Positions 1 through 64,000 of a DNA stretch of 64,000 bases are shown here, one piece after another (position 1 is the first letter of the stretch; the number at the start of each line of letters is the position of its first letter). This stretch comes from Microbacterium sp. SORGH_AS_0888. Lineage in GTDB: Bacteria > Actinomycetota > Actinomycetes > Actinomycetales > Microbacteriaceae. The translations under genes were made by a program, and so were the position numbers. The notes below the pieces were generated by a model that saw nothing but the letters and a program-made list of their open reading frames with translations, was not told the DNA's origin and did not search any database. The stretch spans positions 1,674,001 to 1,738,000 of the forward strand of contig NZ_JAUTAZ010000001.1 in the NCBI RefSeq assembly GCF_030818905.1, in the 5' to 3' direction.

Positions 1-90
1 GAGGCCGGCGCCATGGTCGCGCCCGACACCGGTCCCGTCCGCACGGGTGCCGCGCTGACGCGCCGCGAGCTGCGCGAACGCGGCGAATGA
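1..90 (+). CDS. C-terminal fragment of an unidentified protein
   Basis: The frame is open from the first base of the window and ends at TGA 88-90. The 29 visible residues finish with the charged tail LTRRELRERGE. No domain is visible, so I cannot name the product. A strong hairpin follows six bases after the stop, which supports a real gene end here. It is convergent with putA. Confidence 0.5.
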   Translation, partial: EAGAMVAPDTGPVRTGAALTRRELRERGE

Positions 91-95
91 CCGAT

Positions 96-125
96 CGTGT
101 CCCCGCCCGTCGAGGCGGGGACACG
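96..125. terminator. Bidirectional terminator hairpin between the convergent fragment gene and putA
   Basis: A perfect 12-bp stem (arms 96-107 and 114-125, CGTGTCCCCGCC and its complement) closes a 6-base loop. It lies in the 38-base gap between two convergent genes. There is no strong T-run on either side, so this is an intrinsic-like terminator of the type common in high-GC bacteria. Confidence 0.7.
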
Positions 126-128
126 CGG

Positions 129-3100
129 TCAGATGACCTCCGCGCTCCAGGGGTCGGGAGTGCCGAAGCGGTGCGCCGTGATCGAGATCGCCTGCTCCCG
201 GAGGAACGTCAGCAGCTCCAGACGCCCGGCCGTCGTCACGGGATCGTCGTGGACGGCGAGATCCGGGTCGCCGCCGACGGCGGCGGCGAGCTCCCGCGCG
301 AGCCCGCGATCCGGGCCCACGAGGCGCGCACGCGCGGGACGTGAGGCGCCCGCATCCCCGCTCATCCGCTCCAGCCACTCCTCGTCGGACTCCACCGAGA
401 CCGCGACGCCCGCCTCCCCGAGCGCGCGGCGGACTCCGCCGGGCAGGCCCTCCGCGGCCGACAGCAGGAACCGCGACCCCGCGCGGATGCCGGCGATCAC
501 GACGCGCAGCACCTCCTGCAGCGGCGCACCCGCCACTGCGCGGACCGCGACCTCGGCCGGCCGGTAGCGGAAGAGGTTGCGCTCGAGACGCAGGCGGGAG
601 ACGTCCTTGACCTGCCCGAACTCACGGTCCCACTCGACCGCGTCGGAGAGCGCGGCGCGCCGCAGCCACTCGAAGGCCTCGTACCCGAGCGAGGGCTGCG
701 CCGCCTCGATGATCGCCGTGATGCGCGAGTCGAGCCCCCGCAGGTGCAGCGTCGGGGACGGCGCGCCGGTCGTGGTCGGCCGCCACGAGCCGAGGCGGAC
801 GAGGTAGTTCGGCCCGCCGGCCTTCGCGCCCGCGCCGACGGCGGAGCGCTTCCAGCCCCCGAACGGGTGGCGCTGCACGATCGCTCCCGTCGTCCCGCGG
901 TTGACGTACAGGTTGCCGGCCTCGACGCGGTCGAGCCAGACGCGGAGCTCCGCCGGGCTCTGGGTGTGAAGGCCCGCCGTGAGGCCGTACTCGACGGCGT
1001 TCTGCAGGTCGATCGCCTCGGAGAGGGTCGCGGCATGCATGATGCCGAGCACCGGGCCGAAGAACTCCTCACGGTGGAAGCGGGACCCCGGCTGCACGCC
1101 CGTGCGGATGCCGGGTGTCCACAGCCGGCCCGCATACTCGGGCGGGGCGTCGAGCTCCCGCGGCGCGACGAGCCACTTCTCCCCCTCCTCGAGCTCGGTG
1201 AGGGCCCAGCGGAGCTTGCCGGCCGGCTGCTCGATCAGCGGTCCGACCTCGGCACGCGGATCGGTGGGCGGGCCGACGTGCAGCGAGGTGACGGCATCCA
1301 CGAGCTGTCGGGCGAAGCGCGCCGACCGACCGACCGGCCCGACGAGGATCACGAGCGATGCGGCCGAGCACTTCTGCCCGGCGTGGGAGAACGCGCTGCG
1401 CACGAGATCGGCGACCGCGAGGTCGAGATCGGCCGACGGCGTGACGATGATCGCGTTCTTGCCGCTCGTCTCGGCCAGCAACGGCAGGTCCGGGCGCCAG
1501 GAGCGGAACCGCGCGGCGGTCTCCCACGCGCCCGTGAGGATGACGCGGTCGACACCGTCGTGCGTGATCAGACGCTGGCCGAGCGTCTCCTCGTCGAGGT
1601 CGACGAGCCGCAGCACATCGCGTGGCACGCCCGCCTCCCACAGCGCCTCGGCGATCACCGCACCGCACCGCACCGCCTGCGGTGCGGGAGAGAAGACCAC
1701 TCCGGAGCCGGCGGCGAGCGCCGCCAGCACGCCGCCGGCGGGGATCGCGAGCGGGAAGTTCCACGGAGGCGCCACGACCGTCGCGCGCGCGGGCTCGAAC
1801 ACGGCGCCGGCGACCCGGTCCAGCTCGCGGCAGGTGGCCGCGTAGTAGTGGGCGAAGTCGACGGCCTCGCTGACCTCGGTGTCCGCCTCGGCGAACACCT
1901 TGCCGGTCTCGGACGCCGCGACCTCGATCAGCAGCCCCCGGCGCTGTTCGAGCAGTCGCCCGGCCGCCTGGAGCACGACGGCGCGGTCCGCGGCGGCGAG
2001 ACTCCCCCACGTCGCCGCCGCCGCGCGCACCTCGCCGATCACCGCGTCGAGCGCCGCCTCGTCGGCGACCCGGGACGAGGAGACCGTGGCGTCCCCGGCG
2101 TCGGAGGTCTCGACGCGGGCGAGGACTCCGGCCGCCCACTCCCGGTTCTGCGGCAGCGCCGGATCCGTGTCCGCGGCGTTGCGGAAGCCGGGCGCGCCCG
2201 TCGCACGCTCGCCGGACTCGCGCGGCGCGTACACGGCGGTCTCCACCAGCTCCGCGCCGCCGAAGACGACGGCACGCAGGTCCGGCTCATCGGCCGCGGC
2301 GGCCGCGATGCCGAGCACGGCCTGCGTGAGCCCCGCGGCCTCGTCCGGCGGGGCCGCCTCGCGCAGGATGGCGGGCTCCCCGCCGCTCGCACCCCCGCGG
2401 TCCTGCGTGCGGCGCGGGGTGCGGCGCAGCGCCAGGTCGCAGCTGCGGTCGACGGAGGCGAGGAACCGCTCGCGCTCGCGCTCGCGGAGCTCGTCGTCCG
2501 CGGCCAGGTCGAAGACGGCCGAGAGGAAGTTCTCGCTCGAGGACGCCTCCTCCAGCCGCCGCACCAGATAGCCGATGGCGACGTCGAACTCCTCGGGCGC
2601 GACGACCGGCACGTACAGCCGCACCGCGCCGACCTCGGCCTGGACCGCCTGCATCTGCGCCTGCGCCATGCCGAGCAGCATCTCGAACTCGACCGCCGCC
2701 CGCAGGTCCCGCTCTCCGGCGAGGAGCCACGCGTAGGCGATGTCGTACAGGTTGTGGCCCGCGATCCCGAGGCGTACCGCCCGGGTGCGTTCGGCATCCA
2801 GTGCCCAGTCCAGGCACCGCAGGTAGTTCGCGTCGGTGTCGAGCTTCGTGTCGTAGGTCGCGGTGGGCCAGTCGTGCAGCAGCGCATCGAGGCGCTCCAT
2901 CGCGAGGTTGGCCCCCTTGACCAGGCGCACCTTGATCGGGGCGCCGCCGCCCTCGACCCGCAGCCGCGCCCACGCCGTCAGCTGCTGGAGCGCGGGCAGC
3001 GCATCCGGGAGATAGGTCTGCAGCACGATGCCCGCCTCGAGTCCGGCGAGCCTCGGGTCCTCGAGCAGGCGCGTGAAGACCGCGATCGTGAGGTCGAGGT

Positions 3101-3773
3101 CGCGGTACTCCTCCATGTCGAGGTTGAGGAAGGTGCCGGATGCGGCGGCCTCCAGCGCGAGCGGGGTGAGACGCTCGGCGACGTCCTCGACCTCCTCGTC
3201 GAACGCCCAGGGCGCGAGCCTCCCGGCGATCGCCGAGACCTTGACCGAGACGTAGTCGACGTCGGGCCGGCTCACGAGCGCGTGGATGCCGTCGAGCCGG
3301 CGACGCGCCTCGGCGTCGCCGTGCACGGCCTCGCCGAGCAGGTTGAGGTTCAGCCGTGCGCCGGACTCGCGCAGGCGCACGATCGCGGGGCCGAGCTTGG
3401 CGGGGCGCGCGTCGATGACCAGGTGCGAGACCAGCTGACGGAGGGCCCGCCGGGCGATGGGCACGACCGGTGCCGGCAGCACCGGCGCGAGCGCCCCGCC
3501 GGCGCGGACGGCCTGCCGCAGATGCCACGGCAGGAAGCCGGGCGCGAGCGGGGCGATACGGCTCAGCTGCGCCGCCGCCGCCGTCAGGCTCTCGGGCCGG
3601 AGGACGCCGTCGACGAACCCCACCGTGAAGGGGAGGCCGTCGGGGTCGTGGAGCACCCCCGCGAGGCGCTGCGCGGACGGGTCCGCCGCGACGTCCGCGG
3701 CCTGGGCGATCCATCGTTCCGCGAGCTGGACGGCCCGGTCGACGAGAGGGGGATCCACGTGCGCGTCGACCAT
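129..3773 (-). CDS. putA: Bifunctional proline dehydrogenase / L-glutamate gamma-semialdehyde dehydrogenase
   Basis: Oxidises proline to glutamate in two steps: an FAD-dependent proline dehydrogenase domain (about residues 80-430, with KVRLVKGANL and GIAGHNLYDIAYAW) and an NAD-dependent aldehyde dehydrogenase domain (about 550-1030). The aldehyde dehydrogenase part shows the Rossmann entry APPWNFPLAIP, the Glu of LLAETSGKN near 765 and the catalytic Cys of GQKCSAA near 800. The C-terminal segment FLREQAISITAHRFGTP is typical of long PutA proteins. At 1214 residues it matches the bifunctional form. No N-terminal ribbon-helix-helix domain is present, so it should not repress its own gene. ATG 3773 has no Shine-Dalgarno but lies six bases after a TAGGGT box, suggesting a leaderless mRNA. 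It is monocistronic. Confidence 0.97.
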   Translation of the reverse strand: MVDAHVDPPLVDRAVQLAERWIAQAADVAADPSAQRLAGVLHDPDGLPFTVGFVDGVLRPESLTAAAAQLSRIAPLAPGFLPWHLRQAVRAGGALAPVLPAPVVPIARRALRQLVSHLVIDARPAKLGPAIVRLRESGARLNLNLLGEAVHGDAEARRRLDGIHALVSRPDVDYVSVKVSAIAGRLAPWAFDEEVEDVAERLTPLALEAAASGTFLNLDMEEYRDLDLTIAVFTRLLEDPRLAGLEAGIVLQTYLPDALPALQQLTAWARLRVEGGGAPIKVRLVKGANLAMERLDALLHDWPTATYDTKLDTDANYLRCLDWALDAERTRAVRLGIAGHNLYDIAYAWLLAGERDLRAAVEFEMLLGMAQAQMQAVQAEVGAVRLYVPVVAPEEFDVAIGYLVRRLEEASSSENFLSAVFDLAADDELRERERERFLASVDRSCDLALRRTPRRTQDRGGASGGEPAILREAAPPDEAAGLTQAVLGIAAAAADEPDLRAVVFGGAELVETAVYAPRESGERATGAPGFRNAADTDPALPQNREWAAGVLARVETSDAGDATVSSSRVADEAALDAVIGEVRAAAATWGSLAAADRAVVLQAAGRLLEQRRGLLIEVAASETGKVFAEADTEVSEAVDFAHYYAATCRELDRVAGAVFEPARATVVAPPWNFPLAIPAGGVLAALAAGSGVVFSPAPQAVRCGAVIAEALWEAGVPRDVLRLVDLDEETLGQRLITHDGVDRVILTGAWETAARFRSWRPDLPLLAETSGKNAIIVTPSADLDLAVADLVRSAFSHAGQKCSAASLVILVGPVGRSARFARQLVDAVTSLHVGPPTDPRAEVGPLIEQPAGKLRWALTELEEGEKWLVAPRELDAPPEYAGRLWTPGIRTGVQPGSRFHREEFFGPVLGIMHAATLSEAIDLQNAVEYGLTAGLHTQSPAELRVWLDRVEAGNLYVNRGTTGAIVQRHPFGGWKRSAVGAGAKAGGPNYLVRLGSWRPTTTGAPSPTLHLRGLDSRITAIIEAAQPSLGYEAFEWLRRAALSDAVEWDREFGQVKDVSRLRLERNLFRYRPAEVAVRAVAGAPLQEVLRVVIAGIRAGSRFLLSAAEGLPGGVRRALGEAGVAVSVESDEEWLERMSGDAGASRPARARLVGPDRGLARELAAAVGGDPDLAVHDDPVTTAGRLELLTFLREQAISITAHRFGTPDPWSAEVI

Positions 3774-3779
3774 GGAACC

Positions 3780-3785
3780 ACCCTA
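3780..3785 (-). promoter_or_regulatory. -10 box of a leaderless putA promoter
   Basis: TAGGGT on the minus strand, exactly six bases before the putA ATG. The same TANNNT-six-bases-start layout recurs at several genes in the window. The -35 element is not clear. Confidence 0.45.
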
Positions 3786-3820
3786 CGACCGGGGGTGCCC
3801 GAGACCGCGGAGCCCGCGCG

Positions 3821-4405
3821 TCAGTCCCACATGCTGGGGGCGGGAGCCTTGCTCGACGGCAGCGCGACGTCGCTCGCCCATCGCGTCATCCACTCGGCCG
3901 GCGCCGGCACGGCATCCCGGTCCACCCCGAGAGCGTCGAACAGCTCGCTCATCCGCACGACCCCTCCGGCGCGTCTGACGAAGCGGCCTCGGACGAACAG
4001 CTGTGCGTAGATCTCCCCGCCGACGACCGCCCGGTGCTCGAGGTAGACGGCGCGGTCGTCGGCGGCGATGACCCGCGACTCGACCGTGAACCGCTGCCAC
4101 AGGTGCAGCGACCTGCGGAAGCTGATGGTCTCGTTCGCCACGACGGGGTACCAGCCGTGCTCGTCCATGACGTGCCACACGCCCGTGCGCATGAGCAGGT
4201 CGAAGCGGCCCAGGTCGAACAGCGACAGATAGCGGCCGTTGTTCATGTGGCGCACGAGGTCGAGATCGGTCGGCAGGGTCGTCAGCCGCACCCGCCCGAC
4301 CGTGAAGGGATCGATGGGCCCGTCGCGGCGGTAGCGCCGCCGCGCCTTCCACAGCACCAGGAGGGTGCGCCAGAGGACGTTCACGGGCAAGGACGTTAGC
4401 GACAT
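3821..4405 (-). CDS. Hotdog-fold acyl-CoA thioesterase family protein (THEM6-like)
   Basis: A 194-residue protein resembling the 4HBT_2 / THEM6 thioesterase-like group. The segment RHMNNGRYLSLFDLGR (about residues 52-67) is the family's conserved helix start, followed by the beta-strand core of a single hotdog domain. It probably hydrolyses, or at least binds, an acyl-CoA; the substrate cannot be told. The start at ATG 4405 has no good ribosome-binding site, and GTG 4384 is an alternative. It stands alone between putA and a divergent acetyltransferase. Confidence 0.8.
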   Translation of the reverse strand: MSLTSLPVNVLWRTLLVLWKARRRYRRDGPIDPFTVGRVRLTTLPTDLDLVRHMNNGRYLSLFDLGRFDLLMRTGVWHVMDEHGWYPVVANETISFRRSLHLWQRFTVESRVIAADDRAVYLEHRAVVGGEIYAQLFVRGRFVRRAGGVVRMSELFDALGVDRDAVPAPAEWMTRWASDVALPSSKAPAPSMWD

Positions 4406-4491
4406 CCGCGCGCGAAGTCGGATTCGTTTGTCGATACACCACAGTCAGCGTCCGCATCCGCCGTCGATTTCGCCAGGTCACGTCGCCCGCG

Positions 4492-4497
4492 TAGAGT
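4492..4497 (+). promoter_or_regulatory. -10 box of a leaderless promoter for the GNAT gene
   Basis: TAGAGT followed by six bases and the ATG at 4504. No Shine-Dalgarno lies between them. Confidence 0.45.
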
Positions 4498-4503
4498 CTG
4501 GCC

Positions 4504-5010
4504 ATGAACCCCGAAACGACCACTGACGTCATCGTCCGGCCCGTCCGCGACGTGGATGCCGAGGCCCTCGGTCGTGTCCACGCGCAGTGCTGGCACGAGA
4601 CCTACGATCACCTGATCAGCAAGGCCGCCCTCGAGCGGGTCTCAGCGCGGAGACTGGCCGAGCTCTGGACGCACTGGGCCGCGCAGGGCCCCGAGTTCCG
4701 CATGAGCGCGGCGCTCGTCGATGGCGAGATCGTGGGCTTCGTCGGCTCCGGCCCCGCCCGCGACCGCGATGCGCCCCGCCCCCGTGAGCTCTACTTCATC
4801 TACCTGCTCGACGCCTTCCACGGCACGGGCCTCGGCCAGAAGCTGTTCGATGCCGCGGTGGACGCGGGCGAGCCGCTGTATCTGTGGGTCGCGGAGGACA
4901 ACCCCCGCGCGCACCGCTTCTACACGCGCAACGGCTTCACGCTCGACGGCGCGACGCACACCGAGCCCTTCCTCGGCGAGACGCTGACCGAGGTCCGCTT
5001 CACCCGCTGA
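4504..5010 (+). CDS. GNAT family N-acetyltransferase
   Basis: A 168-residue single-domain acetyltransferase of the GNAT superfamily, which moves an acetyl group from acetyl-CoA to an amine. The acetyl-CoA binding loop is in DAFHGTGLGQKLF (about residues 103-115), followed by the terminal NPRAHRFYTRNGF motif typical of RimI-like enzymes. The acceptor cannot be predicted. The gene is divergent from the thioesterase and convergent with the cytochrome gene. A TAGAGT box six bases upstream suggests a leaderless transcript. Confidence 0.9.
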   Translation: MNPETTTDVIVRPVRDVDAEALGRVHAQCWHETYDHLISKAALERVSARRLAELWTHWAAQGPEFRMSAALVDGEIVGFVGSGPARDRDAPRPRELYFIYLLDAFHGTGLGQKLFDAAVDAGEPLYLWVAEDNPRAHRFYTRNGFTLDGATHTEPFLGETLTEVRFTR

Positions 5011-5025
5011 CCCCCCCCGCCCCGT

Positions 5026-5045
5026 CCGCCCCCCGAGGAGGGCGG
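5026..5045. terminator. Possible terminator hairpin between convergent genes
   Basis: CCGCCC (5026-5031) pairs with GGGCGG (5040-5045) around an 8-base loop, between the stop codons of the GNAT gene and the cytochrome gene. The stem is short and the assignment moderate. Confidence 0.35.
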
Positions 5046-5047
5046 CG

Positions 5048-6952
5048 TCAGCGGGACGACACCGTGCCGAACAGCCGCGCGATCGGGGCCAGCACGAGCG
5101 GACGGGCGGCGACCCAGCCGCCGGCGATCACGACCAGGGACCCCGCGAAGATCCAGAACCCGGCCCAGTTCACCGCATCCTGCGCGGCGTACATGTGGTT
5201 GAGGTTGCGCAGCGCGCCCGTCGCGAGCACGAGCGTGACGTGCACCACGATGAACAGCACGAAGTAGATCATCACCGGGAAGTGCACCGCGCGCGCCCAC
5301 TCGACCGGGTACGCCTTGTTGAGCGCCTTCGCGTTCTTGGGCCACACGCCGCTCATCCGCACGCCCGTGACGGCGGCGAGCGGTGCCGCCAGGAACACGG
5401 TCGCGAAGTACGCGAGCTGCTGGAGGGCGTTGTAGTTGACCCAGCCGTTCTCCGTCGGCCAGTCCAGCGACGCGTACTGCAGCGCGGCGGAGAGCGCGTT
5501 CGGGAACACCTCCCACGAGGTCGGCACGATCCGCATCCACTGGCCCGTCACGAACAGCAGCACGACGAAGACGACGCCGTTGACGAGCCACAGGATGTCG
5601 AGCGCCTGGTGGAACCACAGGTTCAGGCTGATCTTGCGCTTCTTGTTGCGCCGCGGGGACCAGAACGCGGCCGGTCGCTTCTCCCGGCGCACCTGGAGGC
5701 CGGAACGGATGATCAGCACCATCAGGAACACGTTGAAGAAGTGCTGCCAGCCGATCCATGCGGGCAGCCCCACGGGTGCGCCGTCGGGCAGGTGGTACTC
5801 GCCCGGATAGGTCGCCAGGAAGTCCTGCAGGAATCCGAGCGACACGAGCCACCGCACCGCGAGCACGAGCATGCCCACGACGAAGAGGAGTCCGAGACCG
5901 CCCACGACCACCGCACCCGCCCACTGCGCCCGCGTGAAGGGCCCGATCCGGGCGGGCTCCACGGCGGGGAGCGGCCCCTTGCCCACACGCTCGGCGCGAA
6001 GCGCATCCCACCGCTTCGAGGATGCGGTCGGGAACACCGTCGGGACGAAGGGCAGGGGGCCGGCCGCCGCGCTCGGCGCGGTCACGGCCGCCGCGCTCGG
6101 CGCGGTCACGGGCGCGGCGGGCGCCGCCACGGGCGCGGTCACGGCGGTGGCCGTCCCGGTCGGGGTGGCCGCCGTCCCGGTCGCGCTCATCGAGGCCGTC
6201 GTCGCCGCCTCGGCGGCGTCGCTCCGTGGCGCAGCCGAGGCCTCGGCAACGCCGACGACGGGCCGACGCGGCACGAAGGATGCGGGTGGCCACGGCTCAC
6301 CGCCGGCCACTCGGGGCAGCCCACGGCGCAGCGTCGGCGCATCCGTCCCGGCGGCCGATTCCGCGGCCGTCGGGACCGGGCCGCCCACCGCGGGCACCAC
6401 GACGCCGTCGATGCCCGCCGTCGCTGCGACGGCGCCGCCGTCCCGCGACGGCGCCTCGGGCTCCTCGCGCCCGTGCGCGACGATGTCGCCATCCCCGCCT
6501 CCCGGAGCCGCAGCAGCGGCGACCGACGCAGGTGCGGCGGAAGCGGCGACGGGCCGAGACGCAGCCGGCGGCGAGGAGAAGGACGCCGGGGGCCACGGCT
6601 CTCCCCCCGGCACCCGCGGAAGCCCGCGCCGTATCGTCCGCGCGGGCCCCGCCGCCGCGTTCGATGCACCGTCCGCGGCAGCCGCCGCATCGGCGCCGTC
6701 CGCCCCGGCCGCGACCGCCGGCGCGGCCTCGGCCACCGCGGTGCCCTCGTTCCGCGACGGCGCCTCGGACTCCTGGCGCTGGTGCGGAACGGAGACGCCC
6801 CTCCCGCTCTCCTGCGTCTCACCGAGAGGATCGGCCGCACCGGCGCCCGGCACGCCGGCTGCGCCCGACGGGACGGAGGATGCCGGAGGCCACGGCTCAC
6901 CGCCGGCCACCCGGGGCAGTCCCCGCCGCGGCGTCGACCCGTACGTCGCCAC
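5048..6952 (-). CDS. Membrane cytochrome b/b6-domain protein with a duplicated disordered N-terminal extension
   Basis: A 634-residue protein. Residues 1-300 are Ala/Pro-rich and presumably disordered. The rest is a membrane domain resembling the b-type cytochrome subunits of formate dehydrogenase and hydrogenase (cytochrome b561 fold). Candidate haem ligands are the His of NLWFHQALDILW, the His of ARAVHFPVMIYF and the His of FIVVHVTLVLATG. The N-terminal region holds three copies of RRGLPRV(A/P)GGEPWPPAS starting at residues 9, 108 and 209, spaced about 100 residues, plus a second shared motif (EAPSR, about 64-68 and 167-171). The GTG start lies directly against the etfA stop codon, so the gene is almost certainly co-transcribed with etfBA. 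A role in passing electrons between ETF and the membrane is inference. Confidence 0.82.
   Translation of the reverse strand: MATYGSTPRRGLPRVAGGEPWPPASSVPSGAAGVPGAGAADPLGETQESGRGVSVPHQRQESEAPSRNEGTAVAEAAPAVAAGADGADAAAAADGASNAAAGPARTIRRGLPRVPGGEPWPPASFSSPPAASRPVAASAAPASVAAAAAPGGGDGDIVAHGREEPEAPSRDGGAVAATAGIDGVVVPAVGGPVPTAAESAAGTDAPTLRRGLPRVAGGEPWPPASFVPRRPVVGVAEASAAPRSDAAEAATTASMSATGTAATPTGTATAVTAPVAAPAAPVTAPSAAAVTAPSAAAGPLPFVPTVFPTASSKRWDALRAERVGKGPLPAVEPARIGPFTRAQWAGAVVVGGLGLLFVVGMLVLAVRWLVSLGFLQDFLATYPGEYHLPDGAPVGLPAWIGWQHFFNVFLMVLIIRSGLQVRREKRPAAFWSPRRNKKRKISLNLWFHQALDILWLVNGVVFVVLLFVTGQWMRIVPTSWEVFPNALSAALQYASLDWPTENGWVNYNALQQLAYFATVFLAAPLAAVTGVRMSGVWPKNAKALNKAYPVEWARAVHFPVMIYFVLFIVVHVTLVLATGALRNLNHMYAAQDAVNWAGFWIFAGSLVVIAGGWVAARPLVLAPIARLFGTVSSR
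6278..6928 (-). repeat. Two 100-residue coding repeats plus a third partial unit in the cytochrome extension
   Basis: Each unit opens with RRGLPRV(A/P)GGEPWPPAS. Units cover about residues 9-107, 108-208 and 209-225. The first two also share a downstream (Q/E)(S/P)EAPSR element. The spacer between motifs is low-complexity Ala/Pro/Gly, so only the short motifs are conserved. Confidence 0.8.
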
Positions 6953-7939
6953 CTAGGCCTTCTTCGCCTCGAGCGCCGCGATCAGCTGCGGCACGACGGT
7001 GAACAGGTCCCCGACGACGCCGAAGTCGGCGATGTCGAAGATCGGCGCATCGGCATCCTTGTTGATCGCGACGATCGTCTTCGCGGTCTGCATCCCCGCC
7101 TTGTGCTGGATCGCGCCGCTGATGCCCAGCGCGACGTACAGCTGCGGCGAGACCGAGACGCCGGTCTGCCCGACCTGCGCGGCGTGCGGGACGTACCCGG
7201 CATCGACCGCGGCGCGCGAGGCGCCGACGGCAGCGCCCAGCGCATCGGCCAGCTGCTCGACGAGCACGAACTTCTCCGCCGAGCCCAGTCCCCGGCCGCC
7301 GGAGACGACCTTCGCGGCTCCGCGCAGCTCGGGCCGCGACGACGAGGCCACGACTTCCTCGAACCGCTCGATGGTCGCCGCGGGGGCGCCCGAGGCGGCC
7401 ACCTCCAGCGGCAGCACGACAGGCGACGCCACCGCATCCGCGCGCGCATCGACCGCTCCCTGGCGCACCGTGACGACGAGCGGCCCGAACGTGGATGCCG
7501 AGGTCACGTCGTACGATCCGCCGTACACCGAGTGCAGCGCGGTGATGCCGAGCTCGTCACGCGCGACGCCGACGGCATCGACCGCGATCGGCAGGCCGCG
7601 TCGCGCGGCGAGCCGCCCGGCGACATCGCGCCCCTCGATCGAGTTCGACACGAGGACCGCGTCCGGCGCCACCCGCTCGACGGCCGCGTCGAGGGCATCG
7701 ACCAACGGCACGGTCAGCGCCGTGCCCGCGCCGCCGAGACCCGCGACGAGGACGGTCTGCGCGCCGAGGGATGCCGCATCCGCCGCGAGCGCCTCGTGCC
7801 GACCGGCGTCCGCGACGACGAGCGCCACGGGGGAGCCCACGAGCGCCGCGGCGCCGAGGAGCCCGGCCGACGACTTCGCCAGCTCACCCGCGGGGGTCAC
7901 CTCCAGCAGCACCAGCACCGCATCAGCAGCAATCGTCAT
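6953..7939 (-). CDS. etfA: Electron transfer flavoprotein alpha subunit
   Basis: The FAD-binding alpha subunit of ETF, which collects electrons from acyl-CoA dehydrogenases and related flavoenzymes. It is 328 residues long. The C-terminal FAD domain shows VVSGGRGLGSAEKF, the GASRAAVDAGYVPHAAQVGQTG segment and KAGMQTAKTIVAINKD, all family hallmarks. A GTG at 7948 is also in frame, but it lies inside the GAGGTGG ribosome-binding site, so ATG 7939 is preferred. It follows etfB by 10 bases and its TAG stop abuts the GTG start of the cytochrome gene, giving a tight etfB-etfA-cytochrome operon. Confidence 0.96.
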   Translation of the reverse strand: MTIAADAVLVLLEVTPAGELAKSSAGLLGAAALVGSPVALVVADAGRHEALAADAASLGAQTVLVAGLGGAGTALTVPLVDALDAAVERVAPDAVLVSNSIEGRDVAGRLAARRGLPIAVDAVGVARDELGITALHSVYGGSYDVTSASTFGPLVVTVRQGAVDARADAVASPVVLPLEVAASGAPAATIERFEEVVASSSRPELRGAAKVVSGGRGLGSAEKFVLVEQLADALGAAVGASRAAVDAGYVPHAAQVGQTGVSVSPQLYVALGISGAIQHKAGMQTAKTIVAINKDADAPIFDIADFGVVGDLFTVVPQLIAALEAKKA

Positions 7940-7949
7940 CGCACCCACC

Positions 7950-8726
7950 TCACGCCAGTCTGTTCTCGATGAGGAACGCGGCGAGCTTCTCTCCCGCGTC
8001 GCCCTCGTCCACGATCTTCACGCCCGCACCGCGCGGGGGCTTCGCCGCCACGGCCGTCATGATCGACCGCGCCGCGTCCGGTCGCTCGGCGTCGATGCCG
8101 AGATCTGCGAGAGACACGGTCTCGAACGGCTTCTTCTTCGCCGCCATGATGCCCTTGAAGTTCGGGAACCGGGCGTCCGGGAGCGCCTCCGTGATCGAGA
8201 TCACGGCCGGCAGGCTCGCCGACACCGTCGCGACACCGACCTCGCTGGTCCTGGTGCCCGAGACCTTCCCCTCACCGATCTCGACGGCGGACAGCGCGGT
8301 CGCCTGCGGCACGCCGAGTCGCTCGGCGAGCATGGCGGGCAGGACGCCGCCCACACCGTCCGTCGAGAGGTTGCCCGCGATCACGAGGTCGAAGCCCGCC
8401 CGCCGCACGGCCTCGGCCAGCACCTCGGCCGTCAGCGACAGATCAGCGCCGCGCAGAGCATCGTCCACGACGTGCACCGCGGACGTCGCCCCCATCGCGA
8501 GCGCCTTGCGCACCGTCGCGGCGGCCGAGTCGGGCGCCATCGAGAGAGCGACGACCTCGGTGCCCGGATGCGCATCCGCGTATGCGAGGGCGACCTCGAG
8601 AGAGCGCTCGCCGATCTCGTCGAGCACCTTCTCCCCCGCGTCGCGCTCGGCCAGCCCGGTCTCCGGGTTCAGCGTCCGGTCGCCGTACGTGTCCGGCACC
8701 TCCTTGACCAGGACCACGATCCTCAT
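7950..8726 (-). CDS. etfB: Electron transfer flavoprotein beta subunit
   Basis: The 258-residue partner of EtfA, binding AMP. The start MRIVVLVKEVPDT and the segment FDLVIAGNLSTDGVGGVLPAMLAE are typical. Two ATG codons lie six bases apart (8732 and 8726). GAGGAG lies directly against the first and six bases from the second, so 8726 is chosen. The gene begins about 100 bases after the prpC stop on the same strand, in a gap with paired operator-like repeats, so it may have its own promoter as well as read-through from prp. Confidence 0.95.
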   Translation of the reverse strand: MRIVVLVKEVPDTYGDRTLNPETGLAERDAGEKVLDEIGERSLEVALAYADAHPGTEVVALSMAPDSAAATVRKALAMGATSAVHVVDDALRGADLSLTAEVLAEAVRRAGFDLVIAGNLSTDGVGGVLPAMLAERLGVPQATALSAVEIGEGKVSGTRTSEVGVATVSASLPAVISITEALPDARFPNFKGIMAAKKKPFETVSLADLGIDAERPDAARSIMTAVAAKPPRGAGVKIVDEGDAGEKLAAFLIENRLA

Positions 8727-8770
8727 CGGCATCTCCTCACATCTCGGTCGAGTCTATCCAGATCCGCGAT

Positions 8771-8805
8771 GACACTACGTCTCATAGTTGACGACATCCT
8801 GTCTC
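8771..8805 (-). promoter_or_regulatory. Paired operator-like direct repeat upstream of etfB
   Basis: Two copies of GACA(N)4GTCTC-like sequence read on the plus strand (8771-8783 GACACTACGTCTC and 8793-8805 GACATCCTGTCTC). They are 22 bases apart, two helical turns. Each is a partial dyad. A TAGACT box (8749-8754, minus strand) lies between them and etfB. The binding protein is unknown. Confidence 0.4.
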
Positions 8806-8828
8806 ACTCGGCCGTGCGGCGCATCCGA

Positions 8829-10004
8829 TCACTGCGCCTCTTCGGCACGCTCCGCCGCCCGCCGCTCGGCATCGCTCGCGACGTAGCCGTCGATGTGGCG
8901 CTCATCGACGCCGTCGTACGCCGACAGGGGGCGGATGAGGGCATTGGATGCGGTCTGCTCGATGATGTGCGCGGTCCATCCCACCACGCGCGACGCCACG
9001 AACAGCGGCGTGAACGTCGGGGTGTCGTAGCCGATCAGGTGATACGCGGGACCCGAGGGGTAGTCGAGGTTGGGGTAGATGCCCTTGCGGGAGACGAACT
9101 CGCTCTCGAGCGTGTCGTAGAGCGCCGCGAGGTCACGGGCGTCGTAATGGTCGATGAGCGTGTCGAGCGCGGCCTTCATGGTCGGCACGCGGGAGTCGCC
9201 CTTCTTGTAGACGCGGTGGCCGAACCCCATGATCTTCCGCTTGGCGGCGAGCGCGTCATCGAGCCATGCGGTGACGTTCGCCGCCTCGCCGATCTCGTCG
9301 AAGATGTGCATGACGGCCTCGTTCGCACCGCCGTGCAGCGCCCCCTTGAGAGCGCCGATCGCGCCGACGACGGCCGAGTACAGGTCGGCCGTCGTCGAGG
9401 TGATGACGCGCGCCGTGAAGGTGGAGGCGTTGAACGAGTGCTCTGCGTACAGGATCATCGACACGTTGAACGCCCCCGCGACGACGTCGGCGGGCTCCTC
9501 GCCGAAGGTCATCCACAGGAAGTTGCGCGAGTAGTCGAGATCGCCCCGCGGCGGGATGAGCTCCTGACCGCGGCGACGGCGCTGGTCATAGGCGACCATG
9601 GCCGGGATCTTCGCGAACAGCAGCTTGGCCTTGGCGAGGTCGGCGGCCTCGGAGTTGTCGGCGACGCCGGGCGCCGCGGCGCCGAGCACGGAGACCGCGG
9701 TGCGCACGACATCCATCGGGTGGGCATCGAGCGGCAGCAGGTCGATGACCGTCTTCACGTCGTCGTCGAGGTCGCGATGCGTGCGCTCGAAGGTCTCGAG
9801 CTCGCTCAGCGCATGCGCCGAGGGGAGCTCGCCGTGCCAGAGGAGGTAGGCGACGGCCTCGAAGGGCTGGGTCGCGGCGAGCTCCTGCACGGGGTAGCCC
9901 CGGTACAGGAGCGAGTTGGTCTCCGGGTTCACCTTGCTGATGGCGGTGTAGTCCACCGTGACCCCGGCAAGGCCCTTCTTGATCTCGACGTCGGTCATGG
10001 TCAC
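8829..10004 (-). CDS. prpC: 2-methylcitrate synthase / citrate synthase
   Basis: Condenses propionyl-CoA with oxaloacetate to 2-methylcitrate, the first step of the methylcitrate cycle. It has 391 residues, the usual type II-like PrpC length. Key segments are LKGALHGGANEAVM (active-site His), IMGFGHRVYKKGDSR (His and Arg) and YPNLDYPSGPAYHLIGYDTPTFTPLF with the catalytic Asp region. ATG 10004 has a good GAAGGAG five bases away. It is the third enzyme gene of the prp operon, separated from prpB by a 55-base palindrome. Confidence 0.96.
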   Translation of the reverse strand: MTMTDVEIKKGLAGVTVDYTAISKVNPETNSLLYRGYPVQELAATQPFEAVAYLLWHGELPSAHALSELETFERTHRDLDDDVKTVIDLLPLDAHPMDVVRTAVSVLGAAAPGVADNSEAADLAKAKLLFAKIPAMVAYDQRRRRGQELIPPRGDLDYSRNFLWMTFGEEPADVVAGAFNVSMILYAEHSFNASTFTARVITSTTADLYSAVVGAIGALKGALHGGANEAVMHIFDEIGEAANVTAWLDDALAAKRKIMGFGHRVYKKGDSRVPTMKAALDTLIDHYDARDLAALYDTLESEFVSRKGIYPNLDYPSGPAYHLIGYDTPTFTPLFVASRVVGWTAHIIEQTASNALIRPLSAYDGVDERHIDGYVASDAERRAAERAEEAQ

Positions 10005-10023
10005 TCCTTCGTGTCACCCCCAC

Positions 10024-10078
10024 CATGTCCCACTTCCGACCGCTCAGCGCACTGAGTTCCGGTCCGAAGTGGGACATG
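10024..10078. repeat. 55-base palindromic element, copy 1 (prpC-prpB gap)
   Basis: Arms CATGTCCCACTTCCGACC and GGTCCGAAGTGGGACATG lie at the two ends of a 55-base unit, so the transcript can fold into a long hairpin. An extra half-arm GTGGGACATG lies at 10091-10100. Identical architecture is seen at 16937, 45291 and 62485. Confidence 0.9.
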
Positions 10079-10115
10079 AAGCGGGGGAATGTGGGACATG
10101 GGGCGGATGCGGGGG

Positions 10116-11015
10116 TCAGTGTTCGATCGTGAAGTTGAAGACGGAGGTGTCGAAGCGGTTGTACTGCTCGTAGTCGACCAGATCGTAGAGATCGGCACGG
10201 TGCTGCATCTGGTCGAGCTGGCCCGTGAGATGCCCCTCCTCCTGCAGCGCGTCGAGCGCCCGGCCGGCGGCTCCCATGGCCATCCGCAGCAGGGAGACGG
10301 GCCAGATGACGATGTTGACCCCGACGTCCCGGAGCTGGTCGACCGTGAACAGGTCGCTCTTGCCGAACTCCGTCATGTTCGCGAGGATCGGGACATCCAC
10401 CGCCGCCCGCACGGCAGCGAACTCCTCGAGCGTCCGCATGGCCTCGGGGAAGATCGCGTCGGCTCCCGCGTCGACGAGCCGGCGCGCCCTGTCGATCGCG
10501 GCATCCAGCCCCTCGACGGCACGGATGTCGGTGCGCGCCATCACGAGGAAGTTCGGGTCCCGACGGGCGTCGACGGCGGCACGGATGCGTTTGACCGCCG
10601 TGTCGGCATCCACCACGGCCTTGCCGTCGAGGTGCCCGCAGCGCTTGGGGTTGACCTGGTCCTCGATGTGGCAGCCGGCGAGGCCCGCGTCCTCGAGCGT
10701 CTGGATCGTGCGGGCGACGTTCATGGGCTCGCCGAACCCGGTGTCGGCGTCGATGATCGCGGGCAGCTCGGTCATGCGCGCGATCTGCCCGCCGCGCGCG
10801 GCGACCTCGGTGAGGGTCGTGAGCCCGATGTCGGGAAGGCCCAGGTCGGCGCTCAGCACGGCCCCCGAGACGTAGACGCCCTCGAAGCCCTTCCGCTCGA
10901 TGAGGCGGGCCGACAGCGGGTTGAAGGCGCCCGGGAATCGCAGCAGCTCGCCCGAGGCGAGTCGCTCCCGCAGGATCCGCCGCTTCTCGTGCGCCGGCGT
11001 CGTCGCGTACAGCAT
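10116..11015 (-). CDS. prpB: Methylisocitrate lyase
   Basis: Cleaves 2-methylisocitrate to pyruvate and succinate. The 299-residue protein has the isocitrate lyase superfamily signature KRCGHLDGK (catalytic Cys), DADTGFGEP (Mg-binding Asp residues) and the opening AFNPLSARLIERKGFEGVYVSG. ATG 11015 is preceded by GAGGAGG. It sits between prpD and prpC, with a palindromic repeat in the gap on each side. Confidence 0.96.
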   Translation of the reverse strand: MLYATTPAHEKRRILRERLASGELLRFPGAFNPLSARLIERKGFEGVYVSGAVLSADLGLPDIGLTTLTEVAARGGQIARMTELPAIIDADTGFGEPMNVARTIQTLEDAGLAGCHIEDQVNPKRCGHLDGKAVVDADTAVKRIRAAVDARRDPNFLVMARTDIRAVEGLDAAIDRARRLVDAGADAIFPEAMRTLEEFAAVRAAVDVPILANMTEFGKSDLFTVDQLRDVGVNIVIWPVSLLRMAMGAAGRALDALQEEGHLTGQLDQMQHRADLYDLVDYEQYNRFDTSVFNFTIEH

Positions 11016-11037
11016 CAGCAGGTTCCTCCTCGGCGTT

Positions 11038-11107
11038 CATAACTCAGGCAGATCGAGGCCTCGGCCCCGGACGCCGCCCCACTGCACGCCGATCTGCCTG
11101 AGTTATG
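11038..11107. repeat. 70-base CATAACTCAGGC palindrome, copy 1 (prpB-prpD gap)
   Basis: Perfect 18-base arms (CATAACTCAGGCAGATCG at 11038-11055 and its complement at 11090-11107) enclose a 34-base GC-rich loop. The left flank GCGTT is shared with the second copy at 39391. It lies inside the prp operon. Confidence 0.88.
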
Positions 11108-11163
11108 CGCAGTGGCGAGGAGGGAGGGCACGGCGAGGGCGGGCGGGGCGAGGCGGGCGGGCA

Positions 11164-12690
11164 TCAGAACAGGCCCTTCGGGGCGGGAGCCGAGGCCAGG
11201 ACGCCGGGCTTCGCGACGATCGAGAGGGCGCGGACCTCGTCGGCGGTGAGCTCGGGCAGCCGCTCCGCGAGCGCGAGGAAGCGCTCGATCTCCTCCGGCG
11301 CGAGCACCGGCTCCGCGAGGATGCGGAACTTGCGGATGTAGTCCGCCCGGGCGAACGGGCGCGCGCCGAGCGGATGCGCGTCCGCCACCGCGATCTCCTC
11401 CTCGATCACGGTGCCGTCGGCGAGGCGGATCTCGGCACGGCCGCCGAAGGCCTTCTCGTCGGGGTCCTCCGAGTGGTAGCGACGTGTCCACTCCGGGTCC
11501 TCGGCGGTCGTGATCCTGTGCCACAGCGCGACGGTGTCCGGCCGTGCCGCCCGCGCGGGCGTGTAGGAGTCGACGTGGTGCCAGGCGCCGTCCTGCAGGG
11601 CCACGGCGAAGATGTACGGGATCGAGTGGTCGAGCGTCTCGCGCGAGGCCTGCGGGTCGTACTTCTGCGGGTCGTTGGCACCGGAGCCGATCACGTAGTG
11701 CGTGTGGTGGCTGGTGTGCAGCACGATCGAGGCGACAGTGGCGGGGTCGATGAGCTCGGGGTGCTCGCCGTGGAGCTTGCGGGCGAGATCGATCCACGCC
11801 TGCGCCTGGTACTCGGCCGAGTGCTCCTTGGTGTACGAGTCGAGGATCGCGCGCTTGGGCTCGCCCGCCGCGGGCAGCGGCACGTCGTAGGACGCGTCGG
11901 GACCGTCGAGCATCCACGCGATGACCCCGTCCTCGCCCTCGTAGATCGGCGAGGGGCTGGTCTCGCCCCGCATCGCGCGGTCGACCGCCTCGACCGCCAT
12001 CTTGCCGGCGAACGCCGGGGCGTGCGCCTTCCAGGTCGAGATCTCGCCCTTGCGCGACTGACGCGTCGCGGTCGTCGTGTGCAGCGCCTGGCCGACCGCC
12101 TGGTAGATCGTCTCGACGGGGAGGCCCAGCAGGGCGCCGATGCCGGCGGCGGCGGACGGGCCGAGGTGCGCGACGTGGTCGATCTTGTGCTTGTGGAGCG
12201 AGATCGCGCGCACGAGGTCGATCTGGATCTCGTATCCCGTCGCGAGACCCCGCACGAGCGCGGCGCCGTCCGCATCCGTGTGCTGGGCCACGGCGAGGAT
12301 GGGCGGGATGTTGTCACCGGGATGCGAGTACTCGGCGGCGAGGAACGTGTCGTGGTAGTCGAGCTCGCGCACCGCGACCCCGTTGGCCCATGCCGCCCAC
12401 TCCGGGCTCGTCCGACGCTCGAGGGCGCAGCCGAAGACCGTCGCCCCCGCGCCGTTGACCGACACCGGGTGGTCCAGCGCCTGCTGCCGGGCCGCGCTGA
12501 CGGGCGCACGGGTGAGGGACGCCGCCGCCACCGCCGCGTTGTCGATCACCCGGTTGATGATCATGTCCACGACCTCGGGCTCCACCGCGACCGGGTCGGC
12601 GGCGACCTCGGCGATCCGCCAGGCCAACTGCTCTTCGCGCGGGAGGCTCTCCTCGCTGCGGTGGACGCGGACGTGGTGCGTGACGGTCAT
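11164..12690 (-). CDS. prpD: 2-methylcitrate dehydratase
   Basis: Dehydrates 2-methylcitrate to 2-methyl-cis-aconitate. The 508-residue protein belongs to the MmgE/PrpD family. Recognisable stretches include [37 protein letters not shown] and [15 protein letters not shown]. The start ATG overlaps the stop codon of the GntR regulator gene (ATGA), and AAGGAGC provides a ribosome-binding site. It is therefore translationally linked to its likely regulator. Confidence 0.95.
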
Positions 12691-13367
12691 GCTGCTCCTT
12701 GTCGGGTGGCTTCCTGCGTCTGCGACGCAGAGGTCGGGGGGTTCTCGAGGGAGTCGAGAATGCTCGTGAGCGCGTTATGCAGGTGCACGTGCGTGGCATG
12801 CGCGGCGAGGTCGCCGTCGCCGGCGGCGATCGCGCTCGCGATGACGCGGTGCTCGGCGACCGAGGCGGCGAGCCGCTCGGGCTGGTACCGCGCCAGTCGC
12901 CGCACCCGGACGAGATGGGTGCGGATCGTGCGCAGCCCGCCGGTCAGGTAGTCGTTGTCGGCGGCGGCGTCGAGCGCTGCGTCGAACTCGGCGATGAGCC
13001 CGTAGTAGGCGTCACGGGCGGCGTCGCCGTCGAGGCTCGCCCGTCCGAAGTCCTCGGCGAGCCGGCCGAAGGAGGGGGCGTGCGGCGAGGCCGCGGCGAG
13101 TCGCGCCGCGGTCTCCTCGAGCGCGCGCCGCACGACGAAGAGGGCGCGGATGTCGTCGGCGTCGACATCCGTGACGACCGTGACCCGCGGCGAGGTCTGC
13201 GCGACCAGGCCGTCGGCGACCAGCCGGGCGAGCGCCGCGCGAAGCGGCGTCCGGCTCACGCCGAGGCGGGCGGACTGCTCGACCTCGCCCAGCACGGTTC
13301 CCGGCGCGAGCCGGCCGGTCTGGATCTCGGCCAGGAGGGTCTCGTAGGCACGGTCGCTCGCCCGCAT
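12687..13367 (-). CDS. GntR family (FCD domain) transcriptional regulator, probable prp regulator
   Basis: A 226-residue regulator with an N-terminal winged helix (about residues 1-70; [20 protein letters not shown] is the recognition region) and a C-terminal all-helical FCD ligand domain. FCD regulators usually sense small organic acids, so methylcitrate or a related acid is a reasonable guess. An upstream in-frame start exists at 13445, but ATG 13367 has an ideal GAAGGAGGG. It is the first gene of the prp operon and overlaps prpD by four bases. GTATAC-centred sites upstream look like its own operators. Confidence 0.9.
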
Positions 13368-13395
13368 CTGCCCTCCTTCGGTCTCGTCCCGGTCA

Positions 13396-13405
13396 GTGTA
13401 TACAC
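13396..13405. promoter_or_regulatory. Operator candidate 1 for the GntR/FCD regulator
   Basis: A perfect 10-base palindrome GTGTATACAC, about 29 bases upstream of the regulator start. FCD-type GntR proteins commonly bind TnGTATACnA-like sites. Confidence 0.55.
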
Positions 13406-13446
13406 AGAGTGAGAAAAACGCGACCCTCACGCACGTTCGCGCCATC

Positions 13447-13459
13447 TAGGTATACATAG
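13447..13459. promoter_or_regulatory. Operator candidate 2 for the GntR/FCD regulator
   Basis: TAGGTATACATAG shares the GTATAC core with the site at 13396 and lies about 50 bases further upstream. It is an imperfect dyad. Confidence 0.45.
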
Positions 13460-13608
13460 CCGGATCTCGACCCGCGACGAGGAGCGCTTTCCTTCCCGCT
13501 TGTCAAGATCGAGCGAACTTTGCAGCCGGATCGATGATCAGGCCCGGGAAACCTTCCCTAGCGTCGGATCACGGCAGTGCGCGTCCGCGCCGCCGGGAGA
13601 GCGACGAC

Positions 13609-14424
13609 GTGAGCCCGACCCCTGACGCCACCGTCGTGTTCTTCGTGTCGGACAGCACGGGGATCACGGCCGAGACGCTGGGCAACGCCCTGCTCGCGAA
13701 CTTCCCCGGCCTGTCGTTCCAGCGGCGCACCATCCCGTTCATCGACTCGGTCGAGGGCGCGCGCGCCGTGGTGCGCGAGATCGAGGCGGCGACGGTCGCC
13801 GAGCCCATCGTCTTCAGCACCGTGAAGACCCCGGAGGTGGGCGAGACGATCCGTGCCGCCCGAGCCCGTCACATCGACCTGCTCAGCGGACACCTCACGG
13901 AGCTGGAGCAGTCGCTGGGCACGACAGCATCCGAGCAGCTGGGCCAGTTCCACACGGTCGGCGACACGGAGAGGTACTTCGCACGGATGCGGGCGGTCGA
14001 GTACGCGATCGAGCACGACGACGGGCAGAGCTACCGCGCGCTCGACCAGGCGGACGTCGTCATCGTCGCCCCCTCGCGGTGCGGAAAGACGCCCACCACG
14101 ATGTACCTCGCGCTGCAGTACGGCCTCCTGGTGGCGAACTACCCCCTCACCGACGACGACTTCCCCACCGACCACCTGCCCCGCGCCGTCCGCCCCTACA
14201 CCGCCCGCTGCTTCGGGCTGACCACGACCCCGCTGCGACTCAGCCAGGTGCGGCACGAACGGCGCCCGAACTCGACCTACTCCTCGCTCGCCCAGTGCAC
14301 GGTCGAGCTGAGACGAGCCGAAGACCTCTACCGACGTACCCACATCCCGTTCGTCAACTCCGCCACGAAAAGCGTGGAGGAGATGTCGGCGGTCATCATG
14401 CAGTCCCTCAAGATCCGCCCCTGA
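13609..14424 (+). CDS. ppsR: PEP synthase regulatory protein (bifunctional kinase / pyrophosphorylase)
   Basis: Controls PEP synthase by ADP-dependent phosphorylation and phosphate-dependent dephosphorylation of a threonine near its catalytic histidine. It belongs to the DUF299/PSRP family. The N-terminal start VFFVSDSTGITAETLG is diagnostic and the P-loop-like APSRCGKTPTTMYLALQYG lies near residue 155. An earlier ATG at 13534 is in frame, but a TAGCGT box at 13559-13564 lies downstream of it. GTG 13609 is preceded by GGGAG and gives 271 residues, the normal length. The target gene ppsA follows 45 bases downstream. Confidence 0.93.
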   Translation: MSPTPDATVVFFVSDSTGITAETLGNALLANFPGLSFQRRTIPFIDSVEGARAVVREIEAATVAEPIVFSTVKTPEVGETIRAARARHIDLLSGHLTELEQSLGTTASEQLGQFHTVGDTERYFARMRAVEYAIEHDDGQSYRALDQADVVIVAPSRCGKTPTTMYLALQYGLLVANYPLTDDDFPTDHLPRAVRPYTARCFGLTTTPLRLSQVRHERRPNSTYSSLAQCTVELRRAEDLYRRTHIPFVNSATKSVEEMSAVIMQSLKIRP

Positions 14425-14469
14425 CCGCAGCGGCGCATCCCTCCCGGCACGACCGAAAGGAACGACACC

Positions 14470-16896
14470 ATGGCACGCATCCTCTGGCTCGACCAGCTCG
14501 GCCTCGACGACCTGCCCGCCGTCGGCGGCAAGAACGCATCTCTGGGCGAGATGATCTCGCACCTGTCCGCGCTGGGGGTGCGGGTGCCGGGCGGGTTCGC
14601 CACCACCGCCGACGCCTACCGCGAGTTCCTCGCGGAGAACGGCCTGGGAGACCGCATCCGCGAAGCCGTCGAGGCGATCGACGTCGAGGATGTCGCGGCC
14701 CTCACCGCGACGGGCGCCACGATCCGCGAGTGGATCGAGACCCAGCCCTTCCCGGCGGCGCTGGAGGCCGAGCTCGCCGAGGCGTACGCCCGGGCCGAGG
14801 CCGAGAACCCCGGCGCAACGTGGGCCGTGCGATCGAGCGCGACCGCCGAAGACCTGCCGGACGCCTCCTTCGCCGGCCAGCAGGAGACGTTCCTGAACGT
14901 CGCGGGCCTGGACAACGTCCGGGATGCGGTGCGCTCGGTGTTCGCGTCGCTCTACAACGACCGCGCGATCGCCTACCGCGCGCACCACGGCTTCGACCGC
15001 ACCGAGGTCGCGCTGTCGGCGGGGGTGCAGCGGATGGTGCGCTCGGATCGTGGCGCCTCCGGGGTCATGTTCACGGTCGACACCGAGTCGGGGTTCGACG
15101 GCGCGGTCTTCGTCACGAGCTCCTACGGGCTGGGCGAGGCGGTCGTGCAGGGCGCCGTGAACCCGGACGAGTTCTACGTCTCCAAGGTGGCGCTGCGAGC
15201 AGGCCGGCCCGCGGTCCTCAAGCGCTCGGTCGGCGAGAAGGCCATCGCGATGCGCTACACCGATCGGGTCGAGGCGGGCGCGAGCACGGCGTTCGTCGAT
15301 GTGCCGGCGGCGGATCGCGCCCGCTTCTCGATCACCGACGAGGACGTCCAGGTCCTCGCCCGTCATGCGCTGGCGATCGAGGAGCACTACGGACGTCCGA
15401 TGGACATCGAGTGGGGCAAGGACGGCGTCGACGGCGGCATCTACATCCTGCAGGCCCGGCCGGAGACGGTCGTCTCCCGGACCGAGGCCGGCGTCATCCG
15501 GCGCTTCGTGCTCGGCGAGCAGGGCGAGGTCGCGGTCGCGGGCCGGGCGATAGGCCAGCGCATCGGCGCCGGGCCCGTGCGTGTGCTGCGCGACCTCTCG
15601 CAGATGGAGGCGTTCCGTCCGGGCGAGGTGCTCGTGGCCGATATGACCGACCCCGACTGGGAGCCGATCATGAAGCGGGCGAGCGCGATCGTCACCAACC
15701 GCGGCGGCCGCACGTGCCACGCCGCCATCATCGCGCGCGAGCTCGGCATCCCCGCCGTCGTGGGCACGGGCGATGCGACGACGGCGCTCGGCGACGGGGA
15801 TGACGTGACCGTCTCCTGCGCCGAGGGCGACACCGGCTTCGTGTATCGCGGCATCCTCGCCTTCGAGGAGCAGGAGACCCTGCTCGACCGGATGCCGGAG
15901 GCCCCGGTGAAGATCATGATGAACGTCGGCACCCCCGACCAGGCCTTCTCGTTCGCGCAGCTGCCCCACCGCGGCGTGGGCCTGGCGCGGCTGGAGTTCA
16001 TCATCAATCGGCAGATCGGGATCCATCCGCGCGCCCTGCTCGAGTTCGAGACGCTGGAGCCGGCGCTGAAGGCGAAGGTGCAGCAGCTGACGCAGGCCTA
16101 CGCCTCGCCGCGGGACTACTTCGTGCAGCGCGTCGCGGAGGGCGTGTCGATGATCGCCGCGGCGTTCGCGCCCGAGCCGGTGATCGTGCGCCTCAGCGAC
16201 TTCAAGTCGAACGAGTACGCGAACCTGCTCGCGGGCGAGCTGTACGAGCCGCACGAGGAGAACCCGATGCTCGGGTACCGGGGGGCGTCGCGTTACATCT
16301 CCCCCGACTTCCGCGCCTGCTTCGACATGGAGTGCGAGGCGCTGAGCTACGTGCGCGACGAGATGGGCTTCACGAACGTGCAGATCATGGTGCCGTTCGT
16401 GCGCACGGTCGGTGAGGGGCACGCGGTCGTCGAGCTGCTCGCCGAGAACGGCCTGCGCCGCGGCGAGAACGATCTCAAGGTCATCATGATGTGCGAGCTG
16501 CCCTCGAACGCCCTGCTGGCGCCGGAGTTCCTCGAGTTCTTCGACGGCTTCTCGATCGGCTCGAACGACATGACGCAGCTCACGCTCGGCCTCGACCGCG
16601 ACAGCGCGCTCGTCGCGCAGACCTTCGACGAGCGCGACCCGGCGGTGCTCCGCCTGCTGTCGATGGCGATCGCCGCCTGCCGCGAGGCGGGCAAGTACGT
16701 CGGGATCTGCGGTCAGGGTCCCTCGGACCATCCCGACCTGGCCGAGTGGCTGGTCGCCGAGGGCATCGAGTCGGTGTCGCTCAACCCCGACACCGTGGTC
16801 GAGACGTGGCTGCGCCTCGCGAAGACGGCCGCGCCCGCACCCGCACCGACTCCCACACCCGCACCGACTCCCGCACCCGCCGTCTCACACCCCTGA
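14470..16896 (+). CDS. ppsA: Phosphoenolpyruvate synthase
   Basis: Converts pyruvate and ATP to PEP, AMP and phosphate, feeding gluconeogenesis from pyruvate or propionate. The N-terminal ATP-grasp domain opens with [11 protein letters not shown]. The swivelling phosphohistidine domain has [21 protein letters not shown], with the catalytic His near 417. The C-terminal PEP/pyruvate barrel contains [14 protein letters not shown] and [17 protein letters not shown]. The total is 808 residues. The last 20 or so form a Pro/Thr/Ala tail encoded by an 18-base tandem repeat and look like a recent extension. AAAGGAA precedes the ATG. It is coupled to its regulator ppsR upstream. Confidence 0.96.
16840..16875 (+). 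repeat. 18-base tandem repeat encoding the PpsA Pro/Thr/Ala tail
   Basis: Two near-identical 18-base units (16840-16857 and 16858-16875) encode [12 protein letters not shown]-type sequence at the C terminus of PpsA, just before a cluster of palindromic repeat arms. Confidence 0.75.
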
Positions 16897-16897
16897 C

Positions 16898-16991
16898 CAT
16901 GTCCCACTTCTGACCATGTCCCACTTCTGACCTGATGATGTCCCACTTTCGACCGCTGAGGCGCCCGCCCAGCGGTCGAAAGTGGGACATG
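16898..16991. repeat. 55-base palindromic element, copy 2, with two extra left arms (ppsA-thiolase gap)
   Basis: A complete 55-base unit at 16937-16991 (inner arms TCCCACTTTCGACCGCTG and CAGCGGTCGAAAGTGGGA) is preceded by two 17-base copies of the left arm, CATGTCCCACTTCTGAC, at 16898-16914 and 16915-16931. The cluster begins two bases after the ppsA stop and could act as its terminator. Confidence 0.9.
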
Positions 16992-17031
16992 CTGGTGGAT
17001 ACCTGCACACCTGCGACAGAGGAGTACGTCC

Positions 17032-18225
17032 GTGAGGGATGCCGTCATCGTCGACGCCGTGCGCACCGCCGTCGGCAAGGGGAAGCCCGGCGGCGCACTG
17101 TCCGGCATCCATCCGACCGACCTGCTCGCCCTGACGCTCGAGGCCCTCGTCTCCCGCTCCGGGCTGGATCCGGCCGTCGTCGATGACGTGATCGCCGGCT
17201 GCGTGAGCCAGGTCGGCGAGCAGTCGACCAACATCGCCCGCCAGGCGCTGCTCGGCGCCGGGTTCCCCGAGCACGTGCCCGGCACGACGATCGACAGACA
17301 GTGCGGGTCGAGCCAGCAGGCGGCCGCGTTCGCCGCTCAGGCGGTCATGTCGGGCTTCCAGGATGTCGTCATCGCCTGCGGCGTCGAGTCGATGAGCCGC
17401 GTGCCGCTCGGAGCGGCCGCCCGCGGTCAGGACGCCTCGGGGACGAAGGCGCGAGCCCGCTACCCCGAGGGCCTCGTGCACCAGGGCGTCTCGGCCGAGC
17501 TCATCGCCGCCCGCTGGGGCTTCTCACGCGCCCAGCTCGACGACTACTCGGCGCAGTCGCATCAGCGCGCGGCGCAGGCGATCGCCGAGGGCTCGTTCGA
17601 CGCCGAGCTGATCCCGATCGAGGTGACGGATGCCGCCGGCACCGTCCGCGTCCACCGGATCGATGAGACGGTACGCGCGGCGACCACGGCGCGGGCGCTG
17701 GCCGAGCTGCCGGTGTCGTTCCGCGACGAGCGGTACGAGCGACGCTTCCCGCAGATCGACTGGAAGATCACGCCCGGCAACTCGTCCCCGCTCAGCGACG
17801 GGGCCTCGGCGGCGCTGATCACGTCCTCCGAGACGGCCGAACGCCTCGGGCTCCGCCCCCGCGCCCGCTTCGTCTCCTTCCAGGCCGTCGGCGACGACCC
17901 GCTCCTGATGCTGACCGGCCCCCTCCCCGCGACCGCGAAGGTGCTCGACCGCTCCGGCCTGTCGATCGGCGACATCGACGTCTTCGAGGTCAACGAGGCG
18001 TTCGCCCCCGTGCCGCTGGCGTGGCTCGCCGAGACGGGTGCCGACCCCGCCCGCCTCAACCCGCTCGGCGGCGCGATCGCGCTCGGCCACGCCCTCGGCT
18101 CCTCGGGAACCCGGCTGCTCGCGACGCTCGTCAACCGGCTGGAGGCCACCGGCGGTCGCTACGGGCTGCAGACCATGTGCGAGGGCGGAGGGATGGCGAA
18201 CGCCACCGTCATCGAGAGGATCTGA
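17032..18225 (+). CDS. Acetyl-CoA C-acyltransferase (thiolase)
   Basis: A 397-residue type II thiolase, making or cleaving 3-ketoacyl-CoA. The nucleophilic Cys91 is in DRQCGSSQQAA, the active-site NEAFA motif is in FEVNEAFAPVPLAW, the His is in GGAIALGHALGSSGTR, and the second Cys is in CEGGGMANA. These are all the residues needed for activity. GTG 17032 has AGAGGAG upstream. The neighbours do not form a clear beta-oxidation operon here, so the exact substrate is open. Confidence 0.94.
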   Translation: MRDAVIVDAVRTAVGKGKPGGALSGIHPTDLLALTLEALVSRSGLDPAVVDDVIAGCVSQVGEQSTNIARQALLGAGFPEHVPGTTIDRQCGSSQQAAAFAAQAVMSGFQDVVIACGVESMSRVPLGAAARGQDASGTKARARYPEGLVHQGVSAELIAARWGFSRAQLDDYSAQSHQRAAQAIAEGSFDAELIPIEVTDAAGTVRVHRIDETVRAATTARALAELPVSFRDERYERRFPQIDWKITPGNSSPLSDGASAALITSSETAERLGLRPRARFVSFQAVGDDPLLMLTGPLPATAKVLDRSGLSIGDIDVFEVNEAFAPVPLAWLAETGADPARLNPLGGAIALGHALGSSGTRLLATLVNRLEATGGRYGLQTMCEGGGMANATVIERI

Positions 18226-18348
18226 GTCGGACGATCCCGCCCGGCTCGGCTGCCACGGTGCTCGTGGACGATGATCCCCGCAACTATTACCGTCGTGTTT
18301 CGGGTGCGTGAAAGCTGAATCAGATACTTCTGCCGCGCGCACGCGACG

Positions 18349-18354
18349 TATATC
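18349..18354 (+). promoter_or_regulatory. -10 box for the Lrp-type regulator gene
   Basis: TATATC ends 10 bases before the ATG at 18365. No Shine-Dalgarno is visible between, so a very short or absent leader is likely. Confidence 0.4.
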
Positions 18355-18364
18355 GTCGCTGATT

Positions 18365-18847
18365 ATGCCCAAGGCAACGGAAGGCGCCGACCCGCGCCGA
18401 CTCGCTCTCGACGACATCTCGAAGGCGATCATCGAGCAGCTGCAGGAGGACGGGCGTCGCCCCTACGGCGAGATCGCTCGAGCGGTCGGGCTCAGCGAGG
18501 CCGCCACCCGGCAACGCGTGCAGAAGCTCATCGACCAGGGCGTGATGCAGATCGTCGCGGTCACCGACCCGATGCAGCTGGGCTTCTCCCGCGAGGCCAT
18601 GATCGGCGTCCGCGTCTCCGGGGACACGCGGCAGATCGCGGAGCGGCTCTCGACCGCGCCCGGCGTCACCTACGTCGTGTCGACCGCGGGCTCGTTCGAC
18701 CTGCTCATCGAGGTGGTGTGCGAGAACGACGACGACCTGATCGACCTGCTCAACGACCACATCCGGATCCTCCCCGAGGTCGTCTCCACCGAGACCTTCG
18801 TCTATCTCAAGCTCCACCGTCAGCTCTACAACTGGGGGACACGATGA
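18365..18847 (+). CDS. Lrp/AsnC family transcriptional regulator
   Basis: A 160-residue regulator with an N-terminal helix-turn-helix (ISKAIIEQLQEDGRRPYGEI followed by VGLSEAATRQRVQKLIDQG, about residues 18-60) and a C-terminal RAM ligand-binding domain (DPMQLGFSREAMIGVRVSG onwards). ATG 18365 is preferred over the upstream in-frame codon at 18308 because of the family length and the nearby TATATC box. Its stop overlaps the start of the aminotransferase gene (ATGA), so it probably regulates the aminotransferase and permease that follow. Confidence 0.92.
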   Translation: MPKATEGADPRRLALDDISKAIIEQLQEDGRRPYGEIARAVGLSEAATRQRVQKLIDQGVMQIVAVTDPMQLGFSREAMIGVRVSGDTRQIAERLSTAPGVTYVVSTAGSFDLLIEVVCENDDDLIDLLNDHIRILPEVVSTETFVYLKLHRQLYNWGTR

Positions 18848-20226
18848 CCATCGATGACAGCGCACTGCAGGCCAAGGCCCGCGACCACCTCTGGATGCAC
18901 TTCGCCCGACAGTCCGTCATGACGCAGGGCCCCGGCGTTCCCATCATCGTGAAGGGCGAGGGCCACCACATCTGGGACTCGCAGGGCAAGCGATACATCG
19001 ACGGCCTCGCGGGCCTCTTCGTCGTCAACGCGGGTCACGGTCGTCGGCGGATCGCGCAGGCGGCCGCGAGGCAGGCGGAGGAGCTCGCCTTCTTCCCGCT
19101 GTGGTCGTACGCGCACCCCTCGGGCATCGAGGCGGCCGACCGCATCGCGAACCTCGCCCCCGGAGACCTCAACCACGTCTTCTTCTCGACGGGCGGCGGC
19201 GAAGCCGTCGAGACCGCGTTCAAGCTCGCGAAGCACTTCTGGAAGCTGCAGGGCAAGCCCGCCAAGCACAAGGTCATCTCGCGCGCGATCGCGTACCACG
19301 GGACGACCCAGGGCGCCCTGGCGATCACGGGCCTGCCGGTCATGAAGCACATGTTCGAGCCCGTCACACCGGGCGGCTTCCGCGTTCCCAACACGAACTA
19401 CTACCGGGCCGAGGAATCCGGCTTCGGCGGCGGGACGCCCGAGGAGTTCGGGCTGTGGGCCGCCGACCGCATCGAGCAGATGATCCAGTTCGAGGGCCCC
19501 GAGACGGTCGCCGCGGTGTTCCTGGAGCCCGTGCAGAACGCCGGCGGATGCTTCCCCGCACCCGCCGGGTATTTCCAGCGGGTGCGGGAGATCTGCGACC
19601 GCTACGACGTCCTCCTCGTCTCCGACGAGGTGATCTGCGCGTTCGGCCGCCTCGGGCACTACTTCGGGGCGCAGGCGTACGACTATCAGCCCGACATGAT
19701 CACCTTCGCCAAGGCCGTCACGAGCGGCTACTCCCCGCTCGGCGGCACGATCGTCAGCGACCGGGTCTATGAGCCCTTCGCGCACGGCGACCTGTCGTTC
19801 CCCCACGGATACACCTTCGGCGGGCACCCCGTCTCCGCCGCCGTGGCGCTGGAGAACCTCGACGTCTTCGAGGAGGAGCGGCTGCTGGAGAACGTCCGCG
19901 AGAACTCGCCCGTGTTCCGCGCGACGCTCGAGAAGCTCCTGGACCTCCCGATCGTCGGCGACGTGCGCGGCGACGGCTACTTCTTCGGCATCGAGCTGGT
20001 CAAGGACAAGGCCACGAAGGAGACGTTCGACGACGACGAGTCCGAGCGTCTGCTGCGGGGCTTCCTCTCGAAGGCGCTCTTCGACGCCGGGCTCTACTGC
20101 CGCGCCGACGACCGCGGCGACCCCGTCATCCAGCTCGCCCCGCCCCTCACGATCGGCCCGACCGAGTTCGGAGAGATCGAACAGATCCTGCGCTCCGTGC
20201 TCACAGAAGCCGGCGCGCGCCTCTAG
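18844..20226 (+). CDS. Class III pyridoxal-phosphate aminotransferase (amine/omega-amino acid type)
   Basis: A 460-residue fold-type I aminotransferase. It shows SRAIAYHGTTQGALAITG, the PLP-holding VLLVSDEVICAFGRLG, and the Schiff-base Lys in MITFAKAVTSGYSPLGG. Overall it resembles the putrescine-pyruvate and beta-alanine/GABA aminotransferases. The exact amine is not determined. The N-terminal ATG overlaps the regulator stop. With the permease downstream, the likely role is uptake and transamination of a polyamine or omega-amino acid as carbon and nitrogen source. Confidence 0.9.
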   Translation: MTIDDSALQAKARDHLWMHFARQSVMTQGPGVPIIVKGEGHHIWDSQGKRYIDGLAGLFVVNAGHGRRRIAQAAARQAEELAFFPLWSYAHPSGIEAADRIANLAPGDLNHVFFSTGGGEAVETAFKLAKHFWKLQGKPAKHKVISRAIAYHGTTQGALAITGLPVMKHMFEPVTPGGFRVPNTNYYRAEESGFGGGTPEEFGLWAADRIEQMIQFEGPETVAAVFLEPVQNAGGCFPAPAGYFQRVREICDRYDVLLVSDEVICAFGRLGHYFGAQAYDYQPDMITFAKAVTSGYSPLGGTIVSDRVYEPFAHGDLSFPHGYTFGGHPVSAAVALENLDVFEEERLLENVRENSPVFRATLEKLLDLPIVGDVRGDGYFFGIELVKDKATKETFDDDESERLLRGFLSKALFDAGLYCRADDRGDPVIQLAPPLTIGPTEFGEIEQILRSVLTEAGARL

Positions 20227-20236
20227 CACCTCCCGT

Positions 20237-20275
20237 CGTACCCGCTCCACCCGTACCCGCTCCACCCGTACCCGC
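20237..20275 (+). repeat. 15-base tandem repeat in the aminotransferase-permease gap
   Basis: CGTACCCGCTCCACC occurs twice in tandem (20237-20251, 20252-20266), followed by a partial third unit CGTACCCGC. It is non-coding. Confidence 0.8.
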
Positions 20276-20314
20276 CCGGGCGTCCGGGCCCACCCCTTTG
20301 GAGGAGATACGAAC

Positions 20315-21736
20315 ACGCACTCGGCCGCTCCGGCGGCAACACGCGCAGGCGGCGCCTCGCTCGCCCGCACCCTGGGACTCTGGTCGATCGTCGGACTCGG
20401 CCTCGGCTACATGACGCCCACCGTCGTCTTCGACACCTTCGGGAACGTCGCCGCCGAGACGAACAACGTCGTCCCGGCGGCGTACCTCGTGGCCCTCGTC
20501 GTCATGGGCTTCACGGCCATCAGCTACGGCAAGATGGTCGGCGTCATCCCGAGCGCCGGCTCCGCGTACACATATGTGCGGGAGTCGATGCACCCCAGCC
20601 TCGGGTTCCTGGTCGGCTGGACCTCGCTCATCGACTACCTGCTGCTCCCGATGGTCAACGTGCTGATCCTGCGCAGCTACATGGAGGCGCTCTTCCCCGA
20701 CGTCCCGGGCTGGGTGTGGGTCGTGGTGATCACGGGCGCAGTCACGACGATCGTCTACCTCACGATGCGCGGCACGTCGAACGTGAACATGATCCTGCTG
20801 CTGTTCTCGATCGTCGTGATGGCGGTGTTCGTCGTGCTCGTCATCGTGCAGCTCCTGCAGGGAGCGGGATCGGGCACCGTCGTCTCGGTGGCCCCCTTCG
20901 CGCACGCCGATGTCAGCTTCCAGGCGGTGCTGGCGGGCGCCACCATCGTGTGCTTCTCCTTCATCGGCTTCGACGCCGTGACGATGTACGCCGAGGAGGC
21001 GAAGACCCCGCGGACGATGCCACGCGCGATCCTGCTGACCGTGCTCGCGGGCGGGTTGATCTTCATCGTCGCGGCCTACTTCACGCAGCTGCGCTTCCCC
21101 TCCGTCGACGCCTTCCCGCAGGAGGCGATCGAGGACTCGACGCTGCCGGAGATCGGATCACAGGTCGGCGGTCTCGTGCTCCAGTCGGTCCTCACGGCGG
21201 CCGGTTTCGCCGCGACGCTGGCGTCCCTGTTCGCCTCCCACGCCTCGGTCGCGCGGATGCTGCTGGTCATGGGCCGCAACGGCGTTCTGCCGCGCCGGCT
21301 CTTCGGCTACATCAGCCCGCGCACCCACACCCCGGCCTTCACGGTCGTCCTGGTGGGCGTGATCAGCCTGCTCGCGATCGCCTTCACGCTCGACCAGATC
21401 GTGGACTACATCAACTACGGCGCGCTCATCGCGTTCTCGTTCGTGAACCTCTCGGTCATCGCGTGGTTCGCGATCCGGAAGGGCCGCCGACGCACGGTGC
21501 GCGACATCCTGAGCTACATCGTCCTGCCGGTGATCGGCGTGGGGCTCACGGGCCTGCTGTGGGTGAACCTCGACGACCACGCGCTCGTCGTGGGGCTCAT
21601 CTGGACCGGGATCGGCCTCGTCTACCTGCTGATCCTCACCCGCGGCTTCCGCCGACCGGTCGTCTCGTTCGACGAGAAGCAGCCCGTCACCGGGTTCACC
21701 AAGATCGTCGAACCCGGCCCCCGCTCCCAGATCTGA
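20315..21736 (+). CDS. APC family amino acid/amine permease, apparent ACG start
   Basis: A 12-helix transporter of the amino acid-polyamine-organocation family, about 473 residues. It opens with ARTLGLWSIVGLGLGYMTP and contains GFDAVTMYAEEAKTPRTMPRA, the family's conserved loop. No ATG, GTG or TTG lies in frame between the aminotransferase stop (20226) and the first membrane helix. GGAGGAG at 20299-20306 is spaced correctly for the codon at 20315, which is ACG. Either ACG is used inefficiently, or the ATG has mutated (T to C at 20316), or the base is a sequence error. It is the last gene of the regulator-aminotransferase-permease cluster. Confidence 0.88.
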   Translation, partial: THSAAPAATRAGGASLARTLGLWSIVGLGLGYMTPTVVFDTFGNVAAETNNVVPAAYLVALVVMGFTAISYGKMVGVIPSAGSAYTYVRESMHPSLGFLVGWTSLIDYLLLPMVNVLILRSYMEALFPDVPGWVWVVVITGAVTTIVYLTMRGTSNVNMILLLFSIVVMAVFVVLVIVQLLQGAGSGTVVSVAPFAHADVSFQAVLAGATIVCFSFIGFDAVTMYAEEAKTPRTMPRAILLTVLAGGLIFIVAAYFTQLRFPSVDAFPQEAIEDSTLPEIGSQVGGLVLQSVLTAAGFAATLASLFASHASVARMLLVMGRNGVLPRRLFGYISPRTHTPAFTVVLVGVISLLAIAFTLDQIVDYINYGALIAFSFVNLSVIAWFAIRKGRRRTVRDILSYIVLPVIGVGLTGLLWVNLDDHALVVGLIWTGIGLVYLLILTRGFRRPVVSFDEKQPVTGFTKIVEPGPRSQI

Positions 21737-21742
21737 TCCGAG

Positions 21743-22198
21743 TCACGTCGCCGCCAGCGCCTCCAGCGCGGGGCGCTGTGCGGCGACGAGGAGCGGTCCG
21801 GCCGCCGCGACCGACATCCACTCGGCGCGGTCGACCTCGGGGAACCGGCGGCGGACACCCGAGCCGGGCGGCCACTCCAGCTCGAACGAGCCGAACGCGA
21901 AGGGCGGATGCCGCCAGTCGCTCGCCTCGACGGCGAACACCGACAGCCTCTTGCCGCTCGCGTAGCGGAAGACGCCGAGGGGTCGCAGCCCGGACGACGG
22001 CGGGTCGACCCCGAGCTCCTCTCGGAACTCGCGGACCGCCGCCTGCTCGGCGGTCTCCTCGGCAGGGTCGTACTCGCCCTTCGGGATGGACCATGCCCCC
22101 ACGTCCTTGCGCGCCCAGAAGGGCCCGCCCATGTGCGCGATCAGGACCTCGCGGCCGCCCGCGCGGTGGAGCAGCAGCCCGGAGCTGGTCACGACCAT
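21743..22198 (-). CDS. Nudix hydrolase
   Basis: A 151-residue Nudix-fold pyrophosphohydrolase. The Nudix box is complete: G-x5-E-x7-REFREELGV (about residues 41-64), supplying the metal-binding glutamates. The flanking AWSIPKGEYDP is typical of a group acting on diadenosine polyphosphates or similar molecules, but the substrate is not fixed. It is convergent with the permease gene (6-base gap) and lies just downstream of an aldo/keto reductase gene on the same strand. Confidence 0.9.
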   Translation of the reverse strand: MVVTSSGLLLHRAGGREVLIAHMGGPFWARKDVGAWSIPKGEYDPAEETAEQAAVREFREELGVDPPSSGLRPLGVFRYASGKRLSVFAVEASDWRHPPFAFGSFELEWPPGSGVRRRFPEVDRAEWMSVAAAGPLLVAAQRPALEALAAT

Positions 22199-22211
22199 GG
22201 GCGGGCGGACC

Positions 22212-23228
22212 TCAGTCGGTCAGCCGATGCCTCGGCGAGGACTCGTAGGTCTTCTCGGGATCGGTCTCCGCCACCGGCAGCAGCGCCTCGTCGATCGCGG
22301 CGAGCGTGTCGGCATCCAGCGTCACCCCGGACGCCTTCACGGTGTCGTCGAGCTGCTCGGGGCGCGAGGCCCCCACGAGCGCCGCCGACACGTTGGGGTT
22401 CTGCAGCACCCAGGCGATGGCGAGCTGGGGCATCGTGAGCCCGGCCTGCTCGGCGACGGGAACGAGGCGCTGCACGGCCTCGAGCACCTCCTCGCGCAGC
22501 AGCCGCTTGATGAAGTCCGCCCCGCTCTTCTCATCGGTCGCCCGCGAGCCCGCCGGGACCGGCTGCCCCGGCTTGTACTTGCCGCTGAGCACGCCCTGCG
22601 CCATGGGCGACCACACGATCTGCGAGATGCCGAGCTCTTCGCTGGTCGGCACGACCTTGCCTTCGATCACGCGGTACAGCATCGAGTACTGGGGCTGGTT
22701 GGAGACGAGCGGGAAGCGGAGCTCGCGGGCCAGGGCGTGGCCGGCGCGCAGCTGCTCCGCGGTCCACTCGCTGACCCCGATGTAGAGGGCCTTGCCCTGC
22801 CGGACGATGTCGGCGAAGGCCTGCATCGTCTCCTCCAACGGCGTCTCGTAGTCATACCGGTGTGCCTGGAACAGGTCCACGTAGTCGGTGCCGAGCCGGC
22901 GCAGCGACCCGTGGATGCCGTCCATCACATGCTTGCGGGAGAGCCCCGTGTCATTGGGTCCCTTGGGTCCGATCGGGAAGTACACCTTCGTGAAGATCTC
23001 CAGCGACTCACGCCGCTGACCCTTCAGCGCATCGCGGAGGACCTCCTCCGCCGCCGTGTTCGCGTAGGTGTCGGCGGTGTCGAAACTCGTGATGCCCAGG
23101 TCGAGGGCGCGGCGCACCGTCGCGATCGCCTGCTCGTTGCCGACCTGGGAGGCATGCGTGATCCAGTTGCCGTAGGTGATCTCGGAGACTTTGAAACCGC
23201 TGTTGCCAAGGTATCGATAGCTGACCAT
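22212..23228 (-). CDS. Aldo/keto reductase (Kv-beta-like group)
   Basis: A 338-residue NADPH-dependent TIM-barrel reductase. The catalytic Asp and Tyr are in SFDTADTYANTAAEEVL, the conserved DYVDLFQAHRYDYETPLEE carries the beta-strand motif, and SPMAQGVLSGKYKPG binds cofactor. The sequence resembles the bacterial potassium-channel beta-subunit-like aldo/keto reductases. The substrate is unknown. ATG 23228 follows a TAGCGT box by six bases, suggesting a leaderless message. The Nudix gene follows after 13 bases. Confidence 0.93.
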   Translation of the reverse strand: MVSYRYLGNSGFKVSEITYGNWITHASQVGNEQAIATVRRALDLGITSFDTADTYANTAAEEVLRDALKGQRRESLEIFTKVYFPIGPKGPNDTGLSRKHVMDGIHGSLRRLGTDYVDLFQAHRYDYETPLEETMQAFADIVRQGKALYIGVSEWTAEQLRAGHALARELRFPLVSNQPQYSMLYRVIEGKVVPTSEELGISQIVWSPMAQGVLSGKYKPGQPVPAGSRATDEKSGADFIKRLLREEVLEAVQRLVPVAEQAGLTMPQLAIAWVLQNPNVSAALVGASRPEQLDDTVKASGVTLDADTLAAIDEALLPVAETDPEKTYESSPRHRLTD

Positions 23229-23234
23229 GTGTCC

Positions 23235-23240
23235 ACGCTA
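23235..23240 (-). promoter_or_regulatory. -10 box of a leaderless promoter for the aldo/keto reductase
   Basis: TAGCGT on the minus strand, six bases from the ATG at 23228, with no Shine-Dalgarno between. Confidence 0.45.
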
Positions 23241-23292
23241 GCCCGCGGCGGAGGACATCGGGGCGCGAGCGGTCGTCGCGCGGCGGCGCGGC

Positions 23293-23904
23293 TCAGAGGA
23301 TCCCGAGCTCCATCGCCCGCGTGACGGCGCGAGTGCGATCGCCGACGCCGAGCTTGGCGAAGACGTGCAGCAGGTGCGTCTTCACGGTCGCCTCCCCCAG
23401 GTGCAGTCGTTCCCCGATCCCCCGGTTGCTGAGACCCGCCGCGACGAGCTCCAGCACCTGGTGCTCCCGTCCGCTCAGCCGCGGCGCCGGCGCCGCGGTC
23501 GCCTGGCGGGCGAGCGCGCGAGCCACGGTCGGCGCGAGCGCCATCTCGCCCCGGGCGACGGCGCGGACGCCGGCCAGCAGCTCTCCCTCCGGCGCGGCCT
23601 TGAGGAGGTACCCGCTCGCTCCGGCGCCGATCGCGCCGAGGATCGCGTCGTCCGTCTCGTAGGTCGTCAGCACCAGCACCCGCACGTGCGGATGACGGGC
23701 ACGGATGCGGGCGGTCGCCGCCGTGCCGTCGAGCTCGGGCATCCGCAGGTCCATGAGCACGACATCCGCCGCCGCGGCGGCGGTGACCGCGTCGAGCCCC
23801 GTGGCGACCGCGCCCACCACCGTCACGTCCGCGACCGCCTCCAGCACCGCCGCGAGTCCCACCCGCACCACGGGGTGATCGTCGGCGATCAGCACCCGGA
23901 TCAC
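23293..23904 (-). CDS. NarL/FixJ-type response regulator
   Basis: A 203-residue two-component regulator. The receiver domain has the acidic pocket [12 protein letters not shown] and the phosphorylation site Asp52 in [14 protein letters not shown]. The C-terminal LuxR helix-turn-helix is [20 protein letters not shown] onward, including [17 protein letters not shown]. The GTG start overlaps the stop of the kinase gene (GTGA). It is the last gene of a four-gene operon and presumably controls the ABC exporter encoded with it. Confidence 0.95.
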
Positions 23905-25103
23905 GACTCGCCCCCGCCGGGGACCCGCGCGACCACCCGGACCGCTCGCGGCGTCCCGTCGACCGCGAACGAGCCGCCGATCGCCTCGATCCGGGCACGC
24001 AGCCCGGGCAGGCCGTAGCCCGCGGCGGCGGCTCCCGGGTCGAAGCCGTCGCCGTCGTCCCCCACGACCAGAACGGCTCCGGAGCCCTCGGCCGCGAGCT
24101 CCAGGGTGGCCCGGGCCGCATGCGCATGGTTGCGAACGTTCGCGAGCCCCTCCTGGGCGCACCGCAGCAGGGCGACCTCCTCCTCTCGCGACAGGCGCGG
24201 ACAGGCGCCCACCCGCACGTCGAGGTCCAGCTCCGTCTCGCGCCGGAAGCGGTCGGCGACCTGCGAGAGCGCGCGGGCGAGACCGTCCCCGCTCAGGTCC
24301 GGCGGGGCGGCGCCGGCGACCAGGTCGCGCGTGTCGGTGAGCGCGGAGCGCACCGACTCCTCCACGAGCGCGAGCGCGGCGTCGTCCAGTTCGCCGTCAC
24401 GAAGCCGGCGGCGCGCTCGCTGCACGAGCAGCACGCCGCCGGCGAGCGACTGCGCGAGCGTGTCGTGCAACTCCCGCGAGAGCCGTTCGCGCTCGGCCGT
24501 GACGCCCGCGTCGCGGTGCAGCACCGCGAGTTCCTGCTGGGCCGCGGTCAGCTCGTCGACGAGGCGGTCGCGTTCCCGGCCGTACCGCTGGATGCCGGTG
24601 ATCCAGAGACCGAGGACGACACTGGCGGCGAACGAGATCGTCTGCGTGAGCGCGGCCTGCAGCCACAGCGGATCCGCGCCGAACCCCGTGAGGGCGGCGA
24701 AGACGGCGAGCGCCGTGAGCAGACTCGCAGCGATGGCCGCCGCGGGCCTGCCGGCGAGCACCCACAGCAGCGGATATGCCCAGAACTGCAGCATCGCTAT
24801 CCATGGCACGAGCGCCGCCGCGATCAGGAGAGCGACGACCGTGAGCGCCATCGTCAGGAGGCGGAGCCCCGGCGCCTCCTCGCGCACCGCCGCCGGCAAC
24901 GCCCGCGGAAGAAGGGCGACCATGACCACCGACAAGACCACGAGGACGAGCAGCGCCGCCGCGCTCTTCCCCCACGTCTCGGGTGAGAAGACGCCTGCCG
25001 CGAGGGCGATGCTCGCCGCGAGAGCGGCGATCACCCCGTACGCGATGAGCCAGGCACGCACGTTGCAGGCCGCGGCATCCACTATGTGTCCCTTCGTATC
25101 CAT
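23901..25103 (-). CDS. Sensor histidine kinase (HisKA_3 type)
   Basis: A 400-residue membrane kinase. About five hydrophobic segments fill residues 15-165. A coiled linker leads to the HisKA_3 dimerisation helix with phospho-His213 in [15 protein letters not shown]. The ATPase domain has [15 protein letters not shown] and [11 protein letters not shown]. There is no large extracellular sensor, so it resembles the intramembrane-sensing kinases that detect cell-envelope stress through an ABC partner (inference). ATG 25103 overlaps the permease stop by 22 bases. Confidence 0.93.
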
Positions 25104-25921
25104 CGAAAGCTCACGCGCACGACGGCGAGGCCGAAGACGAGCCAGAGTCCGGTGACGAGCGCGACCTCCGGCAGTTGCCAGGATCCCACGGTCTCGCCCG
25201 CGGCGAAGGACTCGGGCAGGAACACCGACCGGAGTCCCTGCGCCAGCCACTTCAGCGGGAAGACGCTCGCGACGTTCTGCAGCCACGTCGGCAGCGCGGC
25301 GAAGTCGATGTAGACGCCCGAGACGAACTGCAGCACGAGCACGATCGGGACGACGACGCCCGTGGCGCTGCGGCCGCTGCGCGGGAGTGCGGAGAGCCCG
25401 ATCCCGAGCACGGCGCAGGTGGTGACGCCCAGGAGGAACACCCAGGCGAACGTCGCCCAGCGGGCCGGATCGGTCGGCAGCGGAACCCCGAACGCGACGC
25501 CGGCGACCACGATGAGCAGCGCCGACTGCAGTGCACCCGTCACGAAGACCTGGCCGATCTTGCCGATGAAGTACGCGGCGGGGCCGAGCGGTGTGCCGCC
25601 AAGGCGCTTCAACGTGCCGTCGCTGCGCTCCATCGCGATGTCGAGCGACATGTTCTGAAGCCCCGACAGCAGCAGGCCGGCTGCGAGCATCCCCGGCAGG
25701 TAGAACTGCGCGGAGCCGATCGTGTGCCCGGGAGGGCCGAAGTTCTGCGAGGCGAACGCGACCGCGAAGATGAGCAGGAACAACACCGGGAACAGGAACG
25801 TGAAGAACACCGAGTCGAGCTGCCGGAAGTAGGAGCGCACCTCGTAGCGGACGCGGGAAAGACCGAGCCGGAGGGTGCGCGCCGGTCCGAAGTCGGCTTC
25901 CGGCGCCACGTACGCGCTCAC
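25082..25921 (-). CDS. ABC transporter permease (ABC-2 type)
   Basis: A 279-residue ABC-2 family membrane subunit with about six hydrophobic helices. The segment [20 protein letters not shown] is characteristic of drug/antibiotic exporters of the DrrB group, where an amphipathic loop follows the second helix. The GTG start overlaps the ATPase stop (GTGA). With the upstream ATPase it forms an exporter, and the downstream kinase and regulator probably sense the exported compound or its damage. Confidence 0.93.
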
Positions 25922-26775
25922 GCGGCGGCCGTCTCTCGCGCGAGCAGATCGAGGTAGACGTCCTCGAGCGAGGGACGGATGACCTCGAGATCCTCCGGTT
26001 CGGTCGCGCTCGCCCCGACGAGCCGCGCGACGAGCTCGCCCGGCCGCTCGGCCCGTTCCTCCCGCCGTATCCCGCCCTCTCGCCACCGGACGATCGGTGT
26101 TCGCGCGTCCTGGCCTCCGAGCTCACCGATAGGACCGCGGGCCGCGATCCTGCCGGCCACGACGATCGCCGCACGCTCGGACAGGGCAGCCGCCTCGTCC
26201 AGATAGTGGGTCGTGAGGACGATGGTCGTGCCCTCGGACTGGAGCTCGCGGATCAGGTCCCAGAACTGCCTCCGCACCTCGGGATCGAAGCCCGTCGTCG
26301 GCTCATCGAGGAACAGCAGATCGGGTCGGCCCACGATGCCGAGGGCGACGTCCACTCGCCGACGCTGCCCGCCGGACAACCGTCGCACGCTCGTCGACGC
26401 CTTCGCCGAGAGCCCCACGGCCTCGATCAGCCCGTCCACATCGCGCGGGTGCGGGTAGAAGCCCGCGACGTGGCGCAACAGCTGACGGACCGTCGCCGTC
26501 GGGCTCTCGCCCGTCTCCTGGAGCACGATCCCGAGTCGCGCCTTCCAGGCGCCGCCGCCGCGGGCGGGATCGACACCCAGGACCCGGATACCGCCGCTCG
26601 TGCGGGAGCGGTATCCCTCCAGGATCTCGATGGTCGTGCTCTTGCCCGCCCCGTTGGGGCCGAGCAGGGCGAACGTCTCACCGCGCCGGATGTCGAGATC
26701 GATGCCCCGCAACGCCTCGAATCCATCACGGTAGGTCTTGCGGAGGTCTACGACCTCGATCACGGGTTCCGTCAT
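25918..26775 (-). CDS. ABC transporter ATP-binding protein (drug exporter type)
   Basis: A 285-residue ATPase: Walker [15 protein letters not shown], signature [16 protein letters not shown], Walker [17 protein letters not shown] and H-loop [11 protein letters not shown]. It is closest in style to the CcmA/DrrA group that pairs with ABC-2 permeases. ATG 26775 has a nearby GGAGAC. It is the first gene of a tightly overlapping ATPase-permease-kinase-regulator operon. Confidence 0.95.
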
Positions 26776-26852
26776 GTCTCCAGCCTCACGACCGCGGCGC
26801 GCACGCGGCACCCCCGACCGGTGGCCGCCCGCATCCACCGAACGGTGGATGC

Positions 26853-28817
26853 TCAGCGACTGCCGCGGCGGCGGGCGAATGCGAGGCGCAGGCTCCGCAG
26901 CACGAGGAGCAGACCCGCGAGCCCCACGACCGACCCGAGGAACGGGAACACCGGGACCTCCGGCGTGAGCTGGGGTCCCGCCCCCGACACCCCGAGGATG
27001 ACGGCGACGATGACGAGCGAGATGCCCACCAGGGTGCTGGTGACCCGCCCGACCAGGGTCTCGACCCAGGAGCGTTCGTCGCGATCGTCGAAGGTGCGCA
27101 GCCGCACCTGGAACGTGCCGTCCTCGAGCTGGCGCGTGAGAGCCCCGATCCGGCGGGGCAGCAGGCGCAGCTGCTCGGAGAGCAGCGCCGTCTGCGTCTG
27201 CGCGGACAGCGCGATCGACTGCGCGGAGACGATCTGCCGCGCGAAGTGCGGCGCACGGTGCAGGGCCCGGCCGACCATGTCGTAGTCGGGGGCGAGGCGG
27301 CGCAGCGACCCTTCGAGCGAGGCGAGGGTGCGGAACACGAGCAGCAACGCCGGCGGCAGCGCGAGCCGGTGCCGGCGCATGACGTCCACGAGCGCGCGGA
27401 ACACGTTCTCGTCGACGCGCGCGTTGTGCACGCGCGTGAGGATGACGCCGATGTCGTGCTGCAGGGCTGCCTGATCGAACGTTCCCGTGTCGGGCGGGTT
27501 GACGAGCATGAGGACGACATCCGTCGCGGCGACGTCGTCCTCGTTGGCCATCGCGATGAGCAGCGGCAGGAGGAGCCGGCGCATGCTCTTCTCGAGGATG
27601 CCGACGGCCCCGAAGTCGATGAGGGTCACACGGCCGTCGGCGCCGAGCACGACGTTGCCCGGGTGCAGGTCGGCATGGAAGACGCCGCGTACCGCGATCT
27701 GCTCGAACACGGCGTCGAGCACCTGATCGGCGGTGCGGCGGGCGCCGGCCGCGTCGAGTCCCGTGGCGTCCACACGGCTGAACGGGACGCCCTTCGCGCG
27801 CTCCTGCACGAGCATCTGCGCCGTCGTGAACGTGTCGTAGACCTTCGGCACCCGCAGCGGCGACCCCGACACGGCGCCGCGGAGCATCTCGGTGTTCGAC
27901 GCCTCGATCCGGTAGTCCAGCTCCTCGCGGAGCGTGCGGGCGAACTCGACGGCGAGTGCCACGACCCCGTAGGCGCGTCCCCACTGCGTGTGCCGCTCGG
28001 CGTCCGCTGCAAGACGTTCGACGATGTCGAGGTCGGTCGCCACCTGCGCCCGCGCCTTCGGCCGCTGGATCTTGATGACGACGTCCTCACCCGTGACGAG
28101 GGTCGCCGCGTGGACCTGCGCGACGGATGCGGCGGCCATCGGGGTCTCGTCGACGAACGAGAAGGCGGCTTCCAGCGGCGTGCCCAGCTGCGTCTCGATC
28201 GCCGCCTTCGCCTCGGCCCACGGGATCGGGGTGCTCTCCATCTGCAACGTCGAGAGGGCCGCGGTGAGATCGGGCGGCAGGACGTCGTCGCGCGCCGAGA
28301 GCACCTGGCCGATCTTGATGAACGTGACGCCGGCCTCGTTCATGGCACCGACGAGCGCGGTCGGGAAGTCGTCGCTGCGCTTCTCGCGCCGGCGTCGATA
28401 CATCCCGAGGCCGTGCTTCGAGGCGATCGCGATGATCTGGGCGTAGCGGCGGGCGCGGTCACGGCGCCGATAGGCGTCGCGGACCCAGGTGACCGGGTTC
28501 GTCAGCGGACGCGTCGGCCAGAGGAACTCGAGCGTGATGAGGGCGATCACGACGATCGCGAACATCCACCCGAGCGTGAGCGCGAGGAAGACGACGGCGA
28601 GCGCGTTGCCGACGACGAGCTCCTCGCCGCGCATCACACCGGACTGCTCGAGCGCCCAGTAGGCCACGGGGCTGATCAGCACGAAGACGACGGCGGCGAC
28701 GAGGATCGAGCGGATCCACCCGACGGGGGTCTCGAGCAGTCGCCTGCTGGTCCAGCCCGCGACGATCGAGAAGACGGCGATGACGATCGCCGCCGAGATC
28801 CACAGCCAGATGTCCAA
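26853..28817 (-). CDS. ABC1/UbiB atypical kinase family protein
   Basis: A 654-residue member of the UbiB/AarF/COQ8 family of atypical kinase-like ATPases, usually tied to quinone metabolism or lipid homeostasis. The N-terminal 110 residues form about three membrane helices. The diagnostic KxGQ motif is in FIKIGQVLSARDD, followed by AAASVAQVHAATL (Ala-rich nucleotide loop), FHADLHPGNVVL and TLIDFGAVG. A C-terminal helix pair ends the protein. The start appears to be TTG 28817, preceded by AGGAGG. It is not obviously co-transcribed with its neighbours. Confidence 0.93.
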   Translation of the reverse strand: MDIWLWISAAIVIAVFSIVAGWTSRRLLETPVGWIRSILVAAVVFVLISPVAYWALEQSGVMRGEELVVGNALAVVFLALTLGWMFAIVVIALITLEFLWPTRPLTNPVTWVRDAYRRRDRARRYAQIIAIASKHGLGMYRRRREKRSDDFPTALVGAMNEAGVTFIKIGQVLSARDDVLPPDLTAALSTLQMESTPIPWAEAKAAIETQLGTPLEAAFSFVDETPMAAASVAQVHAATLVTGEDVVIKIQRPKARAQVATDLDIVERLAADAERHTQWGRAYGVVALAVEFARTLREELDYRIEASNTEMLRGAVSGSPLRVPKVYDTFTTAQMLVQERAKGVPFSRVDATGLDAAGARRTADQVLDAVFEQIAVRGVFHADLHPGNVVLGADGRVTLIDFGAVGILEKSMRRLLLPLLIAMANEDDVAATDVVLMLVNPPDTGTFDQAALQHDIGVILTRVHNARVDENVFRALVDVMRRHRLALPPALLLVFRTLASLEGSLRRLAPDYDMVGRALHRAPHFARQIVSAQSIALSAQTQTALLSEQLRLLPRRIGALTRQLEDGTFQVRLRTFDDRDERSWVETLVGRVTSTLVGISLVIVAVILGVSGAGPQLTPEVPVFPFLGSVVGLAGLLLVLRSLRLAFARRRGSR

Positions 28818-28870
28818 CGCCCGCGCCTCCTGTCCGATCAGACTACGGGGCGCGGGCGGAGGGGAAGGGG

Positions 28871-29635
28871 TCAGACCGCGGTGTATCCGCCGTCGACCGT
28901 GAACTGGGCGCCGTTGACGAACGAGGCCTTGTCGCTCAGGAGGAAGAGCACGAGGTTCGCGACCTCCTCGGCCGTGCCGAGGCGACCGGCGGGGTGCTTC
29001 GCCGCGAGCGCGTCGTAGGCCTCCTTCGGAAGCGCAGCCAGCAGGGGCGTCTCGATGTAGCCGGGGTGGACCGAGTTGATGCGCACGCCCTGCGCGGCGT
29101 AGCCCGCGCCCGCGGCCTTGGTCATGCCGGCCACGCCGTGCTTAGCGGTCGTGTACGGCACGGCCGTCGGCTCGGCGACGAGCCCGAGGACGGAGGAGGT
29201 GTTGACGATCGCGCCGCCGCCGGCGGCGACGATCGCCGGGATCTCGTATCGCATGCCGTAGTAGACCGAGTCGAGGTTGATCCCCATCAGGGCACGGTAG
29301 GCGGCGAAGTCATCGCCGTCGTCGTAGTCGGCCAGGAGACCCTGGGGACCGCCGATGCCGGCGTTGTTGAACGCGAGGTGCAGCGCGCCGAACGCCTCGA
29401 CGGCGGCGTCCACCGCCGCCTTGAGCTGGTCGGGCTTGGACACGTCGGCCGCGACCGCCCGAGCGGAGCCGCCCGCTGCGGTGATCTCGTCGACGACGGT
29501 CTGCGCGGTGTCCTCGCGCAGATCCAGGACGACGACGTCGGCTCCCTCTACGGCGAGCTGGAGCGCGACGGCCTTGCCGATCCCCGATGCTCCCCCGGTG
29601 ACGAGTGCGGTCTTGCCATTGAACTGTCCGGACAT
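28871..29635 (-). CDS. SDR family oxidoreductase
   Basis: A 254-residue classical short-chain dehydrogenase. The cofactor motif is TGGASGIGKAV with NAD-preferring VVVLDLRED, the catalytic triad is in NTSSVLG and PYTTAKHGV (Tyr-x3-Lys), and NNAGIGG is the structural motif. The C-terminal FVNGAQFTVDGGYTAV is standard. The substrate is not known. AAGGGAG precedes the ATG. A TATATA box upstream at 29710 may be its promoter. Confidence 0.92.
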   Translation of the reverse strand: MSGQFNGKTALVTGGASGIGKAVALQLAVEGADVVVLDLREDTAQTVVDEITAAGGSARAVAADVSKPDQLKAAVDAAVEAFGALHLAFNNAGIGGPQGLLADYDDGDDFAAYRALMGINLDSVYYGMRYEIPAIVAAGGGAIVNTSSVLGLVAEPTAVPYTTAKHGVAGMTKAAGAGYAAQGVRINSVHPGYIETPLLAALPKEAYDALAAKHPAGRLGTAEEVANLVLFLLSDKASFVNGAQFTVDGGYTAV

Positions 29636-29704
29636 GGTGATGAACTCCCTTCGCGGGATCCGTGCGTCTCGCGGACCTGCCGCATCTCAGGTCAACGACG
29701 CAAC

Positions 29705-29716
29705 CGCGTATATATT
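29705..29716 (-). promoter_or_regulatory. Possible promoter for the SDR gene
   Basis: An AT-rich TATATA stretch in otherwise GC-rich DNA, about 70 bases upstream of the ATG. A TGACTC-like -35 lies about 17 bases further upstream. The transcript would carry a leader of about 65 bases containing AAGGGAG. Confidence 0.35.
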
Positions 29717-29734
29717 CCCATGCATGCAACCGAG

Positions 29735-31814
29735 TCAGTCGGCTGCGCCATCCGTCGGGACCGGCCGCGGGCTCTCCTCGCCGGCGACGAGGGTCGGTTC
29801 CCCGGCGTCCGCGTCGAGATCGGTCGCGGCCTGGGCGAACTGCGAGTTGTACAGCCGGAAGTAGGCGCCCTCCGCGGCGATCAGCGCGGCGTGGGTCCCC
29901 TGTTCCACGATCCCGCCGTTCTCCATGACGAGGATGAGGTCGGCGTCGCGGATCGTGGAGAGCCGGTGTGCGATCACGAACGAGGTGCGCCCCTCGCGCA
30001 GGGCCGACATCGCCTGCTGCACCAGCAGCTCGGTGCGGGTGTCGACCGAGCTCGTGGCCTCGTCGAGGATGAGCACGGAGGGCTGCGCGACGAAGGCGCG
30101 GGCGATCGTGATGAGCTGCTTCTCGCCGGCCGAGATGTTCGACGCGTCCTCGTCGAGGCGCGTGTCGTAGCCGTCGGGCAGGGAGTGCACGAACCGGTCG
30201 ACGTAGGTCGCACGAGCGGCGGCGGCGATCTCGTCGTCGGTCGCGTCGGCGCGTCCGTACCGGATGTTCTCGCGGATGGTGCCGGCGAACAGCCACGGGT
30301 CCTGCAGCACCATCCCGGTCTTGGCGCGGATGTCGCGCCGCGTGAGGGTGGCGATGTCCTGACCGTTGAGGAGGATACGGCCGGCGTCGAGCTCGTAGAA
30401 GCGCATGATGAGGTTCACCAGCGTCGTCTTGCCCGCACCCGTGGGACCCACGATCGCGACGGTCTGGCCCGGCTCGACCCGGAACGACAGGTCGTGGATC
30501 AGGGGCCGGTCGGGCGAGTACGAGAACGCGACGTCGCAGAACTCGATCGTGCCGTCGCCGTCCGCCGGGGCGGGAGCGTCGTCGGCGTCGGGCTCCTGCT
30601 CGGGCTCGTCGAGGAACTCGAACACCCGCTCCGCTGACGCCGTGCCCGACTGGACGACAGCCGCCATGCCGCCGAGCTCCGACAGCGGCTGGGTGAACTG
30701 CTGGGAGTACTGGATGAACGCCTGGACGTCGCCGAGGCGCAGCTGTCCGCCGGCGACCATGAGCGCACCGAACACCGCGATTCCCACATAGGTCAGGTTC
30801 CCGATGAACATCATGGCCGGCATCATGATGTTGGACAGGAACTGCGCCCTGAACGACGCTTCGAACAGCTCCTGGTTCTCCGCACGGAACGCGTCCCGCG
30901 ACGCCTGCTCTCGCCCGAAGACACGCACCAGGGCGTGACCCGAGAACGACTCCTCGACCCGCGCGTTGAGCCGCCCCACCTTGCGCCATTGGATGCCGAA
31001 CGCCTTCTGCGAGCGCGGCCCGATGACCCCGAACAGCACCCCCATGAGCGGGAAGCTCACGAGCACGACGATCGTGAGCTGCCAGGAGATCGAGAGCATC
31101 ATGATCAGCACGCCGACGACGGTCAGCACGCTCGTGAGCGCCTGCGACAGGGACTGCTGCATCATCTGGGTGATGTTGTCGATGTCGTTCGTGACCCGGG
31201 AGATGACCTCCCCCCGCTGCACGCGGTCGAAGTAGCGCAGCGGCAGCCGGTTGATCTTCGCCTCGACCTGCTCACGCAGCCGCCACATCGTGCGGACCAT
31301 CACGACGTTGACGACATAGCCCTGCAGCCACAGCAGCAACGCGGAGGCGAAGTAGAGCACGAGCACGCCCAGCAGCACCCGGCTCAGCGCCATGAAGTCG
31401 ACTCCGGCGCCCGGGGTGAACCGCTCCATCGCCTCGACGATGTTCGCGAGATCGTGCTGACCCTGGTCGTTCAGGCTCTGCACGACCTGTTCCTTGGTGG
31501 CCCCCGCCGGCGCCATGGGTCGACACCACGCCCTCGAAGAGGATGTTGGTGGCCTCGCCCAGGATCTTCGGGGCGAGCACCGAGAGGACGACACCGGCCG
31601 CGCCGAGGACCGACACGAGCAGGAAGGCGAGCGCGTTCGGACGCAGGAGGCCGATCAGCCGCCGGAAGGCCGGCCAGAAGTGCGCGGCCTTGCCCGGCGC
31701 CACGGCGCCGCTCCAGTCGTCGGCGGCCAGGCGCGCCTGTTCGCCCAGCTCGATCTCGAGCCTCTCCTCCGCGCTGAGCTCGACGGGCTCACGGCGGGAT
31801 CTCGCGGCGCTCAT
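29735..31814 (-). pseudogene. ABC exporter half-transporter, frameshifted (second subunit)
   Basis: A 692-residue ABC half-exporter if one base is ignored. The N-terminal part starts at ATG 31814 (AARSRREPVELSAEERLEIE, then a first helix) and ends in frame at ...LFEGVVST. The rest resumes one frame over at APAGATKEQVVQSL. The coding span is one base longer than a multiple of three, and the shift maps to the ACCCATGG region near 31515-31520. The downstream part has the membrane domain, Walker A VGPTGAGKTTLV, an unusual signature ISAGEKQLITIARA and Walker B VLILDEATSSVD. It overlaps the first subunit gene (ATGA). It may be a true lesion or a sequence error. Confidence 0.85.
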
Positions 31815-33562
31815 CGGGCGGCCTCCGCACCGAGCTGCGACTCGACGATCTCGCGGTAGGTCGCACTGGACGCCAGGAGCTCGTCGTGGGTGCCGAGCCC
31901 CACGACACCGCCGTCGTCGAGCACCACGATGCAGTCGGCGTCGGTGATGGTCGAGACGCGCTGGGCGACGACGATCTTGGTCACGTCCGGCAGCTCGCGC
32001 CAGAGCGCCTGGCGCAGCCGCGCATCCGTGGCCAGGTCGAGCGCGGAGAAGGAGTCGTCGAACACCAGCACGCGGGGGTCGTGCACGATCGCGCGGGCGA
32101 TCGCGAGCCGCTGCCGCTGCCCGCCGGACACGTTCGTGCCGCCCTGGGCGACGGGGGCGTCGAGTCCACCGGGCATCTGCGCGACGAAGTCGCTCGCCTG
32201 GGCGATCTCGAGCGCCCGCCACAGCTCGGCATCCGTCGCCTCTTCGCGACCGAAGCGCAGGTTCGAGGCGATCGTGCCACTGAACAGGAAGGGGCGCTGC
32301 GGCACCAGGCCGATGGTCCGCCAGAGCGCGTCGAGATCGGCGCGGCGCACGTCGACGCCGCCGACGAGCACGGCGCCTCCGGTCACGTCGAACAGCCGGG
32401 GGATGAGGGAGACCAGCGTCGTCTTGCCCGCACCCGTCGACCCCACGACCGCGACGGTCTGGCCGCGCTCGGCCCGGAAGGCGACACCCGAGAGGATCGG
32501 GTGCTCCGCACCGGGGTAGGTGAACGAGACATCGCGGAACTCGACCGTTCCCGGCTCCGGGAACTCGGCCGCTCCGTCGATCGGGCGCTCGAGCGATGAA
32601 CGCGTGTCGAGCACCTCGCCGATCCGCTCCGCGGACACGGCCGCGCGCGGGATCATGAGGGTCATGAAGCTGGCCATCATGACACCCGTGAGGATGATCA
32701 TGACGTACTGCATGAAGGCGAACAGGGTGCCGATCTGCACCTCTCCGGCGTCGACCTTGATGCCGCCGAACCAGATGACGCCCACGACCGTGACGTTGAG
32801 GATCAGCATGACGGCCGGGAACAGGAGCACGAACAGCGAGCCGACCTTGCGGCCGACGACCATGATGTCGGTGTTCGCGACCCGGAAGCGCTGTTCCTCG
32901 ATCGGCTCGCGGACGAACGCGCGGATCACGCGGATGCCGGTGAGCTGCTCGCGCATGATGCGGTTGACCCCGTCGAGCTTGCCCTGATAGCTGCGGAACA
33001 GGGGCACCATGCGCGAGATGACCAGGCCCGCCACGACGAGCAGAGCGGGCACCGCGATCGCGATGATCCAGGCGAGGCTCACGCTCTGGCGGATCGCGAG
33101 GATGACGCTGCCGATGGCCAGCAGCGGCGCCGACACCAGGAAGGTCGCCGCCATCATCGCGAGCATCTGCACCTGCTGCACGTCGTTCGTGTTGCGGGTG
33201 ATGAGCGATCCGGCGCCGAGATCCGTGACCTCGCGCTCGGAGAACCCCGAGACGCGCTCGAAGATGTCGTCGCGCAGGGTGCGCCCGAGCATCATCGCCG
33301 CACGGGCGGCGAACCACGTCGCCACGACGGAGCACACGATCTGCCCGAGCGACACGGTGAGCATGAACAGCCCCGTGCGCCAGATGTAGGCCGTGTCGCC
33401 GCGCGAGACGCCGTTGTCGATGATGTCGGCGTTGAGGCTCGGCAGGAACAGGGACGCCAGCGCCGAGAGGAACTGGAACACCAGGACACCCGCCAGCGAC
33501 CACCGCGAGGGGCGGAGGTAGCGGATGAGGAGCGTGGTCAGCACACGAACACTCTGCCGCAC
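31811..33562 (-). CDS. ABC exporter half-transporter, ATP-binding/permease (first subunit)
   Basis: A 583-residue type IV ABC half-exporter: six membrane helices (1-310), then the ATPase with Walker A VGSTGAGKTTLVS, signature NVSGGQRQRLAIARA and Walker B RVLVFDDSFSALD. The catalytic Glu after Walker B is Asp here, marking a degenerate site. The partner gene has the normal Glu, a pattern typical of heterodimeric multidrug-type exporters. The start is uncertain: GTG 33562 lies close to GGAGGGG, while GTG 33544 would give the N terminus usual in the family. The stop overlaps the partner's start. Confidence 0.94.
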   Translation of the reverse strand: MRQSVRVLTTLLIRYLRPSRWSLAGVLVFQFLSALASLFLPSLNADIIDNGVSRGDTAYIWRTGLFMLTVSLGQIVCSVVATWFAARAAMMLGRTLRDDIFERVSGFSEREVTDLGAGSLITRNTNDVQQVQMLAMMAATFLVSAPLLAIGSVILAIRQSVSLAWIIAIAVPALLVVAGLVISRMVPLFRSYQGKLDGVNRIMREQLTGIRVIRAFVREPIEEQRFRVANTDIMVVGRKVGSLFVLLFPAVMLILNVTVVGVIWFGGIKVDAGEVQIGTLFAFMQYVMIILTGVMMASFMTLMIPRAAVSAERIGEVLDTRSSLERPIDGAAEFPEPGTVEFRDVSFTYPGAEHPILSGVAFRAERGQTVAVVGSTGAGKTTLVSLIPRLFDVTGGAVLVGGVDVRRADLDALWRTIGLVPQRPFLFSGTIASNLRFGREEATDAELWRALEIAQASDFVAQMPGGLDAPVAQGGTNVSGGQRQRLAIARAIVHDPRVLVFDDSFSALDLATDARLRQALWRELPDVTKIVVAQRVSTITDADCIVVLDDGGVVGLGTHDELLASSATYREIVESQLGAEAAR

Positions 33563-33581
33563 CCCTCCGACATCCGCGATG

Positions 33582-34832
33582 TCAGGGGGCGGGCACCGCC
33601 TCGGCAGCCTGCTCGTCGGCCTCGGTCGCCACGAGCTGGCCGCACGCCCCGTCGATCTCCTTGCCGCGGGTGTCGCGCAGCGTCGTCGGGATGCCTGCGG
33701 CGTTCAGCCGACGCACGAACTCGTTCTGCACCGACCTGTCCGAGGACGTCCAGATCGATCCCGGGGTCGGGTTGAGGGGGATGGGGTTCACGTGCACCCA
33801 CCCGCGTCCTCGCGCGTTGAGCTTCTCGGCCAGCAGGTCCGCGCGCCAGGCATGGTCGTTCATGTCCTTGATCAGCGCGTACTCGATCGAGACGCGGCGG
33901 CCGGTCTTCTCGAAGTAGGCGCGCACGGCGTCGAGCGCCTCGTCGACCTTCCAGCGCGAGTTGACCGGGATCAGCTCGTCGCGCAGCTCGTCGTCCGGAG
34001 CGTGGAGCGAGAGCGCGAAGGTCACCGGGATGTCCTCGTCGGCGAGCTTGCGGATGGCCGGGACCAGGCCCACCGTCGAGACCGTCACCCCGCGCGCGCT
34101 CATCCCGAGCCCGTGCTTCTTGTCGGTCATCACGCGCACGGCGTGCAGGACGCGCGCATAGTTGGCCAGCGGCTCCCCCATGCCCATGAACACGATGTTG
34201 GTGACCCGCTCGTCGGCGTGCTCGGCGGCGCCGAGCCCGCCTTCCCGGATGAGCCGGTTCGCGCGCACGACCTGCTCGACGATCTCCGCCGCCGACATGT
34301 TGCGCGTGAGCCCCGCCTGCCCCGTGGCGCAGAACGGGCAGTTCATGCCGCATCCCGCCTGCGACGAGACGCACAGCGTGATGCGTCCCGGGTAGCGCAT
34401 GAGGACCGACTCGACGAGCGCGCCGTCGTGCAGCTTCCAGAGGAACTTGATCGTGTCGCCGCGATCGGTCTGCAGCCGGCGCACCTCCGTCAGCAGCGGC
34501 GGGAGGAGTCCCGCCACCAGCTCCTCGCGGCCGGATGCCGGCAGGTCGGTCATGAGCGCCGGGTCGGAGGTGTAGTGCGTGAAGTAGTGCTTCTCCAGCT
34601 GCGCGGCCCGGAAGCGGGGGAACCCCAGCTCGACCAGCCGCTCCGCGCGCTGCTCGGAGGTGAGATCGGCCAGATGCACCGGCGGCTTGCCGCGCTTCGG
34701 GCTCGCGAACTGCAGGAGCGGCCGGCCCTCGGCATCCTTCTTCTGCGTCCACCCCTCCGCCTGGGGGCGCACCTGCGGCGCGCTCGCGGGTCGCGTGGAG
34801 ATCACGCGGGGGCGTGGCGGCTGCTCGGTCAT
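33582..34832 (-). CDS. rlmN: 23S rRNA (adenine2503-C2) / tRNA (adenine37-C2) methyltransferase
   Basis: A radical-SAM enzyme that methylates C2 of A2503 in 23S rRNA and A37 in some tRNAs, supporting translational fidelity. The 4Fe-4S motif CGMNCPFC is near residue 160, the GMGEPL SAM motif follows, and the second conserved Cys lies in IDGACGQL near the C terminus. The total is 416 residues with an extra N-terminal basic tail. An upstream codon at 34904 is in frame, but ATG 34832 has GGAGG and a TACGCT box six bases upstream. It is the only gene here with an obvious RNA-modification role. Confidence 0.96.
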
Positions 34833-34838
34833 GCCTCC

Positions 34839-34844
34839 AGCGTA
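34839..34844 (-). promoter_or_regulatory. Possible -10 box upstream of rlmN
   Basis: TACGCT on the minus strand, six bases from the ATG. The six bases also contain GGAGG, so a leadered transcript is equally possible. Confidence 0.3.
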
Positions 34845-34912
34845 CGGGCCGCTCGCCGCGACGGCGCGGTCCTGCGCGCTTTCACGCGCCCCCGGAGGGG
34901 TCACCGCATGTT

Positions 34913-34918
34913 TAAGAT
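34913..34918 (+). promoter_or_regulatory. -10 box of a leaderless promoter for licT
   Basis: TAAGAT followed by six bases and ATG 34925. No Shine-Dalgarno is present. Confidence 0.45.
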
Positions 34919-34924
34919 CGGTGT

Positions 34925-35851
34925 ATGGGGGACCTCCGAGGGCGCAGGGGACGCAACGGGCCGTCGGCCGTGCACAAGGTGCTGAACAACAACGTCGTCG
35001 TCTCCCTCGACGAGCAGGGTCGCGAGCGCGTGCTCATGGGGCGCGGGCTGGGCTTCCAGCTCAAGCCCGACGACCCGATCGACCCCGAGAAGGTCGAGAA
35101 GACCTTCGTGCTGCAGACCGGCGCGGAGGGCGACCGCGAGCGCCGGCTGCTGGCCGGCGCTCCCTACGCCGTCATCGAGGCCGTCACGGATGCCGTCGAC
35201 CAGGCCGAACGCGAGCTCGGCCACGATCTGGGCCGCCGCATCGTCATCACGGTCCTCGACCACATCAGCTTCGTGCTCGAACGGCTCGACGAGGGGATCC
35301 GCATCCCCTCCGCCCAGATGCCGGAGCTACGGGTCCTCCACCCGCAGGAGTTCCGCGCCGCCGAGAACATGGCCGCCCACATCGGCGCGGCGCTCGAGCG
35401 CGAGCTCCCCGCGGAGGAGGCCGTGTTCCTGACGATGCACCTGCTGAACGCGACGCGCGACGAGCCCAACGGCACGGCCGCACTGCTGTTCCGGCGCGTG
35501 CAGCACGTCGCGAGCGTCGTGGAGACGGGGCTCGGCGTCACCCTCGACGTCGAGAGCCCCGACTACGCGCGCTTCGTCCTGCACGTGCAGTTCCTGCTGC
35601 AGCGGCTGGTCTCGAAGACCATGCTGCGATCGAGCGACACCTCCTTCTTCGAGTTCGCCAAGCGCAGCTACCCCCGCTCGTACGAGATCGCACTCCAGGT
35701 CAAGGACTACGTGCACGCGGCCACCGGATCCGACCTGACCGACGAGGAGCTGCTCTACGTCATCGTGCACGTCGAACGCCTCGCGACGCAGGTCGGCGTG
35801 AGCGCCGGCGACACGGACGGTGGCGGGAGCGCCGGGGAGGTGCTACGGTAA
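34925..35851 (+). CDS. licT: BglG/LicT family transcriptional antiterminator
   Basis: A 308-residue RNA-binding antiterminator controlled by the PTS. The N-terminal co-antiterminator domain (about residues 16-75, [16 protein letters not shown]) binds the antiterminator RNA. Two PTS regulation domains follow with phosphorylatable histidines: VLDHISFV and TMHLLNA in the first, LHVQFLL and VIVHVERL in the second. It is expected to bind the RAT hairpin at 35885 and allow read-through into bglF when beta-glucoside is present. The start appears leaderless. It is the first gene of the beta-glucoside operon. Confidence 0.95.
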
Positions 35852-35855
35852 CTCG

Positions 35856-35876
35856 CGCAGGGCCCGGCGCCCTGCG
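35856..35876 (+). terminator. Hairpin just after licT
   Basis: CGCAGGG (35856-35862) pairs with CCCTGCG (35870-35876). It lies five bases after the licT stop and has no U-run. It could be a minor terminator or part of the leader fold. Confidence 0.4.
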
Positions 35877-35884
35877 GACGCGAC

Positions 35885-35913
35885 GGATTGTTACTGCGGC
35901 AGCAGGCAAAACC
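35885..35913 (+). promoter_or_regulatory. Ribonucleic antiterminator (RAT) for LicT
   Basis: The 29-base site runs GGATTGTTACTGC, a short loop, then GCAGGCAAAACC. It matches the consensus for BglG/LicT-type antiterminators and forms a small hairpin. Its 3' end (AACC) overlaps the left arm of the terminator at 35910, so the two structures are mutually exclusive. Confidence 0.93.
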
Positions 35914-35959
35914 TGAACTCACATCGCCTCACGGGCGATGAACGAGTTCAGGTTTTTTT
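35910..35959 (+). terminator. Rho-independent terminator controlled by the RAT
   Basis: AACCTGAACTC (35910-35920) pairs with GAGTTCAGGTT (35944-35954), followed by a T7 run. An inner stem ATCGCC/GGCGAT extends the loop. It stops transcription before bglF unless LicT stabilises the RAT. Confidence 0.93.
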
Positions 35960-36036
35960 GTTGCCCGGAAACAAGCCGGACCCGCGCGTCCCTTCATCGA
36001 ATGCCGCACCGGAGCGGCGGAAAGAGGGAGTCCGAG

Positions 36037-39376
<3,340 letters not shown>

Positions 39377-39390
39377 CCCCGGCAGGCGTT

Positions 39391-39458
39391 CATAACTCAG
39401 GCGATTCGCGCCGCTGGGGCCCGAAACCGGCCTCCGGGCGCGATTCTGCCTGAGTTAT
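39391..39458. repeat. 68-base CATAACTCAGGC palindrome, copy 2 (bglA-HAD gap)
   Basis: Arms CATAACTCAGGC(GATTCGCG) and (CGCGATTC)TGCCTGAGTTATG enclose a GC-rich loop. It matches the prpB-prpD copy at 11038 in arm sequence, size and the preceding GCGTT. It lies 15 bases after the bglA stop. Confidence 0.87.
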
Positions 39459-39517
39459 GGACGTTCCCGGCCGGTGAGTCGGCCACGCGCACGCCGCACC
39501 GGCGAGAATGGAACATC

Positions 39518-40351
39518 GTGACCCCTCCCCGCATCGCCTTCCTCGACGTCGACGGCACGATCCTCGACCACGGCCGCACCATCGCCCCCTCCACCGTGAC
39601 CGCGATCCGCGAAGCGCGCGAGCGCGGCGCCCTCGTCTACCTCAGCACGGGACGCTCCGCCGGCGACATCCATCCCGCCGTGCGCGAGATCGGCTTCGAC
39701 GGCGCCATCACCAACGGCGGCGCGTACGCGGTCGCCGGTGACGTGTCCGTCGTGGCCGAGCCCATGCCCCTCGACGCGGTCGACCGGCTGGAGGCGTTCT
39801 TCCAGGGCCACGGCATCCACTACTTCCTGCAGACGGGCGAGGGCGTCTACGCCGACGCCGCCGTGCAGCGCGCCGTCGAGGCGATGCTGGCCTCGATCCG
39901 CCCCCACGGGCCCGTGGACCCGCAGACCGCTCCCCAGCGGCCGCCGCGGTTCCGCGAGCTCGCCGAGATCGACCGCGAGCAGGTGGCGAAGGCCGTGTTC
40001 CTCAGCGATGCGCCGGATGCCGTCGACCGCGCCCGTGCCGAGCTCGGCGACCGGTTCCACGTGATCCCCGGCAGCATCCCGCTCCCCGGCGGCTCCAACG
40101 GCGAGATCGGGCTGAAGGGCGTGACGAAGGGCTCGGCCATCACGGCCGTGCTCGCCCACCTCGGCATCGACGCCGCCGACGCGATCGGCATCGGCGACAG
40201 CTGGAACGACGTCGAGATGTTCGAGGTCTGCGGCACCGGCATCGCGATGGGCAACGCAGACCCGGAGCTGAAGGCCATCGCGGACGAGGTCACCACCGCG
40301 GTCCTCGACGACGGCGTGCACAACGCCTTCGCGCGCCACGGACTGATCTAG
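39518..40351 (+). CDS. HAD superfamily Cof-type hydrolase
   Basis: A 277-residue phosphatase of the HAD IIB (Cof) group, usually acting on sugar phosphates or nucleotides. Motif I is IAFLDVDGTILDHG (catalytic Asp pair), motif II lies in YLSTGRS, and motif IV is GIGDSWNDVEMF with GIAMGNADPELK. The GTG start at 39518 has a GAGAAT box eight bases upstream and may be leaderless. Its stop codon TAG is shared with the stop of the convergent DUF4407 gene within the palindrome CTAG. Confidence 0.92.
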   Translation: MTPPRIAFLDVDGTILDHGRTIAPSTVTAIREARERGALVYLSTGRSAGDIHPAVREIGFDGAITNGGAYAVAGDVSVVAEPMPLDAVDRLEAFFQGHGIHYFLQTGEGVYADAAVQRAVEAMLASIRPHGPVDPQTAPQRPPRFRELAEIDREQVAKAVFLSDAPDAVDRARAELGDRFHVIPGSIPLPGGSNGEIGLKGVTKGSAITAVLAHLGIDAADAIGIGDSWNDVEMFEVCGTGIAMGNADPELKAIADEVTTAVLDDGVHNAFARHGLI

Positions 40352-41832
40352 GGGGATGTCGCGGAGGGAGGCGCGGTGACGATCGCGGCGCGTTCGCGCC
40401 AGGTCTTCGCCGTCACCCGGTCGAGCGCGACCTGCTTGCGCATGGTCTCGGCCTTCTCGTAGAGCGAGGGGTCGCCGTAGCTCGTCAGCACCTTCACGAG
40501 CACCGGCAACAGCTCGATCATGAAGAACAGCGCTGCGATCAGCCAGTGCGCCCAGGCCAGCGTCGGCTCTCGCTCGGACAGCCGCTCGAGCGCGCCGATC
40601 TGACTGAGCAGGCCGACCGCATCCGCGTTCCCGCCGGCGACGGCCGCCGCCCGATCGTTGTAGGCGGCGAGCGCGGCGTCGTACTGCGCCTGCGCCGCCG
40701 GCAGCTGGTCCTGGGCCTGCTTCTTGTTCTGCTCGGCGGAGGTCGCGGCGGCCTCGGTGCTGGCGCCGTTCGCGGCGGCCAGCGTCGCCTGCGCCTGGGT
40801 GAGCTGGTTCGCGAGCGCGTCGTACGCCGACTGCGCCTGCGCCAGCTGAGCCTTCGCCGCATCCGCGCTCGCGCCCTCGCCCTGCAGACCGGTGCAGCCG
40901 GGGACCGTGCCGGCCCCTTCGCCCGTCAGCTCGCACTGGTACAGCGCTCTCGCCTGGTCGATGACCTTCTGCTGGTCCGCCAGCTGGGTCGTGAGCTGGT
41001 CCACCGTCGCCTGGGCGGCGACCGACTCGGCCGAGGTCGAGGAGGTCCCCGCCACGATGCCGGTGGCGGCCTGGTTCTGCAGGGCGGCGAGGGAGGCGGA
41101 TGCCGCATCCAGCGCCTGCTTCTCGGGGCCGTTGGCGACCGCGTCCTGATCGGTCTGGGCCTGCACGACGTTGGTCGAGGTCACCTCGCGAGCGATGTCG
41201 TTGTGGAACACCTGCAGGACGAGGGGCTCGGCGACGACGATGCCGATGAGCGCGGCCATGATGACGCGGGGCAACGCGAGCCCGAGGAGCCGCCAGAGGT
41301 TGCGCGTGGAGCGCATCGTCGAGGTGAGGAAGCGATCGAGGTTGAAGATGATGAGCGCCCACACGATCGCGAGCGGCACCGCGAGCCAGATCGAGATCCG
41401 CACGCCCGTGATGAGCGCGAACGTCATCGACAGGGCGGAGACGAGCGCGGTCCCGGCGAGCACGAAGAACATCTGCACGAAGCGGGACGTCTCGCTCGGC
41501 ACGTCGTCGAGGATCTCGTTGTCGGCCCCGCCCAGCACCGCGAGCCGCCGCCACAGCGGGAGCCGTCGTCCGCGTCGCTCACGGGGCACGCGCGTCGTCG
41601 GCCGCTGCGCGACCGGCTCGGGCTCCTCTGATGCCGTCTGCTCGGGCGTCGTGGTCTCGACCGGCTCGGCCGGCGTGGTCTCGTCGATGGGCAGGGTCGC
41701 CGCATCCGGGCTCTCGCCCTGCTGCGCACGGACGTCGCTCAGGTACATCGGCTCGTCCTCGGGCGTCTCGGACGAGAGCTCGATGCGGCCGTCGGAGCCG
41801 AAACGGCCGGGCCTGTGGGCGGAGAAGGACAC
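40348..41832 (-). CDS. DUF4407 domain membrane protein with coiled-coil domain
   Basis: A 494-residue protein of the DUF4407 family, of unknown function. A polar N-terminal tail (1-115) precedes two pairs of membrane helices (about 135-190 and 215-240). A long Ala/Gln-rich coiled coil (about 265-425) with two Cys in CELT and GCTG follows, then a last hydrophobic helix (WAHWLIAALFFMIELLPVLVK). The start is uncertain: GTG 41832 follows TACCCT by six bases (leaderless), whereas ATG 41748 has GAGGA upstream. The first is chosen because the same promoter layout recurs in the window. Confidence 0.85.
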   Translation of the reverse strand: MSFSAHRPGRFGSDGRIELSSETPEDEPMYLSDVRAQQGESPDAATLPIDETTPAEPVETTTPEQTASEEPEPVAQRPTTRVPRERRGRRLPLWRRLAVLGGADNEILDDVPSETSRFVQMFFVLAGTALVSALSMTFALITGVRISIWLAVPLAIVWALIIFNLDRFLTSTMRSTRNLWRLLGLALPRVIMAALIGIVVAEPLVLQVFHNDIAREVTSTNVVQAQTDQDAVANGPEKQALDAASASLAALQNQAATGIVAGTSSTSAESVAAQATVDQLTTQLADQQKVIDQARALYQCELTGEGAGTVPGCTGLQGEGASADAAKAQLAQAQSAYDALANQLTQAQATLAAANGASTEAAATSAEQNKKQAQDQLPAAQAQYDAALAAYNDRAAAVAGGNADAVGLLSQIGALERLSEREPTLAWAHWLIAALFFMIELLPVLVKVLTSYGDPSLYEKAETMRKQVALDRVTAKTWRERAAIVTAPPSATSP

Positions 41833-41838
41833 TGCGCA

Positions 41839-41844
41839 AGGGTA
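41839..41844 (-). promoter_or_regulatory. -10 box of a leaderless promoter for the DUF4407 gene
   Basis: TACCCT on the minus strand, six bases from GTG 41832, with no Shine-Dalgarno. Confidence 0.4.
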
Positions 41845-41894
41845 GGGGGAGCTGCCTGTGTGCCAGGTGCGAGCCGCGGCGCCGGCCGCGGGCC

Positions 41895-42737
41895 TCAGTC
41901 CAGGAAGATGTCGGGGAACAGCTCCGTGTCCGGAGTGCCGGGCACCGCCGCATAGCGCGCGAAGTCGGTGACCCCCGCGGCCTCCAGGACGTCCTCGACC
42001 ACGAGCGTCTGCCCCGTGTACGTGCGCGCCGGCTGCGTGATCACCTCGTACGCCGCGTCCGCGTAGATCTCGGGCGTGCGGCTCGCGCGCATCATCCGCT
42101 CGCCGCCGAGCGAGAACTGCACGGCAGCCGTCGCGATCGTCGTCCGAGGCCACAGCGTGTTGGCGGCCACGCCGTCCTTCGCGAACTCCGCCGCAAGCCC
42201 CAGGGTCGCCATCGTCATGCCGTACTTGGCGAGCGTGTAGCCGGTGTGGGCCCCCAGCCAGCGCGGGGAGAGGTTCAGCGGCGGCGAGAGGGAGAGGATG
42301 TGGGGGTTCGCCGCCTCGGTGAGCATCGGCAGCGCGGCGCGCGAGAGCAGGAACGTGCCGCGGACGTTGACGTCCTGCATGAGGTCGTATTTCTTCGTCG
42401 AGAGCTGGAGCGACCCCGACAGGTCGATGACGCTCGCGTTGTTGACGACGACATCGATCCCTCCGAACTCCCCCGCGGTCTTCAGCACCGCCTGCGTGAT
42501 CGAGTCCTCGTCGCGCACGTCGCCGACGATCGGCAGCGCCTGCCCGCCCGCCTCCCGGATCTGCTCGGCCGCCGTGTGCACGGTGCCCTCGAGCTTGGGA
42601 TGCGGCGCGTCGGTCTTGGCCAGGAGCGCGATGTTCGCGCCGTCCCGCGCCGCGCGCAGGGCGATCGCGAGCCCGATGCCGCGGCTCCCGCCGGACATCA
42701 GGATGGTCTTGCCTGCCAGGGGCGGGGTGTCGGTCAC
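41895..42737 (-). CDS. SDR family oxidoreductase (HSDL2-like)
   Basis: A 280-residue short-chain dehydrogenase of the group containing human HSDL2 and bacterial citronellol/citronellal dehydrogenase. It has ILMSGGSRGIGLAIA (cofactor), VVVNNASVIDL, LSLSPPLNL and the catalytic Tyr-x3-Lys in HTGYTLAKYGMT. GTG 42737 is preceded by GAAGGAG. It overlaps the stop of the enoyl-CoA hydratase gene (ATGA) and ends a three-gene operon, presumably for acyl-CoA or alkenoic acid turnover. Confidence 0.92.
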   Translation of the reverse strand: MTDTPPLAGKTILMSGGSRGIGLAIALRAARDGANIALLAKTDAPHPKLEGTVHTAAEQIREAGGQALPIVGDVRDEDSITQAVLKTAGEFGGIDVVVNNASVIDLSGSLQLSTKKYDLMQDVNVRGTFLLSRAALPMLTEAANPHILSLSPPLNLSPRWLGAHTGYTLAKYGMTMATLGLAAEFAKDGVAANTLWPRTTIATAAVQFSLGGERMMRASRTPEIYADAAYEVITQPARTYTGQTLVVEDVLEAAGVTDFARYAAVPGTPDTELFPDIFLD

Positions 42738-43519
42738 GGCTTCTCCTTCGTGGCGGTGCGGGCGGACGCGGCGGCGAACGCGCGGATGCGGGTGCGGGCG
42801 GCATCCGTCTCGGACGCCGCCCCGATCGTGACGGCCTCGTCCGCCAGGTTCTCCTCGAACGTGCGACCGGCGCCCGCGCGCACGAGCCGCTTGGCCTGGC
42901 CGAACGCCGCCGCGGCGCCGTCGAGCCAGAACCGCGCGATCTGCTCCGCCCGGGCGGCGGGGTCGTCGGCGACCTCGCTCACGAGGCCCCAGTCCAGGGC
43001 CGTCGCGGCATCGATCGTCTCGTCCTGCAGCAGCAGCCGGAGCGCGCGCGTCCGGCCGATCGCGGCGGGCAGCAGCGTCGTGACGCCGAGGTCGGGGGTC
43101 AGCCCGATGTTCGCGTAGCGCGAGACGAACCGGGCGCGCTCGCCCGCGACGACGTAGTCGGCCGCGAGCATGAGCCCGAGCCCGCCGCCGGCGACGGCGC
43201 CCTGGACGGCGGCCACGACCGGGGTGTCGCTGCTCGTGAGCGCACGGATGCCGTCGTGGATGACGTGCGCCATCGCGGTGATCGACGCGCCGATGCCCGA
43301 CTCCTGCGCCGACATCGCGATCACGTCGCCGCCGGCGCAGAAGGCCGGGCCCTCCGCATCCAGGATCACCGCCCGGATGTCGGGATCGTCGGCGACGCGA
43401 TGGGTGAGCTCGCGCCAGCGCTCCCCCATCTCGAAGTCCATGGCGTTGAGCGAGGCGGGGCGGTTGAGCGTGAGCCGGGCCAGGCCGCCGTGCGCCTCGT
43501 AGCGGATCGTGTCGCTCAT
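42734..43519 (-). CDS. Enoyl-CoA hydratase/isomerase family protein
   Basis: A 261-residue crotonase-fold enzyme, hydrating or isomerising enoyl-CoA. The oxyanion-hole segments are AFCAGGDVIAMS and AAVQGAVAGGGLGLMLAAD. The site expected to carry one catalytic glutamate has FVSRYANIGLTPDLGVTTLLP, so the exact chemistry could be isomerase-like. ATG 43519 overlaps the upstream SDR stop (ATGA). It is the middle gene of a three-gene acyl-CoA operon. Confidence 0.92.
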   Translation of the reverse strand: MSDTIRYEAHGGLARLTLNRPASLNAMDFEMGERWRELTHRVADDPDIRAVILDAEGPAFCAGGDVIAMSAQESGIGASITAMAHVIHDGIRALTSSDTPVVAAVQGAVAGGGLGLMLAADYVVAGERARFVSRYANIGLTPDLGVTTLLPAAIGRTRALRLLLQDETIDAATALDWGLVSEVADDPAARAEQIARFWLDGAAAAFGQAKRLVRAGAGRTFEENLADEAVTIGAASETDAARTRIRAFAAASARTATKEKP

Positions 43520-44277
43520 CGCGGCGCCATCCGGATCGCGCCGTCGAGTCGGATGGTCTCGCCGTTGAGGTAGCCGTTGCGGACGATCTCGAGCACGAGC
43601 GAGGCGTACTCGTCCGGTCGGCCGAGCCGAGACGGGTAGGGCACCTGCTGTCCGAGCGAGTCCTGCGCGGCCTGGGGCAATCCCTTGAGCATCGGGGTCT
43701 CCATGATCCCCGGCGCGATCGTGCACACCCGGATGCCGTGGCGGGCGAGCTCGCGCGCCACGGGAAGGGTCATGGCGTGCACGCCCCCCTTGGAGGCGGA
43801 GTAGGCCGGCTGGCCGATCTGGCCGTCGAAGGCGGCGACGCTCGCGGTGTTCACGATGACGCCCCGGTCGCCCCCGGCGGCGGGATCGTTGCGGGCCATG
43901 ACCGCCGCGGCCTGGGCGATCACGTTGTACGTGCCGATGAGGTTCACGCGCACGAGCCTCTCGAAGTCGGCGAGCGGGGTGGGCTCGCCCTCGCGGTCGA
44001 GCACCTTGGCCGGCGGGGCGATTCCGGCGCAGTTGACGACCAGGCGCAGCGGGGCCGGTGCGGCGGCGCGCTCGACCGCCGCGGCGATCTGCTCGGGGCT
44101 CGTGACGTCGGCGGCGATGAAGGAGCCGCCGAGCTCCGCGGCCCGCGCGGGGCCCGGCGAGCCCTCGAGGTCGACGATCGTGACGGCGGCGCCCGCGGCG
44201 GCGAGAGCGGTCGCCGTCGCGAGCCCGAGGCCGCTGGCCCCTCCGGTCACAAGGGCGGACGAACCCGTGATGTCCAT
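43516..44277 (-). CDS. 3-hydroxyacyl-CoA dehydrogenase, type 2 (HSD10-like SDR)
   Basis: A 253-residue SDR resembling type 2 3-hydroxyacyl-CoA dehydrogenase (HSD17B10 / 3-hydroxy-2-methylbutyryl-CoA dehydrogenase). It shows SALVTGGASGLGLATA, VVNCAGIAPPAKVL, NTASVAAFDGQIGQPAYSAS, with Tyr-x3-Lys in AYSASKGG, and IAPGIMETPML. The upstream codon at 44301 is in frame, but ATG 44277 has GAAGGAG. It is the first gene of the three-gene operon; with the hydratase it suggests beta-oxidation of branched or short acyl-CoA. Confidence 0.93.
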   Translation of the reverse strand: MDITGSSALVTGGASGLGLATATALAAAGAAVTIVDLEGSPGPARAAELGGSFIAADVTSPEQIAAAVERAAAPAPLRLVVNCAGIAPPAKVLDREGEPTPLADFERLVRVNLIGTYNVIAQAAAVMARNDPAAGGDRGVIVNTASVAAFDGQIGQPAYSASKGGVHAMTLPVARELARHGIRVCTIAPGIMETPMLKGLPQAAQDSLGQQVPYPSRLGRPDEYASLVLEIVRNGYLNGETIRLDGAIRMAPR

Positions 44278-44383
44278 GCGTTCTCCTTCGAATCCCGGCA
44301 TCCCGTGCCAGCATACGCGGGACTGCGTCTCGGCCGCGCGGTGCGCCCGCCGCGCCGTGCACCCCCGGCGCCTCCCGCCTGCG

Positions 44384-44417
44384 GCCCGTGCTCGTGCCGC
44401 GCCCGTGCTCGTGCCGC
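44384..44417. repeat. 17-base tandem repeat upstream of the acyl-CoA operon
   Basis: GCCCGTGCTCGTGCCGC occurs twice head to tail (44384-44400, 44401-44417) in the gap between the HSD10-like gene and ykoC. Apart from this, the gap 44278-44448 holds no gene I can see. Confidence 0.8.
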
Positions 44418-44448
44418 GTCTTCCGCGCGGAACCGGGCGAGCCGCGGG

Positions 44449-45234
44449 CTACAGGGCGAAGACCAGGGTCCAGGTGCCCGCGATCACGGCTGCGACGACG
44501 GATGCGGCCGCCACCGCGATCGCGATCGCGACCAGCACCGCGTCGCGCCACCCGAGGCGGGACGGCCGCGCCCAGCTGCGGGCTCCGCGCGCGCCGAAAC
44601 CCCGTGCCTCCATCGCGGTCGCCAGCTTCGTGCCCCGCCGGATCGCGAGCACGAGCAGCGCGAACGCCTGGCCGAGGAAACGACGGATGCGGCCGCGGTC
44701 GGCGACGCCGCGGGCACGCCGCGCCATCCCGAGCTCGCGCCAGTCGGCGACGAGGAGGCCGACCAGGCGAAGCCCGGCGAGCGCGCCGAGGACGAAACGG
44801 GCGGGCAGGCGCAGCACCTGGGCGAGCCCGTCGGCGAGATCGGTGGGGTCGGTCGTGGCGAACAGCAGAACGGAGGGCACCGCGATCGCCAGCACGCGCA
44901 GCACGATCGCGATCGCCAGATCCAGCGAGCCCTCGCTCACGCGCACGAGTCCCCAGTGGAAGAAGACCTCCCCGGAGGCGCGCCCGTAGAGCACGGTGCC
45001 GGCGCCGGCGATGAGCGCCGCGACGACGATCGGCCAGAGGCGGAGCCACACCGCCCGCGCGGGCAGCCGCGCGAAGGGCAGCAGCACGAGGGTCGCCGCC
45101 AGCGCGACACCGGCGGAGACCGGGTCGATCGAGAGCAGCAGCGTCACCGAGACGGCGAGCGTCGCCGCGAGCTTCGCGACCGGGTTGACGCGCGCGAGCG
45201 GGCTGCGGGCGACATCCATCGTGAACAGGCTCAT
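44449..45234 (-). CDS. ykoC: ECF transporter T component (thiamine-precursor type)
   Basis: The 261-residue transmembrane EcfT/CbiQ-family subunit of an energy-coupling factor transporter. It has about five helices and the coupling motifs of T components: ARRARGVAD and the second Ala-Arg-Gly in AMEARGFGARGAR, which contact the ATPase. The gene can be read back to 45366 into a palindromic repeat, but ATG 45234 sits six bases from GAGGGGGG, so it is chosen. It belongs to the ykoE-ykoD-ykoC set, with a repeat element between ykoD and this gene. Confidence 0.93.
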   Translation of the reverse strand: MSLFTMDVARSPLARVNPVAKLAATLAVSVTLLLSIDPVSAGVALAATLVLLPFARLPARAVWLRLWPIVVAALIAGAGTVLYGRASGEVFFHWGLVRVSEGSLDLAIAIVLRVLAIAVPSVLLFATTDPTDLADGLAQVLRLPARFVLGALAGLRLVGLLVADWRELGMARRARGVADRGRIRRFLGQAFALLVLAIRRGTKLATAMEARGFGARGARSWARPSRLGWRDAVLVAIAIAVAAASVVAAVIAGTWTLVFAL

Positions 45235-45290
45235 CGGCATCCCCCCTCGCCCGCCCTGCGTGCACCGCCTGCACCGCCCGCCCCGCCGAG

Positions 45291-45367
45291 CATGTCCCAC
45301 TTTCGACCGCTGAGCGGAGTGCGCTGCGGTCGGAAGTGGGACATGCTGCGGTCGGAAGTGGGACATG
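45291..45367. repeat. 55-base palindromic element, copy 3, with an extra right arm (ykoD-ykoC gap)
   Basis: A complete 55-base unit at 45291-45345 is followed immediately by a second copy of the right arm (CTGCGGTCGGAAGTGGGACATG, 45346-45367). The outer arms again start CATGTCCCACTTTCGACCG. Confidence 0.9.
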
Positions 45368-45433
45368 CATGAGGGGCGAGGGGCGCGGAGGCGAGGCGCG
45401 GCGGGACAGCGGGAGGGAGAGGGAGCGCGGACA

Positions 45434-46897
45434 TCAGGCCGATCCCAGGGTCAGCTCGTCATCGGCCAGCAGCGCCACCAGGTCGGGATCGTGCGAGACG
45501 AAGCCGACGGCGGTCCCCGCCGAGCGCAGCGCATCCATGAGGTCGGCGAGCTCCTGCCAGGTGCGCGCGTCCTGCCCGTACGTCGGCTCGTCCAGCAGCA
45601 GCACGCGCGGCTCGGTCGCGATCGCCGCCGCCACCGTCAGCCGCCGCTTCTCACCGCCGGACAGGGTGAAGGGGTTCGCGTCCGCGAGGTGACCGAGCCG
45701 CAGCCGCTCCAGCAGCGGCTCGATCCGCGCGGAGATCTCGGCCTCGCCGAGCCCGAGCGCGCGCGGGCCGACCGCGAGCTCGTCGCGGACGCGGGCGGTG
45801 AGCAGCTGGTGCTCCGGCGTCTGGAAGACCATGCCCACCCGCGTCAGGAGGTCGCGCGACCGCCAGCGGTGCGGCGCCCCCCGCACGCCCCCGCGCAACG
45901 CGGCGGATGCCGTGACCTCGCCGGCCAGCGGCTCCCGCAGTCCCGCGAGCGTCTCGGCGAGGGTCGACTTGCCGGCGCCGTTGGCCCCGGTGATCGCCAG
46001 CGCACGTCCGGCGCGCAGCACGACCGAGACCCCGGATGTCGCAACCCGCGGCATCCGCTCGCCGAACCCGCGCCGCCCCACCGCGAGCCCGGCCGCGCCC
46101 AGCACCTCGGGCGCCTCGCCGAGCCGGGGGCGCGCATCGATCCCGACCCGTCGACCCGGCACCCACACGCCGGCCTCGGCGAGCGTCACACCGTGGACCG
46201 CGAACACCTCCGCGGGCGCGCCGTCCGCGAGGAGCCCTCCGCCGGCGGCGAGCACGACGACGCGGTCGACGTGCTCGGCCCACAGCGCCACGCGATGCTC
46301 GACGACGACGAGCGTCGCCCCCGCCTCCGAGACGGCGCGCACGACCGCGTCGCGGACCTCCGCGGCGCCCGGGGGGTCCAGGTTGGCCGTCGGCTCGTCC
46401 AGCAGCAGGAGCCCCGGTCTCATCGCGAGCGCACCGGCGAGCGCGAGCCGCTGCTTCTGCCCGCCCGAGAGCGCCTCCGCCGGGTGGTCGCGCCCCACGG
46501 CGAGACCGACCGCATCCCGCGCCGCATCCACCCGCCGCCAGATCTCCTCGCGCGCGACGCCGAGGTTCTCGCAGCCGAAGGCGATGTCGTCCCCCACGCG
46601 CGCGAGCACGACCTGCGCGTCGGGGTCCTGCAGCACGAGCCCCGCGCGGCCCCGCGCACGCGCCGGCTCCTCGCCGTCGATGCGCAGCTCTCCCGCGGCC
46701 TCGCCGTCCTCGGCGTCGCCGAGCACGCCCGCCAGGCCCCGCAGCAGGGTCGACTTGCCGGCGCCGCTCGCGCCGAGCAGCAGAACGCGTTCGCCCGGGG
46801 CGATGTCGAGGTCGATCCCGGTCGTCGCCCAGCGGCGTCGGCCGGCGTGCCGCCAGCCCCAGCCGCGGGCGACGACGCGCGCCCCGGCTGCGGTCAC
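45434..46897 (-). CDS. ykoD: ECF transporter ATPase with two fused ABC domains
   Basis: A 487-residue protein carrying two complete ABC ATPase domains in one chain, the YkoD arrangement. Domain 1: Walker A LLGASGAGKSTLLRG, signature ALSGGQKQRLALAG, Walker B LLLLDEPTANLDPP. Domain 2: Walker A ITGANGAGKSTLAE, signature TLSGGEKRRLTVAA, Walker B VLLLDEPTYGQDART. These power an ECF transporter with the S and T subunits encoded beside it. GTG 46897 overlaps the ykoE stop (GTGA). The gap to ykoC holds a palindromic element. Confidence 0.95.
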   Translation of the reverse strand: MTAAGARVVARGWGWRHAGRRRWATTGIDLDIAPGERVLLLGASGAGKSTLLRGLAGVLGDAEDGEAAGELRIDGEEPARARGRAGLVLQDPDAQVVLARVGDDIAFGCENLGVAREEIWRRVDAARDAVGLAVGRDHPAEALSGGQKQRLALAGALAMRPGLLLLDEPTANLDPPGAAEVRDAVVRAVSEAGATLVVVEHRVALWAEHVDRVVVLAAGGGLLADGAPAEVFAVHGVTLAEAGVWVPGRRVGIDARPRLGEAPEVLGAAGLAVGRRGFGERMPRVATSGVSVVLRAGRALAITGANGAGKSTLAETLAGLREPLAGEVTASAALRGGVRGAPHRWRSRDLLTRVGMVFQTPEHQLLTARVRDELAVGPRALGLGEAEISARIEPLLERLRLGHLADANPFTLSGGEKRRLTVAAAIATEPRVLLLDEPTYGQDARTWQELADLMDALRSAGTAVGFVSHDPDLVALLADDELTLGSA

Positions 46898-47526
46898 GCC
46901 GTGTCGGCGGCGCGCGCCTCGCGGCCGGCGGCGAACCGATCGAGCGCCCCGGTCGCGGCGAGCGCCTTCACGATGAGCCACGACACGAGGCCGGCGATCA
47001 GGATGCCGGAGACCACGGCCGAGACGAAGTAGATGACCCGCGCCCCGAGGTCGTATGCGGCGATCGACGAGAAGTTCGTGTCCAGCAGCGCCACCGACAG
47101 CCCCGCGACCGCGCCCGAGCTGAGAGCGCCCAGGAGCCGGAAGTTGCCGTAGAGGAAGAGCGCGAAGCCGATCTCGGCGCCGAGCCCCTCGATGACGCCC
47201 CACACGAAGGTGAGGAACCCCCACTGGGTGCCGACGGCCATCGAGACGACCGCCGCGACGATCTCGGTGTACAGCGCCGCGCCGGGCTTGCGGATCACGA
47301 GCCCGCCGAGGACGCCGGCGAACAGCCAGCCCCCGGAGAGCAGCCCCTCGAGCCCCGGGAGGAAGGCGAGCGCGGTGCTGAGCGGCGTCCAGGCCTGACC
47401 CCAGATCCAGAAGATGACGCCGGCGGCGACCCCGATGACGCTCGCGACGACGATGTCGACCACCCGCCAGCGGAGGTGGACGGACCGCACGGATGCGGAC
47501 GTGGACGTAGACGTAGACGTGTGCAT
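46894..47526 (-). CDS. ykoE: ECF transporter S component, hydroxymethylpyrimidine type
   Basis: The 210-residue YkoE-family substrate-binding membrane subunit, predicted to bind the thiamine precursor hydroxymethylpyrimidine or a related compound. About five or six helices; WRVVDIVVASVIGVAAGVIFW and FVWGVIEGLGAEIGFALF are typical. ATG 47526 has AAGGAGC five bases upstream. It is the first gene after the TPP riboswitch and overlaps ykoD, so the whole transporter should fall when thiamine pyrophosphate is plentiful. Confidence 0.93.
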   Translation of the reverse strand: MHTSTSTSTSASVRSVHLRWRVVDIVVASVIGVAAGVIFWIWGQAWTPLSTALAFLPGLEGLLSGGWLFAGVLGGLVIRKPGAALYTEIVAAVVSMAVGTQWGFLTFVWGVIEGLGAEIGFALFLYGNFRLLGALSSGAVAGLSVALLDTNFSSIAAYDLGARVIYFVSAVVSGILIAGLVSWLIVKALAATGALDRFAAGREARAADTA

Positions 47527-47539
47527 TGATGCTCCTTCC

Positions 47540-47622
47540 TGCGCCGGCATGATCCGGATCAGGTTCGACGGTCGAAGCGTGGATTCGCTTCCTCTCAGCC
47601 CGGAACACCGGACTCCCGTGGT
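47540..47622 (-). ncRNA. TPP (thiamine pyrophosphate) riboswitch
   Basis: Read on the minus strand the leader has the conserved blocks CACGGGAGTCCGG, GGGCTGAGAGG and CCTGATCCGGATCATGCC in the right order and spacing for the THI element. It lies 14 bases upstream of ykoE. A TATACT box at 47634-47639 would start the transcript at its 5' edge. It should switch off the ykoEDC transporter when TPP is bound, probably by hiding AAGGAGC. Confidence 0.95.
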
Positions 47623-47633
47623 GGTAGATGCCG

Positions 47634-47639
47634 AGTATA
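47634..47639 (-). promoter_or_regulatory. -10 box of the ykoEDC promoter
   Basis: TATACT on the minus strand, a near-consensus -10 placed just upstream of the TPP riboswitch. No clear -35. Confidence 0.55.
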
Positions 47640-47653
47640 GACCCCCGCCGCGA

Positions 47654-47659
47654 TACCGT
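47654..47659 (+). promoter_or_regulatory. -10 box of a leaderless promoter for the carboxypeptidase gene
   Basis: TACCGT followed by six bases and GTG 47666. It is divergent from, and only 14 bases away from, the riboswitch promoter. Confidence 0.45.
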
Positions 47660-47665
47660 AGGCGA

Positions 47666-49246
47666 GTGACCCCCGAAGGCCCGCCGACCACGCGACGGTC
47701 GTTGCGTGCCCGCGGCTCCTCCGAGAGCCCCACGGTCGAGACCTCGGTCGTCGACCCCGCGACCGTCCCGCTGCTCGTGGCCGCCGCCGCCCGCGCGGAT
47801 GCGCCCGAGGAGCCGGTGACGGCTCCTCCGGTCCTCGTCGCCTCCGAGGCCGGGCAGGCCTCGTCCGCGACCGTCGTCGTGGCCTCCGAGCACATGATCG
47901 CCGCCGCGGCGCCCGCGGCGCTCGGCTGGGTCGACGAGGGCGGCGTGGCCGAACGCTCGGCGCCCCGACTGCAGCTCGAGGCCGGCACCGGCTACGTGCC
48001 CGTGGCCGCCGACCTGCTCGCTCGCGCGCCCCGGCGCTCGCCGTGGCGGCCGGCGGTCGTCGTGCCGGCGGCGTTCATCCTGGGACTCGTCGTGGCGTAC
48101 TGCGCGACCGTGCTGCTGTGGCCGCTGTACGCGGTCGCGCCGACCCTCACGCCGATCTCGCCCCAGCCGGCCGCCGCGGCGGCCGCGGCTCCCGCGTGGC
48201 CCGCGGAGGGGAGCGCCTCGGTCGCGGTCGACGGCGTCGGGTCGCCGCTGGCCTCGACCGGAACCGCCAGCGCCATGGCGAGCATCACGAAGATCGTGAC
48301 GGCGCTCGTGGTGCTCGACAAGATGCCGCTCGCGCTCGGAGAGCAGGGCCCCTCCTACTCGTTCACCTACAGCGACCGCGTCGAGTACTGGGATCGCCTC
48401 GGGCAGGACGAGTCCTCGCTCGACGTCCCCGTCGGCGGCAGCCTCACCGAGTATCAGCTGCTGCAGGGGATGCTGATCGGCTCGGCGGGCAACTACGCCG
48501 ACCGGCTGGCCGGCAGGATCTGGCCGAGCGACGCGGTGTACGCCGACGCGGCCAACGCGTGGCTGCGCCAGCACGGGATCGACGGCATCACGGTCGTGGA
48601 GCCCACCGGCATCGAGGAGGGCAACACGGCGACGCCCGCGGCGCTGTTGGACCTCGCCCGCCGGGCGCTGGCCAACCCCGTGATCGCCGAGATCGTGCGC
48701 ACCCCCGCGGTCGACCTGCCCGGCGCCGGCCACGTCGTCAACACGAACGCGCTGCTGGCGGACCCGGGCGTCATCGGCATCAAGACCGGCACCCTCGACC
48801 TCTACAACCTGCTCTCGGCCAAGCAGGTCACGGTCGAGGGCACGACCGTGACGATCCTCGCGAGCGTTCTCGGCCAGCCCGACCACGAGACCCGGGATGC
48901 CGCCACGCGGGCACTGTTCGCCCAGGTCGAGAAGGAGCTGCAGCCGGTGCCCGCCGTGGCCGAGGGAACGACCGTGGGCCAGGTCGACACGCTGTGGGGC
49001 TCCCCCGTCGGTGTCGTGACGGCATCCGACGCGAGCGTCGTGCTCTGGAACGGCGCGTCCGCGACCGCGACGACCACGTTCTCGCTCGGCGACGCACGCG
49101 ACGCCGGTGAGAAGGTGGGCGTGCTCACCACGACGGGACCGGTGAACAGCGCCACGACCGACCTCGTGCTCGCGGGGGATGTCGAGGGCCCGAGCCCATG
49201 GTGGCGGCTGACCCACCCGCTGCAGCTGTTCGGTCTCGCCGGCTGA
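47666..49246 (+). CDS. D-alanyl-D-alanine carboxypeptidase (low-molecular-weight PBP)
   Basis: A 526-residue penicillin-binding protein that trims peptidoglycan stem peptides. A cytoplasmic tail of about 130 residues leads into one membrane helix (VVVPAAFILGLVVAYCATVLL), so the catalytic domain is outside. The active-site motifs are Ser206 and Lys209 in ASITKIV, the SxN motif SAGN near 273, and KTG at 373. A C-terminal all-beta domain follows. GTG 47666 is chosen because the frame further up reads through the riboswitch; a TACCGT box six bases upstream suggests a leaderless message. The long cytoplasmic tail is unusual. Confidence 0.9.
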   Translation: MTPEGPPTTRRSLRARGSSESPTVETSVVDPATVPLLVAAAARADAPEEPVTAPPVLVASEAGQASSATVVVASEHMIAAAAPAALGWVDEGGVAERSAPRLQLEAGTGYVPVAADLLARAPRRSPWRPAVVVPAAFILGLVVAYCATVLLWPLYAVAPTLTPISPQPAAAAAAAPAWPAEGSASVAVDGVGSPLASTGTASAMASITKIVTALVVLDKMPLALGEQGPSYSFTYSDRVEYWDRLGQDESSLDVPVGGSLTEYQLLQGMLIGSAGNYADRLAGRIWPSDAVYADAANAWLRQHGIDGITVVEPTGIEEGNTATPAALLDLARRALANPVIAEIVRTPAVDLPGAGHVVNTNALLADPGVIGIKTGTLDLYNLLSAKQVTVEGTTVTILASVLGQPDHETRDAATRALFAQVEKELQPVPAVAEGTTVGQVDTLWGSPVGVVTASDASVVLWNGASATATTTFSLGDARDAGEKVGVLTTTGPVNSATTDLVLAGDVEGPSPWWRLTHPLQLFGLAG

Positions 49247-49286
49247 GCCGAGTCGTCCGCCGCGTCCCCGCCGGCGCGGGCTGCGC

Positions 49287-50507
49287 CTACGGCTGCGGAA
49301 GGTTCAGCCAGTGCATCGCGTCCAGGGCGAGGCCGACGTTGGTGCCGTGGCGCTCCAGTGAGACCGGAAGGCGGCTCTGGGCGCGGCGAACGCGCTGGAG
49401 GACCGTGTTGCGGTGGGTGAACAGCAGCTCCGCGGTCCGCGATGCGTTGTAGCGCTGGTGGATGAACGTGCGCAGCGTGTCGCGCAGCTCCTGCGGCGCC
49501 AGGGCGAGCGGGCCGAGCACGGCATGGATGAACTCGCGCAGCCGGGCGTCGTCCCGGGCCATGACGAGGACGGCCGCGACGTCGTCGTAGAAGCCGATCG
49601 GGTGGGCGTTGTGCGTCTGCATCAGCCGCTGGGTCTCGAGCGCACGGTCGTGCGTGCGCCGGAAGCCGTCCACGCCCTCGTCCAGGGACCCGATCGCCAG
49701 CCTGACGTCGCGGTAGGGAGCCAGGGCCGTCTCGATCGCCTCGGGCGGCACCGGGACGCCGGGGGTCAGCCACAGCCACAGCGACGACGCGCTGGCCTGG
49801 ACGAGCAGCTGGTTCCGGGACTCCGCGACGCGGCCGAGCCGGTCGGCGGCGCGCACGAGGGCCTCGCGATCGGCGACCTGGGCGGGAGCCCAGACGATGA
49901 CGCCGAGGTGCGCCGCCCGCAGCGGGTAGCCGAGCCTTCGGTCCATGCCGGCCGGCGGCGCCGGGGCGCCGCCCAGGATGAGGTTGACCAGCTCGAGCCG
50001 GCGCACCTGCTGATCCGCCGACAGCGTCGCGCGCTCCTGCTCGAGGACCTCGATGAGGGCGCTGACCGTGGCCTCGATCCAGAGCGACAGTGATCGCGAG
50101 GCCCTCTCGAGCGCGGGGAGCAGGACGTCCGGGTCGTCGCACAGCGAGAAGGCGATCGTCATCCAGAGCGACCACGTCGCCCGCTCGCCCGCGCGGTACG
50201 AGGCGCGCAACGTGGCCTCCTCGCCCCACCGATATCCGTCGCGGGCGATGCCGACGACCTGGCTCGTGAGGTGGGGCTCGACGTCGCGCTGCGGGTCGTC
50301 GTACATCGAGCGCGCCCAATGCTGCGTGTTGGCCCAGGCCGCCTCCCCGATCGCCTCCGAGATGGCGGGGTCCGATCCGAAGCGGCGGTCGGTGGCGTCG
50401 GCGACCGCCTCCCGGATGGGCCGTATGACGGTCGGGTCGGTGAGGAACACCTTGGCGGTGTTGCGCAGCAACTCGTCGGTCGCGCCCCGCACGCTGCCGC
50501 TGGACAT
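49287..50507 (-). CDS. PucR/CdaR-type helix-turn-helix transcriptional regulator
   Basis: A 406-residue regulator with an N-terminal helical sensor region and the C-terminal PucR HTH domain, seen in FIHQRYNASRTAELLFTHRN followed by TVLQRVRRAQ. Its likely targets are the divergent alpha/beta hydrolase and SDR genes. ATG 50507 is preferred over 50558 because GAGAGGAG lies six bases before it; the segment above it is built from a 9-base tandem repeat. The effector is unknown. Confidence 0.9.
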   Translation of the reverse strand: MSSGSVRGATDELLRNTAKVFLTDPTVIRPIREAVADATDRRFGSDPAISEAIGEAAWANTQHWARSMYDDPQRDVEPHLTSQVVGIARDGYRWGEEATLRASYRAGERATWSLWMTIAFSLCDDPDVLLPALERASRSLSLWIEATVSALIEVLEQERATLSADQQVRRLELVNLILGGAPAPPAGMDRRLGYPLRAAHLGVIVWAPAQVADREALVRAADRLGRVAESRNQLLVQASASSLWLWLTPGVPVPPEAIETALAPYRDVRLAIGSLDEGVDGFRRTHDRALETQRLMQTHNAHPIGFYDDVAAVLVMARDDARLREFIHAVLGPLALAPQELRDTLRTFIHQRYNASRTAELLFTHRNTVLQRVRRAQSRLPVSLERHGTNVGLALDAMHWLNLPQP

Positions 50508-50520
50508 GGCACTCCTCTCA

Positions 50521-50550
50521 CGACTCTCACGACTCTCACGACTCTCACGA
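50521..50550. repeat. 9-base tandem repeat upstream of the PucR-type gene
   Basis: CGACTCTCA occurs three times in tandem (50521-50547), then CGA. It is in the 5' leader region of the regulator gene. Confidence 0.85.
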
Positions 50551-50555
50551 CCGAA

Positions 50556-50571
50556 CACTGTTCAGACAGTG
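50556..50571. promoter_or_regulatory. Palindromic operator candidate between the regulator and hydrolase genes
   Basis: CACTGTTCAGACAGTG: perfect 6-base arms around a 4-base centre. It lies in an unusually AT-rich stretch (50560-50625) of the 203-base divergent gap, which presumably holds both promoters. Confidence 0.5.
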
Positions 50572-50710
50572 CGATTATCACATTTCAACCCATCGATAAT
50601 GTGCAATCCGACATTGTGTGAGCCATGCCGCTGAGCGAGCATGACAGCACCGGTGCTCACGGGCCCGGCTCCGCGATCGGATCAAAGAAGAACGGTGATG
50701 GGAGAGTCAC

Positions 50711-51643
50711 ATGACGGGTGCATCGATGCCTTGGACAGCAGCGCGGTTCAGGTCGGGGGACGGCGAGTGCGACGCGTCGATCTTCCGTCCCGCCGCTGCC
50801 GAGGACGGCGGACCGCTCCCGATCATCGTGCTCGCGCACGGGCTGTCGGGGGTGAAGAGCCTTCGACTGGACGTCTACGCGGAGAGGTTCGCGCAGCGCG
50901 GCTATGTCGCCATGACGTTCGACTACCGCCACTTCGGTGCGAGCACGGGCGAACCGCGAGACTTCGTCGACATCCCGGAACAGCTGGAGGACTGGCGCAG
51001 CGCCGTGGCGTTCGCCCGGACCCTCGAAGGCGTCGACCCCGAGCGCGTGATCCTGTGGGGCACATCCTTCGGAGGCGGACACGTGATGACGACGGCGGCG
51101 GACGACCACCGCATCGCCGCGGTGCTCGCGCAGTGCCCCTTCTCGGACGGAGAGGCCACCGGGCGCGCGACCCCGAAGAAGACCGCGCAGGGCCTGGCGC
51201 GGCTCGCGCTGAGAGACCGTGCGGCCAAGCTGTTCGGGCGTCGGCCGGTGCGCGTGCCCGTGGTCGGGAACCCCGGCGACGTGGCGATCATGACGGCTCC
51301 GGGCTCCTTCGAAGGGTTCCGCGCGATCTACGAAGCCGCGGGGGTGCCCTTCGAGATCCCCGAGATCCCCGCTCGCGTCATGCTCCAGGTACGGAACTAC
51401 CGCCCCGGTCTCCGAGCGGCCGACGTGACGGCGCCGCTGCTGATCTCGCTGTGCGAACGGGACACCGTGACCCCCGCCGCGGCGACGGAGGAGCTGGCCC
51501 GCCGCGCGCCGCGGGGCGAGATCAAGCGATTCGACTCCGGCCACTTCGGCATCTATGTCGGCGACCTGTTCGAGTCGGTGATCGCGGGCCAGATCGAGTT
51601 CATCGAACGCCACGTGCCGATCGGCACGGCCGCACCGCGCTGA
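50711..51643 (+). CDS. Alpha/beta hydrolase
   Basis: A 310-residue alpha/beta-fold hydrolase. The nucleophile is Ser119 in WGTSFGGGH, the acid Asp251 in CERDTVTP and the base His278 in DSGHFGIY. The oxyanion region is IVLAHGLSGVKSL. It resembles dienelactone-hydrolase-like esterases. GGGAGAG precedes the ATG. It pairs with an SDR downstream and a PucR-type regulator divergent, so it probably opens an ester, lactone or amide before oxidation. Confidence 0.9.
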   Translation: MTGASMPWTAARFRSGDGECDASIFRPAAAEDGGPLPIIVLAHGLSGVKSLRLDVYAERFAQRGYVAMTFDYRHFGASTGEPRDFVDIPEQLEDWRSAVAFARTLEGVDPERVILWGTSFGGGHVMTTAADDHRIAAVLAQCPFSDGEATGRATPKKTAQGLARLALRDRAAKLFGRRPVRVPVVGNPGDVAIMTAPGSFEGFRAIYEAAGVPFEIPEIPARVMLQVRNYRPGLRAADVTAPLLISLCERDTVTPAAATEELARRAPRGEIKRFDSGHFGIYVGDLFESVIAGQIEFIERHVPIGTAAPR

Positions 51644-51711
51644 GCACCCGCTCGAGAACGGACCCCCGAACGACCGGCCCGACGGTCGATCACCTCGCAG
51701 AAGGAGCACCC

Positions 51712-52461
51712 ATGGAATCTGGACTGGAAGGCCGAGTCGCGCTCGTCACCGGCGGCGGCAGCGGGATCGGCCGGGAGGCGGTCCTCGCCTTCGTGCGCGC
51801 CGGCGCCCGCGTCGTCGTCGCCGATCTCAACCTCGACAGCGCCCGCACGGTCGCCGACGAGGCGGTGGCCATCGGCGGCAAGGCCGCCGCGGTCCGCGTC
51901 GACGTGGCCTCCGAGGAGTCCGTCCGCGACATGGTGCGCGCCACGGTCGACGCCTTCGGACAGCTCGATGCGGCGTTCAACTCGGCCGGCATCGGCGAGC
52001 CGGCGACGCTGCTGGATGTCACGGAGGCCCAGTGGGACCGGATGTTCGCCATCAACGTCAAGGGGATCCTCTACTCCATGCGGCAGCAGATCCTGTGGAT
52101 GCGCGAGCACGGCGGCGGCGCCATCGTCAACGCCGCGTCGAAGGCGGGCCTCGGAGCCGTCCCGGGCGAGGCGCACTACATCGCGGCGAAGCACGCCGTC
52201 GTGGGCCTGACCCGTGCCGCAGCGCTCGAGCATGCGGCGGACGCGATCCGGGTCAACGCGATCGCCCCAGCGTTCGTGGACACGCCCTTGATCGCGAACG
52301 CGCCGCGGGCCGCGCTGGACGCGGTGGCCGCGACCACCCCGCTGCGGCGGATGGCCCAGCCGCGGGAGGTCGCGGATGCGGCCGTCTGGCTGTCCTCTCC
52401 TGCGGCGAGCTACATCACCGGGGTGATCCTCCCCGTCGACGGCGGCCTGGGCGCTGCATGA
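51712..52461 (+). CDS. SDR family oxidoreductase
   Basis: A 249-residue classical SDR: VALVTGGGSGIGREAVL (cofactor), VVADLN (NAD-type Asp), FNSAGIGEPA (NSAG replaces the usual NNAG), and Tyr-x3-Lys in AHYIAAKHAVVG. The C-terminal TGVILPVDGGLGAA is standard. ATG 51712 has AAGGAGC. It follows the alpha/beta hydrolase by 68 bases and is likely its operon partner. The substrate is unknown. Confidence 0.92.
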   Translation: MESGLEGRVALVTGGGSGIGREAVLAFVRAGARVVVADLNLDSARTVADEAVAIGGKAAAVRVDVASEESVRDMVRATVDAFGQLDAAFNSAGIGEPATLLDVTEAQWDRMFAINVKGILYSMRQQILWMREHGGGAIVNAASKAGLGAVPGEAHYIAAKHAVVGLTRAAALEHAADAIRVNAIAPAFVDTPLIANAPRAALDAVAATTPLRRMAQPREVADAAVWLSSPAASYITGVILPVDGGLGAA

Positions 52462-52467
52462 GCGCGC

Positions 52468-52493
52468 CCGCGGCGGAGACTGCTCAGCCGCGG
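52468..52493. terminator. Terminator-like hairpin between convergent genes
   Basis: CCGCGGC (52468-52474) pairs with GCCGCGG (52487-52493) around a 12-base loop, just after the SDR stop and overlapping the last codons of the PPOX gene on the other strand. Confidence 0.4.
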
Positions 52494-52861
52494 AACCGGG
52501 GTGAGCCGAGGACCCGCTCGACCGTGATCTCGAGCACGACCCGTGCGGGGTTCGGCGGAGGCTGACGGTAACGTGCGGCGTACAGCTCGACCGCGTGGGC
52601 GACGGCATCCGGGTCCTGGTTCACGCGCGCGGGGCCTTCGAAGCTCAGCCACCGGCGGCCGTCGACCGTGCTGACGCTGGCGCGGCCGGAGCGCTCGGCG
52701 TTGACGAACTTCTGCGTCCCGCGGCTGCCGATGACCCGGACGATGCCGTCCTCGTAGGTCATGCCCACGGGCACGGCGTGGATGCGGCCGCCCCGCCCCA
52801 GCGTCGAGAGGGTGGCCAGGTGGCGCTCGGCGAGGAATGCGAGCGCGTCGTCGGTGATCAC
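52484..52861 (-). CDS. PPOX class F420-dependent-type flavin/deazaflavin oxidoreductase
   Basis: A 125-residue split-beta-barrel protein of the PPOX/Rv1155 group, many of which use coenzyme F420. Recognisable parts are HLATLSTLGRGGRIHAVPVG, VIGSRGTQKFVNAERSGRAS and the closing VVLEITVERV. A GTG start is used at 52861. The cofactor cannot be proved from sequence, but a CofG-containing FO synthase gene lies 8 kb away in this window. Confidence 0.88.
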   Translation of the reverse strand: MITDDALAFLAERHLATLSTLGRGGRIHAVPVGMTYEDGIVRVIGSRGTQKFVNAERSGRASVSTVDGRRWLSFEGPARVNQDPDAVAHAVELYAARYRQPPPNPARVVLEITVERVLGSPRFRG

Positions 52862-52886
52862 CCTGCCAGCTTGCCAGCAGGTCGGC

Positions 52887-54215
52887 TCAGAACCGCCACA
52901 CGAGCGGCACGTAGAGCACCGCGAAGAGCACGAAGACGAGGGTCAGCGGCAGCCCGAGGCGCCAGTAGTCGCCGAACCGGTAGCCGCCCGGGTCCATGAC
53001 CATGAGGTTGGCCGGAGTCGCGACCGGGGTGAGGAACGACGCCGCGCCCACGACCGTGAGCGACATGAGGAAGGGCAGCGGGCTGAGCCCGAGGGTCGCC
53101 GCGATCGAGGTCGCGACGGGCGCGACGATGAGCACGGTCGCCACGTTGGAGATGAACTGGCCGAGCACGACGACCACGATCGCGAGGACGAGCAGCGCGA
53201 GCTGGGGCGGAGCCTGCCCGACGAGCGAGACGACCGCATCCGCGACCATCTCGGCCGCCCCCGTCGTGAGGAACGCCTGCGAGAGCGGGATCATGCCGGC
53301 GATCAGCACGACCGTGGTCCACGAGATGGAACGGTAGACCTGAGTCACGCCGAGCACGCGCGTGAGGATCAGGGCGCCCGCGGCCAGCAGGCCGGCGACC
53401 GCGGCGGGCACGAGGCCGGTCGCGAGCAGCACGACCATGACGCCCGTGATCACGAGCGTGCGCCGCGAGCCGCGCCCCAGGCGCAGCCGCGGCACGCCGA
53501 AGCCGCGCTTGCGCGCCAGGATGCGGTTCTCGCCCGTGAGCACCGCGTCCGGGAGGAGTGAGAGCGTCTCGGTCGCGCGCTCGCCGAGCGTGGTGCGCGC
53601 AGCGGCGTGCCGCGGGAGGAGTCGGGGGCCGGCGAGGAGGACGACGGCCGCGGTGACCACCAGGAGCGGTCCGCCGACGAGCGCGAACTCGAGGTAGCCG
53701 AAGGGTCGCGCCCCGCTCTCGGCCGCGAGCTCGGAGACGACGACGTTGACGGGGGTGCCGGTGAGCGTGAGCAGGGATGCGGCAGAGGCGAGGAACGCGA
53801 GGGGCATCATGAGCTGGCCCGCGGCGATCCCGGCGCGGCGGGCGATGACTGCGACGACCGGCACGAGGGCGGCGACGGCCCCGTTGATGCTGATGAAGGC
53901 CGTGAGAACGGCGACCAGGAGCGCGATCGAGAGCACGACCCCGACCCGGCTGCGGCCCGCCCTGGCGACGACGAGGCGCCCGGCGCGCGCCGTGAGCCCC
54001 GTCGCGTCGAGGGCCGCGGCCACGACGAACAGGCTGGCGATGAACAGGACGGTCGGGTCCCCGAAGCCTGCCAGGGCCTGCGGCAGCGTCAGCACCCCGG
54101 TGGCCCACAGGGCCAGGGAGACGCCGACCGCGACGACCTCGAGCGGCACCTTGCCCGACAGGAAGGCGACGATCGCTGCGCCCAGGATGACGAACGTCCA
54201 GGTCACAGGGTCCAC
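52887..54215 (-). CDS. SLC13/DASS family anion transporter
   Basis: A 442-residue, roughly 11-helix transporter of the divalent anion / sodium symporter family (dicarboxylate, sulfate or similar). Signature loops are LTAFISINGAVAALVPVV and LLTLTGTPVNVVVSELA, with a second repeat half at GQFISNVATVLIVAPVATSI and SFLTPVATPANLMV. Many homologues carry two TrkA-C domains in the middle; here the region is only about 45 residues long. GTG 54215 follows TAGCGT by six bases (leaderless). Substrate unknown. Confidence 0.9.
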   Translation of the reverse strand: MDPVTWTFVILGAAIVAFLSGKVPLEVVAVGVSLALWATGVLTLPQALAGFGDPTVLFIASLFVVAAALDATGLTARAGRLVVARAGRSRVGVVLSIALLVAVLTAFISINGAVAALVPVVAVIARRAGIAAGQLMMPLAFLASAASLLTLTGTPVNVVVSELAAESGARPFGYLEFALVGGPLLVVTAAVVLLAGPRLLPRHAAARTTLGERATETLSLLPDAVLTGENRILARKRGFGVPRLRLGRGSRRTLVITGVMVVLLATGLVPAAVAGLLAAGALILTRVLGVTQVYRSISWTTVVLIAGMIPLSQAFLTTGAAEMVADAVVSLVGQAPPQLALLVLAIVVVVLGQFISNVATVLIVAPVATSIAATLGLSPLPFLMSLTVVGAASFLTPVATPANLMVMDPGGYRFGDYWRLGLPLTLVFVLFAVLYVPLVWRF

Positions 54216-54221
54216 GAGCCC

Positions 54222-54227
54222 ACGCTA
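54222..54227 (-). promoter_or_regulatory. -10 box of a leaderless promoter for the SLC13 gene
   Basis: TAGCGT on the minus strand, six bases from GTG 54215. Confidence 0.45.
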
Positions 54228-54276
54228 CCCGCCGCCTCCGCCGCGCGCCCGGGAGCTGCGGGGGCGGCAGCGCGGC

Positions 54277-55197
54277 TCAGACGAAACGCACGGTCTGGTC
54301 GAGACGGGTGCGGATGTCGAACACCTCGTTGCCGCCGATGTCGCGGGCGCCGCGGACGCCGCGGCGCAGCACGGTCGACAGGGCGGACCGCCCCACGACC
54401 GCGACCGGGACGCCCCGGATGCTCCCGAGCTCGGTGATCTGCTGCGGCACGTCGTCGTCCGGGAGCACGACGATCGCCCCGCCGAACCGCACCCGCGCGG
54501 CGCGGGCGACGTGACGGACGCCGCTGAGCAGCCGGGTCACGGGCGCATCGGGCACCTGCGGCCCGGTGATCTCGCCGCGGCGGAAGCCGACGGGCCCGCC
54601 GAAGTCCTCCGACAGCAGACCGTACAGACCGCTCGGGCCGAGCACGATGTGATCGAGCTTCGCCTCGGGATCCCCGTCGCGCGAGGCCGCGACGTCGTGC
54701 CAGACGGTGTACCCCATGCCCAGGTCCGCCACGATCCGGGCGGTCGCCTCCTCGGCGAGCGCATCGGCGAGCAGTCGCCGCAGGTGGCGGGGCGCGGAGC
54801 GCAGCAGGGCCGGGTCGTAGGGGTCCTCGAGCGCGACCCCGCGCCCGGCCCACTCCCGCACGAGCGTCAGGTAGCGCTCGCGCCGCCACCCGCCCGGCTG
54901 ACCGGCGCTGCGGGCCCGGGGGCGCGTGTCGGGCCGTGCCGACGCGGGACGCCAGCCCCCGGCATCCGGCCCGGCGGCGGCGAAGCCGTGACCCCGGTCG
55001 TAGACCGCACGAGCGTGGGCGGTGCCGACGAGCTCCCAGGCCCGCTGCACGCGCACGAATGCCGCCGCGTCTCCCCCGGTGTCGGGGTGCGTGTCGCGAA
55101 GCCGCTGCCGGAAAGCGCGCCGCAGCTCGTCCTCGGTCGCCGTGGCGTCCACCCCGAGCACCTCGTAGGCGGATGCCGACAACGGGCTGTCGAACAC
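54277..55197 (-). CDS. J-domain protein with a C-terminal nuclease-related-like domain
   Basis: A 306-residue protein. Residues 8-68 are a J domain (YEVLGVDATATEDELRRAFR with His37-Pro38-Asp39), which should stimulate a DnaK-type chaperone. A Pro/Arg-rich linker follows. The C-terminal half has AKLDHIVLGPSGLYGL and a later IVVLPDD, reminiscent of NERD-type nuclease-related domains, but the fold match is by eye only. GTG 55197 has GAGGAGG. No chaperone gene is nearby. The combination is unusual. Confidence 0.8.
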   Translation of the reverse strand: MFDSPLSASAYEVLGVDATATEDELRRAFRQRLRDTHPDTGGDAAAFVRVQRAWELVGTAHARAVYDRGHGFAAAGPDAGGWRPASARPDTRPRARSAGQPGGWRRERYLTLVREWAGRGVALEDPYDPALLRSAPRHLRRLLADALAEEATARIVADLGMGYTVWHDVAASRDGDPEAKLDHIVLGPSGLYGLLSEDFGGPVGFRRGEITGPQVPDAPVTRLLSGVRHVARAARVRFGGAIVVLPDDDVPQQITELGSIRGVPVAVVGRSALSTVLRRGVRGARDIGGNEVFDIRTRLDQTVRFV

Positions 55198-55258
55198 GCG
55201 TCCTCCTCGGTCCCTCGGCGTCCAGGCTAGCGGCCGCGGGCTTTGCGGGCGCTGTGGG

Positions 55259-55774
55259 TCACCGGCGCTCGTTGCGACGTGCGTAGGCCGCGGCGCTGCG
55301 GCTCGACAGCGCGAGCAGGATCAGGATGTCGAGGGCGAGCGTGACGAGGGTCGTGTGGAGACGGATCTCCTGCCCCCGCACCCACCACGACACGAAGGTC
55401 CCCGAGATCGACCCCACCGCGGAGAGCATGATGAGCACGCGCGGCCAGTTGTGTCCCCGGAGCACGAGGATCGCCAGCGCCACCTCGAGCAGGAGCACGG
55501 AGCCCGCGATCCCCCACACGGCTCCGATCCCGAGGAGCACGACATCCGGAGTGAACGTGACGCCGTCCAGCGCGATGTCGAGGCCGCGCGCCAGCTCGGG
55601 CCAGATGGTCGTGAGCCCGATCATTGACGCGACGCCGGCGGCGACGCGCAGGAGCACCAGGACGGCTCCCGCGACGGTCGTCGCGGGCCGCGCCATGGCC
55701 GGGTCGTACGCGAGCGGGCGGGCGAGCCGGGCGGGCGACTCGAAGGCGGCGCGCTTGCGCACGCGCGTGCTCAT
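55259..55774 (-). CDS. Four-helix membrane protein of unknown function
   Basis: A 171-residue protein with four predicted helices, for example TVAGAVLVLLRVAAGVASMI and RVLIMLSAVGSISGTFVSW, a basic N-terminal tail and a basic C terminus. I do not recognise the family. ATG 55774 overlaps the stop of the LssY-like gene (ATGA), so it belongs to the operon that starts with the enoyl-CoA hydratase-family gene. Confidence 0.75.
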   Translation of the reverse strand: MSTRVRKRAAFESPARLARPLAYDPAMARPATTVAGAVLVLLRVAAGVASMIGLTTIWPELARGLDIALDGVTFTPDVVLLGIGAVWGIAGSVLLLEVALAILVLRGHNWPRVLIMLSAVGSISGTFVSWWVRGQEIRLHTTLVTLALDILILLALSSRSAAAYARRNERR

Positions 55775-56586
55775 GCGGTCACCCGCCGTACGTCCACGAT
55801 CGGCAGGTCGCCGTCGGTGCGGATGCTGTCGCCGCCGCCGTTTCGGGCGTGGTAGCCGCTCGAGAAGTCGCGGATCACGTCCACGGCGATCCGAGGATCG
55901 GCCTGCGTGAGCGTGCGCACGATGTGATCGCGCTCGATGTCGGTGTCCGCATCGATCCGGTGCGTGATCTGCAGGGTGAACAGCGAGAGGCCGACCGCCG
56001 TGTCGAAGGTTCCCGCCGCGAGCCAGTCGACGCGGCGGCCGCCCGGCAGCAGCCAGCCGTCGGGGCAGCGCCAGAAGCGCACGTGGTGACGCTGGGCCGG
56101 GTTGCCGTCGACCTCCTGCTGATAGGCGAAGTCCTGCATCCGGCCGAAGAGGAAGAGCGGGCTGACCGGCGCCTCGTCGTAGCTGCGGCGGGTGAGGGTC
56201 GAGGCGACGATGCGCCATGACGAGCGCAGGGTGACCGGGTCGGCGCGGGTCCAGCCGGCCTCGACGAGCGCGCGCTCGATCTGGTCCGCTTCACCCATGA
56301 GCGCGAGGTTGACGGGATCGCCCAGCAGTCCGTCGCTCGTACGGGTGCGACCGATGAAGTAGTCGGGAACGTAGATCGTCGTGAGGATGCGGTGCAGCCG
56401 CGGCAGCACGAGATAGGCCAGCAGCGCCCAGAACACGACCGCGAGCGGGATGCCCCACCAGCCCACTCGGAACGTCTCGGTGAAGCTGAGGTAGGCCAGC
56501 CAGACCGCGGCCAGGCCCGCGAACACGAAGAAGAACCAGTCCAGCGCGACGCCGACGGAGTAGGCCCGGCGGGGGCGGTCCGTCAC
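55771..56586 (-). CDS. LssY C-terminal domain-like membrane protein
   Basis: A 271-residue protein. Two N-terminal helices (DWFFFVFAGLAAVWLAYLSF and WGIPLAVVFWALLAYLVLP) are followed by a soluble domain resembling the LssY C-terminal family, with VSPLFLFGRMQDFAYQQEV and HHVRFWRCPDGWLLPGGR. The function of that domain is unknown. GTG 56586 overlaps the upstream stop (GTGA). It is the middle gene of a three-gene operon. Confidence 0.8.
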   Translation of the reverse strand: MTDRPRRAYSVGVALDWFFFVFAGLAAVWLAYLSFTETFRVGWWGIPLAVVFWALLAYLVLPRLHRILTTIYVPDYFIGRTRTSDGLLGDPVNLALMGEADQIERALVEAGWTRADPVTLRSSWRIVASTLTRRSYDEAPVSPLFLFGRMQDFAYQQEVDGNPAQRHHVRFWRCPDGWLLPGGRRVDWLAAGTFDTAVGLSLFTLQITHRIDADTDIERDHIVRTLTQADPRIAVDVIRDFSSGYHARNGGGDSIRTDGDLPIVDVRRVTA

Positions 56587-57653
56587 GTCCACAGCGGCAC
56601 CGGGGGGACGAAGCCGAACGCCTGCGCGACGACGTCCTCCGGCACCTCGGCGAGGGACGGCGGGTGCCAGCGGGGCGAACGGTCCTTGTCGACGACCTGC
56701 GCGCGGATCCCCTCGACCAGGTCGGGCTGGGTGTGGGCGAACCAGAGCACGAGTCCGTACTCCTGCGCGAGCGCGGCGCGGAGCCCCGGCAGCTCGCGCG
56801 CACGGCGCACCGCGGCGAGGGCGACCGTGAGCGCCGTGGGCGAGAGGGCGCGCATCGCCGCCGCCGCGGCGGCGGCCTCCGGCTCGGCGCGCACGTCCAG
56901 GCGCTCCAGGATCTCGGGCACGGATGCGGCGGCGAACGCCTCGTCGATCCACACGCGGGCCGCAGCGAGGCGTGCCGGCTCGGGCGTCTCGTCGAACAGC
57001 AGCGCGATCTCGGTCGGATTGGCGGGATCGGCCCGCGAGGCGAGCGCCTCGGCGAGATCGGGGAGCCGGTCGGCGGGGACCAGATGGTCGGCGAAGCCGG
57101 CGTAGATCGCGTCCGCCGCATCCATGGTCTCGCCCGTGAGCGCCAGGTACTCGCCCAGCCGCCCGGGCGCGCGGGCGAGCAGCAGGCTGCCGCCGACGTC
57201 GGGGGTGAAGCCGATGCGGGTCTCGGGCATCGCGAGCCTCGAGCGCTCGGTCACGATGCGCACGGCGGCATGGCACGCGAGCCCGACGCCGCCGCCCATC
57301 GTGATGCCATCCGCGAAGGCGACGACCGGCTTGGGATACTCGGCGATCAGCGCGTCGAGCGCGTACTCGTCGCGGAAGAAGCTCGAGGCCTCGGCGGCCC
57401 GGCCCGCGGCCACCTGGTCGTGCAGTGCGCGCACGTCGCCGCCCGCGCACAGGCCGCGCTCCCCCGCGCCGTCGAGCACGACGACGGCGATGTCGGGGTC
57501 GTCCCGCCAGGCGTCGAGGGCGGCACGCAGACGGGCGACCATGGCGATGTCGAGCGCGTTGAGCGCGCGGGGACGGTCGAGCGTCAGGCGTCCCACGGAC
57601 CGCTCCACCCGCACTCCGACGCCGTCGACGGATGCGCTCTGCCCCTGCCTCAC
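56583..57653 (-). CDS. 3-hydroxyisobutyryl-CoA hydrolase-type enoyl-CoA hydratase family protein
   Basis: A 356-residue crotonase-fold protein of the ECH_2 group, matching 3-hydroxyisobutyryl-CoA hydrolases of valine degradation. It shows GLCAGGDVRALHDQ (oxyanion hole), FADGITMGGGVGLACHA, the Glu in AMPETRIGFTPDVGG, and the C-terminal QVVDKDRSPRWHPPSL typical of the group. GTG 57653 follows TAACGT by six bases (leaderless). It heads an operon with the LssY-like and four-helix membrane genes, an unexpected pairing. Confidence 0.9.
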   Translation of the reverse strand: MRQGQSASVDGVGVRVERSVGRLTLDRPRALNALDIAMVARLRAALDAWRDDPDIAVVVLDGAGERGLCAGGDVRALHDQVAAGRAAEASSFFRDEYALDALIAEYPKPVVAFADGITMGGGVGLACHAAVRIVTERSRLAMPETRIGFTPDVGGSLLLARAPGRLGEYLALTGETMDAADAIYAGFADHLVPADRLPDLAEALASRADPANPTEIALLFDETPEPARLAAARVWIDEAFAAASVPEILERLDVRAEPEAAAAAAAMRALSPTALTVALAAVRRARELPGLRAALAQEYGLVLWFAHTQPDLVEGIRAQVVDKDRSPRWHPPSLAEVPEDVVAQAFGFVPPVPLWT

Positions 57654-57659
57654 GCGCCC

Positions 57660-57665
57660 ACGTTA
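57660..57665 (-). promoter_or_regulatory. -10 box of a leaderless promoter for the ECH_2 gene
   Basis: TAACGT on the minus strand, six bases from GTG 57653. Confidence 0.45.
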
Positions 57666-57752
57666 TCGCGGGCGGGGCGCGCGGCCGACTCGCCCGGCGC
57701 GCAGGATTCCGGCAGGATGGGAGGAATCGGTCAACGACGAGAGGTTTTCTCT

Positions 57753-59015
57753 ATGCCCGACGGCCAAGTGCTCGAGTTCACAGACGTCACGAAGAGGTTC
57801 GGCAACGTCGCCGCCGTGTCCCACCTTTCGGCGACGATCCAGCCGGGTGCGGTGACGGGCTTCCTCGGCCCCAACGGCGCCGGAAAGACGACCTCGCTGC
57901 GCATGCTGCTGGGACTCGTCTCCCCCACGTCGGGACGCGCCCGCATCGGCGGACGCGCCTACGCCGATCTGGCGGACCCCCTGCGGACCGTGGGAGCCGC
58001 CCTCGAGGCGTCGAGCTTCCACCCCGGTCGCAGCGCCGCGAACCACCTGAAGGTCTATGCCCGCGCCGCCGGCCTCGCACCCGCCCGGGTCGACGAGGTG
58101 CTCGGGCTCGTCGGGCTCGCCGACGTCGCGGGCCGCAAGGTCGGCGGGTACTCCCTCGGCATGCGGCAGCGCCTCGGGCTCGCGACCGCGCTGCTCGGCG
58201 ACCCGGGCGTGCTCGTCCTCGACGAGCCGACCAACGGCCTCGACCCCGAGGGCATCACCTGGATGCGGACGCTGCTGCGGCTGTTCGCGCGCGAGGGACG
58301 CACCGTGCTGGTCTCCTCGCACCTGCTGGGCGAGGTCCAGCAGACGGCCGACCGGCTGCTGATCATGTCGCGCGGCAACCTCGTCTTCCAGGGCGCGCTC
58401 GACGAGCTCACCGACCCGAGCGAGTTCGCCACGGTCGTCGACTCCCCCGAGCGCGGAGCGCTCGTCGAGGTGCTGCGTCAGGCCGGCTGGCAGGTCGAGG
58501 TGCTGCGGGCGGGGCTGACGGTCCGCGGCGTCGAGCCGGCCGAGGTGGGCGCGGTCGTCGCAGCCACCGACGTCCCGCTCTCGCTGCTGGCCCGGCGCGG
58601 CCCCGAGCTGGAAGAGGTCTTCCTCGACCTCGTGAACGGCGTGCGCACCGCGGTGCGGGCCGACAGCGGGCCCCGCGCGCTCGAGGCCGGCGCGCCCGCC
58701 GCCGACGAGGTGTACGTCGCCGCGGTGGTGGCCGGAGCGGGCGGCGCCCTGCCGGAGCCGGACGGTGCGCCGGATGCCGAGGGCCCGGCGTCCGCGCCGG
58801 ACCCGGACGCGCCGCTCGTGGAGGACGCCGCCGATCTGGCGGCGGCCCCGGTCGAGGAGTCCCCGGATGTCGAGACCTCCGCGACCGACCAGGCGCCGCC
58901 GGGTGCGTGGACGCCGCCCGCAGCGCCCGACACCCCCGTCGGCACCGAGCCGGCGGCGGACAGCGGCGAACCGGTCTCCGATGATCCCCACCGCCCGGAA
59001 GGAGGCGAGCGATGA
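57753..59015 (+). CDS. ABC transporter ATP-binding protein with a long acidic C-terminal tail
   Basis: A 420-residue ATPase of the CcmA/DrrA group: Walker [16 protein letters not shown], signature YSLGMRQRLGLATALL, Walker B VLVLDEPTNGLDPEG and H-loop SSHLLGEVQQ. A regulatory C-terminal subdomain ends near residue 300. The last 120 residues are Ala/Pro/Asp/Glu-rich and presumably disordered, which is unusual for such ATPases. GAGAGG lies upstream of the ATG. The permease start overlaps its stop (ATGA). Confidence 0.94.
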   Translation: MPDGQVLEFTDVTKRFGNVAAVSHLSATIQPGAVTGFLGPNGAGKTTSLRMLLGLVSPTSGRARIGGRAYADLADPLRTVGAALEASSFHPGRSAANHLKVYARAAGLAPARVDEVLGLVGLADVAGRKVGGYSLGMRQRLGLATALLGDPGVLVLDEPTNGLDPEGITWMRTLLRLFAREGRTVLVSSHLLGEVQQTADRLLIMSRGNLVFQGALDELTDPSEFATVVDSPERGALVEVLRQAGWQVEVLRAGLTVRGVEPAEVGAVVAATDVPLSLLARRGPELEEVFLDLVNGVRTAVRADSGPRALEAGAPAADEVYVAAVVAGAGGALPEPDGAPDAEGPASAPDPDAPLVEDAADLAAAPVEESPDVETSATDQAPPGAWTPPAAPDTPVGTEPAADSGEPVSDDPHRPEGGER

Positions 59016-59824
59016 CGCTGCTGCGCGCGACCTCGTCCGAGCTGACGAAGCAGTTCACGACCGCGATCTGGTGGATCCTGGCCCTGGTGCTGGCGCTGTA
59101 CGTCGGCATGATCGCGACCGGGCTCGCCTTCGCGATCGCCGCGAGCGCGACGGGCGCGCTCCCCGGTACGACCACGACGGGCGAGGGCCCCGCCTCCGGG
59201 AGCCTCATCTACAGCCTGGCGAACTCGATCGGCTACGTCTTCCCGCTGCTGATCGGCACTCTCCTCGTGACCGGAGAGTTCCGTCACAAGACCCTGACGC
59301 CGACGTTCCTCGCGATCCCGCGGCGCGGCGCGGTCCTGGGCGGCAAGCTGCTGGCGGGCGCGGTCCTGGGCCTGCTCTACGGCGTGATCGCGGTGGTCGT
59401 GACGGCTGCGCCGGGCGCGGCCGTGTTCGCCGGCTTCGGCCTGGAGACGGGTCTCGGCACCGGCGACACCTGGGCGATGCTCGGCCGCATCCTCATCGCT
59501 TTCGTGCTGTGGGTGCTCGTGGGCATCGGCACGGGGCTCGTCGTGCGCAATCAGGTCGCGGCGATCGTGATCGTGCTCGCGTTCACGCAGTTCGTCGAGC
59601 CGCTGCTGCGCGTCGGTGCGGCCTTCGTGGAGTCGCTCTCGGGCATCGGCCGGTTCCTGCCGGGCGCCGCCGGCGACGCGCTGGTCGGCGCGAGCGCCCT
59701 GAACATGGGCTCCGGGACGGCGGACACCCTCGCCTGGTGGGGCGGCGGCCTCGTGCTCCTCGGCTACGCCGTCGTGCTGCTGCTCATCGGCTACGTCACC
59801 AGCTGGCGCCGCGACGTCGCCTGA
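59012..59824 (+). CDS. ABC transporter permease (ABC-2 type)
   Basis: A 270-residue ABC-2 family membrane subunit with about six helices. The first part, TSSELTKQFTTAIWWILALV, and LVTGEFRHKTLTPTFLAIPR with its conserved Gly-Glu before the helix are typical of the family. It is translationally coupled to the ATPase upstream. What it exports is unknown. It is convergent with the small unknown gene on the minus strand. Confidence 0.92.
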   Translation: MTLLRATSSELTKQFTTAIWWILALVLALYVGMIATGLAFAIAASATGALPGTTTTGEGPASGSLIYSLANSIGYVFPLLIGTLLVTGEFRHKTLTPTFLAIPRRGAVLGGKLLAGAVLGLLYGVIAVVVTAAPGAAVFAGFGLETGLGTGDTWAMLGRILIAFVLWVLVGIGTGLVVRNQVAAIVIVLAFTQFVEPLLRVGAAFVESLSGIGRFLPGAAGDALVGASALNMGSGTADTLAWWGGGLVLLGYAVVLLLIGYVTSWRRDVA

Positions 59825-59887
59825 TCGGCATCCTGCGCGGGGTCCCGCGGCGCGGACGGATGTGCCGGCGCGGGCGGATGCCGCGGC

Positions 59888-60322
59888 TCAGGCGGTCGCA
59901 GGCTTCGGCTTCGCCGGGCGCGGGGTCCGCGGCTTCGCGGCGAGCTCGGCGACATCCGTCTGCGCCGTGACCGTGTCCAGTCGCAGCGCCTGCACGAGCG
60001 CGAGGCCGTGACGGGTGGAGAGGATGACGCGCTGGAACTCGCTGTCGGGTTCGAGGTCGATCACGACGCCCGGACGCTTGCGGCGGATGACGGCGAAGTC
60101 CTTGCCCGCGGCGTAGCGCCAGGTGCCGATAGCGAGCGTCGCCGGCAGGTAGGTGCCGGGGGCGCGGACGCCGCGGAGCCAGGTCCACGGGTCATCGGTC
60201 AGCTGCACGCGGGTGATCGCCGGCCGGTCGAGGACCACGCTTCGCCGCCGGACGGCGAGCGCACGCTCGGCGGGGGAGAGCACGACCTCGAGATGCGCGG
60301 AATCGAGCATCAGGGTCACCAT
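59888..60322 (-). CDS. Conserved-looking protein of unknown function
   Basis: A 144-residue soluble protein. The first 105 residues read as a beta-rich small domain (SAHLEVVLSPAERALAVRR, DPWTWLRGVRAPGTYLPATL, WRYAAGKDFAVIRRKRPGVV), followed by a basic Pro/Lys/Ala tail. It has the look of a PH-like or membrane-associated sensing fold, but I do not recognise it. It is divergent from fbiC, and the two genes share a 9-base promoter motif (see 60325-60425). Confidence 0.75.
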   Translation of the reverse strand: MVTLMLDSAHLEVVLSPAERALAVRRRSVVLDRPAITRVQLTDDPWTWLRGVRAPGTYLPATLAIGTWRYAAGKDFAVIRRKRPGVVIDLEPDSEFQRVILSTRHGLALVQALRLDTVTAQTDVAELAAKPRTPRPAKPKPATA

Positions 60323-60324
60323 GC

Positions 60325-60333
60325 GACAAGTCT
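60325..60333 (-). promoter_or_regulatory. AGACTTGTC motif next to the start of the unknown gene
   Basis: AGACTTGTC on the minus strand, two bases upstream of ATG 60322. It mirrors the motif at 60417-60425. It may be a -10 region or a shared regulator site. Confidence 0.35.
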
Positions 60334-60416
60334 GCCAGCGTCGCGCGCGCCGTGGCCGAGGTTTTGCTCACAGAGCGGCAACGATCGTCGTGACCCGCGC
60401 GACACATGACGGTGGA

Positions 60417-60425
60417 AGACTTGTC
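60417..60425 (+). promoter_or_regulatory. AGACTTGTC motif next to the start of fbiC
   Basis: Identical to the motif at 60325-60333 in the opposite direction, two bases upstream of GTG 60428. Confidence 0.35.
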
Positions 60426-61674
60426 TGGTGCCCGTCACTTCCGCATCCGTGTCCGTCCGTGATGTCCTGACACGCGCATCCGCGGGCGAACGGCTGTCCT
60501 TCGAGGACGCCCTCGCGCTGGTGACGGCGTCCGGCGACGACCGCGAGCGGGTGTTCGCCGCGGCCGCCGCACTGCGCGACGAGGGCCTGGCGGCCGCCGG
60601 GCGACCGGGGGTCATCACCTACTCGCGCAAGGTCTTCGTGCCGCTGACGACGCTCTGCCGCGACCGCTGCCACTACTGCATCTTCGTCGACACGCCGGGC
60701 CAGCTGCAGCGTCTGCGCAAGCCCGTCTTCATGTCGCCGGAGCAGGTGCTGCAGGTCGTGCGTCAGGGGCAGGCGCTCGGCTGCAAGGAGGCGCTGCTGA
60801 CCCTCGGCGACCGCCCGGAGGAACGGTGGCCGGATGCGCGCGCCTGGCTCGACGAGCACGGCTTCGCCTCGACGCTCGACTACGTCGGGCACATCGCACG
60901 GCTCATCACGGCCGAGACGGGGATGCTCGCGCACCTCAATCCCGGCGTCATGTCGGACGCCGAGCTGCGCACCCTGCGTCCTGCGGCGCCGTCCATGGGG
61001 ATGATGCTCGAGACGACGTCGCGGCGCCTGTTCGAGGAGCCGGGCCAGCCGCACTACGGCTCCCCCGACAAGGATCCGGCCGTGCGGCTGCGGGTGATCG
61101 AGGACGCCGGTGCCGCCCGCATCCCGTTCACGACCGGCATCCTGGTGGGGATCGGTGAGACACCCGCAGACCGCGCCGAGTCGCTCCTCGCCCTGCGCGA
61201 CGCGCAGGAGCGGCACGGGCACGTGCAAGAGGTCATCGTGCAGAACTTCCGCGCGAAACCGCGGACGGCGATGCAGGACGTGCCGGATGCCGACCTCCTC
61301 GAGTACGCGACGGTGGTCGCCGCCGCCCGGCTCGTGCTCGGTCCGCGCATGCGGGTGCAGGTCCCGCCGAACCTGTCGGATGCGGGCGAGCTCGAGCTTC
61401 TGGTCGGGGCGGGCATCGACGACTGGGGCGGGGTGTCGCCGCTGACGGCCGACCACGTCAACCCCGAGCGGCCGTGGCCGCACGTGGACGAGCTCGCGGC
61501 CCGGACCGCCGCCGCCGGGTTCGAGCTGCGCGAGCGGCTGACGGCGCATCCGGAGTACCTCGCCGACCTGGATCGCTGGGTCGATCCGGCCCTGCACGAC
61601 GCCGTCGCCGCCCTCGTCGACCCCGCGTCCCACCTGGCCCGCCCCGCCCCCGCGGCCTCCCCGTCCTCGTCGCC

Positions 61675-61734
61675 GAGTCGGCACTCCGCTGCCGACTCCG
61701 CATCCGATTCGCGCGATTCTCGTGCGGAGTCGGC
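61675..61734. repeat. Compound palindrome in the CofG-CofH linker of fbiC
   Basis: Three arms: GAGTCGGCA (61675-61683), TGCCGACTCCGCA (61690-61702) and TGCGGAGTCGGC (61723-61734). The second pairs with either the first or the third. The core GATTCGCGC / GCGATTCT also occurs in the palindrome at 39391. The segment encodes a Ser/Asp-rich linker. Confidence 0.7.
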
Positions 61735-62484
61735 GATCGAGGGTGGAATCGCCGTCGCGACGGGCGGAGTGCGGCGGCTCGCCGAGCGGGCGGCGGCCGA
61801 CCCCGCGGGCCTCGACGACCACGAATGGGTCGAGCTCCTCGAGGCGACCGGCGACGGGCTGGAGGAGCTCGTCCGCACGGCCGACGACCTGCGCCGCTAC
61901 ACGGTCGGCGAGGCCGTCAGCATCGTGGTCAACCGCAACCTGACGACCTCCGGATTCCGCGCGGCAGGGGCGACGGCGCCCGACGAGTTCGACCTCGCGG
62001 ACGCGGCGGCCATCGCGCGGTCGACGCGGCGGAGCTCGGCGCCACCGAGATCTGCGTACAGGGGATGCTGCCGCCCACCGAGGACGCCGGCGGCTACCTC
62101 GAGGTCATCCGGGCGATCCGCGCCGCGGCTCCCGGCATCCACCTGCACGCGCTGCGGCCGCAGGACGTCCACGACCTCGCCGATCGCACCGGCCTCGGGC
62201 TCGACGGCGCGCTCGCGGCGATGCGAGCGGCGGGCGTCGACACCGTGCCGGGCACGGGCGTGAAGGTGCTGTCGGAGCGGGTGCGCGGCATCGTCGCCCC
62301 CGGCGACCTCGACATCGACCGCTGGGTCGAGGGCATCACGGCGGCGCACCGGGCGGGCTTCTCCTCGACGAGCGTGCTGTTCTACGGTCACGTGGAGACC
62401 GCGCACGAGCGCATCGTGCATCTGCGCCGGCTCCGCGACATCCAGAGCCTCTCCGCCACTCCCCCTCTGGACGTCCCCCTTTTG

Positions 62485-62539
62485 GATGTCCCACTTTCGA
62501 CCGCTCAGAGCCCCTCAGACCGGTCGAAAGTGGGACATG
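62485..62539. repeat. 55-base palindromic element, copy 4, inside fbiC
   Basis: Arms ATGTCCCACTTTCGACCG (62486-62503) and CGGTCGAAAGTGGGACAT (62521-62538) form the same 55-base unit as at 10024, 16937 and 45291. A decayed arm-like ACGTCCCCCTTTT lies just upstream (62471-62483). It sits in coding sequence between LRRLRDIQ and GGFTEFVPIPLP. Confidence 0.92.
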
Positions 62540-62930
62540 CCCAGCGGGAGTCCCCCGGCGGGTTCACGGAGTTCGTGCCGATCCCGCTGCCGGGGCCGCA
62601 GGGCGGCGTGCCGCTCGTCGCGGACCGCTCCCCGCTCGACGAGCACCGCGCCATGGTGGCCGTGTCGCGGCTGCTGCTGGCGGGCAGCATCCGCCACATC
62701 CAGATCCCGTGGACGCGCCACGACACCGCGACGACGGCGGCGCTGCTGCAGGCCGGCGGCGACGACCTCGGCGGCACGCTGCTCGACGGGCGCGTGCGTC
62801 CCGAGACCGGCATCGAGCACGGTCACGAGCTGACCCTGGACGCCGCCGCCCGCCTCGTGCGTCCGCTGTTCCGTCCGCTCCGGCAGCGCGCGACCGACTA
62901 CGGCGACGCCGGCCGGAAGCCGACCGCCTG

Positions 62931-64000
62931 ATGCTCGACACCGCGATCGTGGGCGCCGGCTTCGCCGGGCTCGGCATGGGGATGGCGCTGCGCGAGGCGG
63001 GGCGGTCCGACATCGCCGTGCTCGAACGGGGGGCGGATGTCGGGGGCACCTGGCGCGACAACACCTACCCGGGGGTCGCGTGCGATGTGCCGAGTCACCT
63101 CTACGGCTTCGCGCGGCGGCCGAACCCCGGATGGTCGGGCGTCTACGCCGAGGGCGCCGAGATCCAGGACTACCTGCGCCGCGCCGCGGCAGGCCTCGCC
63201 CCCCAGCTGCGGCTGCGCACACCGCTGCTCGGGGCCACGTGGGCCGGGGCGGCGTGGCGGCTCGAGACGGGCGGGCCCGATCCCGGAGTCACCTGGGCGC
63301 GCAGCCTCGTGCTCGCCTGCGGCCGGCTCACCGAGCCGCGCATCCCCGCCATCCGGGGGCTCGAGACGTTCGCCGGTCCGATGTTCCACACGGCCCGGTG
63401 GGACCATTCGACCCCTCTCGCGGGCACCCGCGTCGCGGTCGTCGGCACCGGCGCCTCGGCCGTGCAGCTCGTGCCCGAGCTCGTCCGTCGCGGCGCGCGC
63501 GTCACGCTGTTCCAGCGCACGCCGGCATGGATCGTGCCCCGTGAAGGGCGACGGTACACGGATGCCGAACGCCACCTTTTCGCGACACGCCCCGACGAGC
63601 TCGCCGCGCTCCGCGACCAGCTCTACCTCGAGGGCGAGGAACGCTACGCCTCCCGGTCGGGGGATGCCGAGGCCGCCGCGGCGGCGGAGGCCGTCGCCCG
63701 CGCGCACCTGGCCGCGCAGGTCGCCGACCCGGACCTGCGCCGGGCACTGACGCCCGACTACGCGTTCGGGTGCAAGCGCGTGCTGCTCTCGGACGACTTC
63801 TACCCGGCGCTCTCGTCCGGTGCCGTGACGTTCGAGCCGTCCGCCCTGTCCGCCGTCGAGGCGGGCGAGCTGGTCGCCGCATCCGGTGCCCGCTACCGCG
63901 CGGACGTCCTCGTGCTCGCGACCGGTTTCGCGTCGTCGCAGCAGCCCTACGCCGACCTCGTGCGCGGCGAGCACGGCACGCTGGCCGAGCACTGGTCGGG
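62931..64000 (+). CDS. Class B flavin monooxygenase (Baeyer-Villiger-type), C terminus beyond the window
   Basis: An FAD- and NADPH-dependent monooxygenase of the flavin-containing / Baeyer-Villiger group. It shows the FAD motif VGAGFAGLGMG (residues 7-17), ERGADVGGTWRDNTYPGVACD, the group fingerprint FAGPMFHTARWD with His153 (matching FxGxxxHxxxW), and the NADPH motif VVGTGASAVQLVPE. The ATG overlaps the fbiC stop (TGATG), so it is translationally coupled to fbiC. It is open to the last base: 356 codons are visible, about two-thirds of the usual length. The substrate is unknown. Confidence 0.93.
   Translation, partial: MLDTAIVGAGFAGLGMGMALREAGRSDIAVLERGADVGGTWRDNTYPGVACDVPSHLYGFARRPNPGWSGVYAEGAEIQDYLRRAAAGLAPQLRLRTPLLGATWAGAAWRLETGGPDPGVTWARSLVLACGRLTEPRIPAIRGLETFAGPMFHTARWDHSTPLAGTRVAVVGTGASAVQLVPELVRRGARVTLFQRTPAWIVPREGRRYTDAERHLFATRPDELAALRDQLYLEGEERYASRSGDAEAAAAAEAVARAHLAAQVADPDLRRALTPDYAFGCKRVLLSDDFYPALSSGAVTFEPSALSAVEAGELVAASGARYRADVLVLATGFASSQQPYADLVRGEHGTLAEHWS

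Follow-up and report, generated by a model that had tools for sequence, protein, structure and literature searches.

How a palindrome that is otherwise scattered between genes came to lie inside the coding region of fbiC in Microbacterium sp. SORGH_AS_0888, and what could have carried it there, is the question raised by this locus. The window, a stretch of 64,000 nucleotides (G000:C1:1674001-1738000 of this genome), contains four copies of the palindrome. A preliminary description had reported a 55-base unit at these four sites; the four copies are confirmed and belong to a genome-wide family, and the unit is 53 nt long. Three copies are intergenic, all listed on the forward strand: 10025..10077, with an outer half-arm at 10082-10099; 16938..16990, accompanied by two outer half-arms (16899-16916 and 16916-16933), of which the outermost begins 2 nt past a TGA stop; and 45292..45344, with an outer half-arm at 45349-45366.

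The fbiC copy is an insertion in a frameshifted gene

The fourth copy (62486..62538, forward strand) lies in the CofH half of fbiC and consists of arms at 62486-62503 and 62521-62538 plus inner pairs. A decayed outer half-arm (ACGTCCCCCTT...), read by eye, precedes it on the 5' side (62471..62485, forward strand). The copy is bounded by ...LRRLRDIQ on one side and GGFTEFVPIPLP on the other. The earlier placement between LRRLRDIQ and GGFTEF is thus correct, and the roughly 35 residues given for the segment are exactly 37 codons from IQ to GGFTEF (62446..62556, forward strand), a net gain of 34 relative to the common loop, which has 3 residues there in 105 of 117 homologs.

We compared this loop among 118 close FbiC homologs, one of which could not be scored, leaving 117. 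Measured from Q to EFVP, the loop has 41 residues here, 7 in 105/117 homologs, 10-14 in 11/117 and 27 in a single one. The palindrome-derived segment was present in none of the 117, including the closest, P0002, which is 83% identical across residues 1-525 of the 5' ORF. Because the segment is missing from all of these homologs, the alignment proposed earlier as a check supports the interpretation that the fbiC copy is an inserted dispersed palindrome rather than an old loop. Unrelated short insertions are found in this loop in several species, which indicates that the site is permissive.

Profile matches to CofG and CofH show that fbiC is spread over two ORFs (60428..62263 and 61474..62931) that differ in frame. 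The 5' ORF (60428..62263, forward strand) holds the CofG half with its CX3CX2C motif and the beginning of the CofH half, and the 3' part (62017..62931, forward strand, from the ORF call and homolog similarity) holds the remaining CofH half in the other frame and carries the palindrome. In comparisons with 30 relatives and the 118 close homologs, similarity follows the 5' ORF to ~62014 and the 3' ORF from ~62017, changing frame near 62015. Either a true pseudogene or a sequencing error may account for this. The palindrome is read through without a stop, but only within the 3' ORF. The reading frame had been described as kept, which is true of this ORF and overlooks the frameshift near 62015. 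The further claim, that the gene was entered without breakage, fails in this assembly: fbiC is frameshifted, so it does not demonstrate tolerance of the insertion.

A dispersed palindrome family of rigid length

Arm matches in the window numbered 12 against 0.06 expected, a count matched in 0/100 shuffles, and the four copies there align in register. Searching the arm across the whole genome, as had been suggested, returned 53+54 matches at up to 3 mismatches and 0+0 for the reversed pattern. At least 39 copies were delimited in the window and 32 further fetched stretches, and every one of them is exactly 53 nt long although 49-58 nt were permitted. Similarity between these copies is 36% in the centres, 42% in the outside flanks and 87% in the arms, the last value being inflated as part of the arm is fixed by the search pattern. 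The copies show 62 paired double changes, a number reached in 0/1000 arm shuffles. Additional half-arms sit outward of the palindromes, at a spacing of 22 nt in 29/37 cases.

Strict copies occur in 88 of 366 genomes of the genus, with a maximum of 72 per genome and no more than one per genome for the reversed control. The inner stem behind the tip varies by species yet remains largely paired. Since the tip was fixed in our searches, its sameness between species is partly by construction, and palindromes with other tips are uncounted. Palindromes from other loci (n=183) are of nearly uniform length as well, 125 being 53 nt and 55 being 52 nt. The exact palindrome of this genome had 0 matches in the contig collection, because the inner stem is species-specific. 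A looser pattern retrieved at least 120 stretches, which among the matches listed came mostly from Microbacterium, with a few from Coriobacteria, Clostridia and others. We found neither a target-site duplication nor an exact DNA-level empty site for any dispersed copy. The rigid 53-nt length combined with random centres is unlike fresh copies and suggests old sites under spacing selection; it also fits a binding site.

Copies lie mostly between genes

We classified the copies by their neighbouring genes, as predicted with a home-made gene caller. Among the 39 copies of this genome, 27 lie between tandem genes, 8 between convergent genes, 1 between divergent genes and 3 within genes. The corresponding counts for the 183 palindromes at other loci, a set from which 18/180 loci were left out because of low G+C or unreliable gene calls, are 91 tandem, 64 convergent, 4 divergent and 12 genic, with 12 at locus edges; 9 of these 12 genic palindromes fall in ORFs no longer than 95 aa. 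The caller is blind across the fbiC frameshift, so the fbiC copy was assigned to the genic class by hand. As a separate observation, an outer half-arm begins exactly 2 nt past a TGA stop (TGA-NN-ATGTCCC) in 9/45 stop-side gaps of this genome and in 2/219 elsewhere.

The genic copies of this genome are all read in frame: besides the one in fbiC, there is a copy in the C-terminal tail of a TrmH-like protein and another in that of an ATP-grasp-like protein. In another species (L067), an uninterrupted LigD-like ORF contains a palindrome, in frame, within its linker. The last three protein names are our own sequence readings, with no profile results behind them. All four genic copies share one phase, which fits an element specialised for in-frame gene entry, as suggested earlier by analogy with the Rickettsia palindromic elements (RPEs). 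We regard this as the least probable of the explanations weighed here, as genic copies are few (3/39 in this genome and 12/183 at other loci) and, of the three, two form C-terminal tails and one is in a frameshifted gene. Palindromes in frame within genes are common to RPEs and this family, but RPEs are ~150 bp long with nearly half in ORFs, and the family described here is 53 nt long and mostly extragenic. The available text on RPEs (PMC10969869), from which these properties are taken, names no partner enzyme.

A predicted nuclease gene is bracketed by the palindrome

We clustered 673 genes neighbouring the palindrome. The cluster found at the most loci (12), tied with a mixed ABC-transporter cluster, was a nuclease gene that we refer to as D559. 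In this genome it lies outside the window (G000:C1:1290056-1290976) and is bracketed by the palindrome of the fbiC type. Its neighbours encode an S9 peptidase and PfkA. At least one palindrome arm lies no further than 600 nt from D559 in all but one of its 30 best loci (29/30), and 18/30 have arms on both sides.

Across the 366 genomes, D559 (E<=1e-90) and the strict palindrome were both present in 62 and both absent from 266, with 12 genomes having only D559 and 26 only the palindrome. The cut-offs used for D559 (1e-90) and for the related D559-2 discussed below (1e-74) were chosen after the tables had been seen; the co-occurrence has p < 1e-20 at each of five D559 thresholds. Counter-cases exist in both directions. 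Genome G168 has 9 palindrome copies and no D559 match at E<=1e-40, and locus L281 has D559 without any arm. A phylogenetic correction of this association is weak. The species tree, built from pfkA of 68 genomes, is itself weak and poorly resolved, and an independent-pairs test on it was powerless, with four supported pairs (mean 1.1 with the association vs 0.4 against). For gene and palindrome, a Pagel-type test returned p values of 0.001 and 0.003, on this one weak tree and with discordant genomes over-represented in the sample.

The S9 peptidase and PfkA genes were both found in 35/36 D559 loci, 1.2-1.9 kb apart with D559 in between, which leaves little room for an adjacent AbiEii toxin gene. 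Nine of 70 pfkA loci have a gap of just 34-188 nt between the two genes, and a tenth has one of 227 nt; these gaps contain neither the gene nor arms and resemble empty sites. In genomes without D559 (L376, L377, L379, L382, L383 and others) the gap is often occupied by another nuclease-like gene, of the DGFAHH..RRRDL type, around which palindromes are not consistently present. The gap therefore resembles a hot spot.

Paralogs of D559 are bracketed by other palindromes

We fetched 20 further D559 copies. Two of them (L303 and L304) have palindromes of the fbiC type, hereafter family 1, on both sides, and L307 has one palindrome and a half-arm. At least one other palindrome is nearby in 15 of the remaining 17, and none at L305 or L314; the latter, a more distant copy, has a single family-1 half-arm alongside. 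Distant paralogs are thus flanked by palindromes of other types.

One of these types, family 2 (GTCCAAGACAC...GTGTCTTGGAC), is itself dispersed, with up to 43 copies per genome in 47/366 genomes and 0 in the reversed control. The paralog D559-2 has family-2 arms in 30/30 of its best loci, on both sides in 25/30, and family-1 arms in 0/30. Conversely, a family-2 arm was found in 0/30 of the best D559-1 loci, so that mixed loci amount to 0/60 overall. D559-2 (E<=1e-74) occurs in 33 of the 47 family-2-positive genomes, is lacking from the other 14, and was found in 0/33 negative genomes. A second D559-type gene of our genome (G000:31167-32042) is bracketed by a third palindrome, of the L414 type, which in 261,533 bases of this genome is represented by just the two bracketing copies. 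Seven stretches were fetched for more distant paralogs: four have palindromes on either side, L418 shows weak bracketing, L415 has no palindrome and L420 no such gene. Further palindrome types occur at DUF559-like genes in L311, L315, L398, L416, L417 and L419, with the tips TGAGACACG, GGTTGT, GATGTTTGCTC, CGCTGGTCGCGA and GTTCACTTGCGC; each of these tip types is perhaps a separate palindrome family.

A sample of 189 genomes from the bacterial family included 123 with a D559 relative (E<=1e-20). For other genera, 26 of 28 loci were compared, two being too short. The flanks on either side of the gene have a word of at least 13 nt in common in 18/26 loci vs 0/78 swapped controls, a count that includes two loci of a single genus, L425 and L426, with an identical word; 13 of the 18 have a 9-nt reverse-complement piece in both flanks. 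The same swapped-flank test within the genus (D559-1, 18/30 vs 58/90 in the control; D559-2, 22/27 vs 59/81) is uninformative because the loci have one palindrome family in common. The pairing between nuclease and palindrome is well supported by their positions, by the family specificity of the flanking arms and by co-occurrence across genomes.

D559 is predicted to combine DNA-binding and nuclease parts

Structure modelling predicts that D559 consists of an AbiEi-like DNA-binding part (residues ~1-192) and a Vsr / I-Bth0305I-like EDxHD nuclease domain (~195-302). The predicted nuclease domain has both the fold and the catalytic residues of the EDxHD / Vsr superfamily, and these residues are conserved. 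The AbiEi match is weakened by a loose rmsd and by comparable Z-scores (9.4) of unrelated chains. A Foldseek search with the whole model returned nothing at E<=0.001, the best match being Rv2827c at 0.0016. Among four proteins searched against Pfam, PF18741 (MTES_1575) matched below its curated cut-off in all four and PF04480 (DUF559) above it in one. Known EDxHD / Vsr nucleases (I-Bth0305I, Vsr, DUF559, MTES_1575) differ from D559, whose nuclease domain follows a predicted AbiEi-like part and whose gene lies between palindromes. With the AbiE type IV toxin-antitoxin systems D559 would share an N-terminal part resembling AbiEi, a binder of inverted repeats, but it has a nuclease domain, and the neighbours found are the S9 peptidase and PfkA.

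A REP-like family with a proposed partner enzyme of a different kind

The more informative relation of the palindrome is to REP/RAYT systems rather than to RPEs. As in the REP/RAYT traits available from PMC2817692 and PMC3733652, the palindromes are dispersed between tandem or convergent genes, mostly extragenic (36/39 in this genome) and rare in divergent promoter regions, and a gene for a DNA-cutting enzyme, here only a predicted one and not a RAYT, is flanked by the same palindrome. The two systems also resemble each other in that a single lineage has several enzyme-palindrome pairs, some copies lie inside genes and palindrome ends are near stop codons; intragenic REPs have already been published for other bacteria (PMC3733652, in the text available). 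Unlike REPs, the family has the tip ATGTCCCACTT in this genome without a GTAG or CGTC tag, a length of 52-53 nt with random centres, and a partner predicted to be AbiEi-like with a Vsr/EDxHD domain. A RAYT was considered as the enzyme of this palindrome and ruled out, as the Y1 transposase PF01797 was absent from all 32 genomes searched, 18 of which have at least 9 strict palindromes, while 5/14 control genomes were positive.

We lean towards the explanation that the fbiC element is a copy of a REP-like family whose partner is D559, the nuclease bracketed by the same palindrome, in a mechanism similar to that of REP/RAYT with an unrelated enzyme. Binding, cutting and mobility are inferred here from the predicted fold and the arrangement of the gene. 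The AbiEi-like part would bind the ~22-nt half-arms in inverted pairs, and the nuclease domain would nick or cut at the palindrome or at the target. Repair would then copy the palindrome, sometimes together with the gene, to new sites, as proposed for RAYTs. The surviving copies would be mostly those 3' of genes, and the fbiC copy would be a rare genic landing in a length-variable loop, the gene itself carrying a frameshift in this assembly. A broader version, to which we give slightly less than an even chance, is that Microbacteriaceae carry AbiEi-like/Vsr-like (EDxHD) nucleases of which each subfamily is bracketed by, and spreads, its own palindrome. These would be an independent counterpart of REP/RAYT with an enzyme of the homing-endonuclease type, in which stem and enzyme specificity change together between species.

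The strongest competitor, which we nevertheless consider unlikely, is that D559 acts mainly as an AbiEi-like autorepressor, with the flanking palindromes regulating D559 and the dispersed copies forming a regulon or decoys. Its predicted N-terminal half matches AbiEi, and the palindromes have arms sized like AbiEi repeats, half-arms every 22 nt and a fixed overall length. According to the available text of PMC7319586, the promoter of Streptococcus agalactiae AbiEi contains a pair of 23-bp inverted repeats, separated by 3 bp, to which the protein binds, and four repeats of this kind are present in the promoter of rv2827c. Operators would not be expected to avoid divergent promoter regions (1/39 copies in this genome, 4/183 at other loci) and lie mostly 3' of genes, nor to have arms on both sides of D559 (18/30) and D559-2 (25/30), and the conservation of the nuclease residues also argues against this. 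A transcribed hairpin under selection, such as a terminator or an mRNA 3'-end element next to an unrelated D559, is improbable. The 3' placement and the self-complementarity maintained through paired changes agree with it, but it leaves unexplained why one nuclease family is bracketed in a family-specific manner (29/30 and 30/30, with 0/60 mixed); moreover, the palindrome has no Rfam match in the window and the copies inspected by eye show no obvious T tract. The sole Rfam match in the window is a TPP riboswitch (RF00059) at 47519-47629 on the reverse strand.

Short inverted-repeat elements may derive from insertion sequences (IS), and the palindrome could accordingly be a MITE-like derivative of an ordinary IS with ATGTCCCACTT ends, D559 being a passenger. 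We see very little prospect of this, as no transposase was recognised by eye in the 25 largest clusters of the 673 palindrome-neighbouring genes, where D559 is joint top. Together with the RPE-like reading discussed above, these alternatives leave the partnership of D559 and its palindrome as our preferred explanation.

These results suggest an enzyme-and-repeat partnership that resembles REP/RAYT, is built on a different enzyme and is so far undescribed. In the open-licence literature, searched by title and abstract, we found no publication pairing a DUF559 or homing endonuclease with an extragenic palindrome. We know of no enzyme that spreads REP-like palindromes lacking a RAYT. If the partnership is real, a second, unrelated enzyme class would be associated one-to-one with palindrome families, and the REP/RAYT arrangement would have arisen more than once. 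It would also provide a function for proteins annotated as 'hypothetical', 'DUF559' or 'very-short-patch-repair endonuclease'. The pairing further yields a biochemical question, namely whether each nuclease binds and cuts its own palindrome only. CGTC-type REPs, in the part of PMC3733652 available, are stated to 'apparently lack a dedicated transposase'.

Other features of Microbacterium fbiC

The CX3CX2C radical-SAM motif is absent from the CofH half (window positions 61890-62020) of Microbacterium FbiC, both at 18/18 loci (L043-L060) and in 118/118 homologs, and it is retained in the CofH half of 12/12 FbiC proteins from other families of the order. Judging from this motif loss, all Microbacterium FbiC proteins examined, whether or not they have an insertion, appear to have a degenerate second active site.

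The linker between the CofG and CofH halves contains a separate palindrome (GCCGACTCCGCA..TGCGGAGTCGGC, 61691-61734), and P0002 seems to share it, judging from its linker peptide. We rejected it as a second dispersed family: its arm has three exact matches, and at up to one mismatch 44+35 matches vs 44+29 in the reversed control. The FbiC linkers of P0010-P0019 have other peptide repeats (GTRNA..ESLE), which look palindromic on back-translation by eye and are present in three copies in P0015.
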